NCBI RefSeq assembly: GCF_036173125.1
Contig: NZ_CP108054.1
Span: 5,704,001 to 5,768,000 of the forward strand
Reading direction: 5' to 3'
Length of the DNA: 64,000 nt
Origin: Streptomyces sp. NBC_00286
GTDB taxonomy: Bacteria; Actinomycetota; Actinomycetes; Streptomycetales; Streptomycetaceae
Translations under genes and position numbers: made by a program
The notes under the pieces: generated by a model
What the model saw: only the letters and a program-made list of their open reading frames with translations
What the model was told of the DNA's origin: nothing
Databases searched by the model: none
Part shown: positions 1 to 64,000 of the stretch, in pieces
Position numbering within the stretch: position 1 is the first letter of the stretch
Layout of the letters: each line of letters opens with the position of its first letter

Positions 1-837
1 GTGGTACGTCGCATGCTGCTCGGCTCGCAACTCAGGCGGCTGCGGGAGTCGCGCGGGATCACCCGGGAGGCGGCCGGGTACTCGATTCGTGCCTCCGAGT
101 CGAAGATCAGCCGCATGGAGTTGGGGAGGGTGAGCTTCAAAACGCGTGACGTCGAGGATCTGTTGACGCTGTACGGCATCACCGACGAGACGGAGCGCAA
201 CTCACTGCTCTCCCTCGCCAAGGAGGCCAACGTCGCGGGCTGGTGGCACAGTTACTCGGACGTGCTGCCCACCTGGTTCCCGACCTACGTCGGCCTGGAG
301 GGCGCCGCGTCCCTGATCCGGTCGTACGAAGTGCAGTTCGTGCACGGCCTGTTGCAGACCGAGGCGTACGCGCACGCGGTCGTCGAGCGCGGCATGAAGA
401 ACGCCAGCGTCTCCGACATCGACAAGCGGGTGGCGCTGCGCATGGAGCGCCAGAAGTACCTGGTGTCCGAGAACGCCCCGGACTTCCATGTCGTACTCGA
501 CGAAGCGGCGCTGCGACGTCCGTACGGTGACCGGGAAGTGATGCGGGGTCAGCTCCAGCACCTGATCGAGATCTCCGAGCGGCCGAACGTACGGCTTCAG
601 GTCATGCCGTTCAGCTTCGGCGGGCATGCCGGCGAGAGCGGCGCCTTCACGGTGCTCACCTTCCCCGAGTCCGATCTGTCCGACGTGGTCTATCTGGAGC
701 AGCTCACCAGCGCGCTGTATCTGGACAAGCACGAGGACGTCACCCAGTACGCGAAGGCGATGCAGCAGCTCCAGGACGACAGCCCGGGGCCGAACGAGAG
801 CCGGGACGTGCTGCGGGGCCTGCTTCAGCTTTCCTGA
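1..837 (+). CDS. XRE-family regulator with DUF5753 domain (5' end probably cut off)
   Basis: Predicted DNA-binding regulator of the large Streptomyces Scr1/DUF5753 family. The first ~60 residues form a helix-turn-helix (LRRLRESRGITREAAGYSI... then SKISRMELGR, the typical recognition-helix end). The rest, from about residue 85 (AGWWHSYSDVLPTWFPTYVGLE), is the DUF5753 domain that ends in the usual YLDKHEDV and LR segments. The reading frame is open from the first base, and relatives normally carry several residues before VRRMLLGSQLRRLRE, so the true start is probably left of the window. Family members are often paired with a small DUF397 protein. None follows here, so a partner, if any, lies outside the window. 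The regulatory target is unknown. Confidence 0.85.
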   Translation: MVRRMLLGSQLRRLRESRGITREAAGYSIRASESKISRMELGRVSFKTRDVEDLLTLYGITDETERNSLLSLAKEANVAGWWHSYSDVLPTWFPTYVGLEGAASLIRSYEVQFVHGLLQTEAYAHAVVERGMKNASVSDIDKRVALRMERQKYLVSENAPDFHVVLDEAALRRPYGDREVMRGQLQHLIEISERPNVRLQVMPFSFGGHAGESGAFTVLTFPESDLSDVVYLEQLTSALYLDKHEDVTQYAKAMQQLQDDSPGPNESRDVLRGLLQLS

Positions 838-875
838 CACCCCTCTTCCTTGGAATTTTCACAGGTTCTCCTAGG

Positions 876-900
876 TGTGTCCCAAGTCCCTTGGGACACA
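876..900. promoter_or_regulatory. 25-bp perfect palindrome upstream of the aldehyde dehydrogenase gene
   Basis: TGTGTCCCAAG, three bases, CTTGGGACACA: 11-bp arms without mismatch, 54 bp before the dehydrogenase start. The symmetry and position suggest an operator for a dimeric repressor. No divergently oriented regulator adjoins it, so the binding protein is not identified. As RNA it could also act as a terminator for the upstream regulator, but no T-run follows. Confidence 0.55.
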
Positions 901-953
901 AGTACGATGACGCGTGATCAGACCTTGACCATGAATCGGGGATTGAGGGTCAC

Positions 954-2414
954 ATGTCGTCCTACTTCACGGACCTGGCTCAGCAGTACATCGACGGAGA
1001 GTGGCGTCCGGGGACGGGGTCCTGGGACATCATCGACTTCAACCCGTACGACGGCGAGAAGCTGGCGTCGATCACCATAGCCACGGTCGACGAAGTGGAT
1101 CAGGCCTACAAGGCGGCCGCCCGCGCTCAGAAGGAATGGGCCGCGACCAACGCGTACGCACGGCGCGGGGTGTTCGAGAAGGCTCTGCGGATCATCGAGG
1201 ACCGTGAGCAGGAGATCGCCGAGACGATCATCGCGGAGCTCGGCGGTACGCATCTGAAGGCGGGCTTCGAACTCCACCTCGCCAAGGAGTTCCTGCGCGA
1301 GGCGATCCATGTGGCGCTGCGCCCCGAGGGCCGGATCATCCCCTCGCCGGTCGACGGCAAGGAGAACCGCGTCTACCGCGTCCCGGTCGGCGTCGTCGGT
1401 GTGATCAGCCCCTTCAACTTCCCCTTCCTGCTGTCGCTGAAGTCCGTGGCGCCCGCCCTGGCGTTGGGTAACGCCGTGGTACTCAAGCCGCACCAGAACA
1501 CCCCGATCTGCGGTGGCTCCCTGGTCGCGAAGATCTTCGAGGACGCGGGGCTGCCGGCCGGCCTGCTGAACGTCGTGATCACCGACATCGCGGAGATCGG
1601 CGACGCGTTCATCGAGCACCCGATCCCCAAGGTCATCTCCTTCACCGGCTCCGACAAGGTAGGCCGCCACGTCGCCACGGTCTGCGCCTCGCAGTTCAAG
1701 CGCGCCGTCCTCGAACTCGGCGGCAACAGCGCGCTGGTGGTCCTCGACGACGCCGATGTCGACTACGCGGTCGACGCGGCCGTCTTCAGCCGGTACGTGC
1801 ACCAGGGCCAGGTCTGCATGGCCGCGAACCGCGTGCTCGTGGACCGCTCGCTCGAGGCGGAGTTCACCGAGAAGTTCGTCGCCAAGGTGAAGACCCTGAA
1901 GGCGGGCGACCCGCGCGACCCGCAGACGGTCATCGGCCCGGTCATCAACTCCTCGCAGGCGGACGCCCTTTCGGGCGCCGTCGACCAGGCGATCGCCGAG
2001 GGTGCCACCGCGCTCGTGCACGGCTCCACCACCGACAACCTCGTCGAGCCCAGCGTCCTGACGGACGTGCCCGCCGACGCGGCGATCCTCCAGCAGGAGA
2101 TCTTCGGCCCGGTCGCGCTCCTCATCCCGTTCGACGGCGAGGAGGAGGCCGTACGCCTCGTCAACGACACCCCGTACGGCCTGAGCGGCGCCGTCCACAC
2201 GGCCAACATCGAACGCGGCGTCTCCTTCGCCAAGCAGATCGACTCAGGCATGTTCCACGTGAACGACGGCACGGTCCACGACGAGCCCCTGGTCGCCTTC
2301 GGCGGCGAAAAGTCCTCGGGCATCGGCCGCCTGAACGGCGAGGCGACGGTCGAGGCGTTCACGACGCAGAAGTGGATCTCGGTGCAGCATGGGCGGAGCT
2401 TCTTTCCGTTCTGA
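954..2414 (+). CDS. NAD(P)-dependent aldehyde dehydrogenase
   Basis: 486-residue ALDH-superfamily enzyme oxidising an aldehyde to the carboxylate in the cytoplasm. Visible landmarks: the N-terminal start of the fold (YIDGEWRPG), the cofactor stretch PFNFPFLLSLKSVAPALALGN, FTGSDKVGRH, the catalytic glutamate in LELGGNSALVVLDDAD, the nucleophilic cysteine in HQGQVCMAANRVLVD (about residue 288), and the late EIFGPVALLIPF. The overall sequence resembles the vanillin/benzaldehyde dehydrogenase branch, but the substrate cannot be fixed from sequence. The start has a GAGGGT ribosome-binding site about 5 bases upstream. It stands alone behind the 876-900 palindrome, so it is probably controlled by its own repressor. 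Confidence 0.9.
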   Translation: MSSYFTDLAQQYIDGEWRPGTGSWDIIDFNPYDGEKLASITIATVDEVDQAYKAAARAQKEWAATNAYARRGVFEKALRIIEDREQEIAETIIAELGGTHLKAGFELHLAKEFLREAIHVALRPEGRIIPSPVDGKENRVYRVPVGVVGVISPFNFPFLLSLKSVAPALALGNAVVLKPHQNTPICGGSLVAKIFEDAGLPAGLLNVVITDIAEIGDAFIEHPIPKVISFTGSDKVGRHVATVCASQFKRAVLELGGNSALVVLDDADVDYAVDAAVFSRYVHQGQVCMAANRVLVDRSLEAEFTEKFVAKVKTLKAGDPRDPQTVIGPVINSSQADALSGAVDQAIAEGATALVHGSTTDNLVEPSVLTDVPADAAILQQEIFGPVALLIPFDGEEEAVRLVNDTPYGLSGAVHTANIERGVSFAKQIDSGMFHVNDGTVHDEPLVAFGGEKSSGIGRLNGEATVEAFTTQKWISVQHGRSFFPF

Positions 2415-2436
2415 GGCTCGGCTTCGGTGATCGACG

Positions 2437-2469
2437 GTCATGCACCCAGGTGCACACTGGGTGCATGAC
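2437..2469. promoter_or_regulatory. 33-bp inverted repeat covering the start codon of a small gene
   Basis: Arms GTCATGCACCCAG and CTGGGTGCATGAC (13 bp, perfect) flank a 7-base centre that itself contains GTGCAC. The right arm contains the ATG at 2465. Bound protein would block transcription or translation of the 2465 gene directly, so an autoregulatory operator is plausible. The binding protein is unknown. Confidence 0.5.
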
Positions 2470-2617
2470 TGCTGAGCTGGAGGACCTCGAGGACGCGCTG
2501 GCTCTCGCCCGTCTGGAGCGTGATCGCGCTCTCGGGCGTACGGAACCTTCTGTCCCGCACGAAGAGGCGCGTCGCGCGCTGCTTGAAGCGGCGGGGCGCA
2601 TCGCGGACAGTATCTGA
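2465..2617 (+). CDS. Small hypothetical protein (50 aa)
   Basis: Starts MTAELEDLEDALALARLERD and ends LLEAAGRIADSI. Not recognised. It is strongly acidic and helical (LEDLEDALALARLERDRAL), a composition seen in small regulators or antitoxin-like proteins, but there is no toxin partner nearby. There is no Shine-Dalgarno sequence. The ATG lies inside the 2437-2469 palindrome, with CACACT six bases before it as a possible -10, so a leaderless message is possible. The frame is open further upstream, but the earlier in-frame ATG would overlap the dehydrogenase gene and lacks a ribosome-binding site. Confidence 0.45.
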   Translation: MTAELEDLEDALALARLERDRALGRTEPSVPHEEARRALLEAAGRIADSI

Positions 2618-2681
2618 CCTACATCACCCGTAGCTTCGTCGGTGTCAGGCAAGAGGACGTACCGACGAAAGGCGGCCGGTC

Positions 2682-3230
2682 ATGGTTGCTCACGTTTCCG
2701 CAGAGGCGCACGGTGATGAGCGTGGGGCGCTGCTCTCCTTTCTGGACGAGCAGCGTGGAGGCATCCGCCGGGCGGTGCTCGGACTGACGGACGAGCAGGC
2801 GGCTTCGCGGCCCAGTGCCAGTGAGTTGTCGCTCGCGGGGCTGGTCAAGCATGTTGCCGAGATCGAGCAGGGATGGATCGCGCGGGCCAAGAAGGAGGCC
2901 CCCGCGGTGCACCGCGACGAGTCGAACTGGCACGAGTGTTTCCAGCTCGTGGGTGACGAGACGCTCGAGTCGCAACTCGCGTACTGGGAGAAGGTCGCGG
3001 CCGAGACGGAGGCGTTCATCCGCTCGGTGCCCAGCCTCGATGACACCTTCCTGCTGGAGAAGACGTCCTGGAATCCGAAGGACGAATGGCTCTCCATGCG
3101 CTGGCTGTGCCTGCACCTGATCCGTGAGACGGCCCGGCATGCGGGTCACGCCGACATCATCCGCGAGTCCCTGGACGGGAAGACCGCCTTCGAACTCGTC
3201 GCTCTGGAGCAGGGCGCGAGCTGGAGCTGA
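2682..3230 (+). CDS. DinB-like four-helix-bundle protein (DUF664)
   Basis: 182-residue member of the DinB/YfiT metal-binding superfamily (DUF664 branch), common in actinobacteria. Family members are cytoplasmic four-helix bundles; some are mycothiol- or bacillithiol-dependent transferases, but the role of this branch is not established. The three expected metal-ligand histidines are visible: one in GLVKHVAEIEQ (about residue 50) and two in IRETARHAGHADIIRE near residues 150-153. GAAAGG lies at a good distance before the ATG. A 9-bp inverted repeat (TTCGTCGGT at 2635, ACCGACGAA at 2661) lies just upstream and could be an operator. Confidence 0.8.
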   Translation: MVAHVSAEAHGDERGALLSFLDEQRGGIRRAVLGLTDEQAASRPSASELSLAGLVKHVAEIEQGWIARAKKEAPAVHRDESNWHECFQLVGDETLESQLAYWEKVAAETEAFIRSVPSLDDTFLLEKTSWNPKDEWLSMRWLCLHLIRETARHAGHADIIRESLDGKTAFELVALEQGASWS

Positions 3231-3254
3231 ACCGCTCGGTTCTACGCTGGCTCC

Positions 3255-3896
3255 ATGTCAGCGATCCGTCTTCTCGTACTCGGTGCCGTCCGGCAGCACG
3301 GGCGCGCCCACGGTTACCAGGTGCGCAACGACCTGGAGTACTGGGGCGCACACGAGTGGTCCAACGCCAAGCCGGGGTCGATCTATCACGCGCTCAAGCA
3401 GATGGCGAAGCAGGGCCTGCTGCACGCGCACGAGATCGCGCCCTCCACGGCCGGCGGCCCGCCGCGCACCGAGTACGAGATCACGGAGAAGGGCACCGAG
3501 GAATACTTCGGGCTGCTCCGCCAGTACCTGACCGCGTACGACCAGAAGCCGGACGTACTCACGGCCGCGCTCGGCTTCATGGTCGACCTGGACCGTGCGG
3601 AGGTCCTCGAACTCCTCGAGGAGCGGGTGCACGCCATAGAGGAGTGGCGCAAGGGCGTCACCGAGTACTACACGCCCGAAGAAGGCCCCGGACAGCTCGG
3701 CCACATCGGCGAGATCATGAACTACTGGGTCACCTCCGCCGACACCGGTGCCCAGTGGACCCGCGGCCTGATCGAGCGGATCCGGGGCGGGGCGTACACG
3801 TTCTCGGGCGAGGGGGAGCCGTTCGTGGGCGTGCTCGCGGACGACCAGGAGAACCCGTACGGGACGGGGGAGTCCCATCCCGGGGACGCGCGCTGA
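3255..3896 (+). CDS. PadR-family transcriptional regulator
   Basis: 213-residue repressor. The N-terminal winged helix has the PadR signature LLVLGAVRQHGRAHGYQV, then SIYHALKQMAKQGLL (recognition helix) and RTEYEITEKG (wing). The rest is the C-terminal dimerisation region seen in the longer PadR-s2 members. It sits directly upstream of a DrrAB-type exporter operon whose promoter carries two copies of a palindrome, so it is the likely ligand-released repressor of that pump. TACGCT at 3243-3248 is six bases before the ATG and there is no ribosome-binding site, which points to a leaderless transcript. Confidence 0.88.
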   Translation: MSAIRLLVLGAVRQHGRAHGYQVRNDLEYWGAHEWSNAKPGSIYHALKQMAKQGLLHAHEIAPSTAGGPPRTEYEITEKGTEEYFGLLRQYLTAYDQKPDVLTAALGFMVDLDRAEVLELLEERVHAIEEWRKGVTEYYTPEEGPGQLGHIGEIMNYWVTSADTGAQWTRGLIERIRGGAYTFSGEGEPFVGVLADDQENPYGTGESHPGDAR

Positions 3897-3926
3897 TCTC
3901 AGTCGGTTTGGCCGGGCGGGCACATT

Positions 3927-3995
3927 AATCAAGTTTGACTAAACGCTCGAGTGGGCATAGCCTTCACTGGCAAGCTACTAGTCAAGTTTGACTAA
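3927..3995 (+). promoter_or_regulatory. Promoter with two TAGTCAAGTTTGACTA-type operators
   Basis: A perfect 16-bp palindrome (TAGTCAA-GT-TTGACTA) ends at 3994, and a one-mismatch copy (TAATCAAGTTTGACTA) lies at 3927-3942. The first copy supplies TTGACT (3935-3940) as a -35 box, followed after 17 bp by TAGCCT (3958-3963). The second copy would then lie just after the transcription start. One site over the -35 and one over the initial transcribed region is a classic repression layout. The adjacent padR product is the obvious candidate binder (inference). Confidence 0.65.
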
Positions 3996-4015
3996 GCTGA
4001 ACCGGAGGGAGCCGG

Positions 4016-5002
4016 ATGACCGACGCGATCGTCGTCGAGAGCGTACGGAAGCGATACGGGGACAAGGCGGCCCTGGACGGGTTCGACCTGGCGGTGCGGG
4101 GCGGCACCGTGCACGGTCTGCTCGGGCCGAACGGGGCCGGCAAGACCACCGCGGTGCGCGTGCTGACCACGCTGCTGCGGCCGGACGAGGGGCGCGCGGA
4201 GGTAGCAGGGTACGACGTCGTACGGGAGGCCGGCCGGGTGCGGCGGCGTATCGGCCTGCTCGGCCAGCACGCCGCGCTCGACGAGGAACTCGGCGGACGG
4301 CAGAACCTGGAGATGTTCGGGCGCCTCTACCACCTGGGCACCCGGAACGCGCGCGTGCGGGCCGACGAGCTCCTGGAGCGCTTCGGCCTCGCGGACACGG
4401 GCCGCAAGGCGGTGAAGCAGTACAGCGGCGGCATGCGGCGCCGGCTGGATCTCGCCGCCTCCCTCATCACCGAGCCGGAGGTGCTCTTCCTGGACGAACC
4501 GACGACAGGGCTCGACCCGCGGGGCCGCGCGGAGGTGTGGGGCGCGGTGCGCTCCCTGGTCGGCGGCGGCACGACCGTACTGCTCACCACGCAGTACCTG
4601 GAGGAGGCCGACCAGCTCGCCGACCGCATCTCGGTCGTCGACCGGGGCCGGGTCATCGCGGACGGCACGGCGGACGAACTGAAGGCTAAGACCGGCGGCG
4701 ACCGCATCGACGTGGTGCTGCGGGACGGCGGCCAACTGGGCGCGGCCGTCGCCCTGTTGCCCTTCGACAAGTCCGAGGTCTCCGTGGACGCCGACCGCCG
4801 CCTCCTCAGCGCCCCGGTCACCGACCGCATGGCGGCGCTCGCCGGGGCCGTACGCGCCCTGGAGGAGACCGGGATCGTGGCGGAGGACATCGCCTTGCGG
4901 CGGCCGACGCTGGACGAGGTGTTCCTGCACCTCACGGGAGACGACCCCGCAGGATCCACAGGAGACGAGCACCGCGATCACGCCGTGAAGGAGGCCGTGT
5001 GA
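4016..5002 (+). CDS. Drug exporter ABC ATP-binding protein (DrrA family)
   Basis: 328-residue cytoplasmic ATPase of a two-component ABC-2 exporter. Walker [10 protein letters not shown] is near residue 40, the signature [15 protein letters not shown] near 140, Walker [15 protein letters not shown] near 160, followed by the switch-region glutamine/histidine stretch. The C-terminal extension ([19 protein letters not shown]... [14 protein letters not shown]) is the DrrA-type regulatory tail. GGAGG lies before the ATG. The stop overlaps the next start by 4 bp (GTGA), so the ATPase and permease are translationally coupled. Regulation is probably by the adjacent PadR protein. The substrate is unknown; daunorubicin-type or xenobiotic efflux is only a family-level guess. 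Confidence 0.92.
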
Positions 5003-5835
5003 GTACGACGTACGAAGAGAGCCGCTTGGCGACGTACGAGACGAGCCGTGACGGTGCGTGGACGTACGTCCTCACCGACTGCTGGACCATGACCCGGCGT
5101 GAACTCGCCCACTGGGCGCGGCAGCCGGTGCAGGTCGTGGTGGGCCTCGTCTTCCCCGTGATGCTGATGTTGATGTTCAGCTATCTCATCGGGGGCGGAG
5201 CGGGCATCGAGGGGAAGTACGTCGAATTCCTGGTGCCCGGAATGCTTGCGATGACCATGGCCTTCGGCCTCGACGCCACGATGGTCGCGGTGACCACGGA
5301 CCTCAACAAGGGCGTGATCGACCGCTTCCGGTCCATGCCGATGACCAACGGCGCGGTCCTGGTGGGCCGTGCGGTCGCCGACATGCTCCAGTCGTTCCTC
5401 TCGCTGCTTGTGCTGATCGGTGTGGGACTCATGATCGGCTGGCGCTGGCACGGGTCGTTCGGGGCGCTGCTCGCCGGGATCGGGCTGTTGCTTCTGCTGC
5501 GGTTCGCGATGCTGTGGATCGGCATCCATCTGGCGATGATCGCGGGCAAGCCGGAGCTGGTGACGGCCGTACAGATTCTGGTCTGGCCGGTCGCCTTCCT
5601 CTCCAACGCCCTGGCCACACCCGAGTCCATGCCGTCCTGGCTGGGCGCCGTCGTCGAGTGGAACCCGATGTCGGCCACGGCCGAGGCGGTGCGCGGCCTG
5701 TTCGGCAACACCCCCTCGGGCAGCTCCTCCTGGGCCGCCGAGAACGCCGAACTGCTGGCGGTGGCCTGGCCGGTGGCGCTGGTGGCGGTGTTCTTCCCGC
5801 TGGCGGTACGGAGGTTCGGGCGGCTCAGCCGGTAG
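4999..5835 (+). CDS. ABC-2 type exporter permease (DrrB family)
   Basis: 278-residue inner-membrane partner of the preceding ATPase. About six hydrophobic segments are visible, e.g. [72 protein letters not shown] and the last one, [20 protein letters not shown]. The motif [24 protein letters not shown], before the final pair of helices, is typical of DrrB-type permeases. The GTG start overlaps the ATPase stop. A strong hairpin lies 25 bp after the stop, so the operon probably ends here. Confidence 0.9.
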
Positions 5836-5859
5836 GCAGGGAAGCGTGTGGTCTCGCGC

Positions 5860-5898
5860 CGGAGCCCCGGACGTCGTCGGAAGGCGTTCGGGGCTCCG
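5860..5898 (+). terminator. Hairpin terminator after the drrAB-like operon
   Basis: CGGAGCCCCGGACG pairs with CGTTCGGGGCTCCG (one G-T pair) across an 11-base loop. It begins 24 bp after the permease stop. There is no T-run, as is usual in Streptomyces. Confidence 0.6.
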
Positions 5899-5995
5899 CT
5901 CGTTCGTGACGGGTCGGGTCGGGGCGCTGTTCGCGCGTTTTTCCGCCGGGGTTCACCTGCGGCTCTCGCCTGGGCGCCGGCCCAACAGCACTACC

Positions 5996-6025
5996 TTGCC
6001 GCGCAGTTCAGGCCATGCCTAAGGT
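5996..6025 (+). promoter_or_regulatory. Candidate promoter of the second ABC exporter operon
   Basis: TTGCCG (5996-6001), an 18-bp gap, then TAAGGT (6020-6025). The predicted start near 6032 leaves a leader of about 90 bases before the TTG start at 6122. The rest of the 5899-6121 gap shows no other feature I can support. Confidence 0.4.
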
Positions 6026-6121
6026 GACTGCTACCACAAGCCGGTGGTTCTGACCAAACCGCCCGGGCCATGTGCAGTCGAAGGAACGGGCGCGCTTGCC
6101 CGTCGTAACGGGGGATCGAAA

Positions 6122-6850
6122 TTGAGACAGCCGGTGGCTCTTCTGCGCGTCGATGACGTCAGCTATTCCTATGACGGCACTGTCAACGTGCTGCAGGACG
6201 TGTCCTTCACGGTTGAGGAAGGCGCGATCGTCGGTCTCGTCGGTCCCAACGGGTCCGGCAAGTCCACGCTGATCAGGAACATCTTCGACCTCGTACGCCT
6301 GCAGTCCGGGTCCGTCCGTATCGGCGGCCATGAGCACGTACGGCCCGAGGCGAAGCAGTTGGGCATGTATCTGTCCAGCAATGACTATCTGCCCGAGTTC
6401 CTCACGGCCCGTGAGTACATCTCCATGATGGGCAAGCTGTTCGACCTCGATGTCGATCACGATGAGGCCATCGGCCTGTTCCGCAGGTTCTCCATGGAGG
6501 GCCGCTACGACCATCTCATCGAGGACTACTCCCACGGCATGCGCAAGAAGACGCAGCTGGTGTCCGCGCTCGTCATGCGCCGGCCGCTGACCGTCATCGA
6601 CGAGACCCTCAACGGCATCGACCTGGAAGCGCTGCACCTTGCCGAGAAGGAGTTCCGGCGGGTGCGCGATGCGGGCCGCTCGATCCTTTTGTGCACGCAC
6701 GACTTCGCCGTGCTGGAACGCCTGGCCGACCGCACCCTCTTCCTGGACCTGGGCCACGTGGTGTGCGACGAGCCGACGAAGGACCTGGTCGACGAACACG
6801 GATCGCTGGCCGCGATGGTCTTCGACTACCTCGAAACGTTCCAGCGGTGA
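6122..6850 (+). CDS. ABC transporter ATP-binding protein
   Basis: 242-residue ATPase: Walker A GPNGSGKSTLIRN near residue 37, a signature helix where SHGMRKKTQLVSAL replaces LSGGQ, Walker B LTVIDETLNGID (DET instead of DEP), and CTHDF as the switch histidine. This style is seen in bacteriocin/antibiotic exporters and other small two-gene ABC-2 systems. I chose the TTG at 6122 because GGGGGA lies 6-11 bases upstream; the open frame reaches 6044 but without a ribosome-binding site, and a GTG at 6134 is an alternative. The stop overlaps the permease start (GTGA). Confidence 0.82.
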   Translation: MRQPVALLRVDDVSYSYDGTVNVLQDVSFTVEEGAIVGLVGPNGSGKSTLIRNIFDLVRLQSGSVRIGGHEHVRPEAKQLGMYLSSNDYLPEFLTAREYISMMGKLFDLDVDHDEAIGLFRRFSMEGRYDHLIEDYSHGMRKKTQLVSALVMRRPLTVIDETLNGIDLEALHLAEKEFRRVRDAGRSILLCTHDFAVLERLADRTLFLDLGHVVCDEPTKDLVDEHGSLAAMVFDYLETFQR

Positions 6851-8361
6851 CGGCGGTACGGCTGCGGCAGTCCGCGGTCCTGGCCCAGATGCTCCTCGTC
6901 TTCTTCCGCCGCCGGGTGCTGCGGGCCGGAGTCCTCAAATCCACCCCGGTCCGGGTGTTCGTCATGGTCGTGGCGGTTCTGCTGCTGGGCGTCATGTGCA
7001 CCGCCTCGTACTTCTTCCTGCGCCCGCTGGTCGACGAGGCGCGTGTGTGGCGGCTGCTGTTCAACATCTCGACGGTGTCGCTGCTGCTGTGGGTGCAGAT
7101 CGCGTTCCTGCTGGTCAAGGTGCTGTTCATCAACGCCGAGGGGATGCTCCAGCTCAGCTATCAGCTGCCGGTCACCAACCGGGAGCGGTCGACGGCGTTC
7201 CTCCTGTACGAAGCGGTGATGACCGCCGTCGTGGCCGCCGCAGGGCTGGTCTCCCTCGCGGTGAGCGCGCTGATCCTGCTCGGCCCGTCCGCGGCCGGAT
7301 ACATCACGGCCTCGATCATCCTGCCGGTCGCCCTGACCTACCTGACGCTGTCCGTTGTGTACCAGCTGTTGACCCGGATGTGGATGCTGATGGGGCTCAG
7401 CCGGATGGCGGGCATCCTCAACGTGCTCGTCCTGTTCGCGCTGCTGGTCTCCTACTCCGCGCAGATGACACCGGTGATCCGGGACATCTCCGACGCGTAC
7501 CTGGACAAACGGACCGAGTACACCTGGATCACATCGGTGTCCTGGGCGTGGAACGAGCACGGGCCCTGGCTGACCCTGGCCGCCGCGGTGGCGCTGTCGG
7601 CCGCACTCACGGCGCTGGTCTTCGCGCTCGCCCCGAACCAGCACGTACGCCAGTCCCGCTACCTGAAACTGCCCGGAAGCGTGCGGCTGCGCGGCGTTCT
7701 GGGACCGTACGACTGGTGTCTGCTGCGCAGTACACAGACGGTGGCCGCCGCCGCGATGGCCCTCGCGGTCTTCGGCTACATCCTGCTGGCCAAACCCTCG
7801 ATGAACCCGATGTGGGGCCTTGCCGCCCTGTCCTTCGGCGGCCTGTACCAGTTCACCGCCACCCAGCCGCTGCGCATGCTGCCCGGCACCCAGGCCTCCG
7901 CCTGGCGGGTCTACGCACGGCTCATCAGGGCGCAGCTGGTCCTGCTCACGGTGTTCGCCGTGCCCGCTCTCGCCCTCACATCGGCGATCTATCCGGACCG
8001 CTTCCTCTCCAGCGCGACGGCTCTGGCCAGCTGCATCGGCGGGGCGGTCATGACCACGTGCATCAGCATCGTGTTCCCCGCAGAGAAAGACAATCCGTTC
8101 TCCGTGTTCCTGGGGCTGTCCGTGGTCACCATCGTGCTGGGCGTGTCACTGATCGGCCTCGGCATGCTCAATCTCCCGCCCTGGGCGGTGATGTCCTGCC
8201 TCGCCGGGGCGGCCATCGCATTCGTCCTGTACGCGGTGCAAGGAATCCACACCAGCGAGTCGAGGAGAAGAAATGCTCAAGGCACGGTCGGTCATGACGG
8301 CCGCCATAGGGGCCGCGCTGAGCACCGTGACCAGCTCCTCAACGAGGTGCCCGGCAACTGA
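6847..8361 (+). CDS. Large ABC transporter permease
   Basis: About 504 residues with roughly ten to twelve hydrophobic segments, among them VFVMVVAVLLLGVMCTASYF, TVSLLLWVQIAFLLVKVLF, ASIILPVALTYLTLSVVY and VVTIVLGVSLIGLGMLNL. It is coupled by a 4-bp overlap to the upstream ATPase and forms an exporter with it; the substrate is unknown. The last ~30 residues (after GIHTSESRRRN) look unnatural: they contain AGG-AGA-AGA codons that also encode the ribosome-binding site of the overlapping small gene at 8273. This tail may be a run-on of the frame rather than a conserved domain. Confidence 0.75.
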   Translation: MTAVRLRQSAVLAQMLLVFFRRRVLRAGVLKSTPVRVFVMVVAVLLLGVMCTASYFFLRPLVDEARVWRLLFNISTVSLLLWVQIAFLLVKVLFINAEGMLQLSYQLPVTNRERSTAFLLYEAVMTAVVAAAGLVSLAVSALILLGPSAAGYITASIILPVALTYLTLSVVYQLLTRMWMLMGLSRMAGILNVLVLFALLVSYSAQMTPVIRDISDAYLDKRTEYTWITSVSWAWNEHGPWLTLAAAVALSAALTALVFALAPNQHVRQSRYLKLPGSVRLRGVLGPYDWCLLRSTQTVAAAAMALAVFGYILLAKPSMNPMWGLAALSFGGLYQFTATQPLRMLPGTQASAWRVYARLIRAQLVLLTVFAVPALALTSAIYPDRFLSSATALASCIGGAVMTTCISIVFPAEKDNPFSVFLGLSVVTIVLGVSLIGLGMLNLPPWAVMSCLAGAAIAFVLYAVQGIHTSESRRRNAQGTVGHDGRHRGRAEHRDQLLNEVPGN

Positions 8362-8473
8362 CCTGGACGTCCGCACCGTTGGCTGGGCGGTGGGCGGCCT
8401 CCAGGTTGTCCCAGTTGTCTCACAGTGCATCCTGGAAGGGTCGGTGGAACCCGGCGTAGGCGCTTTGCGTTGA
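8273..8473 (+). CDS. Small peptide gene overlapping the permease 3' end
   Basis: 66-residue candidate, MLKARSVMTAAIGAALSTVT..., preceded by a near-ideal ribosome-binding site (GAGGAG at 8262-8267, five bases before ATG). It overlaps the permease frame by 89 bp. In the overlap this frame has the expected G/C third positions while the permease frame uses rare AGA codons, which argues the small gene is real. The first ~20 residues are hydrophobic. Two cysteines are present, and a Gly-Gly (TVGWAVGG) precedes the last 24 residues. It could be an exported peptide, an immunity or accessory peptide, or a spurious ORF. The exporter lacks the C39 peptidase that would normally cut at Gly-Gly. Confidence 0.42.
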   Translation: MLKARSVMTAAIGAALSTVTSSSTRCPATDLDVRTVGWAVGGLQVVPVVSQCILEGSVEPGVGALR

Positions 8474-8536
8474 TAGCTTTAGTCGCCCGAAGCAGAACCG
8501 CCTGCATTTTCCCTTCACCCTTCAGGAGCCCGGATC

Positions 8537-9517
8537 GTGACGCTTGCCCTTGGACCAAGCTGGTTGGATCCGGACTATCTCCTCAGCACGTTCGGCATCT
8601 GGGGACTGCTCGTCATCGTCTTCGCCGAGTCGGGCCTGCTCATCGGCTTCTTCCTGCCGGGTGACTCGCTGCTGTTCACGGCGGGGCTGCTGATCGCCGA
8701 GGGCACGCTGGACTTCCCGCTGTGGGCGGCCGTCGTGCTGATCTGTGTCGCCGCGATCCTCGGCGACCAGGCGGGCTACATGTTCGGCAAGAAGGTGGGG
8801 CCCGCGCTGTTCAAGCGCCCGGACTCACGCTTCTTCAAACAGGAGAACGTGGTCAAGGCCCACGACTTCTTCGAGAAGTACGGCCCCAAGTCCCTCGTCC
8901 TGGCCCGCTTCGTGCCCATCGTGCGGACATTCACGCCGATCATCGCGGGCGTCAGCGGCATGCGATACCGCTCGTTCCTCACGTTCAACATCATCGGCGG
9001 CATCCTCTGGGGCGCGGGCGTCACGCTGCTCGGCCATTGGCTGGGCCAGATCGACTTCGTGAAGAAGAACATCGAGGCGATCCTCATCCTGATCGTCTTC
9101 CTCTCCGTACTCCCGATCATCATCGAGCTCCTGAAGGCCCGCGGTAAGTCGAAGAAGGGCGCGCAGCAGGCCCCGGAGGCGCCGCCCGCGATGGACGACG
9201 CGACGACGCAGCTGCGCGCCGTGCCACCGGTCCATGAGGACCAGAGGACGTACGGCCACGAGGGCCGCCAGGACCAGGGGGCGTACGGCCACCAGGGCCA
9301 AGGCCAGGGATACGGCCCCCAAGGCGGCCAGGGCTACCCGCAGCAGCAGCCGCAACAGCAGCCCCCGTACGGCTCGGACCAGGGCTACGGGCAGCAGCAG
9401 GGCCAGCCGCCCTACGCCGCCCAGTACCCGCAGGGCCAGCAGTACCCCCAGGGCCAGCAATATCCCCAGGGCCAGGGCTACCCGTACGGCCAGAGTCAGG
9501 ACTACCCGCAGGGCTGA
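8537..9517 (+). CDS. DedA-family membrane protein with Gln/Gly/Tyr-rich tail
   Basis: 326 residues. Residues 1-200 form a DedA/SNARE-associated domain: ESGLLIGFFLPGDSLLFTAGLL, the re-entrant-loop arginine region RFVPIVRTFTPIIAGVSGM, and several transmembrane helices. Family members are proposed lipid carriers (undecaprenyl phosphate or phospholipid flipping) needed for envelope homeostasis. From about residue 215 the protein changes to a disordered cytoplasmic tail, first Ala/Pro/Glu-rich and then repeats of GYGQQ and YPQGQ types up to the end. The GTG start has AGGAG seven bases upstream. The tail is unusual in composition and repetitive at the DNA level (9228-9516). Confidence 0.85.
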   Translation: MTLALGPSWLDPDYLLSTFGIWGLLVIVFAESGLLIGFFLPGDSLLFTAGLLIAEGTLDFPLWAAVVLICVAAILGDQAGYMFGKKVGPALFKRPDSRFFKQENVVKAHDFFEKYGPKSLVLARFVPIVRTFTPIIAGVSGMRYRSFLTFNIIGGILWGAGVTLLGHWLGQIDFVKKNIEAILILIVFLSVLPIIIELLKARGKSKKGAQQAPEAPPAMDDATTQLRAVPPVHEDQRTYGHEGRQDQGAYGHQGQGQGYGPQGGQGYPQQQPQQQPPYGSDQGYGQQQGQPPYAAQYPQGQQYPQGQQYPQGQGYPYGQSQDYPQG

Positions 9518-9540
9518 GCGGACGCGGGCAGTCCCGCGCC

Positions 9541-9625
9541 CTGAGGGGGCCGGAGGCCCCGTAAGGGGCGCGGGACTGTATCGATTTGCGGCTCCGCCGC
9601 GTGGGCGCGACCAGCCACAATGCAC
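9541..9625. repeat. Dispersed intergenic repeat, copy 1 (between convergent dedA-like and thrE-like genes)
   Basis: Contains the recurrent string ggggcgcgggactgt, then gcggctccgccgcgtggg and gcgcgaccagccacaa, which recurs near 13800, 20000-20150, 39350-39640 and 63660-64000. The first part (cggaggccccgtaaggggcg) forms a hairpin and could terminate the dedA-like gene. The rest of 9626-9693 shows no gene. Confidence 0.7.
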
Positions 9626-9693
9626 CCGCAGTCGCCAGCGAAACCGGCAGCCCCGAGCTATAAGGCGCCCGGCGCCAGAACCCGCACCCGGCG

Positions 9694-11346
9694 TCAGAAC
9701 CCTCGCGTCCGCTTCGCCGCACGCCGCCCCTCGGTCGAAACCCCCGGCAACCGCATAAACAACCGCGAAATCTCCGACCCAAGGTTCACGCCAATAGCGA
9801 TGGCCATCGCAAGCGCCGCAGCCTTGGACAGCGAGACCAGCCCGCCGTCCACGTCATTCTGGGCGATGGACAACAGCCCGAAGTACGTCGCCGAACCCGG
9901 CAGCAACGGCCCGATCGCCGCCGTCGTATACGGCAGGGCAGAAGCGAACCGGAAACGCGACAGCAACTGCCCGAACAGCCCCACTACCCCCGCAGCGACA
10001 GCCGTGGAGGCGACCGGCGACAACCCGCCCGGGTAATGCATCGCCCCGTACACCGACCAAGCCACGCCACCATTAAGGGTCACCATCAGCACGGTGGATC
10101 GTTCCTGCTGGAGCAGTACGGCGAAGGCCAGCGCCAGCAGCATCGAGGCGACGATCGCCACCACAGGCTGCTGGGAGCTGCTCACGGCGATATCCGGATC
10201 CAGCTCCGCGCCCAGCTTCACCCCGAAATACAGCGCCAGCAGAACCCCGGTGACGATGCCCACGTAGAAGTACATGACCTCCAGCAGACGCGCGGCGGCG
10301 GTGATGTAGAAGCCCGTCAGCCCGTCCTGGACGCCCGCGACCAGCGCCCGCCCTGGTAGCAGCGCGAAGAGCCCACCGGTGACCACCGCGGACGACGCCA
10401 CGTCGACGTTCGCCAGCGTGAGCGCGATACCGATCGCGGCCGGAGGCATCGCGGCCACCGTGAACTGGTAGAACTCGGGCAGACCGCGCCCCGCGCACAG
10501 CCACGCCAGCCGGTCGCCGAGCATCGCACCGAGCGCGGCGGCGACGAACACGACGGCGCCACCACCGACGAGTACGGACGCCGCGCCCGCGAGGAGCCCG
10601 GCGGCACCGGTCAGGACCCAGCCGGGATAGGGGTGCCGGTTGCGTCGTATCTCCGCGAGCCGCCGGTAGGCCTCCTCCAGGGAGACCTCGGTCTCGTCGT
10701 CGCTGATGTCGTCGACGAGCCGGTACACGGCCGCGAGCCGCGTGTAGTCGGTGGCCCGGCGGCGGACCGTCCGCGAGGCGGTGATCGGATCATCCACCAG
10801 GGATGGCTGGTACGACATGGACAGCAGCGTGAAGGTGACGTTCGGCTCGCAGCGGTCCAGGCCGTACGAGCGGCAGACGGCGAGCATCGCCGCCTCCACG
10901 TCCTCGGCGCCCTCGCCGCCCGCGAGCAGCAGTTCGCCGATACGCAGCGTCAGGTCGAGCACGCGCGGGACGGCGGGGCCGCCGTCGTCCTCCGTGCGCT
11001 GGACGGGCTCGGCGACGGGCCGGTCGGCCACCGGCATACGCAGCATCGTGCGCATCCGGTCCTGCCAGGGCACCTCCTTGGTCAGCTTGACCACGGGGAT
11101 GCCGGTCGGCGGGGTGAAGGCGGGCGCCCGGTACGTACGCGGGGCGTTGAACGCGGAGCCCGCGCGCTCGGCGGACGGCGGCTCGGGCGGCGCGAGACCC
11201 TCCGGGATCGCGAACTCCGACGTCGTATGCGACTCGTCCTCGAAGGCCGCCGCCACCCCGCTCGGCGGCGCGAACGCACTCCTCGCCTCGTCCGACTGCG
11301 GCTTACGGTCCTCCCAGTCCAGCTCGGCCACCAGCTCCCGCCCCAC
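9694..11346 (-). CDS. Threonine/serine exporter family protein (ThrE-like, fused halves)
   Basis: 550-residue membrane protein with the ThrE architecture: a cytoplasmic N-terminal domain (from about residue 125, VPRVLDLTLRIGELLLAGGEGAEDVEAA, followed by CEPNVTFT) and then about ten transmembrane helices in two bundles (ThrE plus the ThrE_2/DUF3815-like half, both in one chain). Corynebacterium ThrE exports L-threonine and L-serine using the proton gradient; the substrate here is inferred. The first ~125 residues are disordered and Pro/Ala/Glu-rich. The GTG at 11346 is the longest start; GTG at 11331 has a GGGAG closer to normal spacing and may be the real one. It is transcribed leftward after the ppa terminator, so it is probably independent. 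Confidence 0.85.
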   Translation of the reverse strand: MGRELVAELDWEDRKPQSDEARSAFAPPSGVAAAFEDESHTTSEFAIPEGLAPPEPPSAERAGSAFNAPRTYRAPAFTPPTGIPVVKLTKEVPWQDRMRTMLRMPVADRPVAEPVQRTEDDGGPAVPRVLDLTLRIGELLLAGGEGAEDVEAAMLAVCRSYGLDRCEPNVTFTLLSMSYQPSLVDDPITASRTVRRRATDYTRLAAVYRLVDDISDDETEVSLEEAYRRLAEIRRNRHPYPGWVLTGAAGLLAGAASVLVGGGAVVFVAAALGAMLGDRLAWLCAGRGLPEFYQFTVAAMPPAAIGIALTLANVDVASSAVVTGGLFALLPGRALVAGVQDGLTGFYITAAARLLEVMYFYVGIVTGVLLALYFGVKLGAELDPDIAVSSSQQPVVAIVASMLLALAFAVLLQQERSTVLMVTLNGGVAWSVYGAMHYPGGLSPVASTAVAAGVVGLFGQLLSRFRFASALPYTTAAIGPLLPGSATYFGLLSIAQNDVDGGLVSLSKAAALAMAIAIGVNLGSEISRLFMRLPGVSTEGRRAAKRTRGF

Positions 11347-11350
11347 TTCT

Positions 11351-11399
11351 CAATACGTCCGTTTCTGATACGTCCGTTCTCGTATGGGTCCCCCATACG
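11351..11399 (-). promoter_or_regulatory. Repeats in the thrE-like upstream region
   Basis: An inverted repeat CGTATGGG-N3-CCCATACG (11381-11399) and two direct copies of ATACGTCCGTT 15 bp apart (11352 and 11367) lie immediately upstream of the leftward gene. A regulator site is plausible; no promoter boxes are convincing. Confidence 0.35.
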
Positions 11400-11426
11400 C
11401 CGTATCTCTGATGTACGCCTCAGCGC

Positions 11427-11484
11427 AAGAACACACGAAAGAACACACGAACGGGCCGCGTCACCCATCGGGTCACGCGGCCCG
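11427..11484 (-). terminator. ppa: Terminator downstream of ppa
   Basis: Read leftward, CGGGCCGCGTGACCC pairs with GGGTGACGCGGCCCG (one mismatch) at 11484-11452. It is followed by a T-rich stretch made of two tandem 12-bp units (AAGAACACACGA on the plus strand, 11427-11450). It begins 19 bp after the ppa stop. Confidence 0.6.
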
Positions 11485-11502
11485 CCGGTACATCACTTGG
11501 CC

Positions 11503-11994
11503 TCAGTGGCCGCCGGTCTCCTTGAAACGCTTGTAGGAGCGCTCGATCTCGGCCTCCGCGTCCGTGCGGCCCACCCAGTTGGCGCCCTCTACGGACTTGC
11601 CGGGCTCAAGGTCCTTGTAGACCTCGAAGAAGTGCTGGATCTCCAGACGGTCGAACTCCGACACGTGGTGGATGTCACGGAGGTGCTCCACGCGCGGGTC
11701 GTGCGCGGGCACGCACAGCAGCTTGTCGTCGCCGCCGGCCTCGTCCGTCATACGGAACATGCCGATCGTGCGGCACTGGATGAGGCAGCCGGGGAAGGTC
11801 GGCTCGTCCAGGATGACGAGGGCGTCCAGCGGGTCGCCGTCCTCGCCGAGGGTGTTCTCGACGAAGCCATAGTCGGCCGGGTAGCTGGTCGAGGTGAAGA
11901 GTCGACGGTCCAGGCGGATCCGACCGGTCTCGTGGTCCACCTCGTACTTGTTCCGCGAACCCTTCGGAATCTCGATCGTGACGTCGAACTCCAC
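11503..11994 (-). CDS. ppa: Inorganic pyrophosphatase
   Basis: 163-residue soluble family I pyrophosphatase that hydrolyses PPi to phosphate and pulls biosynthetic reactions forward. The hallmark acidic cluster is present ([21 protein letters not shown], with the Mg-binding aspartates), as are the N-terminal [11 protein letters not shown] and the late [14 protein letters not shown] start at GTG 11994 ([12 protein letters not shown]) because GGAGGAG sits six bases upstream; the frame remains open to an ATG at 12018, but that would place the ribosome-binding site inside the protein. It is divergent from dacB with a short shared intergenic region. Confidence 0.95.
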
Positions 11995-12079
11995 CGGTGG
12001 CTCCTCCATGATCAACACATACGTCTGGTGGTTAAGTGTCCCTCACGCAGGTGTGTGATCGCGAAAGGGGTTGGTGTCC

Positions 12080-13708
12080 GTGCCGGAGCTGAAGGCTTGG
12101 CGGGCCGCGCGACCGCATGTGGAGCGGTTCGCGCGGGCCGTGCGGCCGTGGCTGGTACGGGCCTTGGAGACCGTGAGGCCGTGGCTCGTACGGGCCGTGG
12201 AAGCCGTCAGGCGGTCGCTCGTACAAGCCTTGGGGGCGGTGCGACCGTGGTTCGCACGGTTGACCACCGTGCAGTTCACGGCGGGCGCCGCCCTCCTCGG
12301 CCTCGCACTCGCGGCAACCGTGGTGACCGCGGCCGGCCCTTGGGACTCCAGCGGTCAGCGTACGGCCGAGCGGGACTTTGCGGCGTCGCGGGAGGTGGCA
12401 GGTGGCGCAGATCACGGCACCGGATCCGGCCCTGGATCCGGTACGGCTCCGAAGGCGCCGCGTCCCGCACCCAGCGCCCCCTCTGTACTCGCGGGACTCG
12501 GGGGCACGACCGGCTCCGTTTCCGCGCCTGCCGAGAAGGCTCTCGGCGACGTCCTCGGCCCGCTGCTCGACGACTCGTCGCTGGGTTCGGAACGTACGGC
12601 CGCGGTCGTCGACGTGGCCACCGGCAAGCAGCTGTACGGCAGGGCCGCGGACGAAGCGCTGACACCGGCCTCCACCACGAAGATCGCCACCGCCGTCGCG
12701 GCACTTTCCGCCGCGGGCGCCGACCACCGCATCGCGACCCGCACGGCCCTCGAACCCGGCACCAAGGAACTTGTCCTCGTCGGCGGCGGCGACCCCACCC
12801 TGACCGCCCGCGAGGAAGCGAACGGCAATGCCAGCCTGCGTACGCTCGCCGACAAGACCGCCGACGCCCTCAAGGCCCGCAAGCTGGACGCGGTGACGCT
12901 CTCGTACGACACGACGCTGTACGACGGCCCCGCTCTGCACCCCATCGGCCCCGACAACGCCAACCTCGCGCCGGTCACCGCCCTGATGACCGACGAGGGC
13001 CGCCTCGACGACTCGTCCTCCGGCCCCGCGGACCGCAGCAGGGACCCGGCGGCGGACGCGGCCCGCCAGTTCGCGGCCCTCCTGAACGACCGCGGCATCA
13101 AGACCAAGTCCCCCGGCCCCTCCAAGGCGACGGGCCGCGCGGAGACGCTCGCGAAGGTCGAGTCCCCGCCCCTGTCCGCCCTGGTCGAGCGGATGCTGAC
13201 CAACAGCGACAACGACATCGCCGAGGCCCTGGCCCGCCAGACCGCACTAGCCTCTGGCGAACAGGCCAGCTTCGAAGGCGCCTCGGCGGCGATCCGTACG
13301 CAGCTGAAGAAGCTCGAACTCCCCCTGGAAGGCGTCAAGTTCGCAGACGGCAGCGGCCTGGACCGAGCCGACCGCCTCACCGCGAACCTCCTCACAGCCC
13401 TCCTCGCCAAGGCAGCCGCCCCCGACCACCCCGAACTCCGCCCCGCCCTGACCGGCCTCCCAGTAGCAGGCTTCACCGGCACCCTCCGCAACCGCTACAC
13501 GGACCAGCCCGGCACAGGAGTCGTAAGAGCAAAGACGGGCACGCTGACAGGCGTACATGCCTTGGCCGGCACGGTGGTGGACTCCGAGGGCCGCCTACTG
13601 GCCTTCGCTTTCCTGACCTCTTCGGACCACCCAACGGACCCGGCAACAACGCAAAAGGCGCTGGACGGCGCGGCTTCGGCACTGGCGAACTGCGGCTGCG
13701 GCGCGTGA
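12080..13708 (+). CDS. dacB: D-alanyl-D-alanine carboxypeptidase/endopeptidase (PBP4, peptidase S13)
   Basis: About 542 residues, membrane-anchored, acting outside the cell to trim peptidoglycan peptides. The three penicillin-binding motifs are clear: SxxK in TPASTTKIATA (about residue 197), SxN as SDN in MLTNSDNDIAEA (about 375), and KTG in VRAKTGTLTG (about 484). One transmembrane anchor (LLGLALAATVVTAAG, about 73-87) follows an unusual cytoplasmic N-terminus made of five 11-residue units (residues 10-60, consensus A-V-R-P-W-L-V-R-A-L-E). AAAGGGG at 12064-12070 fits the GTG at 12080 or 12074; TTG 12071 is the longest option. A strong hairpin follows the gene. Confidence 0.9.
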   Translation: MPELKAWRAARPHVERFARAVRPWLVRALETVRPWLVRAVEAVRRSLVQALGAVRPWFARLTTVQFTAGAALLGLALAATVVTAAGPWDSSGQRTAERDFAASREVAGGADHGTGSGPGSGTAPKAPRPAPSAPSVLAGLGGTTGSVSAPAEKALGDVLGPLLDDSSLGSERTAAVVDVATGKQLYGRAADEALTPASTTKIATAVAALSAAGADHRIATRTALEPGTKELVLVGGGDPTLTAREEANGNASLRTLADKTADALKARKLDAVTLSYDTTLYDGPALHPIGPDNANLAPVTALMTDEGRLDDSSSGPADRSRDPAADAARQFAALLNDRGIKTKSPGPSKATGRAETLAKVESPPLSALVERMLTNSDNDIAEALARQTALASGEQASFEGASAAIRTQLKKLELPLEGVKFADGSGLDRADRLTANLLTALLAKAAAPDHPELRPALTGLPVAGFTGTLRNRYTDQPGTGVVRAKTGTLTGVHALAGTVVDSEGRLLAFAFLTSSDHPTDPATTQKALDGAASALANCGCGA

Positions 13709-13769
13709 GGGGGCTTGCGGCCTGAGGGGGCTTGCGGCGCGTGACGGGGCTGTGGCGCTGACGCGACTA

Positions 13770-13809
13770 CGCCCTTGAAAGGGGGCCGCAGGCCCTCCTT
13801 TCAAGGGCG
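13770..13809 (+). terminator. Long hairpin after dacB, part of dispersed repeat copy 2
   Basis: CGCCCTTGAAAGG pairs perfectly with CCTTTCAAGGGCG, and the interior GGGCC/GGCCC extends the stem with a one-base bulge. The following sequence to about 13850 (gcgcggggaactgcgcgcccagccacac) is a diverged copy of the dispersed intergenic repeat. The rest of 13709-13905 has no gene. Confidence 0.65.
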
Positions 13810-13918
13810 CGGGGAACTGCGCGCCCAGCCACACACAACCCGCAGCCGAGCTGCAACAGGAACCCCCACGAACCCCACACTCTGCACCCAGCGGCAGCGC
13901 TCACGTACGGTTGAGGGC

Positions 13919-15046
13919 ATGACGAGCATCGGTGGTGCCGAGATGGTCGACTGGAATCTCGCGGTGGCGACCGCGACCCGGCTCGTAAGGCCGGGTCCAG
14001 AGGTGAGTCGCGACGAGGCCAGGGCCGTCGTCGCGGAGCTGCGCCGGCATGCGAAAGCGTCGGAGCAGCACGTACGCGAGTACACGCAGATGGGCAGCGA
14101 GGACCTGCGTGACACCCCGATCCTCGTCGTCGACCGCCCGGGCTGGGTCCGGGCGAACGTCGCCGGGTTCAGGGAAATCCTGAAACCGCTGCTCGACAAG
14201 ATGCAGGAACGTCGCGGCAGCTCGCCGGGCGGAGCCGTCCTCGGCGCCGTAGGCGGCAAGGTCACCGGCGTAGAGCTGGGCATGCTCCTGTCGTTCCTGG
14301 CCTCCAGGGTGCTCGGCCAGTACGAGACCTTCGCCCCGGCGACCCGCGAACTCCCGGCAGGGGAGAACGGCGGCGGCAGGCTGCTCCTGGTCGCCCCGAA
14401 CATCGTGCACGTGGAGCGCGAACTCGACGTGCAGCCCCACGACTTCAGGCTTTGGGTCTGTCTGCACGAGGAGACGCACCGGACGCAGTTCACGGCCGTG
14501 CCCTGGCTGCGCGACCACCTCGAGGGCGAGATCCAGTCTTTCCTGGAGGAGACCGAGGTCGATCCCATGACGGTCCTCGAGCGCATCCGGGAGGCCGCGC
14601 AGACGCTCGCCGGCAGCCGGCCCGAGGGCGAGGAGGGCGACGACGGCGGACGGTCCCTCGTCGAGATCGTCCAGACGCCCGCCCAGCGCGAGATCCTCGG
14701 TCGGCTGACCGCTGTGATGTCCCTTCTGGAGGGCCACGCGGACTTCGTGATGGACGGCGTGGGGCCCGCCGTGGTCCCGTCCGTCGCCGAGATCCGCGAG
14801 AAGTTCCAGCAGCGCCGCCAGCGCGGCGCCTCCCGCCTCGACCTGGCGCTGCGCAAGCTGCTCGGCCTTGACGCCAAGCTGCGCCAGTACCGGGACGGGG
14901 AGCGTTTCGTACGGGCGGTCGTGGACCAGGTCGGCATGGAGGGGTTCAACCGCGTGTGGACCTCGCCGAACACGCTCCCCACCAAGTCGGAGATCTCCAA
15001 ACCGGCGGATTGGGTTGCGCGGGTGCACCGCAAGGCAGAGTCGTGA
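13919..15046 (+). CDS. Zinc-dependent metalloprotease-like protein (DUF2342 / F420-associated family)
   Basis: 375-residue actinobacterial protein of the family annotated as coenzyme F420 biosynthesis-associated (DUF2342). A thermolysin-like zinc site is readable: HEETH at about residue 183 (WVCLHEETHRTQF), and a downstream EGHADFVMD (about 271) supplying the third ligand. Cytoplasmic: no signal peptide or membrane helix. The substrate is unknown, and the F420 link is a phylogenetic label, not shown here. TACGGT at 13906-13911 lies seven bases before the ATG, so the transcript may be leaderless; the frame is open further upstream through the repeat but lacks a start signal. It precedes tilS with a 172-bp gap. 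Confidence 0.82.
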   Translation: MTSIGGAEMVDWNLAVATATRLVRPGPEVSRDEARAVVAELRRHAKASEQHVREYTQMGSEDLRDTPILVVDRPGWVRANVAGFREILKPLLDKMQERRGSSPGGAVLGAVGGKVTGVELGMLLSFLASRVLGQYETFAPATRELPAGENGGGRLLLVAPNIVHVERELDVQPHDFRLWVCLHEETHRTQFTAVPWLRDHLEGEIQSFLEETEVDPMTVLERIREAAQTLAGSRPEGEEGDDGGRSLVEIVQTPAQREILGRLTAVMSLLEGHADFVMDGVGPAVVPSVAEIREKFQQRRQRGASRLDLALRKLLGLDAKLRQYRDGERFVRAVVDQVGMEGFNRVWTSPNTLPTKSEISKPADWVARVHRKAES

Positions 15047-15218
15047 ACTGAATCCGGCCGAGGGCAGGTGAGCGCCCCCGCTATCACCCGTCCGAGGGAC
15101 CGTGGGGCATGGGTAGGCGTGCAATGCTCGGGGAACGGCCCGTTTCTGTCACCATCTAGGCACTCTGCGTGACCGAAGATCGGGCTCACCCCCGACAATT
15201 TCATGAAGGGAACCGGAC

Positions 15219-16280
15219 ATGGGTCCCCATCCAGCGGTCGCGGCGATACGCCTGGCGGTCCGCCGCGTCCTCCACGAGATCCTCCACGACGTCCTCACCG
15301 ACCACACGCCCGCCCACCCCGACACTGAGCGCTCCGACACCGCGCACGAGCAGTCGCCCCCGCCGCTCGTGCTCGTGGCATGCTCCGGCGGCGCCGACTC
15401 CATGGCGCTCGCCTCCGCCCTCGCCTTCGAAGCCCGCAAGCTCGGCATCCGCGCCGGTGGCATCACCGTTGACCACGGTCTGCAGCCCGGCTCCGATCTG
15501 CGCGCAGCCGAAGTCGTCGTAAGACTCACCGAACTCGGCCTTGACCCCGTCGAGTCCATCGGTGTCTCCGTAGGCCGGGAGGGAGGGCCCGAGGCCGCCG
15601 CCCGGGACGCGCGGTACGCCGCTCTGGACGCCGCCGCCGAGCGCCACGGCGCCGCCGCGGTCCTGCTCGGCCACACCCGTGACGACCAGGCCGAGACCGT
15701 ACTGCTCGGACTCGCCCGCGGCTCCGGCATCCGCTCCCTCTCCGGCATGGCCGCTGTCTCCGGAGGCCCGGGAGCCGCCCGCCGCTACCGCCGCCCCTTC
15801 CTGCAGCTCGACCGGCACACCGCCCGCAAGGCCTGCATGGTCCAGTCGCTCCCCGTCTGGGAAGACCCGCACAACTCCGACCCGGCCTATACGAGGTCAC
15901 GCCTGCGCCACGAGGGCCTGCCCGCCCTGGAGAAGGCGCTCGGCAAGGGCGTCGTCGAAGCCCTCGCCCGTACGGCACAGTTGTCCCGCGACGACGCCGA
16001 CGCCCTCGACGCGTGGGCCCGCCAGGCCGAGGCCTCCGTCCGGGACGCCGCCGGCCTCCTGGAGTGCGCCAAGCTGTACGCGCTGCCGCCCGCCGTGCGC
16101 CGCCGGATCCTGCGCCGCGCCGCCATCGAGGCCGGGGCGCCCGCCGGTTCACTGTTCGCCCGGCACATCGAGGAGATCGACCGGCTGATCACCGGCTGGC
16201 GCGGCCAGGGAGCCATCAACCTGCCGGGCAAAGTCGTCGCCCAACGGCAGGGTGGCAGACTGGTGATTCGGCAAGGCTGA
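15219..16280 (+). CDS. tilS: tRNA(Ile)-lysidine synthase
   Basis: 353 residues. It converts the wobble C34 of tRNA-Ile(CAU) to lysidine using ATP and lysine, so the tRNA reads AUA. The N-type PP-loop SGGADS ([14 protein letters not shown], about residue 56) and [15 protein letters not shown] are diagnostic, followed by the TilS substrate-binding domain ([23 protein letters not shown]). The N-terminus carries a ~40-residue extension with a His/Asp/Pro-rich stretch before the PP-loop. AAGGGAA precedes the ATG. The downstream hpt gene is 79 bp away, and the tilS-hpt-ftsH order is conserved in many Gram-positive bacteria. Confidence 0.93.
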
Positions 16281-16359
16281 ATGCGGGCCTTCCGCCGGTC
16301 CCTTGCGGGGGCCGTGGGCGGCCCGAGTGGCCGCCATACATGCGGGACGACCGAAAGTG

Positions 16360-16920
16360 ATGCGGGTGGACGCGAAAGACATGGGCACCGATCTCAAGTC
16401 GGTGCTCATCACCAAGGAAGAGATCGACGCGAAGCTGGCCGAGCTGGCCGCGAAGATCGACGCGGAGTACGCGGGCAAGGACCTGCTGCTCGTCGGAGTT
16501 CTCAAGGGCGCCGTGATGGTCATGGCGGACCTGGCGCGCGCTCTGTCCACCCCCGTCACCATGGACTGGATGGCCGTGTCCTCGTACGGCGCGGGTACGC
16601 AGTCCTCCGGCGTCGTGCGGATCCTGAAGGACCTCGACACCGACATCAAGGGCAAGCACGTCCTGATCGTCGAGGACATCATCGACTCCGGTCTGACGCT
16701 GTCCTGGCTGATCTCCAACCTCGGCTCGCGCGAGCCCGCCTCGCTCAAGGTGTGCACGCTGCTGCGCAAGCCGGAGGCCGCCAAGGTCGCGATCGACGTG
16801 GAGTGGGCCGGCTTCGACATCCCGAACGAGTTTGTCGTGGGCTACGGCCTCGACTACGCGGAGAAGTACCGGAATCTGCCGTTCGTCGGTACGCTCGCGC
16901 CTCATGTCTACGGTGGCTGA
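16360..16920 (+). CDS. hpt: Hypoxanthine phosphoribosyltransferase
   Basis: 186-residue purine-salvage enzyme that makes IMP (and probably GMP) from hypoxanthine/guanine and PRPP. The PRPP-binding loop [17 protein letters not shown] (about residues 101-117) and the [18 protein letters not shown] segment identify it, with [17 protein letters not shown] near the C-terminus. Starts are ambiguous: GTG 16357 directly precedes ATG 16360 and the ribosome-binding site is weak (CCGAAAG); ATG 16381 is a shorter option. Two hairpins follow the stop. Confidence 0.93.
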
Positions 16921-16922
16921 GG

Positions 16923-16989
16923 CACTCTCGTAGAGAGTGGCGAACCCCACGCTCCATGTGAAGACGGGCCGGGAACCCTTGCGGGTTCC
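16923..16989 (+). terminator. Two hairpins after hpt
   Basis: CACTCTC-GTA-GAGAGTG (16923-16939) begins three bases after the hpt stop. GGAACCC-TTGC-GGGTTCC (16972-16989) follows. Both stems are perfect. Together they are a likely tandem terminator before ftsH. Confidence 0.6.
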
Positions 16990-17124
16990 GCGCCGTTGGA
17001 GCATGCGTAGACGGGTTTGTCAGCCGGACCGTGCGGCTTCGGGTGACAATGCTGGGGTACCGTCAAAAACAGTCTTATCAAACTCACTATGGCAGGAGGG
17101 ACGGGGCGGCACCGCTCCGTATGG

Positions 17125-19167
17125 ATGGACGTGAAGCGATACTTCCGTGGGCCGGTCATGTGGATCGTGCTGGCCGTCCTTGCCGTGGTCGTGTTGATGC
17201 AGGTCGTCGGCTCGTCCGGCGGCTACAAGACGGTGGACACCGGCCAGGTCGTCCAGGCGATCAGTGACAACAAGATCGAGTCGGCCAAGCTGACCACCGG
17301 CGACGAGCAGATCATCAAGGTCGAGCTCAAGGACGGCGAAAAGGTCGAGGGCAGCTCGAAGATTCAGGCGAGTTACATCGGCGACCAGGGCGCCAATCTC
17401 GCCAACACATTGCAGACCAAGTACGAGGACAAGCAGATCGCGGACGGCTACACAGTTTCGCCGTCCAAGCAGAACCCGTTCGTCGGCATCCTGCTCTCCC
17501 TGCTGCCGTTCGTCCTCATCGTGGTCGTCTTCCTGTTCCTGATGAACCAGATGCAGGGCGGCGGCTCCCGAGTCATGAACTTCGGGAAGTCCAAGGCCAA
17601 GCTCATCACCAAGGACACCCCGAAGACGACGTTCTCCGACGTCGCGGGCTCGGACGAGGCCGTCGAGGAGCTCCACGAGATCAAGGAGTTCCTCCAGGAG
17701 CCGGCCAAGTTCCAGGCCGTCGGGGCGAAGATCCCCAAGGGCGTACTGCTGTACGGCCCGCCCGGTACGGGTAAGACGCTGCTCGCGCGTGCTGTCGCGG
17801 GCGAGGCCGGCGTCCCCTTCTACTCGATCTCCGGTTCCGACTTCGTCGAGATGTTCGTCGGTGTCGGTGCCTCCCGGGTCCGTGACCTGTTCGAGCAGGC
17901 CAAGGCGAACGCCCCGGCGATCGTCTTCGTCGACGAGATCGACGCGGTGGGCCGTCACCGCGGTGCCGGTCTCGGCGGCGGTCACGACGAGCGCGAGCAG
18001 ACGCTGAACCAGCTGCTCGTCGAGATGGACGGCTTCGATGTGAAGGGCGGTGTGATTCTCATCGCCGCCACGAACCGGCCCGACATCCTCGACCCGGCCC
18101 TTCTGCGGCCCGGCCGTTTCGACCGCCAGATCGCGGTCGACCGCCCGGACATGCAGGGCCGTCTGGAGATCCTCAAGGTTCACCAGAAGGGCAAGCCGGT
18201 CGCGCCGGACGTCGACCTGTCCGCAGTGGCGCGTCGTACGCCGGGCTTCACCGGCGCCGACCTGTCGAACGTGCTGAACGAGGCTGCGCTGCTCACCGCG
18301 CGCAGCAACCAGAAGCTGATCGACAACCACATGCTGGACGAGGCGATCGACCGTGTGGTCGCGGGCCCGCAGAAGCGGACCCGGATCATGTCGGACAAGG
18401 AGAAGAAGATCACCGCGTACCACGAGGGCGGTCACGCCCTGGTCGCGGCGGCCTCACCGAACTCCGATCCGGTCCACAAGATCACGATCCTCTCCAGAGG
18501 CCGTGCTCTCGGCTACACGATGGTGCTCCCGGACGAGGACAAGTACTCGACCACGCGCAACGAGATGCTCGACCAGCTCGCGTACATGCTGGGCGGACGC
18601 GCGGCCGAAGAGCTCGTCTTCCATGACCCGACCACGGGCGCGGCGAACGACATCGAGAAGGCCACGGCCACCGCGCGAGCGATGGTCACGCAGTACGGCA
18701 TGACCGAGCGTCTCGGCGCGATCAAGTTCGGCGGCGACAACAGCGAGCCCTTCCTCGGACGTGAGATGGCTCACCAGCGCGACTACTCGGAAGAGGTCGC
18801 CGCGCTCGTCGACGAAGAGGTCAAGAAGCTCATCGAGACGGCGCACAACGAGGCCTGGGAGATCCTGGTCGAGAACCGCGACGTCCTCGACAACCTGGTG
18901 CTCAAGCTCCTGGAGAAGGAGACGCTGGGCAAGGAGGAGATCGCCGAGATCTTCGCCCCCATCGTCAAGCGCCCGGCCCGCCCCGCGTGGACCGGCTCCT
19001 CCAGGCGCACTCCGTCCACCCGCCCGCCGGTGCTCTCCCCCAAGGAGCTGTCGCTGACGAACGGGGCGAACGGTGCGGCGCCGGCGATCACCGCGAAGTC
19101 GAACCCTGCCGCCGAGGCGGCGCTTCCGGTGGCCGAGCCGGCTCCTGAGGAGCGTCCCGAGAGCTGA
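17125..19167 (+). CDS. ftsH: ATP-dependent zinc metalloprotease FtsH
   Basis: About 680 residues, anchored in the membrane by two helices (residues 11-28 and about 118-138) that bracket a small extracytoplasmic domain. Order of domains: AAA+ module with Walker A GPPGTGKT (about 212), Walker [11 protein letters not shown] (about 270) and the second region of homology [20 protein letters not shown], then the M41 protease with HEGGH (about 433). It degrades membrane and soluble proteins, including misassembled complexes. The disordered C-terminus is Pro/Ala-rich. The start is uncertain: [10 protein letters not shown] at 17125 is the common Streptomyces start, but GGAGGG lies 25 bases upstream; ATG 17089 would add 12 residues. 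Confidence 0.93.
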
Positions 19168-19203
19168 CCCACCCTGCCGGTCACCTCATCCGGCCCGGAA
19201 CAG

Positions 19204-19242
19204 ATGCCGCGCCCCCCTGGTCTAGCCTGGGGGGCGCGGCAT
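19204..19242 (+). terminator. Strong hairpin terminator between ftsH and folE
   Basis: ATGCCGCGCCCCCC pairs perfectly with GGGGGGCGCGGCAT (14 bp) around an 11-base loop, 37 bp after the ftsH stop. folE must then have its own promoter or depend on readthrough. Confidence 0.75.
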
Positions 19243-19306
19243 ATTCGTATGCCCGTACATGCAGCGCGTGATCCGTACGCGTGGAGGCACAGGAACGAGG
19301 CACCAG

Positions 19307-19912
19307 ATGATCGACCCCGTGAGGCTGGACGGCGAGGGCGAGGTCGGCGAGTTCGACGAGAAGCGCGCCGAGAATGCCGTACGAGAGTTGCTGATCGCGG
19401 TCGGTGAGGACCCGGACCGGGAGGGGCTGCGGGAGACGCCGGGGCGGGTGGCCCGGGCGTACCGGGAGCTGCTGGCCGGGTTGCGGCAGGAGCCCGAGGA
19501 TGTGCTGACGACGACGTTCGATCTGGGGCACGACGAGATGGTCCTGGTGAAGGACATCGAGATCGTCTCGCTGTGTGAGCATCATCTGCTGCCGTTTCAT
19601 GGGGTGGCCCATGTCGGGTACATCCCGGCCGAGACCGGGAAGATCACCGGGTTGTCGAAGCTGGCGCGGCTTGTGGAGGTGTTCGCGCGGCGGCCGCAGG
19701 TGCAGGAACGACTCACCACGCAGATCGCGGACTCGCTGATGCGGATTCTTGAGGCGCGGGGCGCCATTGTGGTCATCGAGGCCGAGCACATGTGTATGTC
19801 GGTGCGGGGGATACGTAAGCCGGGGGCTAAGACGACGACGTCTGCTGTGCGTGGGCAGTTGCGGGATGCCACGACGCGTGCGGAGGCTATGAGTCTCATC
19901 CTGGCTCGGTGA
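19307..19912 (+). CDS. folE: GTP cyclohydrolase I
   Basis: 201 residues; first enzyme of folate (pteridine) synthesis, converting GTP to 7,8-dihydroneopterin triphosphate; homodecamer. Zinc-site CEHHLLPF (cysteine and histidine ligands) and the second zinc cysteine in HMCMSVRGI are present, along with [27 protein letters not shown] use ATG 19307 ([12 protein letters not shown]) preceded by a weak GAGG; the frame extends to 19259 with no ribosome-binding site. The remaining folate genes lie 0.8-3.4 kb downstream on the opposite strand. Confidence 0.94.
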
Positions 19913-19974
19913 GCCTCGGGTGAGCTGCGTTCCGTAGCGTCTGCCTGGTTGTTGTTCGTGTGGGGGTGCGGGCT

Positions 19975-20155
19975 CGTTGTGGCTTGTCGCGCAGTTCCCC
20001 GCGCCCCTGGGGTGGCTGAGGTGCGTTCGACCCTGCGGGCCGTCGTGAGCTTGTCGCGCAGTTCCTCGCGCCCCTCAAGGGGCGCTGAGCGCGCCCGCGC
20101 GGCGGAGCCGCAAATTGATACAGCCCCGCGCCCCTACGGGGCGCGGCCCCTCGTC
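19975..20155. repeat. Dispersed intergenic repeat, copy 3 (between convergent folE and DUF3180 gene)
   Basis: Two partial units in tandem: gtcgcgcagttccccgcgcccc at about 19986 and gtcgcgcagttcctcgcgcccc at about 20049, followed by gcggcggagccgcaaattgatacag and a GGGGCGCGG hairpin. This is the reverse-complement orientation of copy 1. No gene lies in 19913-20161. Confidence 0.7.
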
Positions 20156-20161
20156 GTGTCC

Positions 20162-20647
20162 TTACGCCGCCGGGGCCGCGTTGCCGTTTGTGTCTTCGTC
20201 GTCTGGGAGTTTGCAGACTCGTTCCAGGAAGAAGGCTGCGGCTATTACTGCGATTCCTGCCAGGACTGAGAAGCCGGCGTAGATCGCTTGGTCGCGGCGG
20301 GAGGGGATTTCCAGGGACTCCAGGAGGAAGGCGCCTGTTCCGCCGTACATGCCGGCTACCAGGGCGGCTACCAGGGCGCTGGCTTGGCCGAAAACCACTG
20401 CTCGGGCCGCTACCAGGGGGTCGACGCCTGTGGCGCCTGGGCGGCGTTCGCGTTGGGCCTTGAGGCGGGCTCTCAGGGAGAGTGCAGTGGCCAGAAGGAC
20501 CACGGCGATCAGGGCCAGGACGATGGGGGCGGCGAGGGGGACCCGGGGGAGCGTGCCCACCGCGTTCCACAGGCGGGCGCCCGCCCAGGACAGCACGCCG
20601 GCGACCACGAACACGCCGACCAGCGTCCTGATGCGCAGCTCTTTCAC
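20162..20647 (-). CDS. DUF3180 family membrane protein
   Basis: 161-residue actinobacterial membrane protein of unknown function, with four hydrophobic segments (e.g. LVGVFVVAGVLSWAGARL, PIVLALIAVVLLATAL, ASALVAALVAGMYGGTGAFLL, FSVLAGIAVIAAAFFLERVCKL). It regularly sits at the end of the folP-folB-folK cluster, here 58 bp after folK, so it is probably co-transcribed. The association with folate genes is positional only. Confidence 0.8.
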   Translation of the reverse strand: MKELRIRTLVGVFVVAGVLSWAGARLWNAVGTLPRVPLAAPIVLALIAVVLLATALSLRARLKAQRERRPGATGVDPLVAARAVVFGQASALVAALVAGMYGGTGAFLLESLEIPSRRDQAIYAGFSVLAGIAVIAAAFFLERVCKLPDDEDTNGNAAPAA

Positions 20648-20705
20648 GATGCCCCTTCGTCGCAGCCGGAAATGGCCCGGTAGATGATCCGGTAGACCTT
20701 AACGA

Positions 20706-21317
20706 CTAGTCGGGCAGCTGTAGTTCCAGGTCGGCGCGGGGCGCGACACCTTCGCGGGGGACGGAGGCCAGCAGCCCGGCCACCGGGCCTACACCCGGGA
20801 GCTGGGCGTCCGGCTCCACGTCGAGCCAGGGGGCGAGGACGAAGGCCCGCTCGTGCGCGCGCGGGTGCGGGAGGGTGAGCTCCGGGTCGTCGGAGACCAT
20901 GTCGGCGTACGCGACGATGTCCACGTCGATCGTGCGGGGGCCCCAGCGCTCGTCCCGTACGCGATGGAAGGCCTCCTCGACCGCGTGCGCCCGCTCCAGC
21001 AGGGAGGACGGGGGGAGCGTGGTGCGCAGGACGACGACCGCGTTGAAGTACGTCGGCTGGCTGTCCGGCTGCACGCCCCAGGGCTCCGTCTCGTACACCG
21101 GAGAGACCGCCTTGACGCGTACGCCGGGAGTGTCCTCCAGAGCGTCGACGGCACCCTGGAGCGTCTCCAGGCGGTTGCCGAGGTTCGAGCCGAGGGAGAG
21201 CACGGCCCGTTTGGGGTTGTGCAGGGTGGTGTCGGCGGCGTCCACTCGTTCCACGACGGAGGCGGGCACCGGCTGTACGGTCGGGTCGCTCTGACCCTCG
21301 GTCAACGAGGCAGTCAT
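20706..21317 (-). CDS. folK: 2-amino-4-hydroxy-6-hydroxymethyldihydropteridine pyrophosphokinase
   Basis: 203-residue HPPK that transfers pyrophosphate from ATP to 6-hydroxymethyl-dihydropterin. Diagnostic strings: LSLGSNLGNRLETLQGAVDAL near residue 40, VSPVYETEPWG, and the signature RWGPRTIDVDIVAY with two Mg-binding aspartates. The first ~35 residues are a variable extension. The ATG overlaps the folB stop by 4 bp (ATGA), showing coupling; the frame is open further upstream only because it runs through folB. Confidence 0.93.
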   Translation of the reverse strand: MTASLTEGQSDPTVQPVPASVVERVDAADTTLHNPKRAVLSLGSNLGNRLETLQGAVDALEDTPGVRVKAVSPVYETEPWGVQPDSQPTYFNAVVVLRTTLPPSSLLERAHAVEEAFHRVRDERWGPRTIDVDIVAYADMVSDDPELTLPHPRAHERAFVLAPWLDVEPDAQLPGVGPVAGLLASVPREGVAPRADLELQLPD

Positions 21318-21673
21318 ACTCGGCTCCGGGTGATGGTGACGGTCACGTCGTCGAAGGGGACGGTGATCGGTGCGTCCGGTTTGTGGACGCAGACCTCGAC
21401 CTCCTGGACCCCGTCGTGTTTCAGACACGCCTGGGCGATGCGCTCGGCGAGCGTCTCGATGAGATCCACGGGCTCGCCCTCGACGACGGCCACGACCTCC
21501 TCGGCCACTATGCCGTAGTGCACGGTCTTCGCCAGGTCGTCGTCGGCAGCGGCCGGCCGGGTGTCCAGGCCCAGCGAAAGGTCCACGATGAAGGTCTGGC
21601 CCTCCTCGCGTTCCCTGGGGAAGACACCGTGGTGCCCGCGGGCCTTCAGGCCGCGCAGCGCGACACGATCCAC
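21314..21673 (-). CDS. folB: Dihydroneopterin aldolase
   Basis: 119 residues; cleaves 7,8-dihydroneopterin to 6-hydroxymethyl-dihydropterin and glycolaldehyde. Typical motifs: RVALRGLKARGHHGVFPREREEG at the N-terminus, the active-site Glu/Tyr stretch TVHYGIVAEEVV, LIETLAERIAQACL and VHKPDAPI. GTG 21673 (VDRVALRG) has AGGAG seven bases upstream, whereas GTG 21682 would have it directly adjacent, so I prefer 21673. It is coupled to folK. Confidence 0.94.
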   Translation of the reverse strand: MDRVALRGLKARGHHGVFPREREEGQTFIVDLSLGLDTRPAAADDDLAKTVHYGIVAEEVVAVVEGEPVDLIETLAERIAQACLKHDGVQEVEVCVHKPDAPITVPFDDVTVTITRSRV

Positions 21674-21908
21674 GCGAATCACTCCTGCAGTCGTCGGTAA
21701 CGGCGGTCACCGCCTTATCGGTCAGCACACCAGCCACAGTCGAATCTACCTGCGAGCACTGACAACGCTCCGTCACCGGGGCCCGGGCCCGGGCGCAGGC
21801 CAGGAGGTTTCATCGGCTGTTCGTCTGGAGGGACCCGGCGGCTCACGGGCTGGTCCCCGCCCATACCCGGGGCCACGCGATCCCAACCACTACTTGGCCC
21901 CTACCCAC

Positions 21909-22448
21909 TCAGGAGGGAGAGTCGTCGCTCTCTTCCTCGCCGGATTCGGCCAACACGGGGGAGGCGTGGTGCGACCACAGTTTCCAGCCCTCGGATGTGC
22001 GGCGGAACACATTCGTGGCGACGACGAGCTGACCCACCAGCGGACCCAGTTCGTCGCTGTCCTCCGGGGCCGGGCCGCCACTGAGGATGTTCTCGGTGCA
22101 CGTCACCAGGGCGGTGTCGGAGATGACGGACACATGCACGTCCGTCAGGAAGAACTGGATGTACTCGGTGTTCGCCATGATCAGCGCGTACGAGCGGAGC
22201 ACCTCGCCGCGGCCGGTCAGTACGGGCCAGCCGGGGTGGACGCAGGAGACCTCGGCGCCCCGGTCCGTGGCTTCGGTGGTTTCGGCATCCTCCAGGTCTT
22301 CGGGATCCGCGGTGTGTTCGGCTCCGTCGATGTCCATGGGGGCGAGCCAGAGCGTCGACAGCTCTTCGAAGTCGCCTCGTTCCATCGCCTCGTAGAAGGC
22401 GGTGTTGACGCGGGCGACCTCTTCGACGTCGGTGCGGGGTGCGCTCAC
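21909..22448 (-). CDS. NTF2-like (SnoaL-fold) protein
   Basis: 179-residue protein with the NTF2-like start EVARVNTAFYEAMERGDFEELSTLW and the later VFRRTSEGWKLWSHHASPV that closes the cone-shaped fold. A ~20-residue acidic insert (HTADPEDLEDAETTEATDRG) interrupts the N-terminal part. No catalytic residues can be assigned. The GTG start overlaps the folP stop by 4 bp, so it is translated with folP and may serve folate metabolism, but this is positional inference. A 235-bp gap without a gene separates it from folB. Confidence 0.8.
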   Translation of the reverse strand: MSAPRTDVEEVARVNTAFYEAMERGDFEELSTLWLAPMDIDGAEHTADPEDLEDAETTEATDRGAEVSCVHPGWPVLTGRGEVLRSYALIMANTEYIQFFLTDVHVSVISDTALVTCTENILSGGPAPEDSDELGPLVGQLVVATNVFRRTSEGWKLWSHHASPVLAESGEEESDDSPS

Positions 22449-23323
22449 CGGGCTCCTTCTGCCGCCCGGGCGCCTTCCACGGCCCTGGCCACCCGGACCG
22501 CGTCGGCGGTGGCCCGCACCTCGTGGACGCGGACCGCCCACGCCCCCTGGTGGGCGGCGAGCGCGGAGACGGCGGCGGTGGCGGCGTCGCGTTCCCTGGC
22601 GGGCGGCGGGGCGCCCTGGGGCCCGGCCAGTACGCGGCCGAGGAACCGCTTCCGGGAAGCGGCCACCAGTACGGGGTGGCCGAGGTCGAGGAGGCGGTCG
22701 AGGTGGGCGAGGAGCGTCAGGTCGTGCTCGGCCTCCTTGGAGAAGCCGAGGCCCGGGTCGACGACGATGCGGTCCGCGGCGATGCCTCCCTCGAGAACGG
22801 CCGCCACGCGCGCGTGCAGCTCGTCGACGACTTCGGAGACGACGTCCTCGTACCGTCCCTGGACGTTTCCGCCCTCGAGGAAGCCGCGCCAGTGCATGAC
22901 CACGAAGGGGGCGCCGGAGTCCGCGACGACCGGGATCATCGTGGGGTCGGCGAGGCCGCCGCTGACGTCGTTGACGAGGGCGGCGCCGGCAGCGAGCGCG
23001 CGCTCGGCTACCGAGGCGCGCATGGTGTCGACGGAGACGGTGACGCCTTCGGAGGCGAGACCGCGTACGACCGGGATGACGCGTTTGAGTTCCTCGGCCT
23101 CGTCGACGCGGGTGGCGCCGGGGCGGGTGGACTCGCCGCCCACGTCGACCAGGTCCGCGCCCTCCGTGACCAGGTCGAGGCCGTGCTTGACGGCTGCCGT
23201 CGTGTCGAACCACCGGCCGCCGTCCGAGAAGGAGTCGGGCGTGACGTTCACGACCCCCATGACGGCGCACCGGTCCCATACCGGGAGCCCTGCCACTTGG
23301 CCTCGCCCGCTGTTCTTGGTCAT
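22445..23323 (-). CDS. folP: Dihydropteroate synthase
   Basis: 292 residues; joins p-aminobenzoate to 6-hydroxymethyl-dihydropterin pyrophosphate, the sulfonamide target. TIM-barrel signatures: VMGVVNVTPDSFSDGG near residue 22, DLVDVGGESTRPGA, VSVDTMRASVAE, LVNDVSGG, and the late VLVAASRKRFLG. Extended C-terminal residues are Ala/Arg-rich. ATG 23323 is preceded by TACGCT exactly six bases upstream (leftward), so this operon-leading gene is probably translated from a leaderless message. Confidence 0.94.
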   Translation of the reverse strand: MTKNSGRGQVAGLPVWDRCAVMGVVNVTPDSFSDGGRWFDTTAAVKHGLDLVTEGADLVDVGGESTRPGATRVDEAEELKRVIPVVRGLASEGVTVSVDTMRASVAERALAAGAALVNDVSGGLADPTMIPVVADSGAPFVVMHWRGFLEGGNVQGRYEDVVSEVVDELHARVAAVLEGGIAADRIVVDPGLGFSKEAEHDLTLLAHLDRLLDLGHPVLVAASRKRFLGRVLAGPQGAPPPARERDAATAAVSALAAHQGAWAVRVHEVRATADAVRVARAVEGARAAEGAR

Positions 23324-23456
23324 ACGCCCAGCGTAGGCCTCTGGCGTCGGACCGGTTCGTCCACGGGGGCCGAGAGGCGCCGGCGGCGACCCCCTCGTGT
23401 GGTGGCCGGAGCGTTTGCATACGCGGGCGTCTGTCGGGCCTCTGTGCGGTGTCGCT

Positions 23457-23470
23457 GTCACTGGAGTGAC
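23457..23470. promoter_or_regulatory. Inverted repeat in the folP / 23578 divergent region
   Basis: GTCACT-GG-AGTGAC, a perfect 6-bp-arm palindrome in the 254-bp gap between divergent genes. A small operator is possible; nothing else in the gap is convincing besides the two -10 boxes. Confidence 0.3.
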
Positions 23471-23577
23471 TGTTTCGCGTGACCTCTGAGTGTTGAGGTG
23501 GTGTCAATCCCCGGAAGTGGCTGGGTTTTTACGGGGCGGGGCTCCAAGATTCGCCTACGCGCGGTAAGTTTCTGGCC

Positions 23578-25359
23578 ATGCCACGTGGACGTCACCGTCA
23601 TTCCCCACCACTGCACCGGCTGCTGCCCCCCTCGGCGATCGCAGGCGTCTCGCTCCTCTGTGCCGCCGGGCCCTGGTTGTTCTCGGACGCGTGGGTGCTT
23701 CGCGGACTGGCCGCGGGCGCCGCGGCGACGGCTGTCGTGGGCGCGGTCGTCATGCGCCACTGGGACGTGTCCGCGGGCAAACGCGTCGCGGACCTCACGC
23801 GCGCGCGTGCGAGCGACGAGTGGCGCCACGAAGAGCGGGTCGCCGAGCTCGAGACCGACCTCGACGAGTCGCGCGAGCTGCGCACCAAGCTGGAGCACCG
23901 GCTCCGCGAGAAGCGGGCGGAGCTCCAGGGGCTGCGCAACGAACACGCCGCCCTGCTGCGGCGGTACGCCACCGCGGAGACCGAGCGGGCCAGCGTCCTG
24001 GAGAGCCGCCGACGCCTCGCCATAGAGTCCACGACTCCGGCTCGTGCCCTGCCCGCGGCGGCTTCGGCGGACCCGGTGGCCGAGGCCACCGAGAAGCCCG
24101 CTCCCGCCGCCCGCGCCGCGGCTTCGGTGCTCTACGCGAAGGCCAACGCGGCGCTGGACCGGCTGGCAGAGGCGGCCACCACACACGTGGACGTGGCCGA
24201 GGGCGAGCCTTGGACGGACGGGGCGCCGAAGGACGAGGCGGCGAAGGACGGTTCGGCGGAGGGCAGTTCGCCGGAGGACGCAGCGGCGACGGACGCATCC
24301 GCTACGGAGGCATCCGCGAAGGACGAGGCGACGAAGGACGATTCGGCGGAGGATGGTTCGGCGGAGGGCAGTTCGCCGGAGGACGCAGCGGCGACGGGCA
24401 CATCCGCTACGGAGGCGTCCGCAAAGGAAGCGTCAGCACAGGGCGCTTCCGCAACGGGTGTCGCCGCCACGGACGTATCGGCACAGGACGTTTCCGCTAC
24501 GGACGCTCCCGAACCGGACGCTTCCGAAGACGCGAACGCTTCGTCCGCGTTGGACAGCCCCACGGACGGCGCCCCGGCGGCAGACACACCCGACGGCAGC
24601 GAGTCCCCGAACAGCGGTTCCCCTGAAGGCGGTTCGGCCTCCGACGAGCCCGAGCCCGGCAAGTCCCCGAAGGCCGCACCCGCGAAGGCCGCAGCCAAGA
24701 GTGCCCCCGTGAAGCCCGGTGCGCCGAAGAGCGCACCTCCGGCGGGCGGCCCGGGCAAGGGCGGGCCCCCGCCCGGTGGTTCGCCGAAGGGCGGCTCCCG
24801 CAAGAAGGCCCCCGCGACGGGCGAGGCCGGGAAGGAGGGCGAGGCGACGCAGGGGAAGCCCCAGGCGGTCGGCAGCCATGAGCGCACGGCCGCCGCGCAC
24901 GCACCGACGCCCGCCGAGTCCCCGGCCCGCGTAGCCGCACCGACGCCCGCCGAAACCCCAGCCGGCGCAGCCGCACCGGCGCCCGCCGCGTCCTCCACCA
25001 CCGCAGCCGATCTGAGGCCCGCCCACCAGGCCGGGCTTCCCTCTGGGCACTTCACCGTGCCCAAGGCCGTGGCGGTCGTTCCTGCCTCTCCCGTACGGCG
25101 GCCCTCCGTAGAGGGCGGTTTCGACTTCTTCGGTACGCAGCAGGAGGCGTCCCGGGCCGCCCTGGAATCCGTACAGAACGAGGACCTCGCCGACGTGGTC
25201 GGCCAGGAGGCGCTCGCTCTCCACAAGGCCGAGTCCGAGGCGCAGTTCAAGCCCGCGGACGAGGAGTCCCGCGGAGTCGGCCAGCAGGTCATCGATCTGA
25301 CCGCGCACGACGAGACCGAGCAGATCGACGTGGCGGAACTGCGGAGCGCGGTTTCCTGA
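23578..25359 (+). CDS. Membrane-anchored coiled-coil protein with long low-complexity region
   Basis: 593 residues, function unknown. Two hydrophobic helices near the N-terminus (PSAIAGVSLLCAAGPWLF and LRGLAAGAAATAVVGAVVM) are followed by a charged coiled coil (about residues 65-145, RVAELETDLDESRELRTKLE). A ~330-residue Ala/Ser/Glu/Asp/Pro-rich region holds near-repeats such as SAEGSSPEDAAAT (twice) and many five- to seven-residue AxEAS/ATDxS units. The C-terminal ~80 residues regain normal composition (EGGFDFFGTQQEASRAALESVQNEDLADVVGQEAL). TAAGTT lies seven bases before ATG, so it is probably leaderless. The topology suggests a cytoplasmic tail tethered to the membrane. Confidence 0.75.
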   Translation: MPRGRHRHSPPLHRLLPPSAIAGVSLLCAAGPWLFSDAWVLRGLAAGAAATAVVGAVVMRHWDVSAGKRVADLTRARASDEWRHEERVAELETDLDESRELRTKLEHRLREKRAELQGLRNEHAALLRRYATAETERASVLESRRRLAIESTTPARALPAAASADPVAEATEKPAPAARAAASVLYAKANAALDRLAEAATTHVDVAEGEPWTDGAPKDEAAKDGSAEGSSPEDAAATDASATEASAKDEATKDDSAEDGSAEGSSPEDAAATGTSATEASAKEASAQGASATGVAATDVSAQDVSATDAPEPDASEDANASSALDSPTDGAPAADTPDGSESPNSGSPEGGSASDEPEPGKSPKAAPAKAAAKSAPVKPGAPKSAPPAGGPGKGGPPPGGSPKGGSRKKAPATGEAGKEGEATQGKPQAVGSHERTAAAHAPTPAESPARVAAPTPAETPAGAAAPAPAASSTTAADLRPAHQAGLPSGHFTVPKAVAVVPASPVRRPSVEGGFDFFGTQQEASRAALESVQNEDLADVVGQEALALHKAESEAQFKPADEESRGVGQQVIDLTAHDETEQIDVAELRSAVS

Positions 25360-25458
25360 GCGTCAGCGGCAATAAGTGCGGCAATAGGTCATGAGGGCAG
25401 TGGCAGCGAAAGGCGCCACTGCCCTCACCTGTCTGCTGCGCCCTCTGCCGTCCACAGC

Positions 25459-26802
25459 TCAAGCCCCGGCCATCCACCGATCCGGCCGGGCCTCCCGCCG
25501 CCCCGTCCGCGACCGGTCCGCCTGCCCGTACAGCAGCTCCGCCGCCTCCGAGGCGTCCCGCAGCCGGGCCGTCACCGTCTTGTTGGCGCCCGTCTCGATG
25601 TGCACATGGGCCAGCCCTTTGGCGCGCATCCACGGCCCTTGCTCCATGCGTACGCTCTGGACCTTGCCGTGCGGTACGAGCGCGAGGCTGCGGCGCAGCA
25701 GCCCGTGCCGGGACGCGAAGACGGTGTCGGTGACGGCAAGTCCGTAACCCCGCCACCAGAGCGGCATGCACCAGCGAGCCCGGCGCGGCGGTCGCGACAG
25801 CGCACCCGGCACCGTCACGCCCGGCAGCACCCGCGCGATCACCGACTCGGCGACCTCGCGCGGAGCGACCGGCACGAGCACGGAGTTGGACGAGCCCGCC
25901 ACATCCAGCTCGACCCGGACCCAGTCCCGTCGCCGCCACAGCAGCGGTTCGACGATGCGGACGGTCTGTACGCGCCCGGGCGGCACCGTCTCATGCGTAC
26001 GGTCGAGCAGTCCGTGGTCGAGACGGAGCCCGTCCGGGGAATCGCCCACGGTCCAGTCGTACTCGCCGACGAAGCGCCCTACGCTGCTCGCGCCCGCCGC
26101 GCCGAGCAGCGGCAGCGCGACCGCGAGGACCGTCCACAGGCTGCCCGAGAGCCACCACACCAGCGGTGGTACGACGAGCGCGGCGACCAGCGATCCCCAG
26201 GTGGCGCCCGACAGCACCAGGGACACGGCGAGGACCCGGGCCGGTACGTGCAGCAACTGCCGGGCCGGCGCCTCGCCCACCTCGTGTGCCGTCTCGGGGG
26301 CGAAACCGGCGGCGCGGGCGAGGAGTTCGGCCCGTAGAACACGGGCTTCGTCCTCGCCCAGGAAGGCGAGTTCGTCCTTCTTGTCGGTCCCTATCACGTC
26401 GAGTTTGAGTTTGGAGACGCCCGCGAGGCGGGCCAGCAGCGGCTGGGTGACGTCGACGGCCTGGAGCCGGTCGAGCCGGATGTGTGCCGAGCGCCGGAAC
26501 AACAGGCCCGTACGGATGCGCAGTTCGGTGTCGGTCACCGCGAAGTGGGTGAACCACCAGGTCAGAAAGCCGTACAGGGCGGCGGCCGGAATGACGATGG
26601 CGATCGCGATCAGCAGGGTGCCGGTCGTCAGGTGGGCCAGCTGCCGCTGCGTCTGGTCGGGGTCGTGCACCGCCCAGCCGGCGATCACGGCGATCGGCGC
26701 CCAGGCGCGGCGCAGCGGCGTCACGGGATGCAGCCGCCGCTCCGTAACGGGCTTCTCCTGGCGCACGTCGTGCTCGACGTCGCCGATGTCTGATGTCGTC
26801 AC
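25459..26802 (-). CDS. PH-domain (YdbT-like) membrane protein
   Basis: 447 residues with three bacterial PH (bPH_2) repeats alternating with transmembrane pairs. A repeated fold marker is visible: [30 protein letters not shown], then [30 protein letters not shown], then [31 protein letters not shown]. This is the YdbT architecture; in Bacillus, YdbS-YdbT form a membrane complex linked to peptide resistance. It is coupled by a GTGA overlap to the upstream small PH-domain gene, matching a ydbS-ydbT pair. The actual role here is unproven. Confidence 0.82.
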
Positions 26803-27293
26803 AGCCCCGCCGATCTGGCCTCGCCCAGCTCCGTGAGCCGGTCCCGCAGCCGTTCCGCCTCGGCCGGGTCGAGGCCCGGAATGCGTGCGTCGGTCGCCGC
26901 TGCGGCCGTGTGCAGTTGCACGCTCGCCAGCCCGAAGTGCCGCTCTACGGGACCCGAGGTCACCTCGACCAGCTGCATGCGCCCGTACGGCACGACCGTC
27001 TCCTCACGCCACAGCACACCCCGGCTGATCAGCAGGTCGTCCGCGCGCTCCGCGTACCGCCAGGACCGCCAGTTGCGGCCCAGCATCGCCCAGCCCCACA
27101 GCAGCAGCGCCAGCGGCAGCAGCGCGAAGGTCGCCCAGCCGGGGCCGACGAGCAGGCCGAGCGGCAGCCCCGTACCGAGCGTCAGCGGCACCAGCCAGAC
27201 CACGAGCAGCAGTCGGCGCATCCGCAGCAGCCCCGGCGGCAGGCCGGTCCACACGGGCTCGGGCTCGGACTCGGTGCTCCTGGTGGTGCCCAT
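26799..27293 (-). CDS. PH-domain (YdbS-like) membrane protein
   Basis: 164 residues: two transmembrane helices ([21 protein letters not shown] and [16 protein letters not shown]) followed by one bPH_2 domain ([46 protein letters not shown]). It is the upstream half of the PH pair. I start at ATG 27293 ([13 protein letters not shown]), with CAGGGGA four to ten bases upstream; the longer frame crosses into the divergent nuoD2 gene. Confidence 0.8.
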
Positions 27294-27348
27294 GTTTCCC
27301 CTGCTCCCCGTCTCCATTCCGCAAGCGTACGTACGAGACACTGTTCCC

Positions 27349-28500
27349 ATGACTCCCACGAAGGAGACCACGGTCGGCATCGGCGGCGCCGCGGAGAGCA
27401 CCGACATGGTGCTCAACATCGGCCCCCAGCACCCGTCCACGCACGGTGTACTGCGCCTCAGGCTCGTGCTGGACGGCGAGCGGATCCAGCATGCGGAGCC
27501 GGTCATCGGCTATATGCACCGCGGCGCGGAGAAGCTCTTCGAGGCGCGCGACTACCGCCAGATCATCGTGCTCGCCAACCGCCACGACTGGCTCTCCGCC
27601 TTCTCGAACGAGCTGGGTGTCGTCCTCGCCGTGGAACGCATGCTCGGCATGGAGGTCCCGGCCCGCGCGGTGTGGATGCGCACGCTCCTCGCGGAGCTGA
27701 ACCGCGTCCTGAACCATCTGATGTTCCTCGGTTCGTACCCGCTTGAGCTGGGCGGAATCACCCCGGTCTTCTACGCCTTCAGGGAGCGCGAGGAACTCCA
27801 GGCCGTCATGGAGGAGATCTCCGGCGGACGCATGCACTACATGTTCAACCGCGTAGGCGGCCTCAAGGAGGACCTCCCCGCTGGATGGACCGCACGCGCG
27901 CGTGCCGCCGTCGCGGACGTCCGCTCGCGCATGGACGTGTACGACAACCTGGTGGTGGGCAACGAGATCTTCCGCGGGCGCACGCGCGACGTGGGCCGGA
28001 TGTCCCCGGAGACGGTGCACGCCTACGGAGTGAGCGGTCCCCTCGCCCGCGCCTCCGGCGTCGACTTCGATCTGCGCCGCGACGAGCCGTATCTGGCGTA
28101 CAGGGAGCTGGGCGAAGTCCTGAAGGTCGTCACGCGGCAGGAGGGCGACTGTCTGGCCCGCTTCGAGGTCCTCCTGGAGCAGACCCACAACTCCCTGGAC
28201 CTCGCCGACGCCTGCCTGGACCGGCTCGCCGAGCTGCCGCCCGGTCCGGTCAACCAGCGGCTCCCGAAGGTTCTCAAGGCCCCGGAGGGCCACACATACG
28301 CCTGGACCGAGAACCCGCTCGGCATCAACGGCTACTACCTCGTCAGCAAGGGCGACAAGACCCCGTACCGGCTGAAGCTGCGCTCGGCCTCGTACAACAA
28401 CATCCAGGCCTTGGTGGAGCTGCTGCCGGGGACACTGGTCGCGGACATGGTGGCGATCCTGGGATCACTGTTCTTCGTGGTCGGGGACATCGACAAGTAG
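27349..28500 (+). CDS. nuoD2: Orphan NADH-quinone oxidoreductase subunit D paralogue
   Basis: 383-residue homologue of complex I 49-kDa subunit (NuoD/NDUFS2/Nqo4), which helps form the quinone pocket. Family landmarks: [17 protein letters not shown] (the quinone-site His is residue 32), [63 protein letters not shown], and the C-terminal [20 protein letters not shown]. No other nuo gene is nearby; Streptomyces keep the full nuo operon elsewhere, so this is a stand-alone paralogue. The residue aligned with the quinone-contacting tyrosine is Trp81 (NRHDWLSAF). Arg58 in HRG aligns with the methylated arginine of human NDUFS2. ATG 27349 has no clear ribosome-binding site. Its 3' end overlaps the convergent methyltransferase gene by 36 bp. 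Confidence 0.88.
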
Positions 28501-29634
28501 GGCTTCTCCGGCTCCCCGGTCTGTCCGTGCTCTCCGTAGAGGGCTGTTTTCGCCGGGCAGCGGCTCGGGCAGCGGATCGGACATCGGCTCGGGCAGCGGG
28601 TTCGGAATTCCAACTGGCTGTACGAGCCAGCCGAAGTCGCCGAGTCCGCCGGGAGCCGTCAGCTCGGCGGCCTCACCGGCGCCGGCGAGGGCCCGTATGT
28701 ACGCCGTCGGGTCGGTGGAGGCCAGCGACAGCGGCGGGCGGCCGCCGCTCACGCCCAGGGCGTGCAGGGCGTCCCGCTGGGTCAGGAGGCGCGCTCCGGG
28801 CAGCGCGCACGCGTCCAGCGCCACATGCGCCGTGATGTCGCAGGACCCGTCCGGTACGGGCGCCGTCTCGCGGCCCTCGCGGAAGCCGGTGAGCGTTCCG
28901 AAGGGCGGGCGCGCGTCCGCTCGGTGGGAGTAGTCGACGGCCACGGCGAGACCCCGGTCGAGGGTGGCCACGGCGGATGCCCAGGCGGCGTCCCTGGGGA
29001 GGCCGATTTCGGCACGCAGCCCTTCGGGATGCTGATGTGCTTCGTTTGCTTCGGGGCGCTGATTTTCAGGGAGCGGCCACCACCGCGCCAGCCACTCCGC
29101 GTCCGCTCCGGAGACCGGCTCCCCGAGGGATTCGGTGCCGTCCTCCCGTACGAGGACCAGCCGTGGCACTCCGTCCGCGTCCACCTCGGCCACGTCCAGG
29201 GGCACGTTGTCCAGCCACTCGTTCGCGAACAGCAGTCCGGAGAAGCCCGCCGGAGGCTGTGCGCACCACTCGATCCGGTGGTTGAGGCCGGCGGGCCGGT
29301 CGGCGCGTTCGACGGCGTACCCGCGCGCGCGGGAGGCCACTTCGGAGGGAAGGGCCTCCAGGACGCCGGTGACCAGCTCGCCGCGGCCCGCGCCCATGTC
29401 GACGAAGGCGAGCTCGGCGGGCCGGCCGAGCGCCTCGTCGACCCGGCACAGGAGCCGGGCCACAGCGCCCGCGAACAGCGACGACGCGTGCACGGAGGTG
29501 CGGAAATGCCCCGCGGGCCCCTCAGGCCGCCGATAGAACCCTGAAGGCCCGTACAGCGCCTCCTCGGCAGCCTGCCGCCACCTGCGCCGGCCCTCCGCCG
29601 CCTCGTGTGCGTCTTGTCTCACGGCTTGTCTCAC
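28465..29634 (-). CDS. SAM-dependent methyltransferase, MidA/NDUFAF7 family
   Basis: 389-residue DUF185-type methyltransferase. SAM motif [21 protein letters not shown] is near residue 75; [19 protein letters not shown] is the family's post-motif region; [21 protein letters not shown] and the late [13 protein letters not shown] are also typical. In mitochondria NDUFAF7 symmetrically dimethylates Arg85 of NDUFS2 during complex I assembly (established). Its position tail-to-tail with nuoD2, an NDUFS2 homologue, makes that the natural substrate guess. The C-terminus has a Pro-Leu-Pro-Glu/Ser-Asp repeat ([16 protein letters not shown]). The start codon is within a tandem GTGAGACAAG repeat, so 29634 or 29622 are both possible. 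Confidence 0.82.
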
Positions 29635-29763
29635 GACGCCAGGCTAAGCGGGCTTTGGGCGCCGGGAATTAGCAGGTCTCCACCTTGGGGAGTACGTACG
29701 GTGGTCGCGGATCGACCCTCCGGTTGACCCCTGCACACTGCACCCTTCCCTACGCTGGGTTAC

Positions 29764-30963
29764 GTGCAGCGCCTCTATGACTTCCTCCGCAGGCACCCGA
29801 TGTGGGTCGACAGCTTCTGGGCCGTCCTCCTGCTCGGGATTTCTGTGCTGGGCGGATCGGTGACGGAGGAGGCCCGAGGGGCCGAACTTCCGGCCGTCAC
29901 GTTTCCGATCATGATCCTCCTGAGCCTGGTGGTCGCGCTGCGCCGCCGAATGCCGGAGAAGATGCTGATCCTGGCGCTGCTGCTCGGCCTGGTGCAGCTG
30001 ATCGCGGACACAGGGACGCTGCCCGCCAACTTCGCCTTCCTGGTGATCATTTACACGGTCGCGGCGGACGGCGCCCGCTGGGCCTCCCGGATCGCGCTGA
30101 CCTCCGGCCTGTGCGCCGCTCCCGTCGCACAAATGCGCTGGCCGGCCGATCAGGGCGTCGGGAGCAGCATCGCCATAGTGATCTTCCAAACCGTTCCGTT
30201 CGCGCTCGCCTGGGTGCTCGGCGACTCGGTCCGCACCCGCCGCGCCTACCTCTCGCAGCTGGAGGAGCGCGCCGACCGGCTGGAGAGGGAGCGCGAGGCC
30301 CAGTCCAAGGTCGCGGTCGCCGCGGAGCGGGCCCGGATCGCCCGCGAGCTGCACGACGTGGTCGCGCACAACGTGTCGGTGATGGTGGTGCAGGCCGACG
30401 GGGCCGCGTACGTCCTGGACACCGCCCCCGACCAGGCCAAGAAGGCCCTGGAGACCATCTCGGGAACGGGCCGTCAGGCCCTCGCCGAAATGCGCCGCCT
30501 GCTCGGCGTGCTGCGCACCGGCGAGCACCAGGAGAGCGGCGAATACGTCCCCCAGCCCGACGTCGACCAGCTCGACGACCTCATCGAGGAGGTCCGTACG
30601 GCCGGTCTCCCCGTCGACTACAAGATCGAGGGCACCCCGCGGCCGCTGCCGAGCGGCGTCGAGCTCACCGCGTACCGCATCGTCCAGGAGGCGCTCACCA
30701 ACACGCGCAAGCACGGGGGGTCCAACGTCGGCGCGAGCGTGCGCCTGGTCTACTTCGACGACGGCCTCGGGCTGCTCGTCGAGGACGACGGGAAGGGCGC
30801 CCCGCACGAGTTGTACGAGGACGGTGGCATCGACGGCAGGGGACACGGCCTGATCGGCATGCGGGAGCGCGTCGGTATGGTCGGCGGCACCCTGGACGCG
30901 GGGCCGCGCCCGGGCGGCGGCTTCCGGATCAGTGCCCTGCTCCCGCTCAAGCCCGCCAATTGA
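29764..30963 (+). CDS. NarL-type sensor histidine kinase
   Basis: 399 residues. The N-terminal half carries about five transmembrane helices with little periplasmic sequence. It is followed by a coiled linker (SQLEERADRLEREREAQ), the HisKA_3 dimerisation helix with the phospho-accepting His in RARIARELHDVVAHNVSVM (about residue 197), and a HATPase_c domain with ALTNTRKHG, LLVEDDGKGAP and GHGLIGMRERVGMVGG. The signal is unknown. The following gene encodes the cognate NarL-type regulator. TACGCT at 29751-29756 lies seven bases before GTG, suggesting a leaderless message. Confidence 0.92.
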   Translation: MQRLYDFLRRHPMWVDSFWAVLLLGISVLGGSVTEEARGAELPAVTFPIMILLSLVVALRRRMPEKMLILALLLGLVQLIADTGTLPANFAFLVIIYTVAADGARWASRIALTSGLCAAPVAQMRWPADQGVGSSIAIVIFQTVPFALAWVLGDSVRTRRAYLSQLEERADRLEREREAQSKVAVAAERARIARELHDVVAHNVSVMVVQADGAAYVLDTAPDQAKKALETISGTGRQALAEMRRLLGVLRTGEHQESGEYVPQPDVDQLDDLIEEVRTAGLPVDYKIEGTPRPLPSGVELTAYRIVQEALTNTRKHGGSNVGASVRLVYFDDGLGLLVEDDGKGAPHELYEDGGIDGRGHGLIGMRERVGMVGGTLDAGPRPGGGFRISALLPLKPAN

Positions 30964-31058
30964 CACGTGCACGCCCCACTGACCGCACCGCGAACCGACC
31001 GCCCACGCACCGCCCGCACCCGCACCGCCCGTCCATGAACCGACCGGAGGACCCAGGA

Positions 31059-31730
31059 ATGCCGATCCGCGTGATGCTCGTCGACGACCAGGTGCTGCTG
31101 CGCACCGGGTTCCGGATGGTGCTCGCCGCCCAGCCGGACATGGAGGTCGTCGCGGAGGCGGGCGACGGTGTCGAGGCCCTCCAGGTGCTGCGTTCGACCA
31201 CCGTCGACGTCGTCCTGATGGACGTACGCATGCCGAAGCTGGACGGCGTGGAGACGACCCGCCGTATCTGCTTGGAGCCGGACCCGCCGAAGGTGCTGAT
31301 CTTGACCACCTTCGACCTCGACGAGTACGCCTTCTCCGGGCTGAAGGCGGGCGCCTCCGGCTTCATGCTCAAGGATGTGCCGCCCGGCGAACTCCTCGCC
31401 GCGATCCGCGCCGTCCACAGCGGCGACGCGGTGGTCGCGCCCTCCACGACCCGCCGCCTCCTGGACCGGTTCGCGCCGATGCTGCCGAGCGGCGGCAAGG
31501 AGCCCCAGCACAAGGAGCTGGAGCGGCTGACCGACCGGGAGCGCGAGGTGATGATCCTGGTCGCGCAGGGCCTGTCGAACGGCGAGATCGCCGCCCGCCT
31601 CGTCCTCTCGGAGGCGACGGTCAAGACGCACGTGGGGCGCATCCTCACCAAGCTGGGGCTGCGGGACCGGGTGCAGGTCGTGGTCCTGGCGTACGAGACG
31701 GGTCTTGTACGGGCCGGGGGACAGGGCTGA
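31059..31730 (+). CDS. NarL/LuxR-type response regulator
   Basis: 223 residues. Receiver domain with the phosphorylatable aspartate in DVVLMDVRMPKLDGVE (about residue 53) and the lysine in GFMLKDVPPGELL; then a LuxR-type helix-turn-helix (LTDREREVMILVAQGLSNGEIAARLVLSEATVKTHVGRIL). GGAGG lies eight bases before the ATG. It sits 95 bp after the kinase gene and presumably shares its transcript. Regulated genes are unknown. Confidence 0.93.
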   Translation: MPIRVMLVDDQVLLRTGFRMVLAAQPDMEVVAEAGDGVEALQVLRSTTVDVVLMDVRMPKLDGVETTRRICLEPDPPKVLILTTFDLDEYAFSGLKAGASGFMLKDVPPGELLAAIRAVHSGDAVVAPSTTRRLLDRFAPMLPSGGKEPQHKELERLTDREREVMILVAQGLSNGEIAARLVLSEATVKTHVGRILTKLGLRDRVQVVVLAYETGLVRAGGQG

Positions 31731-31797
31731 GCGGGCCCTGGCGGGCGTTCTGCGTGAACGTGACCGAGGCGTGACCGTCAGCCACTAAGGTCTCCGC

Positions 31798-32430
31798 ATG
31801 CTCCTGTGGATCAACGGCCCCTTCGGGGGCGGCAAGACACAGACCGCACACGAGATCCAGCGCCGTCTGCCCGGCAGCGTCATCTGCGACCCGGAGCACG
31901 CCGGCTTCGGGCTCCGCCGCATGCTGCCGCCCGAACTGCGCGGAAACTTCCAGGACTTGGTGTCCTGGCGCCAGGGCGTCGTCGAGGTGCTCGACCTCGC
32001 CCTCGCCAAGCACGATGGCGTGGTGATCGCCCCCATGACCGTCACGGACTTCGGCTACTTCGACGAGACCGTCGGGCGGCTGCGCGAAAAGGGCCACGAC
32101 GTACGGCACTTCTCGCTCCTCGCCCAGCGCGAGACCGTCCTGAAGCGGCTGCGCGAGCGCGGCTTCGGCCACCTCCTCCAGTACGTCGCCGGCAAGGGTG
32201 CCCCCTTGCGCAGGGAGAGTTGGGCGGTGGAGCAGCTCGACCACTGCCTGGAGCGGCTGCGCGAGCCGGAGTTCGCCGAGCACCTGTGGACGGACGACAC
32301 GACAGTCCCCAAGACCGCCGACCGGATCGCCGTACTGGCCGGGCTGACGCTCACGCCGAACAAGGAGGGGGCGTTGCGGACGCGGCTGCGGCAGATACGG
32401 GTCGGGGTCAAGCACATCCGGTTCGACTGA
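31798..32430 (+). CDS. P-loop protein resembling tunicamycin-resistance protein TmrB
   Basis: 210 residues. The N-terminus MLLWINGPFGGGKTQTAHE matches the TmrB P-loop (WINGAFGSGKTQTA in Bacillus, from memory), and the similarity continues through VICDPEHAGFGLRRMLPPEL, GVVIAPMTVTDFGYFDETVGRLR, HFSLLAQRETVLKRLRERG, WAVEQLDHCLERL and the C-terminal LRQIRVGVKHIRFD. TmrB confers tunicamycin resistance in Bacillus by binding the drug at the membrane; tunicamycins are made by streptomycetes. Whether this copy protects or is a nucleoside-kinase-like housekeeping protein is open. TAAGGT sits six bases before ATG, probably leaderless. Confidence 0.8.
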   Translation: MLLWINGPFGGGKTQTAHEIQRRLPGSVICDPEHAGFGLRRMLPPELRGNFQDLVSWRQGVVEVLDLALAKHDGVVIAPMTVTDFGYFDETVGRLREKGHDVRHFSLLAQRETVLKRLRERGFGHLLQYVAGKGAPLRRESWAVEQLDHCLERLREPEFAEHLWTDDTTVPKTADRIAVLAGLTLTPNKEGALRTRLRQIRVGVKHIRFD

Positions 32431-32466
32431 AGGGCCCCGCTCCGGTGAAGTACGCGCTCCGGCTGT

Positions 32467-33663
32467 TCAGGCTCCCGAGCGGGGCAGCCGCGCCACGAAG
32501 TCGGCTACGGCCTTCCTGACGTCCTCCGCGGTCCACTCCAGGCCCGCCTCGGCCACCGCCACCTCCGTGACCGACAGCCCCGGCACCCTGTCCGGGAACC
32601 AACGACGGAACAGTGCCGTCTTGGTCTCCTCGACCTGCCGTACGACCGCCTCGTTGAGCTTCTCGTGGTCGTACGCCAGCCACACCCGGAACTCATGCGT
32701 GTGCGGCTCCTCGGGGTGGACGCGACTCCAGGGGACGCCCGCCGCCCTGAAGCCCTCGCGCAGCGCCGCGGCGACCACGCGCGCGTGGGCCACGTATTCC
32801 GGCAGCCGGGGCAGCTCCTTCTCCAGGCCGATCAGCGCCGACAGGGCCGTCGGGAACTGCTGGAAGACTTGGCCGCCGTACCGGTGCCGCCAGGCCTTCG
32901 CCTCGTCGACGAGGGTCCGCGGGCCCGCGAGCGCCGCGCCGCCCAGCCCTCCCAGGGACTTGTAGAACGACACGTACACGCTGTCCGCGAGGCCTGCGAT
33001 CTCCTCCAGGGGGCGCCCGAAATGCGGGGTGCACTCCCACAGACGTGCCCCATCGAAGTGGACCACCGCGTCGCGCTCCCGCGCCGCGTCCACCAGCTCG
33101 GAGAGCCCCTCCCAGGAGGGCAGCATGAAACCGGCGTCCCGGAGAGGCAGTTCGAGCATCAGGGCCCCGAAGGGCTCCTCGAAGTCCCGTATCTCCTCGG
33201 CGGTGGGCAGCCGGGGCTCGTACGTCAGATGGACGGTCCGCAGACCGCTCACCGCGGAGAAGGCGTCGCGTTCGTGCACCTCGGGGTGGGCGAGCGGATG
33301 CAGGGCCACTACGGGGTTGCCGGTACGGCCCGCCCAGCAGCGCAACGCGACCTGCTGGGCCATGGTGCCGGTGGGGAAGAAGGCGGCGGCCTCCTTGCCG
33401 AGGAGGCCCGCGACCCGCTCCTCCAGGGTCTCGACGATCCCGTCGCCGAACACGTCCACCGGCTGGTCCAGGTCGTACACCCCTGGCGCCGCCTCCATCA
33501 GCCGTGCCAGCCGCTCGCCGACCGTGGCGTGGAAACCGGGCCGCCACAGTGTTCGTTCGGCCCCTCGGACGGCAGCCCACCGCTGCGCCTGCTGCTGCTC
33601 GGCCGACTGCTCCGGGCCCTCTTGCGCCGACTCTGCCTCGCGCTGCTCCGCCGTATCGCTCAT
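32467..33663 (-). CDS. PLP-dependent threonine aldolase-like enzyme
   Basis: 398-residue fold-type I beta-eliminating lyase resembling low-specificity L-threonine aldolase, which splits threonine to glycine and acetaldehyde. The PLP aspartate is in AVVHFDGARLWE, the Schiff-base lysine is in VYVSFYKSLGGLGGAALAG (about residue 245), and FFPTGTMAQQVALRCWAG binds the phosphate. An acidic/Gln-rich 35-residue N-terminal extension (EQREAESAQEGPEQSAEQQQ) is unusual. ATG 33663 follows a weak AGGG. It is convergent with the TmrB-like gene and divergent from the pantothenate/NAD operon. Confidence 0.85.
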   Translation of the reverse strand: MSDTAEQREAESAQEGPEQSAEQQQAQRWAAVRGAERTLWRPGFHATVGERLARLMEAAPGVYDLDQPVDVFGDGIVETLEERVAGLLGKEAAAFFPTGTMAQQVALRCWAGRTGNPVVALHPLAHPEVHERDAFSAVSGLRTVHLTYEPRLPTAEEIRDFEEPFGALMLELPLRDAGFMLPSWEGLSELVDAARERDAVVHFDGARLWECTPHFGRPLEEIAGLADSVYVSFYKSLGGLGGAALAGPRTLVDEAKAWRHRYGGQVFQQFPTALSALIGLEKELPRLPEYVAHARVVAAALREGFRAAGVPWSRVHPEEPHTHEFRVWLAYDHEKLNEAVVRQVEETKTALFRRWFPDRVPGLSVTEVAVAEAGLEWTAEDVRKAVADFVARLPRSGA

Positions 33664-33724
33664 CCCTGGATCATGCAGCTCGGCGGCGGCCGGGCACGCG
33701 AAATTCCCACAACTTCCCACAGCC

Positions 33725-33733
33725 TGTGGACAA
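33725..33733 (-). other. Perfect DnaA-box 9-mer
   Basis: TGTGGACAA on the plus strand, i.e. TTGTCCACA, the preferred Streptomyces DnaA box. Two related TTCCCACAA/CTTCCCACAG strings lie just left of it (33705-33724). It lies in the divergent gap before the panC operon. A single box is not an origin; it may be a titration or regulatory site, or chance. Confidence 0.4.
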
Positions 33734-33818
33734 CAAAACGGGCCCGGAACGGATCGCGTTAACATGACGAGAAATCGTCCGGTACCCCGAGCGGACTGGA
33801 ACGGAAGGCCGCCGTCGA

Positions 33819-34748
33819 GTGAGTACAGTCCCACAACCAGACCCCAAGGACCGCCCCGCGCGGCTCACCGTCGGCGTCGTCGGTGCCGGCCGCGTGGGGC
33901 CCGCTCTTGCCGCGTCGTTGCAGCTCGCCGGGCATCGGCCGGTGGCCGTCTCCGGGGTCTCGGACGCCTCCGTACGGCGTGCGGCCCAGCTCCTGCCCGA
34001 CGTACCGCTGGTGACGCCCGCGCAGGTCATGGAGCGGGCCGAGCTCGTGCTCCTGACGGTCCCGGACGACGCCCTGCCGGGGCTGGTCGAGGGGCTCGCC
34101 GAGACGGGTGCCGTACGGCCGGGGCAGCTGCTCGTGCACACTTCCGGGCGGTACGGCGCGAAGGTGCTGGACCCCGCGCTGCGGGCCGGTGCGCTGCCGT
34201 TGGCGTTGCATCCCGCGATGACGTTCACCGGCACTCCTGTGGACGTACAGCGGCTTGCCGGGTGCTCTTTCGGGGTCACCGCGCCCGAGGAGCTGCGGCT
34301 GGCCGCTGAGGCGCTGGTCATCGAGATGGGCGGCGAGCCCGAGTGGATCGCCGAGGCCGCCCGGCCGCTGTACCACGCGGCCCTCGCGCTCGGCGCCAAC
34401 CACCTGGTGACCCTGGTCGCCGAGTCCATGGAGCTGCTGCGTACGGCGGGCGTGGAGGCCCCCGACCGGATGCTGGGTCCGCTGCTCGGCGCGGCCCTGG
34501 ACAATGCCCTCAGGTCCGGCGACGCGGCCCTCACAGGACCCGTCGCGCGCGGTGACGCGGGTACGGTCGCCGCGCACATCGCGGAGTTGCGCAAGCACGC
34601 GCCGGGAGCCGTGGCCGGCTATCTGGCGATGGCCCGCGCGACCGCCGACCGCGCCCTCGCCCACGGATTGCTGAAGCCGGAGCTCGCAGAGGACCTTCTC
34701 GGGGTACTGGCAGACGGGACCGACGGCACCGAGGGAGACGCCCGATGA
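33819..34748 (+). CDS. Rossmann-fold dehydrogenase with DUF2520 domain
   Basis: 309 residues. An NAD(P)-binding Rossmann domain starts [24 protein letters not shown] (GxGxxG variant) and includes [18 protein letters not shown] and [11 protein letters not shown]; the C-terminal helical DUF2520 domain includes [18 protein letters not shown]. The gene overlaps panC by 4 bp (ATGA) and leads the panC-nadB-nadC-coaX operon. Because pantothenate synthesis needs a ketopantoate reductase and no panE is seen here, an oxidoreductase role in pantoate supply is a reasonable inference. The GTG start has GGAAGG upstream. Confidence 0.82.
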
Positions 34749-35737
34749 CCAACGCCCTGCTGCGCACCGCCGACGGGCTCCACGCGCGCGTGCGCACCGG
34801 ACGCCGTGCCGTCGTGATGACCATGGGCGCCCTGCACGAGGGCCACGCGACCCTGATCCGCACCGCCCGCGGGATCGCGGGCGGCGACGGAGAGGTCGTC
34901 GTCACGGTCTTCGTGAACCCCCTCCAGTTCGGCGCGGGCGAGGACCTCGACCGTTACCCGCGCACCTTGGACGCCGACGTGAAGATCGCCGAACAGGCGG
35001 GCGCGGACGTCGTGTTCGCCCCCTCCGTGGACGAGGTCTACCCGGGCGGCGAGCCCCAGGTCCGTATCAGCGCGGGCCCCATGGGCGAGCGCCTGGAGGG
35101 TGCCGCACGGCCCGGCCACTTCGACGGCATGCTCACCGTCGTCGCCAAGCTGCTGCACCTGACCCGCCCCGATGTGGCGCTGTACGGGCAGAAGGACGCC
35201 CAGCAGCTCGCCCTGATCCGCCGCATGGTGCGCGATCTGAACTTCGGGGTGGAGATCGTCGGCGTACCGACGGTGCGCGAGGAGGACGGCCTCGCCCTGT
35301 CCAGCCGTAACCGCTACCTCTCGGCCGCCGAGCGCCGCACCGCGCTCGCCCTCTCCCAGGCCCTGTTCGCGGGCAGCGACCGGCACGCCGCACAGGAGGC
35401 CCTACGCGCGCGTGCCCGCGAAGTGCCCACCACGCACGCGCGTGCCGAGGCCCTCAGCGCGCTGGGCGAGTCCCGCGCCGCGGCCGACGCGCACGCCGTC
35501 GCCAAAGCGGTGCCGGGCGGCCCCGCCGCGGTCCGCGCCGCCGCCCGCCTCGTCCTCGACGACGCCGCCCGTATGCACCCCCCGCTCGCCCTGGACTACT
35601 TGGCGCTGGTCGATCCGTCCGACTTCACCGAGATCCCGGACGACTACACCGGCGAGGCGATCCTCGCCGTCGCCGCCCGGGTCGGGACGACCCGGCTGAT
35701 CGACAACATTCCGCTGACCTTCGGAGCCGCCTCGTGA
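34745..35737 (+). CDS. panC: Pantothenate synthetase
   Basis: 330 residues; condenses pantoate and beta-alanine with ATP to pantothenate. Motifs: [15 protein letters not shown] (the HIGH-like HEGH for ATP binding), [39 protein letters not shown], and the KMSKS-like region [13 protein letters not shown]. The length is above the usual ~285 because of an Ala/Arg-rich insert (about residues 215-265). The stop overlaps the nadB start (GTGA). It produces the substrate that the CoaX kinase at the end of this operon phosphorylates. Confidence 0.95.
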
Positions 35738-37518
35738 CCAGCACAGGCATACGCCCGCCCGTCTCCCACCACCACCCTCAAACGAGAGCGCTCCGCGCTC
35801 ACCCCCGTTTGAACGCCCCCGCCCCTGGCTGGTTCATCGCCGCCGACGTCGTGGTCGTCGGCTCCGGAGTCGCCGGACTCACCGCGGCCCTGCGCTGCGA
35901 CGCCGCCGGGCTGCGGACCGTCGTCGTCACCAAGGCCATGCTCGACGACGGCTCCACGCGCTGGGCGCAGGGCGGCATCGCGGCGGCCCTCGGCGAGGGC
36001 GACACCCCCGAGCAGCACCTGGACGACACGCTGGTGGCGGGCGCGGGCCTGTGTGACGAGCAGGCGGTACGCCTTCTCGTCACCGAGGGCCCCGACGCCG
36101 TACGTCGCCTTATCGCGACCGGCGCCCACTTCGACGAGTCCGAGCAGGGCGACCTGGAGCTCACCCGCGAGGGCGGCCACCACCGCCGCCGTATCGCGCA
36201 CGCGGGCGGCGACGCGACGGGCGCCGAGATCTCCCGGGCCCTTGTCGAGGCGGTACGCGCGCGTGGGCTGCGTACGATCGAGAACGCCCTGGTCCTGGAC
36301 GTGCTGACGGACGCCGACGGCCGCACCGCGGGCGTCACGCTGCATGTCATGGGAGAGGGCCAGCACGACGGCGTGGGAGCCGTTCATGCACCCGCCGTGG
36401 TCCTCGCCACCGGCGGCATGGGCCAGGTCTTCTCGGCGACCACCAACCCGTCCGTGTCCACCGGGGACGGCGTCGCGCTCGCCCTGCGCGCCGGGGCCGA
36501 GGTCAGCGACCTGGAGTTCGTGCAGTTCCACCCGACCGTGCTGTTCCTCGGCCCGGACGCCGAGGGTCAGCAGCCGCTGGTCTCCGAGGCGGTACGGGGC
36601 GAGGGCGCCCACCTCGTCGACGCGGACGGCGTGCGCTTCATGGTCGGCCAGCACGAGTTGGCCGAACTCGCTCCCCGGGACATCGTCGCCAAGGGCATCA
36701 TGCGGCGCATGCAGGAGCAGGGCGCCGAGCACATGTACCTGGACGCCCGGCACTTCGGCGCCGACATGTGGGAGCACCGATTCCCCACGATCCTCGCCGC
36801 CTGCCGCGCCCACGGCATCGACCCGGTCACCGAGCCCGTCCCGGTCGCCCCGGCCGCCCACTACGCCTCCGGAGGCGTCCGCACGGACTCCCAGGGCCGT
36901 ACGACGGTCCCCGGGCTGTACGCGTGCGGGGAGGTGGCCTGCACGGGGGTGCACGGCGCCAACCGGCTCGCCTCCAACTCCCTCCTGGAGGGCCTCGTCT
37001 ACGCCGAGCGCATCGCGGCCGACATCGCCACGCGCCGCGAGGAAAACCGCCTCTACGCGCGCGTGCCCGCGCCGGTTGCCTACCCGGAGCAGCCCGTCCA
37101 CCCGCTCCTCGACCCCGAGGCGCGGTTCGCGATCCAACGGGTCATGAGCGACGGTGCCGGCGTCCTGCGGTCCGCCGAGTCCCTGGAGCGGGCGGCCGAC
37201 CGCCTCGAGCAACTGCACTCCGACGCCCGCGACGCACTCGCCGAGAACGGCAAGACCGCCGAGCCCGGCGTCGACACCTGGGAGTCCACCAACCTCCTGT
37301 GCGTGGCCCGCGTCCTGGTCGCCGCCGCCCGCCTGCGCGAGGAGACCCGAGGCTGCCACTGGCGCGAGGACCACGCCGACCGCGACGACAACAAGTGGTC
37401 CCGCCACATCGTCGTACGGCTGAATCCGGACCGAACCCTCGCCGTACACACCACCGACACAGCAGACTTCCCCCCGACACGGCAGCCCCGGCCGACCCGC
37501 ACTCCCCAGGAGCAGTGA
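35734..37518 (+). CDS. nadB: L-aspartate oxidase
   Basis: 594-residue FAD enzyme, oxidising L-aspartate to iminoaspartate, the first step of de novo NAD synthesis. Dinucleotide-binding [18 protein letters not shown] (residues ~33-50), [22 protein letters not shown] (FAD/substrate), [55 protein letters not shown] all fit. The first ~30 residues are a His/Pro-rich extension. The quinolinate synthase NadA that should use its unstable product is not in the window. Coupled to panC and followed closely by nadC. Confidence 0.95.
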
Positions 37519-37523
37519 CAGCA

Positions 37524-38519
37524 GTGAGCAGCACCCCCGACCTTCCCCTCCTCTCCAGCGGTGGCTGTGGCGACGGCTGCGGCTGTGGTGCCGCAGGTGC
37601 CGAAGACGAGTACGACACCGATCCCATGGAGTGCGGCCTAGACCCGGCCCTCGCGGCCCTCCTCGCCGACGCCGGGCTCGACCCCGTCGAGGTGGAGGAC
37701 ATCGCGCACCTGGCCATCGACGAGGATCTCGACCACGGCGTGGACGTCACCACGGTCGCGACCATCCCCGAAGAGGCCGTCTCCACCGCCGACTTCACCG
37801 CCCGTGAGGCGGGCGTCGTGGCGGGCTTGAGGATCGCCGAGGCGGTCGTCTCGGTGGTCTGCACGGACGAGTTCGAGGTCGAGCGCCACGTCGACGACGG
37901 CGACCGCGTGGCGGCAGGGCAGAAGCTCCTGAGCATCACCAGCCGAACCCGCGACCTCCTGACGGCCGAACGCAGCGCCCTGAACCTCCTGTGCCGCCTC
38001 TCCGGCATCGCGACCGCCACGCGCGCGTGGGCGGACGTTCTGGAGGGCACGAAGGCGCGCGTGCGCGACACCCGCAAGACGACGCCCGGACTGCGCTCCC
38101 TGGAGAAGTTCGCGGTGCGCTGCGGCGGCGGCGTCAACCACCGCATGTCCCTCTCGGACGCGGCCCTGGTCAAGGACAACCACGTGGTCGCCGCGGGCGG
38201 CGTCGCCCAGGCCTTCAAGGCCGTACGGGAGACCTTCCCGGACGTACCGATCGAGGTCGAGGTCGACACTCTGGACCAGCTCCGCGAGGTCGTGGACGCG
38301 GGCGCCGATCTGATCCTCCTGGACAACTTCACGCCCGGAGAGTGCGAGGAAGCCGTCGCCCTGGTCGACGGCCGCGCGTACCTGGAGGCCTCGGGCCGCC
38401 TCACCCTGGACAACGCGGCGGCGTACGCGCGCACCGGCGTCGACTACCTCGCCGTGGGCGCCCTCACCCACTCCTCGCCGATCCTCGACATCGGCCTCGA
38501 CCTGCGAGCGGCGGAGTAG
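37524..38519 (+). CDS. nadC: Nicotinate-nucleotide pyrophosphorylase (carboxylating)
   Basis: 331 residues; converts quinolinate and PRPP to nicotinate mononucleotide. Key strings: ARVRDTRKTTPGLRSLEKFAVRCGGGVNHRMSLSDAALVKDNH (substrate-binding Arg/Lys/His), VEVEVDTLDQLREVVDAGADLILLDNF and EASGRLTLDNAAAYARTGVDYLAVGALTHS. An atypical N-terminal extension contains GGCGDGCGCG (Cys 15, 19 and 21). Start choice: AGGAG at 37508 is 11 bases before GTG 37524 but only two before GTG 37515, which overlaps the nadB stop; both are possible. Confidence 0.93.
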   Translation: MSSTPDLPLLSSGGCGDGCGCGAAGAEDEYDTDPMECGLDPALAALLADAGLDPVEVEDIAHLAIDEDLDHGVDVTTVATIPEEAVSTADFTAREAGVVAGLRIAEAVVSVVCTDEFEVERHVDDGDRVAAGQKLLSITSRTRDLLTAERSALNLLCRLSGIATATRAWADVLEGTKARVRDTRKTTPGLRSLEKFAVRCGGGVNHRMSLSDAALVKDNHVVAAGGVAQAFKAVRETFPDVPIEVEVDTLDQLREVVDAGADLILLDNFTPGECEEAVALVDGRAYLEASGRLTLDNAAAYARTGVDYLAVGALTHSSPILDIGLDLRAAE

Positions 38520-38528
38520 GTACGGGTC

Positions 38529-39326
38529 ATGCTGCTGACCATCGACGTGGGCAACACCCACACCGTCCTCGGCCTCTTCGACGGCGACGACATCGTCGAG
38601 CACTGGCGCATCTCGACGGACGCACGCCGCACGGCCGACGAGCTGGCCGTGCTCTTGCAGGGCCTCATGGGCATGCACCCGCTCCTCGGCGACGAACTGG
38701 GCGACGGCATCGACGGCATCGCGATCTGCGCCACCGTCCCCTCCGTCCTGCACGAGCTCCGCGAAGTCACCCGCCGCTACTACGGCGACGTCCCCGCCAT
38801 CCTCGTCGAGCCCGGCGTCAAGACCGGCGTGCCGATCCTGATGGACAATCCCAAGGAGGTCGGCGCGGACCGCATCATCAACGCGGTCGCCGCCGTCGAG
38901 CTCTATGGCGGCCCCGCGATCGTCGTCGACTTCGGCACGGCGACGACGTTCGACGCGGTCAGTGCGCGCGGGGAGTACGTCGGCGGGGTCATCGCCCCCG
39001 GCATCGAGATCTCGGTCGAGGCGCTCGGCGTACGCGGCGCCCAGCTCCGCAAGATCGAGGTGGCCCGGCCGCGCAGCGTGATCGGCAAGAACACCGTAGA
39101 GGCCATGCAGTCGGGCATCATCTACGGTTTCGCCGGCCAGGTCGACGGCGTCGTGAACCGGGTCGCCCGCGAGCTGGCCACCGACCCGGACGACGTCACG
39201 GTCATCGCAACGGGCGGACTCGCGCCGATGGTCCTGGGTGAGTCATCGGTAATCGACGAGCACGAGCCGTGGCTGACATTGATCGGGCTGAGACTGGTTT
39301 ACGAGCGGAACGTCTCGCGTTCTTGA
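38529..39326 (+). CDS. coaX: Type III pantothenate kinase
   Basis: 265 residues; phosphorylates pantothenate, the first committed step to CoA. ASKHA-fold motifs: MLLTIDVGNTHTVLGLFDG (phosphate 1), VGADRIINAVAA, VVDFGTATTFDAVS, GGVIAPGIEISVEAL and VIATGGLAPM. Type III kinases need a monovalent cation and are not feedback-inhibited by CoA (family knowledge). It closes the DUF2520-panC-nadB-nadC-coaX operon; a small GAACG/CGTTC hairpin lies at its 3' end. Confidence 0.95.
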   Translation: MLLTIDVGNTHTVLGLFDGDDIVEHWRISTDARRTADELAVLLQGLMGMHPLLGDELGDGIDGIAICATVPSVLHELREVTRRYYGDVPAILVEPGVKTGVPILMDNPKEVGADRIINAVAAVELYGGPAIVVDFGTATTFDAVSARGEYVGGVIAPGIEISVEALGVRGAQLRKIEVARPRSVIGKNTVEAMQSGIIYGFAGQVDGVVNRVARELATDPDDVTVIATGGLAPMVLGESSVIDEHEPWLTLIGLRLVYERNVSRS

Positions 39327-39339
39327 GTTGTCGGCTGCG

Positions 39340-39650
39340 GCGCCGTCGTGACCGGTCGCGCAGTTCCCCGCGCCCCTAAAGGGCGCGTCCCTGGAGCCGC
39401 CAGCTACCAGTGCCCGCAGCTTCCCACCGGCGGGAGGGGACGTGGGCCGGTGCGTCGTATGCCCGTCGCTCAGGTTCGGTCTCAGGTCACCCGCACTGTG
39501 TACCGACACCGGGCCGTATGCCCCGCCTGCGACGGGCTGACGCACCGGCCCGCGGCGCCGTGCCCACCACTCACCCAGGGGCGCGGGGCTGTGTCGATTT
39601 GCGGCTCCGCCGCGCGGGCGCGACCAGCCACAACGGGCCCGCAGTCGCCA
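39340..39650. repeat. Dispersed intergenic element, copy 4, with 143-bp core
   Basis: Left end gtcgcgcagttccccgcgcccc (about 39354), right end ggggcgcggggctgtgtcgat, then gcggctccgccgcgcgggcg and gcgcgaccagccacaa. The two ends are inverted repeats of each other. The core 39413-39555 (starting cccgcagcttcccaccggcg) is similar to the reverse complement of 63710-63852. No supported gene lies in 39327-39741. Confidence 0.75.
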
Positions 39651-39741
39651 CTGAACCGAACCCACCCGCCCGGTGGGCGTCCTGCCGAACCGCCGGAGGC
39701 ATTCCGCGAAGGTTGTCTGATTAGTGCGTATCGTCGGCCTC

Positions 39742-39993
39742 ATGGCTACCCCTTACGCCCGCACGCACGCGCGTGCCGCCGCCGAGGACCCCGAAAAGAA
39801 GCCGGCGAAGAAGCCCGCCACTCAGCCGGCGCCGGCGCCGAAGCCGAAAACCGAGCCGCAACGCACCCCCAAGCCGGCCCAGCCGCACCGCCCCATCCCC
39901 ACCCCGGGCGAGGTCTTCCCGCCCAGACGCAAGCCGCCCACCCCACCCGGCAAGCCCCCGCAGCAGCTCGCCCCCACCCCCTGGCTACTCTGA
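39742..39993 (+). CDS. Small Pro/Lys-rich basic protein
   Basis: 83 residues, MATPYARTHARAAAEDPEKK..., then almost entirely Pro, Lys, Ala, Gln and Arg (KPKTEPQRTPKPAQPHRP, GEVFPPRRKPPTPPGKPP). Disordered and cationic; function unknown. TATCGT at 39729-39734 is seven bases before ATG, consistent with a leaderless transcript; a GTG at 39724 would extend it by six residues. It is followed five bases later by a small membrane protein, so the two are probably co-transcribed. Confidence 0.6.
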   Translation: MATPYARTHARAAAEDPEKKPAKKPATQPAPAPKPKTEPQRTPKPAQPHRPIPTPGEVFPPRRKPPTPPGKPPQQLAPTPWLL

Positions 39994-39998
39994 AAGGC

Positions 39999-40190
39999 AT
40001 GGACTACGTCTCCGCGCTCGTACCCCCGGTAGTGATGGCTGTGTTCTTCACCGCTCTGATCGTGACGATCGTGAAGACCCAGGGCGGCGCCAACAAGGCC
40101 AAGGAGGACGCGGTCGTCGACGCCGCCCTCGCGCGTGCCGAGAACACTCGCCAGGCCTCCGGCGACCGTGATCGAAACGCCGACGCCTGA
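39999..40190 (+). CDS. Small single-pass membrane protein (63 aa)
   Basis: MDYVSALVPPVVMAVFFTAL... has one transmembrane helix (residues ~5-25) and a charged cytoplasmic tail (VKTQGGANKAKEDAVVDAALARAEN). GAAAGG is directly before ATG. Function unknown. Adjacent to the Pro-rich protein and upstream of the BlaI-type regulator. Confidence 0.65.
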   Translation: MDYVSALVPPVVMAVFFTALIVTIVKTQGGANKAKEDAVVDAALARAENTRQASGDRDRNADA

Positions 40191-40208
40191 ACTCGTACGC
40201 CCCTTTTG

Positions 40209-40268
40209 TTGACAACTATCCATCAAAGCCATGTTTGTAATGCTTTGAGTGGAATGTCCCACTAGGGT
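40209..40268 (+). promoter_or_regulatory. blaI-like upstream region with inverted repeat and -10 box
   Basis: TTGACA at 40209-40214, an inverted repeat TCAAAGC-N12-GCTTTGA (40223-40248), and TAGGGT (40263-40268) seven bases before the GTG start. The repeat is well placed for autoregulation of the BlaI-type gene. Spacing of TTGACA to any -10 is imperfect, so the exact promoter is unsure. Confidence 0.4.
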
Positions 40269-40275
40269 CAGAGCT

Positions 40276-40710
40276 GTGCCTCGCCCCTTGGGAGAACTCG
40301 AAGACGCGGTCATGTCGCGGGTGTGGAAGTGGAACCGCCCGGTGACCGTTCGAGAAGTCCTGGAAGATCTTCAGCAGGAACGGTCCATCGCCTACACCAC
40401 GGTGATGACCGTTTTGGACAATCTCCATCAGAAGGGCTGGGTGCGCCGCGAAGCGGAAGGCCGGGCCTATCGATATGAGGCGGTCTCCACCCGCGCCGCC
40501 TACGCGGCCGCGCTGATGAACGAGGCCTGGTCGCGGAGCGACAACCCGGCCGCCGCTCTCGTCGCCTTCTTCGGCATGATGTCGCCGGAACAGCGCGCTG
40601 CACTGCGTGACGCCCTCCGCATCGTGGAAGGCCCGGAATCGACGAGCGGCGAAACGACGGCCGGCGAAAGCGAGAACCCCGCCGCCCCCGAGGGCGACAC
40701 CGGGCGATAA
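40276..40710 (+). CDS. BlaI/MecI/CopY-family transcriptional repressor
   Basis: 144 residues. Winged helix with the family pattern LGELEDAVMSRVWKWNRPVTVREVLEDL and IAYTTVMTVLDNLHQKGWVRREAEGRAYRYEAV; the C-terminal dimerisation helix is followed by a disordered acidic tail. In BlaR-BlaI systems a membrane M56 protease inactivates the repressor; no such gene adjoins, so this is an orphan repressor or responds to another signal. GTG 40276 is favoured by TAGGGT seven bases upstream (leaderless). Confidence 0.87.
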   Translation: MPRPLGELEDAVMSRVWKWNRPVTVREVLEDLQQERSIAYTTVMTVLDNLHQKGWVRREAEGRAYRYEAVSTRAAYAAALMNEAWSRSDNPAAALVAFFGMMSPEQRAALRDALRIVEGPESTSGETTAGESENPAAPEGDTGR

Positions 40711-40719
40711 CGTCCGGTC

Positions 40720-41262
40720 ATGCCAGCAGAGCAGTCCGAAGTCGCCACCCGTAATGCCGTCACTGTCCGCCGGGCCAGGACCAGCGATGTCCCCGCGGTA
40801 CGCCGACTCCTTGACGCCTACGTCCGCGGCGGCATCCTGCTCGACAAAGCCACGGTGACGCTTTACGAGGACATCCAGGAGTTCTGGGTCGCGGAACGGG
40901 ATGCCGGTGCAAGTGCCGAGGTGGTCGGCTGCGGTGCACTGCACGTGATGTGGGAAGACCTCGCGGAAGTTCGTACTCTCGCAGTGGATCCCGCGCTCAA
41001 GGGTGCCGGCGTCGGACATCAGTTGCTGGGGAAGTTGGTGGAGACCGCCCGCTGGCTCGGCGTTCGCCGGGTATTCTGCCTGACCTTCGAAGTCGACTTC
41101 TTCGCGAAGCACGGCTTCGTGGAGATCGGTGAGACTCCCGTTGACCCCGAGGTCTACGCCGAGCTACTGCGTTCCTATGACGAGGGCGTCGCGGAGTTCC
41201 TGGGTCTCGAACGAGTGAAACCGAACACCTTGGGCAACAGCCGGATGCTTCTGCATCTGTGA
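40720..41262 (+). CDS. Amino-acid N-acetyltransferase (short-form N-acetylglutamate synthase)
   Basis: 180-residue GNAT enzyme of the short ArgA/NAGS type that acetylates glutamate to start arginine synthesis. The acetyl-CoA loop is in VDPALKGAGVGHQLLGKLVE (R/Q-x-x-G-x-G/A variant); EVVGCGALHVMWEDLAEVRTLAV and VFCLTFEVDFFAKHGFVEIGE are typical of this clade. The start lies nine bases after the BlaI stop; TAACGT at 40708-40713 is six bases before the ATG, so it may have its own leaderless promoter. Confidence 0.85.
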   Translation: MPAEQSEVATRNAVTVRRARTSDVPAVRRLLDAYVRGGILLDKATVTLYEDIQEFWVAERDAGASAEVVGCGALHVMWEDLAEVRTLAVDPALKGAGVGHQLLGKLVETARWLGVRRVFCLTFEVDFFAKHGFVEIGETPVDPEVYAELLRSYDEGVAEFLGLERVKPNTLGNSRMLLHL

Positions 41263-41403
41263 TCGTCCACTTCGAATACGCCCGGCACCCCTTGCCCGGG
41301 GGCTCTATGTCCGAAACGCGTACGTTTTCGGTCTTCTCAGGTCGGGTCGGTCTCTCCCGGTCTCTCCCAGGGGTTTGTGTTTTTCCAGCAAAAGCGGTTT
41401 GCT

Positions 41404-41432
41404 TTCGGACGTACTGCAGTAGTGCATATAAC
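41404..41432 (+). promoter_or_regulatory. lsr2: Candidate lsr2 promoter in an AT-rich patch
   Basis: TTCGGA (41404-41409), 17 bp, TATAAC (41427-41432). The surrounding 41380-41435 (tttgtgtttttccagcaaaagcgg upstream) is markedly AT-richer than the rest and could bind Lsr2 itself. 41263-41403 holds no gene. Confidence 0.45.
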
Positions 41433-41500
41433 AGGGGGCATGAATCAGCGGCATCCGCCGCGGACCCTCGGCCCTGAAGTTATCGATGAAAGGAAATCCG

Positions 41501-41836
41501 GTGGCACAGAAGGTTCAGGTCCTTCTTGTCGATGACCTCGACGGCGGCGAGGCGGACGAGACCGTGACGTTCGCGCTGGACGGCAAGACGTACGAGATCG
41601 ATCTCACCACCGCCAATGCGGACAAGCTCCGCGGCCTTCTCGACCCGTACGTGAAGAGCGGTCGTCGTACCGGAGGCCGTGCTTCCGGGGGGCGTGGCAA
41701 GGCGCGCGCCGCTTCCGGTGGGAGTCAGGACACCGCGCAGATCCGTGCTTGGGCGAAGGAGAACGGTTACGAGGTCAATGACCGTGGCCGTGTTCCGGCG
41801 TCCATTCGCGAGGCTTACGAGAAGGCCAACGCCTGA
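41501..41836 (+). CDS. lsr2: Nucleoid-associated protein Lsr2
   Basis: 111 residues. Lsr2 is an H-NS-like protein that coats and bridges AT-rich DNA and silences foreign genes and many Streptomyces specialised-metabolite clusters. The N-terminal oligomerisation domain (KVQVLLVDDLDGGEADETVTFALDGKTYEIDL) and C-terminal DNA-binding domain (IRAWAKENGYEVNDRGRVPASIREAYEKA, with the minor-groove RGR) are intact, joined by an Arg/Gly/Ser linker. GTG 41501 has GAAAGGAA five bases upstream; the ATG at 41486 would contain that ribosome-binding site. The 3' end overlaps the convergent SCO3374-family gene by 22 bp. Confidence 0.95.
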   Translation: MAQKVQVLLVDDLDGGEADETVTFALDGKTYEIDLTTANADKLRGLLDPYVKSGRRTGGRASGGRGKARAASGGSQDTAQIRAWAKENGYEVNDRGRVPASIREAYEKANA

Positions 41837-42477
41837 GTTCGGGCTTGGCGAAGGCGGATCCGGTGGCACTGCGTTGCCATCGTGTCCACGAGACGTACGA
41901 GATCGGGGGCGCCCCCACCGCCCCCGCCGAGCGCCGACAGTGTCGGCAACGCAGGCTCCACCTCGCAGTCCGGCTCTGGGGGCCGCAGCCAGACGGCGGC
42001 CCCCTGCGAGCCGTCCACCGTGCTGCCTCGCATGCTCCCTGTATGCCGCGGCAGCGGCGCCTCGATGCGCCCGCCCGCGCCGATCGCCCTGAGGTCCAGC
42101 GCGAGAGACCCCCACTCCAGCCAGTCGAGCAGCCCCGGCAGCTCGTCCGCGCTTCCCGCGGTCACCAGAAGCAGCATCCGGTCCGCCCGCACGGCCACCG
42201 GAGAGCCGGGGCCCAGATGCCGCAGCGCCGCGTGACCCGCCTCCGCGGGCACCTCCAGGACATCGAAGCGCAGGCCCGTCAGCAGCTCGACGGGAGGTCC
42301 GGGCACTGTCGCCCAGCCCAGTTCGTTCTCGTACCAACGGCGCACCTGGTCGTCGGTGTCCAGAGGGCGGCGAGGGAGAGGAACGGCGACAAATGGGTGT
42401 GGCGCGGTGGGGGTGCCCCCGGACGGAGTCTGAGGGAGCCTCGATGAGGGGCGGTGGTCGGGAGACGGGTGGGCCAT
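41815..42477 (-). CDS. SCO3374-family protein of unknown function
   Basis: 220 residues, of the Streptomyces family found between lsr2 and clpC. Features: a short disordered start (PSSRLPQTPSGGTPTAPHPF), a central VRRWYENELGWATVPGPPVELLTGLRFDVLEVP segment reminiscent of bifunctional primase-polymerase N-termini, a hydrophobic DRMLLLVTAGSADELPGLLDWLEWGSLALDLRA, and a Gly-rich hinge before the C-terminal PDLVRLVDTMATQCHRIRL. No catalytic motif is visible. ATG 42477 lacks a clear ribosome-binding site; the frame is open to 42684. Convergent and overlapping with lsr2. Confidence 0.72.
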   Translation of the reverse strand: MAHPSPDHRPSSRLPQTPSGGTPTAPHPFVAVPLPRRPLDTDDQVRRWYENELGWATVPGPPVELLTGLRFDVLEVPAEAGHAALRHLGPGSPVAVRADRMLLLVTAGSADELPGLLDWLEWGSLALDLRAIGAGGRIEAPLPRHTGSMRGSTVDGSQGAAVWLRPPEPDCEVEPALPTLSALGGGGGGAPDLVRLVDTMATQCHRIRLRQARTQALAFS

Positions 42478-42689
42478 ACCAGGAGCAACCGTCAAAACAG
42501 GCTTCAAGTTACGTTGGGTGTTCGGATGTGTACGTCGAGTGCTGGAAACGGGGGCGTGTGGAAGCGCTCGGCGGCGCAAGGATGTTCGCCCATAGCGGAG
42601 GGAATGGGTGCGCGCGGCATGGACTGTCAGTGCGTACGGGTAAGACATCCCTAGTGGGAGGGGCGACACGCAAGGCTCAGGCATCTCAC

Positions 42690-42703
42690 GTTCGCCATCG
42701 GCG
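42690..42703 (+). promoter_or_regulatory. Match to the ClgR operator upstream of clpC
   Basis: GTTCGC-CATCG-GCG matches the GTTCGC-N5-GCG motif reported for the Streptomyces activator ClgR (from memory). It lies 207-220 bp before the clpC start, with TATCTG about 15 bp downstream as a possible -10. clpC-type genes are established ClgR targets. A second palindrome, GTCCC-CGCTTGC-GGGAC, lies at 42825-42841. Confidence 0.5.
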
Positions 42704-42909
42704 TACAGCTGGTGTGGGTATCTGCCTGGCCTGCGGGAACATCGTCTCGCACCATCGGGTTGGAGCAGATGTCGGCGTTCGGCGATTGGGAGGCCAAGGA
42801 CGGGTGTCGGCAGATGGAATGAGCGGTCCCCGCTTGCGGGACTAAGCTGCGGAAGGACAGGGAGGGGAGCGTCCCCTTACTGCCTGACCGCTCTGAGGAG
42901 CGATTAACG

Positions 42910-45435
<2,526 letters not shown>

Positions 45436-45464
45436 CCCTCCGGGGTTGAGCCGCAGAGAACCGA

Positions 45465-45501
45465 GAAGGGGGCCGGTGCTTTCACAGCACCGGCCCCCTT
45501 C
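45465..45501 (+). terminator. Strong intrinsic terminator after clpC
   Basis: GAAGGGGGCCGGTGCT pairs perfectly with AGCACCGGCCCCCTTC (16 bp) around a five-base loop, 30 bp after the clpC stop. It lies between convergent genes and can serve both. Confidence 0.85.
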
Positions 45502-45535
45502 GCATGCCCGATAGCGGGCTGGGGCTACGGGTGGC

Positions 45536-46189
45536 TTACGACAGCTGGCCGTCGTAGTCCGGCAGCTTGAACGCCTTCTCCGCGTGGCCGCCGGAGAGAT
45601 CGGTGGGGGTGTTGCCTATGTTCGCGATGATCGTGTAGCCCTTGGCCTCGATCTCGGCGCGCTTGGCGGTCTTGTACTCGGCCTTGTCCCGGAAGAGATC
45701 GCCGAAGTTGCGGACGTAGAGGCCGGACACCTTGTAGCCACGGTGCTTGAGGTTGTAGTCGGTCACGGAGCCGATGATGTCCGGGCGCGCGGTCACGAAG
45801 AACAGGGCGACGCCGTGGTCCTGGGCGTACTTGGCGACTTCGAGGACGGGCGCGTTCGCCGGCGACGGGTAGCTGAAGCCGAAGTCGGTCTCCAGCGTGG
45901 TGTTGTCGATATCGAAGACGATCGCCTGCTTCTCGCCCGGCTTCGTGTTGGCGATCCGCTGCTTGAGGTACGGGAACGCCTCGTTCATGACCGCCTGGCA
46001 GTCCTTCTGCCAGGTGTCGTAGTCGACGTCCGCCGCGGCGGCGGCAGCAGTGGTGGTGGCAGCGGCTGGTGCCGCTGCGGGCGCCGCTGCCGGGCTCGCG
46101 GCGGCGACCGGGGTCACCAGGGCGGCGGTGACGGCCGTGGCGGCGGCGGTCACGCCGACGAGGCGTCGCTTCCAGCTTCTTCCTGTCAT
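45536..46189 (-). CDS. Secreted HAD-family acid phosphatase (subfamily IIIB)
   Basis: 217 residues with a signal peptide (KRRLVGVTAAATAVTAALVTPVAAA) and an Ala/Thr-rich linker, then the class B-type acid phosphatase domain: catalytic DxD in IVFDIDNTTLET (about residue 94), FFVTARPDIIGSVTDYNLKHRGY and the final IANIGNTPTDLSGGHAEKAFKLPDYDGQ with the HAD aspartate position partly replaced (IGNTPTDL). It presumably dephosphorylates small phosphoesters outside the cell. GAGAGGAA precedes ATG 46189. Confidence 0.85.
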   Translation of the reverse strand: MTGRSWKRRLVGVTAAATAVTAALVTPVAAASPAAAPAAAPAAATTTAAAAAADVDYDTWQKDCQAVMNEAFPYLKQRIANTKPGEKQAIVFDIDNTTLETDFGFSYPSPANAPVLEVAKYAQDHGVALFFVTARPDIIGSVTDYNLKHRGYKVSGLYVRNFGDLFRDKAEYKTAKRAEIEAKGYTIIANIGNTPTDLSGGHAEKAFKLPDYDGQLS

Positions 46190-46388
46190 GGGGGGTTCCT
46201 CTCGCGTCTGAGTCGCGTCGCGTCGAAGCATTGGGGGGCATTGCGGGTCGACCGACGTACATGGGCCGCGCTGCATCGTCACGGGCGTGTGAGGCCACAG
46301 GGAGGCGGTGGCATTACCGGCTGGTAACTGTAGGGTGCCGAAGAGGAGTTGGGCTAGATGTCGGCGCTCGGCTGCGCCGTGGGCAGGG

Positions 46389-49300
46389 CTACAGCACGCC
46401 GTGGTCTTGCCGGACGGTGTGTGTGCCGGGCAGGAGCGCGAGGATGTGCTCCGGGACTTCCGTCGCATCCCGGGCAAGGAGGAAGGAGACAGACTCCAAC
46501 CCTGGAAAGAAAGCCGGTACGGCCGAGAGGTCTTCGTTTCCGGTGAAATTGTTGAAGTGGAGGTGCCTAATGTCTGGCAGGACGGGCCCTTCGGTCCACG
46601 GGACCGCGGTCCAGTTGAGGCGCAATTCCGTCAGCTCCGGTAGCAGCGCGACCTCTTCGTAATCTTCGGGGGTGAGCGGTTGGAGGAGAAGGGCCAGGCT
46701 CAGCGTCTTCACTGAGTGCATATGACGCAGTCCGCGCAGTCCGGTGAACCTGAGGGCATTCTTGGTGAATCGCAGATACGTCAGCGGAAGCTCGGGGAGT
46801 GCGGCATCGAGGGAATCACCGTGGAGGGGAACGCCGGTGTAGAACTTGCGCAGGGTGGCCGAGGCTGAAAGTGCGGCGAGCGCCCCCGGCTTCTCCAGGC
46901 CCGCCATAACGTCCAACGACAGCCATTTCAGCGGCAGCTCGGCCAAGGGTGCCAGGTCGTCCACGTACGGATTGCTGCTGATGTTCAGATAGTCGAGCCT
47001 GTGCAGCGGCGAAACGAAGCTCAGGTCACGCAGCTTCTGGTTGGCCTGTAGAACGAGCTGGCGGGTTTCGTCCGGTACGAGCCAGGAACTCAGTTCCGCC
47101 GGCTCGATGTTCCCGACGACCTGCACTTGGGCGCGACCGCCGAGGGAATGCAGGGCGCGCAGTTGGGCGGTCGAGTGGACGACGAAGAAGAGCTCGTCCG
47201 GCAGCAGGTGGGCGATGACGTCGGACGCGTACTGCTCGGTGTCGAACCGTTTCCAAGCCCAGGAGAGTTGGGCGCGCACCGACAGGGACGTGTGCGTGCG
47301 GAAGCGGGCCAGGAACGGGACGGCCGCGTCCGTGCCGATGAGCGAGGCGGTGACCACCACCGCTCTGGCCTCCGCGTCGGACAGGCCCTCCGGACCGGGC
47401 AGCAGCTCCAGGACGAGCGGGCCCACCGCGGCCAGCTCCCGGGCTTCCTCCGTCGTACGTGGTGGGAGCAGCATGGCCGCCTGTTCCTCCACGTCGGCCC
47501 GGACCTGCGGGTCGAGTTCGGTGGCGTGTTCGAGGCAGGCGAGGGCGAGGATGCGGATGCGGGTGACCACGGGGCCCTCGACGTGATGAACGGACAAGAG
47601 CAAGTCGCGCAGGAACCCGGCCCGTTCACGAGGCCGTGCATGGGCCACCGCCATCCTGATCACGTCCGACCACTGGGAGTCGGACGCGTTGCGGACCAGG
47701 AGTCCGAAGTCGCCGTCCTCCACGGCCGCCTTCGCGCCGAGGTAGTCCTGGAAGGTGCGGTGGACGAACTCGACGGTGCCCAGGGCCGGTTCGCGCAGCA
47801 GTCCGCTGCGTATGAGGAGGTGGCGGTAGATCGCGGGGGCGTCGCCCTGGCTCGCCACGGCCGGCAGGGACGGGAGGGCGTCGGCGATGATGCGTTCGGC
47901 GCGTTCGCGGTCCATTTCCAGGCGGTTGTTGCGGATCAGCCAGTAGGCGAGGCGCTGGAGGAGCTGGATCTGGGGGAGTTCGGTGAGCTGGATGCCGTCG
48001 CGCGGATCCCGGGGCAGCATGTCGCGCTCCTGGTCGCGGCGTGCGAGGAGCATGGAGAGGGCGGCGTCGTACAACTCCTGCCGCCCGTGCGGGAGATAGC
48101 CGCGCCGGTCGCGGTGCAGGGCGCAGATCAGGCCGCACATCAGGGGGTTGGTGGCGAGTTTGCCCAGGTCCGGCTTGGTGCGTACGGCCTCCAGGAGCGA
48201 GGTCTCGTACGCGGTGAGGCGTTCCGGGTCGGGGGCGTCGATACGGGCCGCCGTATGCCAGCGTTCGATGAACGCGGCCACGTCCGTGCTGCTCATCGGC
48301 GCGAGGGCCAGTTCGGTGAAGCCGTCCGCGGCGAGCCAGTCCTCGCGTACGGCCGAGGGGCGCGAGGTGACCAGCCACTGGTTGCCCGGGTAGGCGTCGA
48401 GGAGGTCGCGCAGCCAGCGGCGGGTGCGCTCGCGGTCGGGCTCCGGGATCTCGTCGAGGCCGTCGACGAGCAGCAGCCCGCGACCCGCCGTGAGCACCCG
48501 GTCCGGCCAGCCGTTAGGTGCCGCGCCGTGGAGGGGAACGCGGGCGGCGGCCAGGAAGTCGGCGGGCGCGGGCAGTCCGTCGGCGCGGCGGACGAGCGTA
48601 CGCAGCGGCAGTACGAAGGGGACGCGGTCCTCGCGCTCACCCCGCGCCGCCGTCACGGCGAGCCACTGCACCAGCGTCGTCTTGCCTGAGCCCGCCACGC
48701 CGCGCAGCAGGACCAGGTCGTGGTCGGCGAAAGCCTCCTCGGCGGGGAGCGGGCTGCCGGTCGCGGCGATATAGCCGCCGCCCTCCGGCTCCTGGTCGTC
48801 GGTGGGGCGCAGGGCCTGGAGGGTGAGGTAGGCGGCGTCGAGGGGCCAGCGGTCGGGAGAATTGGCCAAGTCGATCCCGTAGATGGTGAGTTGACTGTGC
48901 CTGGTCGCTACGTACGAGAGGTAGCGGTGCTCGAAGGATGCGTCCGCACTGCCCGGGAGCGGGTTTCGGGCAATCAACTCGTCCATTTTCGCCAGGAGTT
49001 CGGCCTGGCGGCGGGTCTGCTCGACGAGGGTGCGGGGTACGAAGGCGGACCGTTGCGTGAAGAAGTGCAGGATGTGCAGGCAGGCCGTGTCGAGGAGCCG
49101 CTCGTAGAACAGCGCCGAGTCGAAGGCGAGGTCGCGATCGGGGTTCCCGGCGGCCTGGCGCAGGCGGAGGGCGAGGTCCGTGTGGCCGAGTTCCACGGCC
49201 TGTACGTCCGTCATGGTGAGGTCGCCGAGGGCGTGGAGGGTGCCGGCCAGGGCGTGGACCACGGCCTGTTCCTCGTCGGCGGGGAGAGGGCGCTCGCCGC

Positions 49301-49511
49301 TCTTCAACGCGCGTTTGACCAGCTCGGCGGCGACTTTGGTGACGTCCTTCTCGGTCAGGGACCGTTTCTCGCCGGCGAAGGAGACGTACGCCGAGATGCG
49401 TACGGGCTGGTCGACCAGGGCCGCTCCCGGGCCCTCCGTCACGAACAGTTTCCTGACGAGCGGGCTGATCACGCTCGACGCCAACCGGACGCCTACGGAC
49501 GCTGGTTCCAT
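46389..49511 (-). CDS. NACHT-domain STAND ATPase with leucine-rich C-terminus (bacterial NLR-like)
   Basis: 1040 residues. N-terminal ~240 residues are helical (SSVISPLVRKLFVTEGPGAA, DVTKVAAELVKRALKSGE), like the NACHT N-terminal helical domains. The NACHT ATPase follows: Walker A GVAGSGKTTLVQWLAV (about 273), Walker B GLLLVDGLDEIPEPDRERT (about 349), sensor VTSRPSAVREDWL, then winged-helix/superhelical segments (EFVHRTFQDYLGAKA near 590). From about residue 830 there are irregular leucine-rich repeats (LDYLNISSNPYVDDLAPLAELPLKWLSL, LPLTYLRFTKNALRFTGLRGL, LLPELTELRLNWTAV). Bacterial NACHT proteins are known antiphage sensors; no effector domain is recognisable. ATG 49511 has GGGGGAG five bases upstream. 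It is convergent with nothing and flanked by accessory genes. Confidence 0.88.
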   Translation of the reverse strand: MEPASVGVRLASSVISPLVRKLFVTEGPGAALVDQPVRISAYVSFAGEKRSLTEKDVTKVAAELVKRALKSGERPLPADEEQAVVHALAGTLHALGDLTMTDVQAVELGHTDLALRLRQAAGNPDRDLAFDSALFYERLLDTACLHILHFFTQRSAFVPRTLVEQTRRQAELLAKMDELIARNPLPGSADASFEHRYLSYVATRHSQLTIYGIDLANSPDRWPLDAAYLTLQALRPTDDQEPEGGGYIAATGSPLPAEEAFADHDLVLLRGVAGSGKTTLVQWLAVTAARGEREDRVPFVLPLRTLVRRADGLPAPADFLAAARVPLHGAAPNGWPDRVLTAGRGLLLVDGLDEIPEPDRERTRRWLRDLLDAYPGNQWLVTSRPSAVREDWLAADGFTELALAPMSSTDVAAFIERWHTAARIDAPDPERLTAYETSLLEAVRTKPDLGKLATNPLMCGLICALHRDRRGYLPHGRQELYDAALSMLLARRDQERDMLPRDPRDGIQLTELPQIQLLQRLAYWLIRNNRLEMDRERAERIIADALPSLPAVASQGDAPAIYRHLLIRSGLLREPALGTVEFVHRTFQDYLGAKAAVEDGDFGLLVRNASDSQWSDVIRMAVAHARPRERAGFLRDLLLSVHHVEGPVVTRIRILALACLEHATELDPQVRADVEEQAAMLLPPRTTEEARELAAVGPLVLELLPGPEGLSDAEARAVVVTASLIGTDAAVPFLARFRTHTSLSVRAQLSWAWKRFDTEQYASDVIAHLLPDELFFVVHSTAQLRALHSLGGRAQVQVVGNIEPAELSSWLVPDETRQLVLQANQKLRDLSFVSPLHRLDYLNISSNPYVDDLAPLAELPLKWLSLDVMAGLEKPGALAALSASATLRKFYTGVPLHGDSLDAALPELPLTYLRFTKNALRFTGLRGLRHMHSVKTLSLALLLQPLTPEDYEEVALLPELTELRLNWTAVPWTEGPVLPDIRHLHFNNFTGNEDLSAVPAFFPGLESVSFLLARDATEVPEHILALLPGTHTVRQDHGVL

Positions 49512-49630
49512 GTCGCTCCCCCGAGGGCATGGCAGGTGGGTGATCAGCGTAACTGGTAAACCCATTGGCCCTTCAAGCTCGCTCGCGGGAGGATCCGCGA
49601 TGTCCAGACCTGCCAACAGAGGGAGCCGTG

Positions 49631-51163
49631 ATGGGCGCCGACGAACCCGAAGTCCGTACGACAGCAGGGGTGTTGCGAGGGGAGCAAGAGGCGGGCCTTG
49701 CGGTGTTCCGCGGAATTCCCTTCGCTCAGCCGCCCGTCGGTGCGCTGCGATTCGGGGCGCCCCAGGCCGTGCGGGGCTGGGACGGCGTACGGAAGGCCGT
49801 GGCGTACGGGCCGCCGCCTCCGCAGGCCTCGGCGTTCGGGATGGACGCGCTGAACCAGGGCACGGGTGACGACTGGCTGACGCTCAACGTGTGGACGCCC
49901 GACCCGGGTTCGGGCGCCGGGCTGCCGGTGATGGTGTGGCTGTACGGGGGCGCGTACAGCATCGGGATGTCCAGTCTGCCCGAGTACGACGGCGGGCGGC
50001 TGGCGCGCCAGGGCGTGGTCGTCGTGACGCTCAACTACCGGGTGGGGATAGAGGGGTTCGGGCTCATCGAGGGGGCACCGGCCAATCGTGGGCTGCTCGA
50101 CCAGGTCGCCGCGCTGGAGTGGGTGCGCGAGAACATCCGGGCGTTCGGCGGCGATCCGGACCAGGTCACTGTGTTCGGCGAGTCGGCTGGGGCCGGGTCG
50201 GTGGCCGCGCTGCTGGCGATGCCGCGCGCGGCCGGGCTGTTCCGGCGGGCCGTCGCGCAGAGTGTGCCCGGTACGTTCTTCTCCGCCGAGCTCGCGGCTG
50301 ACTTCGCCCGCGCTTTCGCCGATGAGTTGGGTCTACGGCCGACCGCCGCCGACTTCGGCACGGTGGCGCCAAGTCGGCTGCCCGCGGCGGGAGATGCGGT
50401 GGGTGCTGCCATGCGTGGGTCCCTGAAGCGGTGGGGGGCGGTGGCGCATACGTCCGTCCCGCTCGCGCCGGTCGTCGACGGAGAGGTTCTGCCGGTCGAT
50501 CCGTGGCAGGCGCTTGCCTCCGGGGCCGGGCGGGAGATCGAACTCGTCGTCGGGCACACGCGAGACGAGTTCCGCCTCTTCATGGCGCTCGGCGGCATGC
50601 TCGGTGAGGTGACGGAGGAGCGGGCGGCCGTGGCGCTGGAGGTGTTCGCTCCCGGCAGGGAGGACGCGTACCGCGCCGCGTTCCCGGACGCCGGCCCCGA
50701 GGAGCTGTACGAACTCGTCAACTCCGACTGGCTGTTCCGTATGCCGTCGCTACGGCTGGCCGAGGCGCAGATCGGCGGAGGCGGTCGTGCGCACTTCTAC
50801 GAGCTGACATGGTCCGCTCCGGGTATGGGCGGAGGGCTGGGCGCCTGCCATGGGCTCGATGTGCCGCTGGTGTTCGGCACCTTGGACGGGGGGCTGCCCG
50901 CGATGCTGCTCGGCGAGACACCACCTCCGGAGGCGGAGGAGCTGTCCGCGCGCTTCCGCTCCGCGTGGACGGGGTTCGCGTCGGGCGACGGGCCCGGCTG
51001 GCCCGCGTATGACCTGGAACAGCGGCTCGTCCAGGTCTTCGACACGAGTCCGGCGGTGGCGGCGTATCCGGAGGAGGCGTCGCGGGAGATTTGGCGGGGG
51101 CATGTGTTCGGGGCGTTGCCCCTGGTGGGTCAGTCGCTTGGTGGGTCAGTCGCTGGTGGGTGA
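49631..51163 (+). CDS. Type-B carboxylesterase
   Basis: 510-residue alpha/beta-hydrolase of the cholinesterase/carboxylesterase family. Nucleophile Ser in TVFGESAGAGSVAALL (about residue 187), oxyanion-hole region VMVWLYGGAYSIGMSSLPEYDG, RGIPFAQPPVGALRF near the N-terminus, and catalytic His in GACHGLDVPLVFG (about 412). No signal peptide, so cytoplasmic; the natural ester is unknown. ATG 49631 has AGAGGGAG five bases upstream; GTG 49628 is adjacent. The 3' end is a small tandem duplication (ggtgggtcagtcgct twice), giving a Gly/Ser tail. Confidence 0.88.
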   Translation: MGADEPEVRTTAGVLRGEQEAGLAVFRGIPFAQPPVGALRFGAPQAVRGWDGVRKAVAYGPPPPQASAFGMDALNQGTGDDWLTLNVWTPDPGSGAGLPVMVWLYGGAYSIGMSSLPEYDGGRLARQGVVVVTLNYRVGIEGFGLIEGAPANRGLLDQVAALEWVRENIRAFGGDPDQVTVFGESAGAGSVAALLAMPRAAGLFRRAVAQSVPGTFFSAELAADFARAFADELGLRPTAADFGTVAPSRLPAAGDAVGAAMRGSLKRWGAVAHTSVPLAPVVDGEVLPVDPWQALASGAGREIELVVGHTRDEFRLFMALGGMLGEVTEERAAVALEVFAPGREDAYRAAFPDAGPEELYELVNSDWLFRMPSLRLAEAQIGGGGRAHFYELTWSAPGMGGGLGACHGLDVPLVFGTLDGGLPAMLLGETPPPEAEELSARFRSAWTGFASGDGPGWPAYDLEQRLVQVFDTSPAVAAYPEEASREIWRGHVFGALPLVGQSLGGSVAGG

Positions 51164-51190
51164 ATCGCTGGCGGTAGTGCCGGTTGGGGG

Positions 51191-51613
51191 TTAGTCCGGG
51201 AGCAACTCGTGCTGTCGGCACCACTCTTCGATGTTGTGGCCGCTGCCTTCGACGGCCGCTCGCCAGTGTCCGTCGGCGGTGATCGCCTCCTGGAGCGAGA
51301 GGTGGATCGAGAAGACGCGGTCGAGTCCGGTGATCCGGAAGATGCGGACGATACGGTCGCTGTCGATCACGAGCCGGAGTGAGCCCTCGTGGGTCCGCAG
51401 CCGTTTGAGGCTGCCCACGAGGGCGCCCAGGCCGGTGGAGTCGAGGAAGTCCACGTTCCGCATGTCCGCGATGACGTGGACGACGTCCTTGTCGAGGAGA
51501 TCGATGATGCCCTCGCGCAGCGTCGGAGCCGTATAGACGTCGATCTCGCCGGCGACCTGGAGGACGGCGCAATTGCCGCCTGCGGGGATGGAGTTCAGGT
51601 TTAAGTCGCGCAC
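51191..51613 (-). CDS. STAS-domain anti-sigma-factor antagonist (BldG-like)
   Basis: 140 residues. STAS fold close to BldG: VLQVAGEIDVYTAPTLREGIIDLLDK, then VIADMRNVDFLDSTGLGALVGSLKRLRTHEGSLRLV, with the phosphorylatable Ser in DSTGLG (about residue 58), and IFRITGLDRVFSIH. Such proteins, when unphosphorylated, capture anti-sigma kinases and free a sigma factor. No RsbW-type kinase or sigma gene is adjacent, so its partner acts in trans. A 25-residue C-terminal extension (EGSGHNIEEWCRQHELLPD) is extra. I use GTG 51613 because AGGAGA is six bases upstream; an ATG at 51655 is possible. Confidence 0.88.
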   Translation of the reverse strand: MRDLNLNSIPAGGNCAVLQVAGEIDVYTAPTLREGIIDLLDKDVVHVIADMRNVDFLDSTGLGALVGSLKRLRTHEGSLRLVIDSDRIVRIFRITGLDRVFSIHLSLQEAITADGHWRAAVEGSGHNIEEWCRQHELLPD

Positions 51614-51658
51614 GTCGGTCTCCTGTGTCGGCGTTGGATCGTCATGAGCTGGCACTGT

Positions 51659-51726
51659 GTTGTCATTGTGTGGAGTGACAACGAGTTGCGTGTGACTACG
51701 GTAGGTCGGTCGGCAAGGCTTGTCAA
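51659..51726 (-). promoter_or_regulatory. STAS-gene promoter and operator-like inverted repeats
   Basis: Leftward promoter TTGACA (51726-51721), 17 bp, TACCGT (51703-51698). Downstream of the inferred start lies GTTGTCA-N10-TGACAAC (51659-51682, perfect arms). A related GTCAT-N8-ATGAC lies at 51742-51759 near the divergent XRE gene. Shared TTGTCA half-sites suggest one regulator, possibly the XRE protein, controls both directions. Confidence 0.55.
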
Positions 51727-51800
51727 CGGGGGACTTTCGCTGTCATCATGGAGAATGACGTAGCGGAGTGTGGAGGATGACGCGAGGAGAGGGAGTACGG

Positions 51801-52262
51801 GTGCGGGTCGAAGAGGCCATCGGAAAGCAGATCGCGCGCTTCAGGGAAGCCCGACGGCTGTCGCTGACGGAACTGGGCGAGGCGATGGGCCAGTACCTCG
51901 ACCGCCCCTGGAGCCGCCAGGCCGTCCACCAGGCCGAACGGGGCCGCCGCGCCTTCACCGCAGCCGAACTGACCGCCATCGCCCTGGCCCTGGACACCTC
52001 GGTCCCCGCACTGTTCCTCACGGAAGCGGAACAGATCGAACTGCCGGGCCGCACCATCTCGCCCGAGGAGTACCGAGGGATCCTCCTGTACGCGGGCAAG
52101 GACGCCCCCTTGGACGGGGTCGACGAGCTGCTCGTGGCCCTGCACGACATCGGGGAGGTCCTGTCGAGGCCGACGCTGGCGCGGCTGGCGAAGATCGGGG
52201 CGGTGGCGGAGCAGGTGGCGGGGCCGGGGGTGTCCGGGCGGCCGGGTGAAGCGAGGCCGTGA
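51801..52262 (+). CDS. XRE-family helix-turn-helix regulator
   Basis: 153 residues. HTH: IGKQIARFREARRLSLTELGEAM, a short loop with PWSRQAVHQAERGRRAFTAAELTAIALALD, then a 65-residue tail of unknown fold (TISPEEYRGILLYAGKDAPLDGVDELLVALHDIGEVL). GTG 51801 is preceded by GAGGAGAGGGAG; ATG 51777 would add eight residues. Divergent from the STAS gene across a region with inverted repeats, so local autoregulation is likely. Confidence 0.8.
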   Translation: MRVEEAIGKQIARFREARRLSLTELGEAMGQYLDRPWSRQAVHQAERGRRAFTAAELTAIALALDTSVPALFLTEAEQIELPGRTISPEEYRGILLYAGKDAPLDGVDELLVALHDIGEVLSRPTLARLAKIGAVAEQVAGPGVSGRPGEARP

Positions 52263-52330
52263 TGTGGCCCCGTGGCAATTGTCCAACGAGCTGTTGGATA
52301 ATCGGCTCCGGCGCCGGGTGTGGGCCATCC
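52262..52330 (-). pseudogene. Remnant of a second DUF1016 (YhcG) gene
   Basis: Read leftward, about 52321-52265 encodes PEPIIQQLVGQLPRGHIT in one frame, matching EPIVQQPAAQLPWGHIM inside the neighbouring DUF1016 protein (12 of 17-18 residues identical or close). At DNA level it shares TGATGTG-RCCCC-GGCAATTGT and GGCTCCGGC blocks with 53034-53085. It has no start or continued frame and partly overlaps the XRE stop, so it is a fragment. Confidence 0.55.
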
Positions 52331-52338
52331 AGGCACGC

Positions 52339-53418
52339 TCATGACTGTACGGAGTCGATCGCGTCCTGGACGACGCGACTCAAGTCGTCTTCAGATGGGA
52401 CGAGTTCGCGCTCTCCTGGAGGGAGCGTTGAGTAGGACGTCGCGGCCAGAGGGCGGTTGCTGCCGTCCAGAGCGATCTGCACGGCGGCCTTGTCGTGGTC
52501 GGCTGCCACGAGGAACCCGATCGTCTTGTCGTCGAGTTTCGGATCGCGTACGAGCTGGTCGACCACACCCACGTAGAAGTTGAGCTTGCCGACGTGTTCG
52601 GGGCGGGCCTCTTTCGTCTTGAGTTCAAAGACGAAGTAGCGGCGTAGCTTGAGGTGGTAGAAGAGCAGGTCGATTCGGTATTCGTTGCTGCCGATGGTGA
52701 CCGGGTACTGGCGGCCGACGAAGGCGAAACCCACGCCGAGTTCGGTCAGGAAGCGGACCATGTTGGCCACGATTGCCTCTTCGAGTTCACGCTCGACGCG
52801 ATCCTTGTCGAGGCCCAGGAAGTCGAGGCGGTACGGGTCTCGGGCCAAGTCTTTGAGTGTCGCCGAGCCCTCTGGGACGGTCACCTCGAAGTTGGTGGCG
52901 GCTGAGCCCTGGGTGAGGTGCAGGTCCTGGTGGATGAAGCGGCTGAGGAGGTCTCGGGACCAGCCGTTGCGGACGGCTTCGGTGACGTAGAAGTCCAGTT
53001 CAGCCTGGGTGTCGAGCCTGTCCAGCATGAGCATGATGTGACCCCACGGCAATTGTGCAGCAGGCTGCTGCACAATTGGCTCCGGCCAGACGCGGGCCAT
53101 CTTGTGCATGTACATCAGGCTCCGGCGGGAGAAGCCGCGCTGGTTCGGGAAGGCCGTTTTCAGGTCCGCGGCGAGCCGGCCCACGACCTTGGTGCCCCAG
53201 CCCTCCTGCTCCTGACGGGCCAGGATGAGCTTGCCGATCTGCCAGTACATCTGGACCAGTTCGGTGTTCACGGCCCGCTGTGCGCGGAGGCGTGCGCCCG
53301 CGACGGTTTCCTTGACCTCACCCAAGAGGTCGCCGTACCAGGAGGGCAGGGTGCCCTGCTGAGCGGGGAGGCTGGGCTTGGCCTCGACGTTCTCGTGCAT
53401 GAGGTGAGGCTCGCGCAC
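52339..53418 (-). CDS. DUF1016 PD-(D/E)XK nuclease (YhcG family)
   Basis: 359 residues. N-terminal DUF1016_N domain (YGDLLGEVKETVAGARLRAQRAVNTELVQMYWQIGKLI, FPNQRGFSRRSLMYMHKMARVW, QLPWGHIMLMLD, residues ~25-150), then a C-terminal PD-(D/E)XK fold with EYRIDLLFYHLKLRRYFVFELKTKEARPEHVGKLNFYV: catalytic Asp near 248 and E-x-K near 264-266. YhcG proteins are often in mobile or defence-associated neighbourhoods; function is unproven. Start ambiguous: GTG 53418 or ATG 53400, neither with a good ribosome-binding site. A perfect 27-bp palindrome lies inside the gene (53051-53077). Confidence 0.86.
   Translation of the reverse strand: MREPHLMHENVEAKPSLPAQQGTLPSWYGDLLGEVKETVAGARLRAQRAVNTELVQMYWQIGKLILARQEQEGWGTKVVGRLAADLKTAFPNQRGFSRRSLMYMHKMARVWPEPIVQQPAAQLPWGHIMLMLDRLDTQAELDFYVTEAVRNGWSRDLLSRFIHQDLHLTQGSAATNFEVTVPEGSATLKDLARDPYRLDFLGLDKDRVERELEEAIVANMVRFLTELGVGFAFVGRQYPVTIGSNEYRIDLLFYHLKLRRYFVFELKTKEARPEHVGKLNFYVGVVDQLVRDPKLDDKTIGFLVAADHDKAAVQIALDGSNRPLAATSYSTLPPGERELVPSEDDLSRVVQDAIDSVQS
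53051..53077. repeat. 27-bp perfect palindrome inside the DUF1016 gene
   Basis: AATTGTGCAGCAG, one base, CTGCTGCACAATT. The equivalent place in the remnant at 52262-52330 holds a different but still paired sequence (ATTGTCCAAC/GTTGGATAAT, one mismatch). Partly explained by the I-V-Q-Q...A-A-Q-L coding pattern. Confidence 0.6.
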
Positions 53419-53666
53419 GGTGATCGTTACGCGGGGGCGAACCGTTTCATGTCACCCGAACGTGTTGGGTTGGTGCAAGTGTTCGCATGAGGGCGGCCAG
53501 GCCGGTGGGGGGGCGTAGAGGCGGTTGGCGCCGCCGGCTTCGCTGAATGATGACCGCGGGCAGTCGTAGGCATCGATGGGAACCCGCGCAGTGCGCCAAG
53601 GCGTGGTGCGCGATGCGACGCCGACCCCCGTCGTCACCCTGTCACGCGACCGGTGGTGGCGGCGCG

Positions 53667-53879
53667 GTGACCGACCGGGAACGGTGGTGCGCCGACCGGG
53701 TTCGCTGCCACGGCGACCTCGCCTGGCTGCGGCAGCTGCGGCTGGACCTCGGCGGGCGCTACTTCAGCCCGGCTGAACGCCGACCACCGTGCCCCGAGCG
53801 CGTAGTGCGCGTCACATCCCAAGGCCTCTGGATCTTGCTCTCCGGTGACATGACGCACAGGCGATTTGTCCGGTACTAG
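53667..53879 (+). CDS. Possible small protein (70 aa), unrecognised
   Basis: MTDRERWCADRVRCHGDLAWL... ending LWILLSGDMTHRRFVRY. Third codon positions are strongly G/C as in real genes here, but there is no good ribosome-binding site and no family resemblance. It may be a fragment of a lost gene. The remaining 53419-54220 region has nothing else I can support except a TACGACT-TCA-AGTCGTA hairpin at 54095-54111 and an unused AAGGAGG at 54072. Confidence 0.28.
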   Translation: MTDRERWCADRVRCHGDLAWLRQLRLDLGGRYFSPAERRPPCPERVVRVTSQGLWILLSGDMTHRRFVRY

Positions 53880-54220
53880 GGCGAGTAGTGGTGGAGCAGT
53901 GCGGGGCAAAACGGACCTTTGGGTCGGTGGGTGTAGTGCGGTCTCGGAGGCGGTCGGGTCTGGCTTGGAGGGGTGGGGTCAGGGGGTAAGCGGAAGGCTG
54001 TGAAGTGGGGTTAAACCAGACTTCCAGGAGGAAACGCGGAGGTTCCAATACGGGTCGGCGCTCGTGTCAAGAAGGAGGAAGTTTCAGCGTCAAGTACGAC
54101 TTCAAGTCGTAGATGGGTGCTTTGTGGGACATCGGCATCACGGGTTACCAAGGGACGCCTCGCCCGGCGCATCGACAGCGCGTCGGGTGTGTTCATGCCC
54201 GTCACCCGGAGGTAGTCCCC

Positions 54221-54835
54221 ATGTCGCTGCGCATCACCAAGTCCCACGTTCTCGGTACGTCCCCGCTCCGTGCCCGGGCGGCTGTCCTGGCCGCCGGGCT
54301 GGGGGTGTCGGTCGCGCTGGGGACCGGGGTCGCGGTCGCCGCCGGTGGTGCGGCGAGCGCTGAGGCGGTGCCGGCTGCTGCTGCTCAGAAGGCCGCCGTC
54401 AAGAAGGCGGCGAAGCCGTCCTGGGTCGACCCGGTCAAGAAGTACAAGCTCTCCGCCAGCTACGCCCAGGCCGGCAACATGTGGAACTCCACCCACTCCG
54501 GCCAGGACTTCGCCGTCCCCTCCGGCTCCAAGGTCTTCGCCACGCATGGCGGCACCGTCGTCAAGGCGGGCGGCAACGGCGCCGGTGACGGGCCCGCGTA
54601 CGGCAACGCCGTCGTCATCAAGCACGGCAACGGGACCTACTCCCAGTACGCCCACCTGTCGCGTGTCCAGGTGAAGGCCGGCCAGATCGTCGGCACCGGT
54701 CAGCAGATCGCGCTCTCCGGCAACACCGGCAACTCCAGCGGTCCGCACCTGCACTTCGAGATCCGTACGTCCCCCAACTACGGCTCCGCGATAGACCCCG
54801 TACGCTTCCTGCGCACCAAGGGCGTAACCCTCTAA
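54221..54835 (+). CDS. Secreted M23 family peptidoglycan endopeptidase
   Basis: 204 residues with a signal peptide (RAAVLAAGLGVSVALGTGVAVAAGGAASAEA), an Ala/Lys-rich spacer, and a lysostaphin-type M23 domain: zinc ligands in THSGQDFAVPSGSKVFA (H and D, about 92-96) and HLHFEIR (about 180), plus YAHLSRVQVKAGQ. It cleaves peptidoglycan cross-links outside the cell. GGAGGT is nine bases before ATG 54221. The 180-bp leader contains several short inverted repeats; I did not find the c-di-AMP riboswitch known upstream of some Streptomyces cell-wall hydrolases. Confidence 0.92.
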   Translation: MSLRITKSHVLGTSPLRARAAVLAAGLGVSVALGTGVAVAAGGAASAEAVPAAAAQKAAVKKAAKPSWVDPVKKYKLSASYAQAGNMWNSTHSGQDFAVPSGSKVFATHGGTVVKAGGNGAGDGPAYGNAVVIKHGNGTYSQYAHLSRVQVKAGQIVGTGQQIALSGNTGNSSGPHLHFEIRTSPNYGSAIDPVRFLRTKGVTL

Positions 54836-54839
54836 GGGT

Positions 54840-54865
54840 CTGAAGGGGCGTTCAGGTCCCTTCAG
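54840..54865. terminator. Bidirectional hairpin between M23 and TetR genes
   Basis: CTGAAGGG-N10-CCCTTCAG, perfect 8-bp arms, five bases after the M23 stop and overlapping the end of the convergent tetR gene. Confidence 0.6.
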
Positions 54866-55430
54866 CTTCGTGGGTCCGGGTGATCAGCTCGGTGGCGACC
54901 TCCAGGACGGCCTTGCGCTTCTCCTCGGGGTCGCCTTCGAGGTCCCTGAGGGTGAACAGTCCGGCGTGGATGGAGAACAGGGCGGTGACGCAGCGGACCT
55001 GGTCGGTCATCGTGGCGTCCGGCTCTCTGAGCAGGTCCACCATGCGGAGCATGCGTTCCTTGAAGTCCTCGCCGGAGCGCAGTTCGCGTACGGCCGCCTG
55101 GTTCTCCTGCATGAAACGGAAGAGCGGGGCCGCTTCGGTGAGGGCCTCGCTGTAGCGGTTGAGGATCTCGCGCTTCGTCTCGAGGGTGCGCGGCTGCTGC
55201 TTGCCCCACTCGATCAGCTCGTCCATCGGCTTCGTCAGGTCCTGGAAGAGGCTGATCAGGATGTCTTCCTTGGACTTGAAGTGGTAGTAGAGCGCCGCCT
55301 TCGTGACGTTCAGCCGCTCCGCGATCTCGCGCAGGGACGTCTTCTCGTAGCCCTGCTCGGCGAAGAGTTCGAGGGCCACGTCCTGGATGCGCTGGCGGGT
55401 GTGTCCGCGTTGCTGCCTGCTGGCGCCCAT
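54852..55430 (-). CDS. TetR-family repressor
   Basis: 192 residues. HTH: RQRIQDVALELFAEQGYEKTSLREIAERLNVTKAALYYHFKSKEDIL (residues 12-58), followed by the variable ligand-binding domain. Divergent from an MFS drug exporter with a large inverted repeat in the shared 138-bp region, the classic arrangement of a local drug-responsive repressor. Confidence 0.92.
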   Translation of the reverse strand: MGASRQQRGHTRQRIQDVALELFAEQGYEKTSLREIAERLNVTKAALYYHFKSKEDILISLFQDLTKPMDELIEWGKQQPRTLETKREILNRYSEALTEAAPLFRFMQENQAAVRELRSGEDFKERMLRMVDLLREPDATMTDQVRCVTALFSIHAGLFTLRDLEGDPEEKRKAVLEVATELITRTHEAEGT

Positions 55431-55468
55431 CGTGGCTGCTCCTCGGGGTTCGTGGTGGGTAAAGAAAA

Positions 55469-57158
<1,690 letters not shown>

Positions 57159-57165
57159 GTTCGCC

Positions 57166-57620
57166 CCCGCCGCCCTTACCCGTCCCATACCAAGGGGCTC
57201 CGCCCCTGGACCCCGCTCGGGGCTTCGCCCCGGACCCCATCGGCCTGAACGGCCTCGTCCTCAAACTCCCCCAGCTACCTCCCCCAGCTACCGCTGGGGG
57301 TGCCCCCAGAGGTGCCCCCAGCGGTGCCCCCAGACGGGCTGATTGATGCGGGCCTGCGCTGACAAGGTTCGGCCGCGCCAGATCAGCCGTCGGCGATGGC
57401 CGCGCAGGTTCAGCCCTTCGGCGAACGCCGCGCAAAATCAGCCCCTTGGGGGTCCCCCCCAGCGGTAGCTGGGGGAGTTTGAGGAGCGGGGGTCCGGGGG
57501 CTGGCCCCCGAAACGGGGTCCGGGGCGAAGCCCCGAAAGGGGGCCTGGGGGCGCAGCCCCCAGCGGGGTCCCAAGGGCGGAGCCCCTGGGTATGGGACGG
57601 GTAAGGGTGGCGGGGGCGGA
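57166..57620. repeat. ~450-bp imperfect inverted repeat of GGGGCTTCGCCCC-type units
   Basis: Left end ccgcccttacccgtcccatacc (57170-57191) recurs inverted as ggtatgggacgggtaagggtgg at the right end (57588-57609). Inside, blocks such as ggggctccgcccct, cggggcttcgccccgg and ccccagctaccgctggggg occur in both orientations. No gene lies in 57159-57667. Confidence 0.75.
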
Positions 57621-57667
57621 ACACGCGCGGCGGAGCGTTGTCAGTGGCGCGTGCCACCATCGACGGC

Positions 57668-58123
57668 ATGGACAAGATGCGGCAGCTGCGGCTGGCCAAG
57701 GATGCGATGGATCGGGACTGGGCGGAGCCCGGGCTCGACCTCGATGCCGTGGCCGCGCACGCCGGGTACTCGCGGTATCACTTCATACGCGCCTTCAAGG
57801 AGGCGTATGGGGAGACGCCCGGGCAGTACCTGACGCACCGCCGCATCGAACGGGCCGAGGACCTGCTGCGCACCGCGGACCTGTCGGTGACGGAGATCTG
57901 CCACCTCGTCGGCTTCAGCAGCCTCGGTACGTTCTCGGCCCGTTTCAAGGCGCTGACCGGACTGACGCCCAGCGAATACCGGGTCAAGCACGGGGGACGC
58001 GGAACCGCCCTCATACCGGGGTGCTACGTCATGCACTGGGCCGGCGGCTTCAGATCGGCTCCTGCCGGCGCAGAGCCCAGTGCCCAGCCCCATGCACAGC
58101 GCAATTCTGGAGAAGCGGGCTGA
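57668..58123 (+). CDS. AraC-family transcriptional regulator
   Basis: 151 residues, essentially a DNA-binding domain alone: LDAVAAHAGYSRYHFIRAFKEAYGETPGQYLTHRRIERAEDLLRTADLSVTEICHLVGFSSLGTFSARFKALTGLTPSEYR carries both helix-turn-helix units. The remaining C-terminus is short and unstructured. I start at ATG 57668 (MDKMRQLRLAKDAMDRDW); a GTG further up is possible. It lies 89 bp before a VOC-family gene, a common AraC/glyoxalase-like pairing, and likely regulates it. Confidence 0.87.
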   Translation: MDKMRQLRLAKDAMDRDWAEPGLDLDAVAAHAGYSRYHFIRAFKEAYGETPGQYLTHRRIERAEDLLRTADLSVTEICHLVGFSSLGTFSARFKALTGLTPSEYRVKHGGRGTALIPGCYVMHWAGGFRSAPAGAEPSAQPHAQRNSGEAG

Positions 58124-58212
58124 CTGCGCCACTGCCTACCGTGACATGACAAGCACGAACCGCAGCCTTCGCGGCCCGGCAGTCCGCATCTCACCAGTCC
58201 CAGGAGCACGTC

Positions 58213-58659
58213 ATGATCAAAGGTCTCGCCATCTCGACCGTCTGGGTCCTTGACCAGGACCGGGCGAAGAAGTTCTACACGGAGAAGCTCGGCCTCGAGG
58301 TCCGTACGGACATGACGATGGGTGAGGGCGGCATGCGCTGGCTCACCGTCGGTTTCCCGGATCAGCCCGGCGTCGAGCTCACGCTGATGGTGCCGAACGG
58401 GCCAGGGATGGACCCCGAGTCCGCCGAGATGATCAAGAAGCTTGTCGCCAAGGGCGCCCTCGGCGCGGGCGTGCTGACCACCGACGACATCCACGGCGAC
58501 TACAAGAGGCTCAAGGACCGCGGCGTGGAGTTTCTCCAGGAACCCCAGGAGCGGCCGTACGGCACAGAGGCGCTGTTCCGCGACGACTCCGGGAACTGGT
58601 TCTCGTTCACCCAGCCCCGCGAGGGAGGTCTCGACCTGGACAAGGACTGGTCCTGCTGA
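58213..58659 (+). CDS. VOC-family (glyoxalase/bleomycin-resistance fold) protein
   Basis: 148 residues with the paired beta-alpha-beta-beta-beta modules: AISTVWVLDQDRAKKFYTEKLGLEVRTDMTMGEGGMRWLTVGFP and GVLTTDDIHGDYKRLKDRGVEFLQEPQERPYGTEALFRDDSGNWFSFTQP. Metal-ligand positions are only partly conserved, so it could be an enzyme or a binding protein. CCAGGAG lies before ATG. Probably under the preceding AraC regulator. Confidence 0.87.
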   Translation: MIKGLAISTVWVLDQDRAKKFYTEKLGLEVRTDMTMGEGGMRWLTVGFPDQPGVELTLMVPNGPGMDPESAEMIKKLVAKGALGAGVLTTDDIHGDYKRLKDRGVEFLQEPQERPYGTEALFRDDSGNWFSFTQPREGGLDLDKDWSC

Positions 58660-58667
58660 AGCCCCGG

Positions 58668-58686
58668 GGGCGCCGCACCGGCGCCC
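58668..58686. terminator. Hairpin between VOC gene and cseC
   Basis: GGGCGCCG-CAC-CGGCGCCC, perfect 8-bp arms at the junction of the convergent genes. Confidence 0.6.
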
Positions 58687-60155
58687 TACTCCGGCAGCAT
58701 CGGATAGCTCCCCGTATTCGTCGGTGCGTGCTCCGGCAGCCACAGCACCGCCACCGCGCCCTCCGCGGGCATGTCCTCCGGCATACCCACGGGACGTACG
58801 TTGCGGAAGGTGAGCCGCGCGCCGAGTACGCGGGCCTGGCCTGCCGCGATGGTCAGGCCGAGGCCGTGGCCGTGGCCCGCCCGGTCCTTGCTCCCGGTGC
58901 GGAAGCGGCTCGGCCCGTCGGCGAGCAATTCCTCGGGGAAGCCCGGCCCATGGTCGCGTACGCGGATGACCCGGCCCTCCACCGTGACCTCGATGGGCGG
59001 TCGGCCGTGCTTGGCCGCGTTGACCAGCAGGTTGATGAGGACGCGCTCCAGACGGCGCGGGTCGGTGATGACCTGCGACTCGTGTACGACCCGTACCTTG
59101 ATGTCCGCGTCCCGCGCCGCCACCCGCCGGGCCACGAACTCGCCGAGCGCGATCTCCTGCAACTCGGCCCGCTCGGAGGCGCTGTCCAGCCGCGCCACCT
59201 CCAGGACGTCCTCGACGAGCGTACGCATCGCCTGCGCCCGGTCCCGTACGAGCTCCGTCGGCCGGCCCGGCGGCAGCAGCTCGGCCGCCGTGAGCAGCCC
59301 GGTCACCGGCGTACGCAGCTCGTGCGCGATATCGGCGGTCACCCGGCGCTCGGCCTCGATGCGCTGGCTGAGCGCGTCCGCCATCGCGTCCACCGCCCGC
59401 GCGAGGTCATCGGTCTCGTCGCGTACGACGCCGCCGATGGCGTCCCGCACTCGTACATCCGTCTCGCCCCGCGCGACCTGCCGGGCCGCCGTGGCCGCCT
59501 TGCGCAGCCGCCGCGAGAGTTGGCCGCCGATGAGGACGCCGAGCGCGCAGCCGCCGAAGACGACCGCGATCGAACCGATGAGCAGCGCCTTGTCGAGGTC
59601 GTCAAGGACGGTGGCGCTGCGGTCGGCCATGTGCGTCGACATGATCCGGCCGTCCTTGAGCGGTACGGCGGCCCAGATGTCGGGCGCCCCGCCGGGGCTC
59701 TCCGCCACGTACGTCGCTCGTCGGCCCGCCGCGGCCTTGGCCAGCAGGTCCTTCGGCAGGTCCGGATCGTCGATCTTGATTCCGGGGAAGTTGGCCCGCC
59801 CGGACGTCTCGTAGTTCCGCTGCGCGATCTGTACGCGTGTGTCCGCCAGGTCGCGGGCGTTGGAGAGCACCGAGTACCGGGCGGCGTTGTGCACGACCAC
59901 GCTCAGAGTGACGGCCATCAACGCCCCGACCAGGGCGATCGCCGCGCTGAACTTCCACCTGAGACCCGTACGCAACATCGGTCGTCGCGTGAACCTCCGA
60001 CGGCGTCCCGGACTGCGGTCTTCCGGACTGCGGTCTTCCCGATTGCCGCTCGGATTCCCGCCCTGAACGGTGTCCGGACTGCTGCTCGGGCAGTCGCCCG
60101 CATTCCCGCTCGGATTCCTGTTCGGACGCTTGCTCGTCCCCCGCATGCCCCGCAT
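58686..60155 (-). CDS. cseC: Sensor histidine kinase CseC
   Basis: 489 residues. A ~55-residue disordered N-terminus with near-repeats (NRNPSGNAGD, GNPSGNREDRSPEDRSPG) precedes two transmembrane helices (about 70-90 and 190-210) enclosing an extracytoplasmic sensor domain. Then HAMP, HisKA with ADIAHELRTPVTGLLTAAELL, and HATPase with LINLLVNAAKHGRPP, VRDHGPGFP and GHGLGLTIAAGQARVLGARL. CseC senses cell-wall damage and phosphorylates CseB, which turns on sigE. It follows cseB by 7 bp in the sigE-cseABC operon. Confidence 0.93.
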   Translation of the reverse strand: MRGMRGTSKRPNRNPSGNAGDCPSSSPDTVQGGNPSGNREDRSPEDRSPGRRRRFTRRPMLRTGLRWKFSAAIALVGALMAVTLSVVVHNAARYSVLSNARDLADTRVQIAQRNYETSGRANFPGIKIDDPDLPKDLLAKAAAGRRATYVAESPGGAPDIWAAVPLKDGRIMSTHMADRSATVLDDLDKALLIGSIAVVFGGCALGVLIGGQLSRRLRKAATAARQVARGETDVRVRDAIGGVVRDETDDLARAVDAMADALSQRIEAERRVTADIAHELRTPVTGLLTAAELLPPGRPTELVRDRAQAMRTLVEDVLEVARLDSASERAELQEIALGEFVARRVAARDADIKVRVVHESQVITDPRRLERVLINLLVNAAKHGRPPIEVTVEGRVIRVRDHGPGFPEELLADGPSRFRTGSKDRAGHGHGLGLTIAAGQARVLGARLTFRNVRPVGMPEDMPAEGAVAVLWLPEHAPTNTGSYPMLPE

Positions 60156-60162
60156 GATCCGG

Positions 60163-60879
60163 TCAGGCCTTCAACTTGTAGCCGAAACCGCGGACCGTCT
60201 CGATCCGGTCCTGGCCGATCTTCGTACGCAGCCGCTGCACATGGACGTCGACGACGCGGGTGTCGCCGCCCCAGCCGTAGTCCCACACCCGCTCGAGCAG
60301 CTTGTCGCGCGACAGGACCGTACCCGGCGCGGACGAGAACTCCAGGAGCAGCCGCATCTCGGTGGGCGTCAACGCCACCGGCTCACCGCCCCTACGGACC
60401 TCCATGCCCTCCCTGTCGATCTCCAGATCGCCGTCACCGAACGACAGCACACCCCCGTCGACGGACGAGGAACCCTCCGCCTCGGCGGCGGCCCGCTGCC
60501 CGCTCGCGTGCCCGAAGCGCCGCAGCACCGCACGGAGACGGGCGACCAGGACTGCCCCGTCGAAGGGCTTGGTGACGTAGTCGTCGGCGCCCGCCTCCAG
60601 GCCCAGTACGACATCGATGGAGTCGGCGCGGGCCGACAGCATGATCACCGGGACCGTGGACTCGTCACGGATCCGACGGCACAGCGAGACGCCGTCCAGG
60701 CCCGGCACCATCACATCGAGCAGCGCGATGTCGGGCTGGTCCGCGCGGAACGCCTCCAGGCCGGCCAGCCCGTCGGGCACGGCGGTGACCACGAAGCCGT
60801 CACGCTCCAGCGCGAGCTGGGTGGCCTCGCGGATGACGTCGTCGTCCTCGACGAACAGGACGTGGGTCTGCTCTGCCAT
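60163..60879 (-). CDS. cseB: Response regulator CseB (OmpR family)
   Basis: 238 residues: receiver domain with THVLFVEDDDVIREATQLALERDGF, phospho-Asp in DIALLDVMVPGLDG (about residue 54), then a winged-helix OmpR effector (VALTPTEMRLLLEFSSAPGTVLSRDKLLERVWDYGWGGDTRVVDVHVQRLRTKIG). A ~25-residue Ala/Glu/Ser linker separates them. CseB activates the sigE promoter upon cell-envelope stress (established in S. coelicolor). Confidence 0.95.
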   Translation of the reverse strand: MAEQTHVLFVEDDDVIREATQLALERDGFVVTAVPDGLAGLEAFRADQPDIALLDVMVPGLDGVSLCRRIRDESTVPVIMLSARADSIDVVLGLEAGADDYVTKPFDGAVLVARLRAVLRRFGHASGQRAAAEAEGSSSVDGGVLSFGDGDLEIDREGMEVRRGGEPVALTPTEMRLLLEFSSAPGTVLSRDKLLERVWDYGWGGDTRVVDVHVQRLRTKIGQDRIETVRGFGYKLKA

Positions 60880-60896
60880 CCGGTGCTCTCAGTTCT

Positions 60897-60945
60897 CCGT
60901 CGGTCGAGTGTCGGTCGAGTGTGGCGGTCGAGTGTCGGTCGGGTC
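60897..60945. repeat. GTCGGTCGAGTGT tandem repeat between cseB and cseA
   Basis: Three to four copies of cggtcgagtgt in tandem, in the 147-bp cseB-cseA gap. No other feature is apparent there. Confidence 0.6.
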
Positions 60946-61026
60946 GGCTGCCCGGTCGGGGTCAGGATCAGGTCAGTTTTCGGTCAGAGGGCAGGTGCCA
61001 GTCAAGGCCAGACGCTCCTCTGGATG

Positions 61027-61689
61027 TCAGTCCTCGGCCGGGGACGGCGGCACGCTCTCCGTCACCTTGCTGTAGTCGCTGTGGTTGCGGGTCTGCTCCA
61101 TGAAGTGGCCTGAGATCCAGCTGTACGTGATCACTTCCTCCCCGGACGGAAACTCCACCGGGTCGCCCTTCTCGTACACCTGCTGGGTGACCACCAGGTC
61201 GCCCCGGTCGATCTCCGCGTAGACCGGCGGCTCCTCGGCCTTGAAGACGTTCTCGTACTCGCCGCCCTGTCCGCGATACACATACGAGCCGACTCCGACC
61301 GCATCGCCGCAAGTCAGCACGTTGACCACGATGTCGTCCACGGCCCCGCCCGTCAGCTTGCCGTACGACACGTCGACCGGGTACTCGTCGGCGACACACG
61401 GCTGCAGATCACGCTTGACCGCCGCGCTGACCTCCGGGTCGGCCTTGAGGAGCTGGACCGCGTCCACGCTCGGCTCGGCCGAGGACTGTGAGGGCGCGGG
61501 CGTGACGGCGCCCACCGACACCGAGTCGGAACGGGCCGGGCCCTCGTCGCGGGCGCCGGTGCCGCCCGAAGCGCAGGCGGATACCAAAAGGCCGAGGGCG
61601 GCGATCACAGCCACTGCCGTGATCGCCGCCTTCAGGGCTCCGGGGGCCCGTGGGGGCTCCGTGCCGGGGCCTGTGTCTAGGCCGCGCAA
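61027..61689 (-). CDS. cseA: Lipoprotein CseA
   Basis: 220 residues. Lipoprotein signal ALKAAITAVAVIAALGLLVSAC with lipobox LVSAC (Cys about residue 39), then a Ser/Ala/Pro linker and the CseA domain with paired cysteines (RDLQPCVADEYPV, VVNVLTCGDAVGVG). In S. coelicolor CseA is an extracytoplasmic lipoprotein that dampens sigE expression. The TTG start has CGGGAG upstream and overlaps the sigE 3' end by 13 bp. Confidence 0.92.
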   Translation of the reverse strand: MRGLDTGPGTEPPRAPGALKAAITAVAVIAALGLLVSACASGGTGARDEGPARSDSVSVGAVTPAPSQSSAEPSVDAVQLLKADPEVSAAVKRDLQPCVADEYPVDVSYGKLTGGAVDDIVVNVLTCGDAVGVGSYVYRGQGGEYENVFKAEEPPVYAEIDRGDLVVTQQVYEKGDPVEFPSGEEVITYSWISGHFMEQTRNHSDYSKVTESVPPSPAED

Positions 61690-62228
61690 CGCTCCCGCTC
61701 CTTACCCGCCTTGCCCGGTACGAACGCGCGCCCCTCAAAGCCGCGGCTCTCCAGCTCTTCGCGGAGCCGGGCCAGGGCCCGGTGCAGCGTGCTCTTGACC
61801 GTTCCGGCCGACATGCCGAGGGCGGCGGCCGTCTCTTCCGTGGACATCTGCTCCCAGTGTCGCAGCACTACGACACTGCGCTGCTTCGGAGCCAGAACTT
61901 TCAAGATGTCCATCAGCAGCGCGCGGTCCGCGTGCTGCTCGGTCGAGTCGTCCACGCTCGCGTCCGGCAGCGCCTCGGTGGGGACCTCCTCCAGCTTGCG
62001 GGCCCGCCACCACTCCGTACGCGTGTTGATCATGACACGGCGCAGGTAGGCGTCGGCGAGCCGCTTGTCGGATATGCCGTCCCAGCGGCCGTACGTCCGT
62101 ACCAGCGCCGTCTGCAGCAGGTCCTGGGCGTCGATCGGGTCCGGCACCAGTCGGCGGGCACTGCGCAGCAGCGCGTCCTGCCTGGTGCGTACGTACTCTT
62201 CGAACTCGAGCACCTCGCCGTGCGCCAT
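61677..62228 (-). CDS. sigE: ECF sigma factor SigE
   Basis: 183 residues. Region 2 (EFEEYVRTRQDALLRSARRLVPDPIDAQDLLQTALVRTYGRW, then DAYLRRVMINTRTEWWRARK) and region 4 (LAPKQRSVVVLRHWEQMSTEETAAALGMSAGTVKSTLHRALARLREEL) are near-identical to S. coelicolor SigE. It directs cell-envelope stress genes and cse-dependent feedback; unlike most ECFs it lacks an adjacent anti-sigma gene, being controlled transcriptionally by CseBC. ATG 62228 follows GGAGG; a TTG at 62234 is also in frame. Confidence 0.95.
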   Translation of the reverse strand: MAHGEVLEFEEYVRTRQDALLRSARRLVPDPIDAQDLLQTALVRTYGRWDGISDKRLADAYLRRVMINTRTEWWRARKLEEVPTEALPDASVDDSTEQHADRALLMDILKVLAPKQRSVVVLRHWEQMSTEETAAALGMSAGTVKSTLHRALARLREELESRGFEGRAFVPGKAGKERERCAA

Positions 62229-62536
62229 GTCCAACCGCCTCCGATCCCCGTTTCCGACCTGCCCGCTGTCGGCTGTTCGCTGCTTCGTGTACCGCTGGTC
62301 CGCGGTACGGCAATGAAGCTACGGAGGGCTTGTCACGAGGCTGTCCGAGCGAGCCTGCGACAAGCGCTCGGCTGTCCGTCGGTTGTGTAACGGAAGTAGG
62401 GCGGGAGTAAAGAGCTGTGGGGGATGGGGCGGGATTGGGCGGAATTGCCTGCGGCGTTGGTGTCGGTTGCCTGTCAGTGGGCTGTGACGCGCGCTCTGGA
62501 AGCTGCCGGAATCTGTGGGTCAGCTGTGGGAGAGGC

Positions 62537-62620
62537 GTACCTGTCAGATGGGGCGGGAGGGTTGGTACCCCTCAGGTGAGGGGGAGTCAGTGGTACCTGT
62601 CAGGTGAGCGGGAGTCGGTA
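62537..62620. repeat. Tandem repeats overlapping the mutY 3' end
   Basis: Three related units: gtacctgtcagatggggcgggag, gtacccctcaggtgagggggagtc and gtacctgtcaggtgagcgggagtc. The last covers the mutY stop. The rest of 62229-62536, the sigE upstream region, has no clear gene. Confidence 0.6.
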
Positions 62621-63484
62621 CAGGCCGCCCGGGAGGGGTTCGACCAGTCCGTCTGCGACCAGGCCGTCCAGGGCGCGGGCGCGCTGCACCGGCTCGTTCC
62701 AGACGCGGTCGAGGACCGGCTGCGGGACCGGTCCGACCGCCTCGCGCAGCACCGCGAGGAGCCGGCCGCGCACCTGGCGGTCCGTACCCGCGTACGTCTG
62801 ACCGCGACGCGGCGGCCCCTCGTGCGCGGGCTTGCCGGCCAGGCGCCAGGCGCACTGGGCCGCGATCGGGCACCGTACGCAACTCTCGTTCCTCGCCGTG
62901 CAGATCAGCGCGCCGAGTTCCATGGAGGCGGCGGCCCAGCGCGAGGCCGTGTGCTCGTCCTCGGGCAACAGGGCGCGGGCGAGCTTGCGTTCGGCGGCGG
63001 TGGTGGCGTTCGGGGGGTATTGCACGCCGGTGACGGCTCGCGCGAGCACGCGGCGCACGTTGGTGTCGAGGACGGCGTGACGTTGCCCGTACGCGAACGA
63101 GGCCACCGCCGCGGCCGTGTACTCGCCGATGCCCGGCAGGGCGAGCAGCTTCGCATGATCCGTGGGTACGTCCCCGCCGTGGCGCTCCGCTATGGCGGTG
63201 GCGGCTCCGTGCAGCCGCAGCGCGCGCCGCGGGTAACCGAGGCGTCCCCAGGCGCGGACGGCCTCGCCCGGGGACTCCTCGGCGAGGTCGGCGGGCCGGG
63301 GCCAGCGCTTGAGCCACTGCTCGTACACCGGCAGCACGCGGTTCACCGGCGTCTGCTGCAGCATGAACTCGCTGACCATGACACCCCAGGGGCCGGCTTC
63401 GGGCCGCCGCCAGGGGAGGTCGCGGGCGTTCTCTTCGAACCAGTGGATGACGGGGGTGTGGAGGGTTTCGGTGGGCGCAGTCAT
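62600..63484 (-). CDS. mutY: A/G-specific adenine DNA glycosylase
   Basis: 294 residues; excises adenine paired with 8-oxoguanine. Catalytic Glu in SEFMLQQTPVNRV (about residue 38), helix-hairpin-helix LLALPGIGEYTAAAVASFA, catalytic Asp in AVLDTNVRRVLARAV, and the [4Fe-4S] ligands C-x6-C-x2-C-x5-C in ICTARNESCVRCPIAAQC. It lacks the C-terminal NUDIX-like 8-oxoG recognition domain of longer MutY proteins, as in many actinobacteria. It reads leftward toward sigE but is separated by 370 bp and the tandem repeats. Confidence 0.94.
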   Translation of the reverse strand: MTAPTETLHTPVIHWFEENARDLPWRRPEAGPWGVMVSEFMLQQTPVNRVLPVYEQWLKRWPRPADLAEESPGEAVRAWGRLGYPRRALRLHGAATAIAERHGGDVPTDHAKLLALPGIGEYTAAAVASFAYGQRHAVLDTNVRRVLARAVTGVQYPPNATTAAERKLARALLPEDEHTASRWAAASMELGALICTARNESCVRCPIAAQCAWRLAGKPAHEGPPRRGQTYAGTDRQVRGRLLAVLREAVGPVPQPVLDRVWNEPVQRARALDGLVADGLVEPLPGGLYRLPLT

Positions 63485-63539
63485 GACGCCCCCGATCCTG
63501 CCACGTGCCTCCGGCGGTTGGGCGGAATGGGTTCGTTAT

Positions 63540-64000
63540 CGGCTGACGGTGCGTCGTGCCTCCGGCGGTTGGGTTCGTTGTCGGCTGCGGCGCCGTCGTG
63601 GCCGGTCGCGCCAGCCCCGCGGGGTGCCTCCGGCGGTTGGGCGGGTGCGGGTGCGTGGTGGTTGCTCGCGCAGTTCCCCGCGCCCCTGGGGTGGTTGGTG
63701 GGTGCGGGGCCGCGGTCCGGTGCGTCAGCCCGTCGCCAACAGGGCATACGGCCCCTTGCTCCCACAGGGCGAAGCTGTGCCCAGACCGAAGCTAAGCGAC
63801 GGGCATAGGACGCACCGGCCCACGTCCCCTCCCGCCGGCGGGAAGCTGCGGGTAGTCGGGGGCGGGTGGGTGGTGGCTGGTGAGCATGGCGACTGGTGAG
63901 CTATGTGGCTGACGGTTCCGGGAGCGCCCCGTCAGGGGCGCGGGGCTGTACCAATATGCGGCTCCGCCGCGTGGGCGCGACCAGCCACAACGCACCCGCA
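63540..64000. repeat. Repeat-rich region with dispersed element copy 5
   Basis: GCCTCCGGCGGTTGGG occurs three times (about 63508, 63557 and 63626). Then comes a full copy of the dispersed element: ctcgcgcagttccccgcgcccc (about 63665), core 63710-63852, ggggcgcggggctgtaccaat (about 63936) and gcggctccgccgcgtggg to gcgcgaccagccacaacgca, running to the window end. No gene is supported. Confidence 0.75.

Follow-up and report, generated by a model that had tools for sequence, protein, structure and literature searches.

A putative NuoD2 arginine methyltransferase of the MidA/NDUFAF7 family in Streptomyces and related actinomycetes

In the 64,000-nucleotide stretch analysed here (the window; Streptomyces sp. 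NBC_00286, contig NZ_CP108054.1), nuoD2, a gene for a NuoD/NDUFS2 paralogue, lies next to a gene for a methyltransferase of the MidA/NDUFAF7 family. We consider it probable that this enzyme is a dedicated maturation factor for NuoD2, which would dimethylate Arg58 as NuoD2 joins NuoB2 or ahead of that step. The evidence consists of the gene identities, the fold family and its motifs, the co-distribution of the two genes and their co-loss within a conserved block, an arginine at the target position in NuoD2 only, and a threonine in NuoB2. This suggests that Streptomyces and many related bacteria may make the same arginine modification as mitochondria.

The nuoD2 and methyltransferase genes

Open frames for both genes were found where the original prediction had placed them, including the tail-to-tail overlap of their 3' ends (Table 1). 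In the list of open reading frames, the nuoD2 frame is nested in a longer ORF starting at 26833. NuoD2 matches the Pfam family Complex1_49kDa (PF00346) with 239 bits and scores over the cut-off of NF004739 (381 bits, cut-off 360), and falls under those of TIGR01962 (387 vs 459) and NF008974 (397 vs 522). The alignment of NuoD2 with Thermus thermophilus Nqo4 runs without gaps from residue 19 past residue 81, placing Nqo4 residue 64 at NuoD2 Arg58 and Nqo4 residue 87 at Trp81. Thr64 of Nqo4 is the counterpart of human Arg85 (PMC3829151), and residue 87 is the tyrosine deprotonated by quinone (PMC8042128). The predicted position of Arg58, within HRGAEK, at the site of human Arg85 was thus confirmed through the ungapped Nqo4 alignment. 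For the mature human chain, the tabulated correspondence of residue 19 to 46 implies that of 58 to 85, provided that the alignment is ungapped. Arg58 lies 20 residues ahead of Arg78 in the RHDW element. The quinone-binding tyrosine (Tyr87 of Nqo4) is absent from NuoD2, which has Trp81 instead. Because of this replacement we name NuoD2 a paralogue and not a canonical subunit, and with the tyrosine lost it may not play the same role as NDUFS2. Arginine at the target site was found in all 73 NuoD2-type proteins read in a class-level sample, as was tryptophan at the quinone-tyrosine site (73/73; 72 segments by eye, plus G224). The HRGAEK...RHDW pattern was present in 80/80 loci from named genomes, which were the top 80 among at least 575 relatives of NuoD2.

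The methyltransferase scores 66.2 bits with Pfam Methyltransf_28 (PF02636; cut-off 23.3). Together with the structure comparison, this substantiates the predicted membership of the MidA/NDUFAF7 fold family (COG1565, PF02636). In a structural alignment it is 19% identical to Dictyostelium MidA, and it shows the glycine-rich SAM motif and the conserved ExxD and DY positions of the family. MidA structures were reportedly published by Shahul Hameed in 2018. The bPH_2 gene pair on the other side of nuoD2 (25459-27293) recurs in several families, either next to nuoD2 and the enzyme gene or separating them.

Table 1 Features of the gene pair and its surroundings, in window coordinates.
Feature	Position	Strand	Basis or remark
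bPH_2 bacterial PH-domain protein	25459..26802	-	Homologues between nuoD2 and enzyme gene in other families
Smaller second bPH_2 protein	26799..27293	-	Start position chosen by us
nuoD2, NuoD/NDUFS2 paralogue, 383 aa	27349..28500	+	Open frame, Pfam match, alignment
Arg58 codon CGC in HRGAEK, proposed methylation site	27520..27522	+	Sequence, alignment; equivalent to human NDUFS2 Arg85
Trp81 codon at quinone-tyrosine position (Tyr87, T. thermophilus Nqo4)	27589..27591	+	Alignment
Overlap of nuoD2 and methyltransferase 3' ends, 36 bp	28465..28500		Tail to tail
MidA/NDUFAF7-type methyltransferase gene, 389 aa	28465..29634	-	Pfam, structure comparison
D234-Y235	28930..28935	-	Aligned to DY of MidA family structures; invariant, 28 members
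EWLDNVP motif, residues 139-145	29200..29220	-	E139, L141, D142 invariant, 28 diverse members
SAM-binding motif DMGAGRG, residues 79-85	29380..29400	-	Aligned to glycine motif of 5ztz, 1zkd
Rossmann/DUF2520 gene and panC	33819..35737	+	Conserved right flank of gene block

The arginine/threonine switch beside cluster N2

The core NuoD of the same genome, encoded at 5,965,690, is 42% identical to NuoD2. It reads HTGIEK, with threonine at the target position, and has tyrosine at the quinone site. The nuoD2 gene sits apart and is not part of a complete 14-subunit NADH dehydrogenase operon; its distance is about 233 kb to core nuoD and 273 kb to nuoB2. It has already been described as a detached member of nuo2 (PMC8388888, PMC3765725). 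A third NuoD-like protein of this genome (L003, G000:C1:634050) is distant, with HKGIEK and 31% identity, and a NuoB-like gene lies about 6 kb from its gene, possibly in a hydrogenase-like cluster.

We read the switch site in NuoB2 from 35 NuoD2 genomes and in 35 cases each of core NuoD and core NuoB, drawn from this genome, 15 other NuoD2 genomes and 19 genomes without NuoD2. Core NuoD has threonine in 35/35, core NuoB arginine in 35/35 and NuoB2 threonine in 35/35. The switch is therefore self-consistent in every protein read, with NuoD-Thr/NuoB-Arg in the core versus NuoD2-Arg/NuoB2-Thr. With threonine at the target in the core NuoD, NuoD2 is left as the sole possible substrate at that site. 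The original prediction had allowed that core NuoD might be methylated instead; at the Arg58-equivalent site the threonine rules this out, in this genome and throughout the 35 core proteins. T. thermophilus has threonine in the NuoD-type subunit (Thr64 of Nqo4) and a compensating arginine in the NuoB-type subunit (Arg83 of Nqo6), and Yarrowia has the reverse (PMC8042128). The T. thermophilus form is that of the core complex I proteins in the actinomycete genomes read, and NuoD2/NuoB2 show its mitochondria-like reverse. Judging from these opposite, self-consistent states, two complexes with opposite N2 switch states seem to coexist in one cell, and NuoD2 is assigned, on sequence grounds, to NuoB2 as its partner rather than to the core enzyme. 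Such cells would offer an internal control in nature, a Thr-type core complex beside an Arg-type second complex, with the enzyme tracking the second.

In the mechanism that we propose, the MidA-family enzyme would symmetrically dimethylate NuoD2 Arg58, whose side chain should lie next to iron-sulfur cluster N2, where NuoD2 meets NuoB2. Dimethylation would precede or accompany the joining of NuoD2 to NuoB2, and would fit the two together in a second, N-module-free complex I, much as NDUFAF7 acts for mitochondrial NDUFS2. The activity of the enzyme, Arg58 as its target, the symmetric dimethylarginine product, the assembly role and its timing are all predictions. When the arginine beside N2 is mutated, both the N2 signal and the reduction of quinone are lost (PMC8042128), which makes the role of a dimethyl-arginine at this place hard to settle.

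The predicted system resembles that of NDUFAF7/MidA acting on NDUFS2 Arg85 in human and Dictyostelium in its fold family, the HRGxE target and the threonine in the NuoB-type partner. It differs in its predicted substrate, a second-complex paralogue whose gene shares a chromosomal block with the enzyme gene, in the absence of the arginine from the cell's core NuoD, and in the tryptophan that replaces the quinone tyrosine of NuoD2. In Paracoccus denitrificans complex I, Nqo4 Arg65 is symmetrically dimethylated (PMC3750175). This is likewise a bacterial NuoD-type arginine at the position of NuoD2 Arg58, but it lies in a subunit of the purified complex I, whereas here it lies in a paralogue and the core protein has threonine. 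Publications already report arginine dimethylation in a bacterial complex I, and also that MidA has a proteobacterial origin. A literature search, for which subscription papers were mostly out of reach, found no description of the actinomycete MidA-NuoD2 pair. What we file as new is the apparent tie of the same modification system to a paralogue of a second complex.

Distribution, neighbourhood and co-loss of the two genes

The class-level sample comprised 197 genomes from 76 genera (completeness filter 95). At least 73 genomes encode a NuoD2-type protein (72 at first search, plus G224 on re-examination), and 64 have a PF02636 match, each of them also with NuoD2. A second profile, A1, was built from 28 diverse enzymes, mostly from genomes of the same sample, so that its matches to its source enzymes are by construction. 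At E <= 0.001 it matched 71 genomes, of which 66 have NuoD2 and two do not (G173, G239); the remaining three, scored by us as enzyme-less, gave short, weak matches (G167, G189, G191; 56-96 profile positions in the SAM region, best E 4.8e-6 to 6.1e-4). The MidA-like frames of the two NuoD2-less genomes (L159:7628-8092 and L158:7254-7658) are without the SAM and DY motifs and are possible pseudo-enzymes. A full-length enzyme was found in 66/197 genomes, all among the 73 NuoD2 genomes listed and all with an Arg-bearing NuoD-type protein (66/66); neither the Pfam nor the A1 profile found one in the 124 genomes outside the NuoD2 list. Fisher's exact test, treating the genomes as unrelated, gives 7.5e-45 for 66/7/0/124, and 1.5e-41 if the two degenerate copies are counted as enzyme. 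Going by the sample's family labels, NuoD2 occurs in 24 families and the enzyme in 22, and the enzyme was present in 119/119 genomes of an order-level draw. The two genes thus co-occur as the original prediction had proposed and, because the enzyme tracks NuoD2 this closely (66/73 vs 0/124), they are not a peculiarity of one strain.

The profile searches did not find the enzyme in seven NuoD2 genomes (G200, G208, G216, G224, G232, G248, G271). Isolated absences are not firm, since the Pfam search overlooked the enzymes of G134 and G209, which tblastn and the A1 profile recovered. Re-checking NuoD in 14 of the 125 initially uncounted genomes, chosen for extra NuoD/NuoB matches, yielded the divergent, enzyme-less G224, and any weak NuoD2 hidden among the remaining 111 would enlarge the enzyme-less group. 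All seven retain Arg58, and E. coli NuoCD retains the arginine unmethylated (PMC3750175), which indicates that conservation of the arginine does not require methylation. The enzyme might then act elsewhere on the second complex, at another NuoD2 residue or on NuoB2, NuoI2 or NuoC2, with Arg58 kept for its charge near N2. We regard this as unlikely, as the characterised relatives in the fold family act on exactly the equivalent arginine (PMC3829151, PMC9006661), and as three of the seven genomes without the enzyme (G200, G232, G248) have HRS in place of HRG, a change also seen in G240, where a run of N breaks the enzyme gene.

Of 20 genomes from the genus of this strain, 14 have the two genes convergent and within 200 bp of each other, four have them co-directional within 140 bp, and two have them 5-7 kb apart. 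In 45 other genomes with both genes on one contig, the enzyme gene lies upstream in the same direction in 43 (G153, whose genes overlap, was counted here) and on the opposite strand in two, and the distance is within 250 bp in 11; G174 carries the two genes on two short contigs. The predicted tail-to-tail order is therefore typical of the genus (14/20), whereas the same direction prevails elsewhere (43/45). Both genes were present in 77/80 named loci (again the top 80 among at least 575 relatives of NuoD2), from genera that include Micromonospora, Salinispora, Actinoplanes, Actinomadura and Streptosporangium, and the three loci without the enzyme have just 253, 3381 and 3860 bp available on its usual side.

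The pair sits inside a conserved ftsH-fol-pan-nad block. In 53 NuoD2 loci the neighbours are DUF2520 (47), the enzyme (46), panC (45), the folate query (39), nadB (35) and ftsH (34). Pfam confirmed DUF2520, PanC, GTP cyclohydrolase I, an FtsH-type peptidase, DUF3180, a type III pantothenate kinase and bPH_2 in the block; nadB was named by a FAD_binding_2 match and its place, and the folate query by place alone. Because unrelated block genes such as DUF2520 and panC are as frequent neighbours as the enzyme, adjacency is weak proof by itself, and we dropped it as a stand-alone proof of function. Of the hint originally drawn from the genomic neighbourhood, the part that stands is the enzyme's distribution with NuoD2; adjacency is weakened by the conserved block. 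These neighbours would also suit a reading in which the pair is adjacent only through an old block and jointly absent through block deletions, with no shared function, and the losses given below were tallied genome by genome. We think this improbable, however, for reasons of co-loss, gene order, a distant partner gene and correlated divergence.

In block stretches from 20 NuoD2-less genomes, PH genes were kept beside DUF2520/panC with nuoD2 and the enzyme gene both missing in eight (a PH pair in seven, a single PH gene in one). The folate/DUF3180 side is visible in four of these eight (G185, G251, G274, G279), with the PH genes between both flanks; the stretches of the remaining four are without that side. 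No PH gene was detected in the other 12 blocks, several of them short stretches. In 15/45 genomes outside the genus, nuoD2 and the enzyme gene are separated by bPH_2 genes, and within one family (f33) G192 has the order D2-PH-PH-enzyme and G279 the PH pair alone. As the PH genes persist, a single contiguous deletion is insufficient, unless the ancestral order differed, and co-loss is better evidence than adjacency for a link between nuoD2 and the enzyme. The pair's order and orientation vary, yet the genes stay close. A second nuoB, encoded elsewhere, accompanies NuoD2 in every NuoD2 genome except G209, where the single NuoB is of the second type; a second, untyped NuoB match also occurs in eight NuoD2-less genomes (G121, G145, G177, G198, G212, G242, G269, G273). 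Distance matrices from 40 genomes, uncorrected for phylogeny, correlate at 0.80 for NuoD2-enzyme, 0.62 for NuoD2-DUF2520 and 0.81 for enzyme-DUF2520, and the partial correlations, likewise uncorrected, are 0.64 for NuoD2-enzyme given DUF2520 and -0.06 for NuoD2-DUF2520 given the enzyme. It is very improbable that the enzyme has turned into a non-catalytic assembly chaperone for NuoD2, since, variable as its sequence is (35% mean column identity among 28 members), the SAM motif, EWLD and DY are conserved where the enzyme is linked to NuoD2, and the two copies from NuoD2-less genomes are degenerate at these positions.

The second complex

NuoD2 is assigned to a second Q-module. The nuo2 set of this genome (L118) consists of A2, B2, C2 and H2-N2, plus the detached D2; models identified C2 and B2, and gene order and similarity the rest of the cluster. 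No E-, F- or G-type match was annotated in its 20 kb; E and G were outside the query set. The nuo2 of S. coelicolor is described in PMC9239103 as having no NuoCDEFG or L genes, with products that may form a hybrid with the canonical set. The nuo2 studied here has a NuoC-type gene and, by order and similarity, nuoL2.

Around nuoB2, at least one second NuoH-type match was found in 20/42 NuoD2 genomes, 17 of them also with L-, M- or N-type matches (within the 20, G127 is ended by the contig, and G141 and G186 have the H-type match alone). The fetched stretches of the other 22 contain no second membrane subunits beside nuoB2; 21 have B2-C2-I2, and G295 has B2 alone at a contig end. When NuoH was searched genome-wide, 21 of these 22 had a single match, of the core type, and G128 had one with a short fragment besides. 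Eight genomes with second membrane subunits gave two or three NuoH matches in seven cases and one, of the second type, in G209; the NuoD2-less controls G121 and G137 gave two core-type matches and one match, respectively. In 22/42 genomes, some with and some without second membrane subunits, the stretch around nuoB2 also contains KorA/KorB-type genes (2-oxoacid:ferredoxin oxidoreductase). In our genome they were identified with TIGR03710 and PorB_KorB-type models, the beta subunit, cut by the end of the stretch, scoring below the cut-offs. The enzyme is kept in 16 of the 22 genomes without second membrane subunits, and the six enzyme-less NuoD2 genomes examined around nuoB2 are all without them.

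We tentatively raise the possibility, which we hold to be rather doubtful, of an alternative arm, NuoB2-C2-D2-I2, fed by 2-oxoacid:ferredoxin oxidoreductase and not by NADH, that would dock on the core membrane arm where a second one is missing. In such an arrangement only NuoD2 would be dimethylated by the MidA-type enzyme, and quinone reduction would be tyrosine-free. If true, many actinomycetes would run both N2 arginine-switch states in one cell. The idea of a hybrid complex is not first proposed here, as PMC9239103 mentions it. A second Q-module would also bear on the electron donor of the N-module-free complex I, an open question according to PMC11238625. G209 (L387) has second-type NuoD, NuoB and NuoH alone, one match each and no core set.
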